From assembly GCA_029573975.1 (NCBI GenBank), contig JAKQBU010000371.1:1-7457 (forward strand): DNA of 7,457 nucleotides, in the 5' to 3' direction. The DNA is from Planctomycetota bacterium (GTDB lineage Bacteria; Planctomycetota; Phycisphaerae; Sedimentisphaerales; SM23-30). Within the stretch, counting starts at the first letter, position 1. Every line of letters begins with the position of its first letter. A model generated the notes under the pieces. It did no database searches, was not told where the DNA came from, and saw only the letters and a list, made by a program, of their open reading frames with translations. Shown here in pieces: positions 1 to 7,457 of the stretch. A program made the position numbers and the translations under genes.

Positions 1-1280
1 TTACACCGTCGGTCGATGATCCGTATGTCTTCGGCCAGGTGGCGGCGGCCAATTCCGTCAGCGATATCTACGCGATGGGTGGAAAACCTTCGACCGCCCT
101 TTCGATCCTGGGTTTTCCCGCCCGCAAGGTTCCCGACCAGGTGATGTCCGACATCCTGCGCGGTGGCCTGGAAAAAATGGCTGAGGCAGGCGTGGCGGTC
201 ATCGGCGGGCACAGTATCAACGATTCGGAAATCAAGGCCGGTTTCGCCGTCACCGGCATCATCGATCCGAAAAAAATTGTCACCAACGCCGGTGCCCAGC
301 CTGGTGATCTTCTCGTCCTGACCAAACCGCTGGGGACCGGGATCATCGCTTTTGCCGCCCAGATCGACCGGGCGGCGCCGGAAAGTATGCGGGCCGCCGC
401 CGCTTCCATGACCGCCCTCAATAAAACCGCCTCTGAATTGATGGTTGCGTACCAGGCTCACGCCTGCACGGACGTGACCGGTTTTAGCCTGCTGGGGCAT
501 TTGAGTGAAATGGCCTCCTCCAGCGGGGTGGATGTGCAGATCAACTTTGACGATATCCCGCTTTTCCCCGGCGTCCTCGAAGCCGTGGCGGCAGGGATTA
601 TCCCCGGCGCCGTCGAGCGAAACAAAGAATCCTGCAGCGGCCGCGTCGTAGCCGGCGCGGGCGTAGCCCCGGAAATGCTGGATATCTGCTATGATGCCCA
701 AACTTCCGGCGGCCTGCTGATTTGTATCGAACCGGCCAAATCCCAGGAATTCGTATCGCAGCTTCACAAAGCAGGAATTACCCAGGCCGCTATCATTGGT
801 AAGGTATTGGCGAAGGGAACCGGGAAAGTGTTGGTCGAAACGGCTGGCAAACGGGTAATCAAAACGAGCAGTACCTGCTGTCAAAAACCACCGGCACCCA
901 AGGAAAGCCCGGCCTGCTGTACTGAACCGGCTGTCCAGAAAACCGCCTGCTGTGCGGAAACGCCGGCCCCGGTGAGCTGCTGCGGGGGCGGAACGGCCGC
1001 GGCCGCCCCTTCCGGCGTGCAGGAGCAATTTCAGGCTTTCCTGAAAACGGCCAATGCCCCCGGCGCTCTGGACGCGGCCACCAAACAGGCCCTGGCGATT
1101 GCCCTGTCCGTGCTGGCCCGCTGTGAGCCGTGTCTGAAGATTCATATCAATAAAGCGAAAACTATGGGATTTACCGACGCGGAGATCGACGAGGCCGCCT
1201 GGATGGCCATCGGTTTCGGCGGTTCGCCCACCATGATGTTTTATAACGAGGTCAAGAAAACTCTGGCAATGGGGGGATGA
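1..1280 (+). CDS. selD: Selenide, water dikinase (selenophosphate synthetase) with C-terminal AhpD/CMD-like domain, 5'-truncated
   Basis: SelD makes selenophosphate from selenide and ATP in the cytoplasm, the selenium donor for Sec-tRNA. The reading frame is open to base 1 (codons from base 3: TPSVDDPYVFGQVAAAN), so the N-terminus, including the catalytic Cys/Sec loop, lies outside the window. Visible SelD hallmarks are the DDPY segment, GGHSI (204-218), TDVTGFSLLGH (468-500) and DAQTSGGLL near 693-719. Normal SelD length ends near base 840. Here it continues through a linker with four Cys-Cys pairs into a domain of about 85 residues (about 1015-1277). That domain has CEPC followed by LKIH (Cys codons at 1122 and 1131, His at 1143) and GFTDAEIDEAAWMA, the pattern of AhpD/carboxymuconolactone-decarboxylase-like thiol enzymes. 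The Glu usually 12 residues before the first Cys is Gln. The selC tRNA follows 87 nt downstream. The SelD call is firm; the role of the fused domain is inferred. Confidence 0.94.
   Translation, partial: TPSVDDPYVFGQVAAANSVSDIYAMGGKPSTALSILGFPARKVPDQVMSDILRGGLEKMAEAGVAVIGGHSINDSEIKAGFAVTGIIDPKKIVTNAGAQPGDLLVLTKPLGTGIIAFAAQIDRAAPESMRAAAASMTALNKTASELMVAYQAHACTDVTGFSLLGHLSEMASSSGVDVQINFDDIPLFPGVLEAVAAGIIPGAVERNKESCSGRVVAGAGVAPEMLDICYDAQTSGGLLICIEPAKSQEFVSQLHKAGITQAAIIGKVLAKGTGKVLVETAGKRVIKTSSTCCQKPPAPKESPACCTEPAVQKTACCAETPAPVSCCGGGTAAAAPSGVQEQFQAFLKTANAPGALDAATKQALAIALSVLARCEPCLKIHINKAKTMGFTDAEIDEAAWMAIGFGGSPTMMFYNEVKKTLAMGG
876..983 (+). other. Linker with four spaced Cys-Cys pairs inside the SelD fusion
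   Basis: Four adjacent cysteine pairs are encoded at 876-881, 915-920, 948-953 and 978-983 (TGCTGT three times, then TGCTGC), 30-39 nt apart. They sit in a Pro/Ala/Lys-rich, probably disordered stretch, the last as SCCGGG. The linker joins the SelD core to the AhpD-like domain. Paired cysteines in a flexible arm could bind soft ligands such as selenide, arsenic or a metal, or shuttle thiol equivalents to the CxxC domain. The Cys pairs are seen directly; the function is inference. Confidence 0.75.
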
Positions 1281-1367
1281 TTGCGGTTATAATGGATTGG
1301 TGTTTGGAATTATTACCTTTGCAATTTGTTTCGAATTAAGGATTTAGAATTCAGGATTTTCTACTAT
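1281..1367 (+). promoter_or_regulatory. AT-rich spacer with possible promoter for selC
   Basis: This 87-nt spacer is much more AT-rich than its surroundings. It holds a perfect TATAAT at 1288-1293, but only a poor -35 candidate (TGGCAA, 1264-1269, 18 nt spacing) inside the end of selD. A second option is TAGAAT at 1345-1350 with TTGCAA at 1319-1324. Its 20-nt spacing is long, but it would start transcription about 10 nt before the tRNA. Neither is convincing alone, and read-through from selD is equally possible. Confidence 0.3.
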
Positions 1368-1463
1368 GGAGGTGATTGGTGCCTGGTGGTGCCCCTGGTC
1401 TTCAAAACCAGTGCAGACCGCGCGAGCGGCCCGGGTGGGTTCGATTCCCATTCGCCTCCGCCA
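1368..1463 (+). tRNA. selC: Selenocysteine tRNA (anticodon TCA)
   Basis: tRNA-Sec carries selenocysteine to UGA codons with SelB. It folds as follows. The acceptor stem is 8 bp (GGAGGTGA 1368-1375 with TCGCCTCC 1452-1459, one G-T pair). The D stem is 6 bp with a four-base TGGT loop (1378-1393). The anticodon stem CTGGT/ACCAG holds loop CTTCAAA, with TCA at 1402-1404. A long variable arm contains CCGC-GCGA-GCGG (1418-1429). The T stem is 5 bp (1435-1439 with 1447-1451) around TTCGATT. The discriminator is G1460 and CCA is encoded at 1461-1463. The 8+5 acceptor/T arrangement, 6-bp D stem, long extra arm and TCA anticodon are diagnostic of bacterial tRNA-Sec. A run of seven T follows (1464-1470), with the next start codon only 10 nt after it. 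Confidence 0.98.
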
Positions 1464-1479
1464 TTTTTTTGAGTGAGAT

Positions 1480-1779
1480 ATGACCCAGCATAACCATAGA
1501 AAGGTGCGGCTGTTTTTGACGCTGGCGGTGCTGGCGGCGGGAGTGCTTTTGTTGCTCTATGGTGCATTCTTCGGCAGCCGGCCGGTCGTCAAGGGGCCGG
1601 TGGGCGAACTGCCGCCAATACCGATTGCCGATGCCGGACCGCGGGATGATGTTTTGCAGGTGTCCGAATTTGCCCTCGTAAAAGAGGTAACGGTCGGCGG
1701 GGTCATCCGGTGGGACAATGGGATGCTCCAGCGGACCTATGGTGAGACGGAACGGCCCGCCTCCTTCTGCCCTACCTGA
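1480..1779 (+). CDS. Small single-pass membrane protein ending Cys-Pro-Thr-TGA; candidate selenoprotein (then ends at TAA 1788)
   Basis: Read conventionally this is a 99-residue protein. It has a short basic N-terminus, one hydrophobic segment (about residues 11-32) and a C-terminal part that should face the periplasm, with a conserved-looking patch KEVTVGGVIRWDNGMLQRTY (68-87) and the end SFCPT. I do not recognise a named family. The TGA at 1777-1779 is followed in frame by GTA AAG TAA. If it were read as selenocysteine, the protein would be 102 residues ending Cys-Pro-Thr-Sec-Val-Lys, a CxxU redox motif near the C-terminus. In support, selD and selC lie immediately upstream on the same strand, and a hairpin follows the TGA at SECIS-like distance. 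Against, the ordinary reading is simpler and no homolog could be compared. The start ATG at 1480 is preceded by a weak GAGTGAG. The gene begins 16 nt after the tRNA end, and the next gene starts 18 nt after the TGA, suggesting co-transcription and a joint function with the iron-sulfur protein. Confidence 0.8.
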   Translation: MTQHNHRKVRLFLTLAVLAAGVLLLLYGAFFGSRPVVKGPVGELPPIPIADAGPRDDVLQVSEFALVKEVTVGGVIRWDNGMLQRTYGETERPASFCPT

Positions 1780-1811
1780 GTAAAGTAACAGAAAGTCATG
1801 GTGTCCATGGC
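1777..1811 (+). promoter_or_regulatory. Candidate bacterial SECIS: TGA plus downstream hairpin
   Basis: After the TGA at 1777-1779 the RNA can fold GUCAUGG (1795-1801) with CCAUGGC (1805-1811). This gives 7 bp with one U-G pair, closed by the triloop UGU (1802-1804). The loop begins 22 nt after the TGA and has G as its second base. This agrees with the general bacterial SECIS pattern as I know it: a stem of at least 4 bp, a G in the first two loop bases, and the loop about 16-37 nt after UGA. There is no bulged U as in the E. coli fdhF element, and the triloop is small. The hairpin also covers the start codon of the next gene, so it could instead be a translation-control hairpin or chance. 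Confidence 0.42.
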
Positions 1812-2628
1812 CCCCAAAAACGGATTCGCGAAAAAACTGCTCGCCTGGCGCGTCTGGGTGCAGGCGGGCTTTCTGCTGGTGTGGCTGGACCCGCTGACGC
1901 TGCGTCTGCACAGCTTTTGTGCTCCCGTCTTTCACTGTTACGCCTGCCCGCTGGCGACCTTTGCCTGTCCGATCGGCGTGCTGGCCCACTTCAGCGCCCT
2001 GCATGTGTTTCCGTTTGTCGCGCTGGGGATACTGGTGGTGGCGGGCGGGATCTTTGGCGGCTTTATCTGCGGCTGGGCCTGTCCGTTCGGCCTGCTCCAA
2101 GATTTGGCGGCGAAAATTCCCATCCCGAAACTGAAAATCCCGCATCGGGCGGGTTTCCTGCGATATGTAGTGTTGGTCGGCCTGGTATTTGCGATTCCTT
2201 ATCTATGGGGGGCGGAGCATCCCCTGTTTTTCTGCAGCGTCTGCCCAGCCGGCGCCCTGGAGGCGGCGGCTCCGAATATGGTCTCGCAGGCGGCTGCGGG
2301 TTCGGCGGTCATCTGGCCCAATACCATCAAGCTGACGGTTACACTGGTGCTGCTGGCCGCGATCTTTTTCATTCACCGGCCCTGGTGCCGATTGCTCTGC
2401 CCGCTGGGGGCCATCTTTGGCCTGTTCAACCGCATCGCCGTCTTCTTCCTGCGGTTTGATCCGGCGGCCTGCATTGACTGCGGCGTCTGTCATAATAAAT
2501 GCACGCTGGCCATCCCGCCTGATAAAAATCCCGGCGCCACCTCCTGCATCCGCTGCCTGGAATGCACCCGCTGTCCCACCGGCGCCCTCCAGCCAGGCAG
2601 CCTAATCCCATCCCAAACAAAAGATTAA
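1798..2628 (+). CDS. NapH/MauN/RdxA-like membrane 4Fe-4S protein (polyferredoxin)
   Basis: This 276-residue integral membrane protein belongs to the NapH-type 4Fe-4S family, which moves electrons between quinol or ferredoxin-type donors and periplasmic or membrane redox partners. Hydrophobic segments lie near residues 18-36, 70-98, 121-137, 178-193 and 203-218. Cys motifs in order are C41, C47-x2-C50-x6-C57, C91-x3-C95-P, C146-x2-C149-P and C197-x3-C201-P, the duplicated family signature. Two ferredoxin clusters follow at the C-terminus (C225, 228, 231, 235 and C250, 253, 256, 259). Length is normal for the family. The start ATG at 1798 has only a weak ribosome site (AGAAAG); ATG 1807 is an alternative in the same frame. 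The gene follows the small membrane protein closely and both probably form one redox unit. Its stop codon overlaps that of the converging gene. The electron acceptor is unknown. Confidence 0.9.
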   Translation: MVSMAPKNGFAKKLLAWRVWVQAGFLLVWLDPLTLRLHSFCAPVFHCYACPLATFACPIGVLAHFSALHVFPFVALGILVVAGGIFGGFICGWACPFGLLQDLAAKIPIPKLKIPHRAGFLRYVVLVGLVFAIPYLWGAEHPLFFCSVCPAGALEAAAPNMVSQAAAGSAVIWPNTIKLTVTLVLLAAIFFIHRPWCRLLCPLGAIFGLFNRIAVFFLRFDPAACIDCGVCHNKCTLAIPPDKNPGATSCIRCLECTRCPTGALQPGSLIPSQTKD

Positions 2629-3875
2629 TTGGGAATTTTCCCGATCTCCTCCGCCAGCTTATCTATCGCAAAACCTTCCGCCCGTACTACCTGCTGGCGG
2701 TCGGTCAGAATCAGCCACGGCAGGGCCTTCACGCCCCAGGCGAATTTGGTTTTGTCGGGCCGGTCTTTCAAAACGCCAACGGCAAACGGGATCTGGTATT
2801 TGGCAATCCATTCATCGAGGTCCTTTTGTTCCATTGGTTCGGCCTGCACCAAGGTAACGACTACATCCTTTGTTTTTAATTCCCCCGCTTTTTTGACCAA
2901 TTCTTCTACATAATGCCGCGACGGCCGCTGGTTCAGATCGCAAAAACAGACCAGTACCGGACGATCTTTCTTTTCGTTCGGTTCCACGGAAAGATTTAAA
3001 GATTCTGTTTCCGGCAGGGTTTTACCCAACAGGGAACCGACTATCTCCAACTTGATTTTGACCTCGGTCTTATGACCCGGATCCAGCGAAACATTATGGA
3101 AGGTAATCCAATAATTATACGGCCGCTTCTGAAACTCAAAATGATCTATATTACTCATATGAAAATTCATAAAGCGATAAATATACCGTATGAGTCCGGG
3201 ACTTTTTCCTCCCTCATTTCTGCTCACGGCAACTGGTTGCGAGTCCTTAGCCACAAGGAGAAGCCGGGTGGCCTCATCCATAATCGTTTGTGTGATCTCG
3301 GCTACCACATCCTCCCCCTTTTGCTCCGGACATCGCATAATCACCGGTTCGGAACTAGGGAAAAAACTATCCTCTGGAGTAGCCATATCCCAGAAACTCC
3401 ATTTTTGTGCCACCTGCCATGGTCCTGTGGCGATTTCGATCCGGAAGTCTCCCTCCTCTTGCCCTGGATCAAACCGCAAAACAAATCTTCGTAAATCATT
3501 TGTTTCAAAACCTTTTCCCTTCCTCACGACTGGCTGCATATCTAAATCTTCACTCCAAAGATTATCGGCTTTACAGCTGTAATCGCCTGTTCCTCGCAAA
3601 CATAATACAAAGAAATAGCTGCCTCTCCATGATGTTGTCCAATTTCTCTCATCGGGTGCTGTCTGCAGCAAAGTTCCATCGGGCCGCCACCAAATATAAT
3701 TGCCATCCTGCTTGAATTTCGGGACGCCAGCCATGCAATAGCGTAATCCGATCAGTTCCACCATGGTACCATCTGGTAATTTCACGGAAAATTCTGGCTG
3801 GGAAACTTTAGTTTCCGCAAATGCCAGGCCAACGGCTGACACAACAGATAGTACATAACATGCCCATCGAAACAT
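2625..3875 (-). CDS. Secreted protein with unknown N-terminal domain and C-terminal degenerate thioredoxin-like module
   Basis: The product has 416 residues, starting at ATG 3873-3875, which has a good ribosome site 6 nt upstream. The frame is open to 3935, but that longer start would overlap the preceding gene and bury the signal peptide. The N-terminus MFRWACYVLSVVSAVGLAFA is a signal peptide, probably cleaved after AFA. Residues about 25-275 form a domain I do not recognise, beginning with FSVKLPDGTMVELIG and IWWRPDGTLL, probably mostly beta strand. Residues about 281-416 are a thioredoxin/redoxin fold (VLVCFCDLNQRPSRH, then ALPWLIL with the cis-Pro at 386). The usual CxxC is Gln316-Arg-Pro-Ser319, while Cys310 and Cys312 form CFC just before it. 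A classic disulfide oxidoreductase activity is therefore unlikely. It is the last gene of a three-gene run whose products share this C-terminus. Confidence 0.85.
   Translation of the reverse strand: MFRWACYVLSVVSAVGLAFAETKVSQPEFSVKLPDGTMVELIGLRYCMAGVPKFKQDGNYIWWRPDGTLLQTAPDERNWTTSWRGSYFFVLCLRGTGDYSCKADNLWSEDLDMQPVVRKGKGFETNDLRRFVLRFDPGQEEGDFRIEIATGPWQVAQKWSFWDMATPEDSFFPSSEPVIMRCPEQKGEDVVAEITQTIMDEATRLLLVAKDSQPVAVSRNEGGKSPGLIRYIYRFMNFHMSNIDHFEFQKRPYNYWITFHNVSLDPGHKTEVKIKLEIVGSLLGKTLPETESLNLSVEPNEKKDRPVLVCFCDLNQRPSRHYVEELVKKAGELKTKDVVVTLVQAEPMEQKDLDEWIAKYQIPFAVGVLKDRPDKTKFAWGVKALPWLILTDRQQVVRAEGFAIDKLAEEIGKIPN
2628..3035 (-). repeat. Thioredoxin-like module, copy 1
   Basis: This is the coding segment for the ~135-residue C-terminal module (SLLGKTLP onward) of the 416-residue protein. 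It is one of three copies on the - strand. Bases 2762-2816 are identical over 55 nt to 4041-4095 in copy 2, including third codon positions, pointing to recent duplication or gene conversion. Confidence 0.85.
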
Positions 3876-3881
3876 AATCTG

Positions 3882-3889
3882 CCTCTCCT
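3882..3889 (-). promoter_or_regulatory. Ribosome binding site fixing the start at 3875
   Basis: On the - strand AGGAGAGG lies 6 nt before ATG 3875-3873, in the 25-nt gap after the upstream stop (3901-3903). It supports the shorter 416-residue start, whose first residues form a signal peptide. Confidence 0.75.
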
Positions 3890-3900
3890 GTGCAAAACGG

Positions 3901-6225
3901 TTAGTTCGGCCTAACTCCCTGAATTTTTTCCTCAAGCTCCGTTACGGTAAATCCTTCTGCTTGAACGACATGCTGCACATCAGTCAGCATCAGCCAGGGG
4001 AGGGCCTTTACGCCCCAGTCGAATTTGGTTTTGTCGGGCTGGTCTTTCAAAACGCCAACGGCAAACGGGATCTGGTATTTGGCAATCCATTCATCCAGGT
4101 TCTTCTGCTCCATCGGCTCTGCCTGTACCAGCGCTACCACCACACCCTTACCTTTCAATTCTTCCGCTTTCTTCACCAGTTCCTGCACCGTATGCCGCGA
4201 CGGCCGCTGATTCATATCGCAGAAACACAGCAGCACCGGCTGATCCTTCATGGCGCCGGGGTCCACGGCTAGAGACAGGGCCGTCATATCCGGCAGGGCC
4301 TTGCCCACCAGCGAGGCCGGCTCCTTGGGTACCTGCCTGGACATGAACAGCAGTGGCCTGGTATTACTCTCCTTCATTACAATCTTTACATCCGTCACGC
4401 CCCCTTCGGTTTCTATGTTGCCGCGCATCGGTTTTGTCCCCACAAAATCGGCCTGAATATTAAGTTTTCCTTCACAAACGTGCAGTGTGAATTTCCCTTG
4501 TTCATCTGTTTGGTAATTACCAAGGTCCGGCTGGCCGTCGCCATAGCCATAGATATTTGCCCCGGCGACTGGCTGATCCTCCGCATCCACTACCACTCCC
4601 GTTAAAGTCAGGTTGGCCAGTTTCAAGACCAGTGTACCAACGTCCAGGCGGCCGTTTACCGCCTCATCAGCGTGTACTTCTTTTCGAGTCTTGCCATATC
4701 CTTCTGCATTTGCCTGGAAGAGGTAATCATACTCCGCAGGGATCGCTTTCGCCTCAAAATATCCTTCGTCATCCGTTATGACACTGCTGTCTGAATCTAT
4801 GCCGGCGCGCCAATTGGGGAAGCACAGGATTAGTTTTATCCTGGCATTAGGAATTTCTTTTCCATCCGGGTCCACTACCCGGCCGTTACCAATAACACCC
4901 GGCGATACGGTCACATATGGAACTTGGTTATCCTCCGGAATTTCCATTATGGCTGCCAGATTTCGTTCATACTGCCGGGCGACCAGATAGCTAGTCATTT
5001 TATTTGCGCCCCCCAACCTCCAGGGATCCCAACGAACCTCAAACTTCCCTTCCCGATCCGAGCTGGCACCCTTATTTTGTACCGGACAAACCATAACCTG
5101 TGCCCCCTCCACCGGCTGGCCAGCCTGGTCCTGTACCATACCGGCCAGCTTCAACCACGCCGCCGCTCTGTCCCGGACCCTGGGATCCTGAATTTTACCC
5201 CAGAAAAGATTTTCCCCCAGGATTTCCTCTTTGCTGATCTTTTCTCCGGTACTGGGGGCAATCACCGCCTCCACCGGCGTCGAGTCACAAGTATAAAAAT
5301 CCGTCCCGGTACCCACGGCAAAATCGATGGTATCCCCGGCTTTCAGTGCCACCGTCAGATCAAAGGCCCTGGTTTCACTTTCATCCGGCTGGCAGAATAA
5401 GACCCCGGTTTGATTCTGAATAACATAATAATCACAATTACCTTGATCGCCGGCACAAAAGGTACCATATATCATATATTGCCCCTGTTGCGGCGCCGTC
5501 CAGCGGGCAACGCTGAGCCGTCTCATTTCACCGCCGCCGTGCAGGGTAACCATTCCCGGTGGAGTACCAAAGTGAAACCCGGATGAAACGTTGAAATGAA
5601 TGGCAGGCACAAATAGCTGGTGTCTTGGCAAAAAGTGCCACATAGGAAGGTCGGGATATATGAAAACAATGTCAGTATAAAGCTTGAATTCGGTGGTATC
5701 TGGTTTGGCGGCATCGGCTGGTTGGGGTGAGTGGCCATAGGACCACACATCGTTGGGATTTTTTCCCTCTTTCCATATGGGGTGGGAGGAATCGGCATTG
5801 ACCGCATCAAGAACCATATCCTTCCGCAGACTCCAGTATTTCCAGGGGGAAGGGCCGGAGCCAGCTTGATCCACAGCCGCAGGGCTGTGGTCCAGTACCG
5901 TGAAATCTTTGAATTTCAATTCCTGACTGAGCTTCAGCAGATAATTTCTCAGTAACTCCACTTCCGCCGGCGGCAAGGTCTCGGTCTGCGCCCCGAACCG
6001 GAGTTCGACCTTTTCCCGATCCTGCACCTGCGACAGGATGGCCGGCAGATCGGTGAGGGCAACTTCGATCCCTTCCACGGTTATTTTTCCCTCACTGCCC
6101 AATATCACTGTTATGGAGTCATTGGTATCAGCATTATCACTCTGGTCGGCCTGCCCGACACCGGCATATAAAAAGACAGAAAGAATCGCCAACACAACTA
6201 CCATAAGACCTCTTCGTTTCCGCAT
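3901..6225 (-). CDS. Large secreted multidomain protein: carboxypeptidase-regulatory-like repeats and degenerate thioredoxin-like C-terminus
   Basis: The product has 774 residues, from ATG 6223-6225 behind a strong AAAGGAAGG site; a TTG start 18 nt upstream would lie on top of that site. Residues 1-26 are a signal peptide ending GQA. Residues about 36-110 (ITVILGSEGKITVEGIEVAL...) resemble the periplasmic domain of ExbD/TolR, a weak match by eye. Residues about 235-325 look like a secreted beta-sandwich (VARWTAPQQGQYMIYGTF ... AGDTIDFAVGTGTDF), with cysteines that could form disulfides. Residues about 358-430, 440-535 and 538-620 are three CarboxypepD_reg/CNA-B-like beta repeats (for example GVVVDAEDQPVAGANIYGYG). 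Residues about 638-774 are a thioredoxin fold with CFC (667-669) and QRPS (673-676) replacing CxxC; the cis-Pro is at 743. The last ~400 residues closely match the upstream gene product. It is likely a cell-envelope or periplasmic protein; the substrate is unknown. Confidence 0.88.
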   Translation of the reverse strand: MRKRRGLMVVVLAILSVFLYAGVGQADQSDNADTNDSITVILGSEGKITVEGIEVALTDLPAILSQVQDREKVELRFGAQTETLPPAEVELLRNYLLKLSQELKFKDFTVLDHSPAAVDQAGSGPSPWKYWSLRKDMVLDAVNADSSHPIWKEGKNPNDVWSYGHSPQPADAAKPDTTEFKLYTDIVFIYPDLPMWHFLPRHQLFVPAIHFNVSSGFHFGTPPGMVTLHGGGEMRRLSVARWTAPQQGQYMIYGTFCAGDQGNCDYYVIQNQTGVLFCQPDESETRAFDLTVALKAGDTIDFAVGTGTDFYTCDSTPVEAVIAPSTGEKISKEEILGENLFWGKIQDPRVRDRAAAWLKLAGMVQDQAGQPVEGAQVMVCPVQNKGASSDREGKFEVRWDPWRLGGANKMTSYLVARQYERNLAAIMEIPEDNQVPYVTVSPGVIGNGRVVDPDGKEIPNARIKLILCFPNWRAGIDSDSSVITDDEGYFEAKAIPAEYDYLFQANAEGYGKTRKEVHADEAVNGRLDVGTLVLKLANLTLTGVVVDAEDQPVAGANIYGYGDGQPDLGNYQTDEQGKFTLHVCEGKLNIQADFVGTKPMRGNIETEGGVTDVKIVMKESNTRPLLFMSRQVPKEPASLVGKALPDMTALSLAVDPGAMKDQPVLLCFCDMNQRPSRHTVQELVKKAEELKGKGVVVALVQAEPMEQKNLDEWIAKYQIPFAVGVLKDQPDKTKFDWGVKALPWLMLTDVQHVVQAEGFTVTELEEKIQGVRPN
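3904..4314 (-). repeat. Thioredoxin-like module, copy 2
   Basis: This encodes SLVGKALP to the C-terminus of the 774-residue protein. It is nearly identical in protein sequence to copy 3 and highly similar in DNA, for example CCACGGCTAGAGACAGGGCC near 4262 and again near 6617. It shares the 55-nt identical stretch with copy 1. Confidence 0.85.
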
Positions 6226-6231
6226 ATCGTG

Positions 6232-6240
6232 CCTTCCTTT
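6232..6240 (-). promoter_or_regulatory. Ribosome binding site fixing the start at 6225
   Basis: On the - strand AAAGGAAGG ends 6 nt before ATG 6225-6223, within the 29-nt gap after the preceding stop. It makes the in-frame TTG at 6243 unlikely as the start. No terminator or promoter is visible in this gap, consistent with an operon. Confidence 0.75.
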
Positions 6241-6254
6241 CAAATCGGGTCATC

Positions 6255-7457
6255 TTAATCGGCCGGAAGAGCCTGTATCTTATCGTTTAGTTCACCCACC
6301 GTAAATCCTTCCGCCTGAACCACATGCTGCTTATCCGTCAAAATCAGCCAGGGCAGGGCCTTCACGCCCCAGGCGAATCGGGTTTTGTCGGGCTGGTCTT
6401 TCAAAACACCAACGGCAAACGGAATCTGGTACTTTTTTATCCATTCATCCAGATCCTTCTGCTCCATCGGCTCTGCCTGTACCAGCGTTACCACCATGCC
6501 CTTACCTTTCAATTCTTCCGCCTTCTTGACCAGTTCCTGCACGCAATGCCGGGAGGGCCGCTGGTTCATGTCGCAGAAACAGAGCAGGACCGGATGGTCC
6601 TTCGTGGCGGCGGGGTCCACGGCTAGAGACAGGGCCGCCAGATCCGGCAGGGCCTTGCCCACCAGCGAGGCCGGCTCCTTCGGGACAAACCGCCCATCCG
6701 ATCCTGCTTCACTGACCACGATCTTCACCTCCGCCACGCCCCCTTCCGTCTCGATACTGCCTCTCAGCCGTTTGGCTCCCTGGACATTGGCTTGAATATT
6801 GAGCCTTCCTTCGCAGACCTTCAGGGTAAATTTCCCCTGTTCATCCGTTTTGATATTATAGAGATCCGGCTGGCCATCGCCATAGGCGTGGATGTCTGCG
6901 CCAGCAACTGGTTTATCCTCCTCATCCACCACCACCCCCGTCAGGGTCAGGTTCGCCGGTTTCAACGTCAGCGTCCCAGCATCCAGCCGGCTGTCCACCG
7001 CATCTTCGGTCCGAACTTCCTGCCGCGACTGCCCATAGCCGTCCGCATTGGCGTAGATATCGTATTTGTGCTCCGGCGGAATCGCCTGCATTTCAAAATT
7101 CCCTTCCGTGTCGGTCATCATCCTTTCATCGCGCAGGCTGGAACCCCAACTGCCGGCCCGCAGCATGACCGTGACATTGGCCCGGTCGATCCCCTGCCCC
7201 TCCGGATTGACCACTTTGCCGCGGAAAACCACGCCCGGCTTCACGGTGACATCCATGGTTTTGGTATCTTTCTGGATTTCCACGGAACCGGCCAGGTTTC
7301 GCTCCTTATGCCGGGCCACTAAATAGTACACGGTAGGCTGATCGGAGCCCCATTCGTCCGGATTCCACTGCGCCTCAAAACGTCCCTCCTTATCCGTCGC
7401 AATCCCCTGCCGGCCCATCGGATACACATTCACCTGCGCCCCCTCCACCGGCTGGCC
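6255..7457 (-). CDS. Carboxypeptidase-regulatory-like repeat protein with degenerate thioredoxin-like C-terminus, 5'-truncated
   Basis: The frame is open to the right edge of the window (first residues seen GQPVEGAQVNVYPMG), so the N-terminus, any signal peptide and earlier domains are missing. The visible 400 residues contain three CarboxypepD_reg/CNA-B-like beta domains (about residues 1-70, 70-165 and 166-250), the last with GVVVDEEDKPVAGADIHAYG, then the thioredoxin-like module (about 264-400). The module again has CFC followed by NQRPSR where CxxC is expected, keeps ALPWLIL with its cis-Pro, and carries an extra Cys just after the motif (RPSRHC). It aligns along its whole visible length with the C-terminal half of the next gene product, so the two are tandem paralogs, and the full protein probably also carries the N-terminal domains seen there. 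It is the first visible gene of the - strand run, 29 nt before the next start. Confidence 0.87.
   Translation of the reverse strand, partial: GQPVEGAQVNVYPMGRQGIATDKEGRFEAQWNPDEWGSDQPTVYYLVARHKERNLAGSVEIQKDTKTMDVTVKPGVVFRGKVVNPEGQGIDRANVTVMLRAGSWGSSLRDERMMTDTEGNFEMQAIPPEHKYDIYANADGYGQSRQEVRTEDAVDSRLDAGTLTLKPANLTLTGVVVDEEDKPVAGADIHAYGDGQPDLYNIKTDEQGKFTLKVCEGRLNIQANVQGAKRLRGSIETEGGVAEVKIVVSEAGSDGRFVPKEPASLVGKALPDLAALSLAVDPAATKDHPVLLCFCDMNQRPSRHCVQELVKKAEELKGKGMVVTLVQAEPMEQKDLDEWIKKYQIPFAVGVLKDQPDKTRFAWGVKALPWLILTDKQHVVQAEGFTVGELNDKIQALPAD
6258..6668 (-). repeat. Thioredoxin-like module, copy 3
   Basis: This encodes SLVGKALP to the C-terminus of the truncated protein. It has the same length as copy 2 and similar DNA throughout. 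Duplication between the two genes extends beyond the module: about 3904-5130 corresponds to 6258-7457. Confidence 0.85.

Follow-up and report, generated by a model that had tools for sequence, protein, structure and literature searches.

In bacteria that encode selenocysteine, SelB delivers Sec-tRNA to a UGA codon adjoining a SECIS element. In mammalian thioredoxin reductase the selenocysteine lies next to a flexible C-terminus. A close described system among small membrane proteins is the CD1871A family (NF040920), comprising single-helix proteins of about 44 amino acids with a C-terminal pair of cysteines two residues apart (CXXC), followed by IGIG and the stop codon. These proteins, taken as Cys-type and not Sec-type, can be encoded directly upstream of NapH-like genes, as in loci L149 and L152. 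Proteins of the NapH/MauN ferredoxin type (TIGR02163) are membrane proteins with a Fer4_5 domain and C-terminal Cys motifs. According to the available part of PMC1088965, the bacterial SECIS is a hairpin downstream of the UGA with a small apical loop containing G. Bacterial selenoproteins carrying a CxxU motif and a SECIS downstream of the UGA (GrdA, SelW-like, AhpD-like and others) are collected in Table 1 of PMC13188914, as far as the accessible portion of that paper goes, and planctomycete selenoproteins are reported in the available text of PMC4807772. Methods independent of SECIS rely on Cys homologues, and SECIS-based ones miss atypical elements (PMC12013277, available part).

The DNA stretch analyzed here as a whole (7,457 nucleotides of contig JAKQBU010000371.1 from a Planctomycetota bacterium; hereafter the window) encodes a small membrane protein of a kind annotated as stopping at TGA and, judging from the comparison of sequences, very probably extended by selenocysteine and about two further residues. 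The open reading frame at positions 1480–1779 of the plus strand codes for 99 amino acids with a single N-terminal hydrophobic (transmembrane) stretch and ends with Ser-Phe-Cys-Pro-Thr at the TGA codon 1777–1779, followed in frame by GTA AAG TAA (Val-Lys-stop) at 1780–1788; direct reading thus confirms this part of the first-pass annotation. If UGA is read as selenocysteine, the gene occupies positions 1480–1788 and its product comprises 102 residues with the C-terminus Cys-Pro-Thr-Sec-Val-Lys. The AlphaFold model of the small protein is of low confidence (pLDDT 69.6).

Only two genes of the selenocysteine pathway are located within the window, both immediately upstream and on the same strand, as had been claimed: selD (3–1280, its 5′ end cut by the window; TIGR00476, 301.6 bits; TIGR00778, 40.9 bits; Pfam AIRS, AIRS_C and CMD) and the tRNA-Sec gene selC (1368–1459; Rfam RF01852, 72.6 bits), assigned by ARAGORN to 1368–1463 as tRNA-SeC with anticodon TCA. 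A Cys-rich linker (CCQKPPAPKESPACC...) joins this SelD to an AhpD/carboxymuconolactone decarboxylase (CMD) domain, and the fusion protein may handle selenium by thiols.

The NapH-like neighbor proposed for the small protein is present downstream, at 1798–2628 of the plus strand, with candidate starts at 1798, 1801, and 1807. This membrane 4Fe-4S protein contains the Fer4_5 domain and C-terminal Cys motifs and matches TIGR02163 with an E-value of 3.2e-12, but its score of 46.5 bits is far below the cut-off of 213, and it differs from that family in an N-terminal HCYACPLATFACPIG stretch and in its linkage to selenocysteine genes. No PDB relative was found by sequence at E 0.01. In the closest relative, L001 (contig JAKJEP010000059.1, G001:C554:8346-9172), the NapH-like gene is broken across two frames, possibly owing to a sequencing error at low coverage. 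The minus strand of the window at 2625–7457 encodes three exported-looking proteins with a common C-terminal CFCD(M/L)NQRPSRH stretch; two were tested against Pfam, both containing a redoxin domain and one carboxypeptidase-regulatory-like repeats. In 16 of 39 large loci, relatives of the window's exported redoxin-domain proteins are encoded on the far side of the NapH-like gene, 14 times on the opposite strand.

An initial protein search yielded two relatives beyond the window's own protein, and genomes were then searched with the TGA open. At E 0.01 or better the gene was found in 32 of 148 genomes around and including G001, a Planctomycetota MAG. With alignment A1 at E 0.001, the positive genomes numbered 47 of 161 in the order to which G001 belongs and 9 of 392 in a sample of the phylum. 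Fifty-five distinct loci, including the window and a relative 95% identical to it, were read as DNA; L040/L087 was first left out, and L087 was then counted as the 55th. Outside this set are the second-type copies in L078 and L081, L038/L085 (where the contig ends before the site), weak spurious rows of L009/L053, and the later-found forms in L145, L146, L148, L153, L154, L132, and L106 (second copy), all with TGA; where the left-out sequences extend as far as the site, it is never TAA or TAG.

Every one of the 55 loci carries TGA at this position, following C-x-T in 53 and C-x-S (CFS) in two; homologues with C-x-T at TAA or TAG, which would have spoken for an ordinary stop, are absent from these loci. 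The next in-frame stop comes two codons after the TGA in 52 loci, one codon in two and three codons in one. As to the expected conservation after the TGA, it is the length of the tail that is conserved, not the identity of its residues (GS in 13 loci, VK in 5, PG and GT in 4 each, and others). The Cys, the Thr and the Sec position are invariant across the 30 rows of A1, an alignment with no further conserved Cys or His in the tail, and the motif is retained where the remainder of the protein has diverged (L077, L079, L080, and L082; L145, L148, and L154).

A profile search of the protein database returned 246 matches. The 120 matches listed and three proteins from the first search, 123 in total, all end exactly at C-x-T, as expected since gene callers would cut at UGA, and their own stop codons are not visible there. 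Named entries among the matches listed are "hypothetical protein" of Planctomycetota, Phycisphaerae, Phycisphaerales or Sedimentisphaerales. Neither the 55 loci nor the 123 database proteins contain Cys at the Sec position, so that the Cys codons hoped for in Sec-less genomes did not appear and the classical Sec/Cys-pair criterion has no Cys partner to draw on; a Cys homologue is a search criterion and not part of the definition of a selenoprotein. Within the sequences read, the family looks Sec-only.

Stop codon usage around the gene provides a control. Open reading frames of at least 150 amino acids in the large loci end with TGA in 155 cases, TAA in 92 and TAG in 70 (n = 317). The two-codon tail is present in 51 of 54 family loci versus 4 of 153 non-family TGA-ending frames, the latter being the 154 usable control frames less L088, a family member. 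A perfect stem of at least 7 bp is found nearby in 46 of 54 family loci versus 41 of the 154 control frames (L088 included), and the stems of the remaining eight family loci (L009, L020, L018, L006, L074, L005, L076, and L037) are mismatched or shorter. Since 41 control frames also have such a stem, it is weak evidence when taken alone, and the weight is carried by the combination of features together with covariation. Another genetic code, with TGA as an amino acid throughout, was ruled out because TGA terminates the window's selD and also 18 of the 49 NapH-like partner genes whose end could be read.

The hairpin reported at a SECIS-like distance is present at 1795–1811 of the plus strand (GUCAUGG-UGU-CCAUGGC), with a 7 bp stem and the loop UGU, whose central G at 1803 lies 24 nt after the UGA. 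It is located beyond the selenoprotein's own stop (1786–1788) and extends over the region in which the NapH-like gene starts. Far from lacking conservation, the family stem of 8 bp has 91.0% of cells paired and two-sided changes at 7 of 8 pairs in 54 sequences, 53 of them distinct. The covariation score of 0.399, compared with a shuffle mean of 0.260, was reached by none of 500 shuffles and falls to 0.03–0.17 when the structure is slid by 1–3 columns; the tested structure was derived from the same 54 sequences and these are related, both of which favor it. RNAalifold recovers six of the pairs unprompted. The loop column contains G in 54 of 54 rows, 19–26 nt after the UGA (21 to 26 nt in 53), and in L006, L011, L074, L037, L039, and L041, where the true loop is offset from the alignment as seen by eye or in single folds, it still has G. 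The family hairpin thus has the SECIS feature given in the available part of PMC1088965, a stem downstream of the UGA and a small loop with G. Single-sequence folds are not exceptional relative to shuffles (z -0.63 for the window, +0.87 to -1.68 for ten sequences), and the weight of the hairpin comes from covariation over the 54 sequences and not from the fold of the window.

A search of 12 genomes with the SECIS model R1 recovered the gene itself in ten at E <0.001. The own hit of G102 was weak (E 0.16) and the own gene of G209 was missed, indicating that R1 does not see divergent forms. A further match (G070:C155, 29.6 bits) proved to be a second-type copy, and six weaker matches in these genomes (E 1 to 5) had no gene of the selenoprotein's kind.

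The distribution of the gene follows that of the selenocysteine machinery. Of the order's 161 genomes, 43 have a tRNA-Sec gene that scores at the Rfam threshold or above, and all 41 with a score of at least 55 bits encode the selenoprotein (Fisher 3e-32); SelB exceeds its cut-off in 44 genomes, 38 of which carry the gene (Fisher 5e-22), both tests ignoring kinship and assembly gaps. Two genomes have tRNA-Sec at 47–48 bits, G062 with the selenoprotein gene and G532 without it. The SelB-positive genomes lacking the gene are G003, G119, G126, G139, G535, and G542, and NapH-like matches are present in G119, G535, and G139. Among the 47 gene-bearing genomes, 41 have tRNA-Sec of at least 55 bits and 38 have SelB over the cut-off; nine are without the latter, six without the former and three (G062, G086, and G138) without both. 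In G001, a near relative with an assembly split into many contigs, no SelB was found over the cut-off.

A similar linkage is seen at the level of individual loci. In 52 of the 55 loci the selenoprotein gene has a NapH-like gene downstream within 2 kb. At E 1e-35, the order has NapH-like matches in 51 of its 161 genomes and the phylum sample in 19 of 392. Genes for tRNA-Sec were found in 33 of the 41 short loci scanned, on the strand of the selenoprotein gene in 32 (L039 being the exception). In the 39 large loci, clustering of open reading frames, which misses some genes, identified the NapH-like gene in 33 and SelD in 19. The most extended arrangement is that of L090 (10046-15110, minus strand), in the order methyltransferase-like gene, double-cubane reductase (NF040772, 418.5 bits against a cut-off of 350), two weaker relatives of this reductase, CoA-dehydratase-type activase (TIGR00241), SelD, selenoprotein and NapH-like protein; selA diverges next to the methyltransferase-like gene, and tRNA-Sec was seen in L003, which is the same place as L090. 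The order in L084, with names assigned by clustering with L090 and by reading, is selD, selA, Sec-selD, double-cubane relative, selenoprotein, NapH-like gene and selB.

Thirteen further loci were read upstream of more distant NapH-like genes, which come from 19 of the 392 phylum genomes. Here Sec forms missed by the profile were found: CPTU in L145 and L148, CSTU in L154, SFTU in L146 and CTAU (Cys-Thr-Ala-Sec) in L153; by reading, selB is located directly upstream in L148 and L153. CD1871A-type proteins precede the NapH-like genes in L149, L152, and L158, with model scores of 38.5 bits in L152 (cut-off 32) and, just under it, 31.4 bits in L149. The CD1871A-type genes of L149 and L152 end in TGA too. 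No C-x-T-C form occurs in these 13 loci, and no small partner was recognizable directly upstream of the NapH-like gene in L143, L144, L147, L151, and L155; in L151 (G181) a Sec-type SelD is encoded directly upstream of the NapH-like gene, with no recognizable small partner between them. In second-type copies Gly replaces Cys and the hairpin is kept (GGGU in L106 near 12308, GAIU in L078 and L132, GSTU in L081), and L146, with Ser in place of Cys, also retains the TGA and a SECIS-like hairpin. The motif is therefore not fixed everywhere: Cys is missing from L078, L081, L132, L146, and the second copy of L106, and L153 reads Cys-Thr-Ala-Sec. In L078 and L132 TAA comes straight after the TGA.

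The best explanation, to which we assign a probability of about 0.85, is that the gene encodes a single-pass membrane selenoprotein with C-terminal Cys-x-Thr-Sec and about two further residues, decoded with the aid of a SECIS past its own stop, and that this protein takes part in a putative selenylsulfide relay to the NapH-like protein. The selenoprotein part of it is strongly supported by the comparative evidence. UGA would be decoded by SelB and tRNA-Sec, aided by the short hairpin. Basic residues preceding the helix suggest that the C-terminal tail is exposed on the outer, periplasm-facing side of the membrane, where Cys and Sec could form a reversible selenylsulfide. Gene order and motifs point to exchange of electrons between this selenylsulfide and the co-encoded NapH-like 4Fe-4S protein, and the electrons may be handed over to extracytoplasmic thiol proteins, for which the exported redoxin-domain proteins encoded nearby are candidates. 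Such a relay would act as a Sec version of the CD1871A-type pair of small CXXC protein and NapH-like protein, and overlap of the SECIS with the partner's start region could couple translation of the NapH-like gene to Sec insertion.

One alternative takes the TGA for a genuine stop codon, with Cys-Pro-Thr as the C-terminus, and sees in the hairpin a palindrome or a translation element belonging to the region where NapH starts. In its favor, 36 of the 52 loci with a readable NapH-like gene have one of that gene's in-frame ATG or GTG codons within the hairpin, and the window hairpin alone is of unremarkable stability. In the other 16 loci, however, no such start lies inside; the distance from the UGA to the next one is 52 to 903 nt (with an additional GTG at +8 in L079), and the hairpin is nevertheless kept, as judged in L087 by eye only; a role as NapH start element was therefore ruled out as the whole story. 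A true stop would also leave unexplained why TAA and TAG are absent from 55 loci when TGA accounts for just 155 of 317 nearby stops, why the two-codon tail is conserved and why presence of the gene tracks tRNA-Sec, and we consider this reading very improbable.

Other alternatives accept the selenoprotein and assign it a different function. Together with the NapH-like protein, the double-cubane reductase and SelD it could reduce or deliver selenium for selenophosphate synthesis, or report selenium status, as the position of the gene among selenium genes in L090 and L084 would suggest. This role would be circular if the protein, as the sole selenoprotein of some genomes, only fed its own synthesis, and the sel genes may cluster merely because the selenoprotein is their main customer; we regard it as doubtful, though the most serious of the competing proposals. 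NapH and NosR relatives function with metal centers, and Cys-x-Thr-Sec might accordingly bind a metal, iron-sulfur or copper center instead of cycling as a selenylsulfide, which would agree with the persistence of TGA and hairpin in second-type copies without Cys. The lack of further conserved Cys or His in the tail and the frequency of CxxU as a redox motif in the accessible Table 1 of PMC13188914 make metal binding unlikely.

In comparison with known systems, the selenoprotein shares its single helix, a C-terminal pair two residues apart and its NapH-like neighbor with CD1871A proteins, but none of 30 A1 members matched NF040920 at E 1, and the NapH-like proteins linked to CD1871A are more distant (40–41% identity to that of the window); the CXXC proteins with these partners are a possible Cys-type counterpart. 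With mammalian thioredoxin reductase it shares Sec near the C-terminus, but it is membrane-anchored and has no flavin domain, and we know of no homology between the two. NCBIfam gave no usable match for 30 members (best E 0.019) and Pfam none for the window's protein at E 0.1. Judged by names, domains and motifs, the 119 selenoprotein families in the available part of the 2026 table (PMC13188914) include none that combines small size, a single membrane pass and a Sec placed two residues before the C-terminus with a NapH-like partner. Among the titles and abstract starts listed in searches of the open-access PMC literature, none names the family, and overlap with candidates in the supplement of PMC4807772, which was available in part, is possible.

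These results add a selenoprotein family that Sec/Cys-pair methods would overlook, since Cys homologues are not seen and the Sec is only two or three positions away from the C-terminus. They also offer an answer to the question of why Sec-encoding planctomycetes keep the trait. Formate dehydrogenase alpha (TIGR01553) exceeds its cut-off in none of the 41 tRNA-Sec genomes, the weaker matches in 14 of them having no internal TGA, and a motif scan showed SelD in the Cys form in all 16 of these genomes where its start was read; SelD outside the 16 is of the Cys form in G426 and G240, of one Cys and one Sec form in G209, and of the Sec form in G181. The Cys-x-Thr-Sec protein is therefore a leading candidate for the reason why this lineage keeps selenocysteine. 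A bolder proposal remains tentative and, in our estimate, rather improbable as a whole: the protein and its NapH-like partner would together form a transmembrane electron relay that is new and depends on Sec, and this pair would explain, in some genomes perhaps on its own, why the Sec machinery is maintained, with the SECIS also coupling translation of the partner to Sec insertion. As the SECIS overlaps the start codon, a selenium-dependent coupling of the two genes can be tested directly. Since selenocysteine is here joined to the uncharacterized pair of small CXXC membrane protein and NapH-like protein, work on either system would inform the other.
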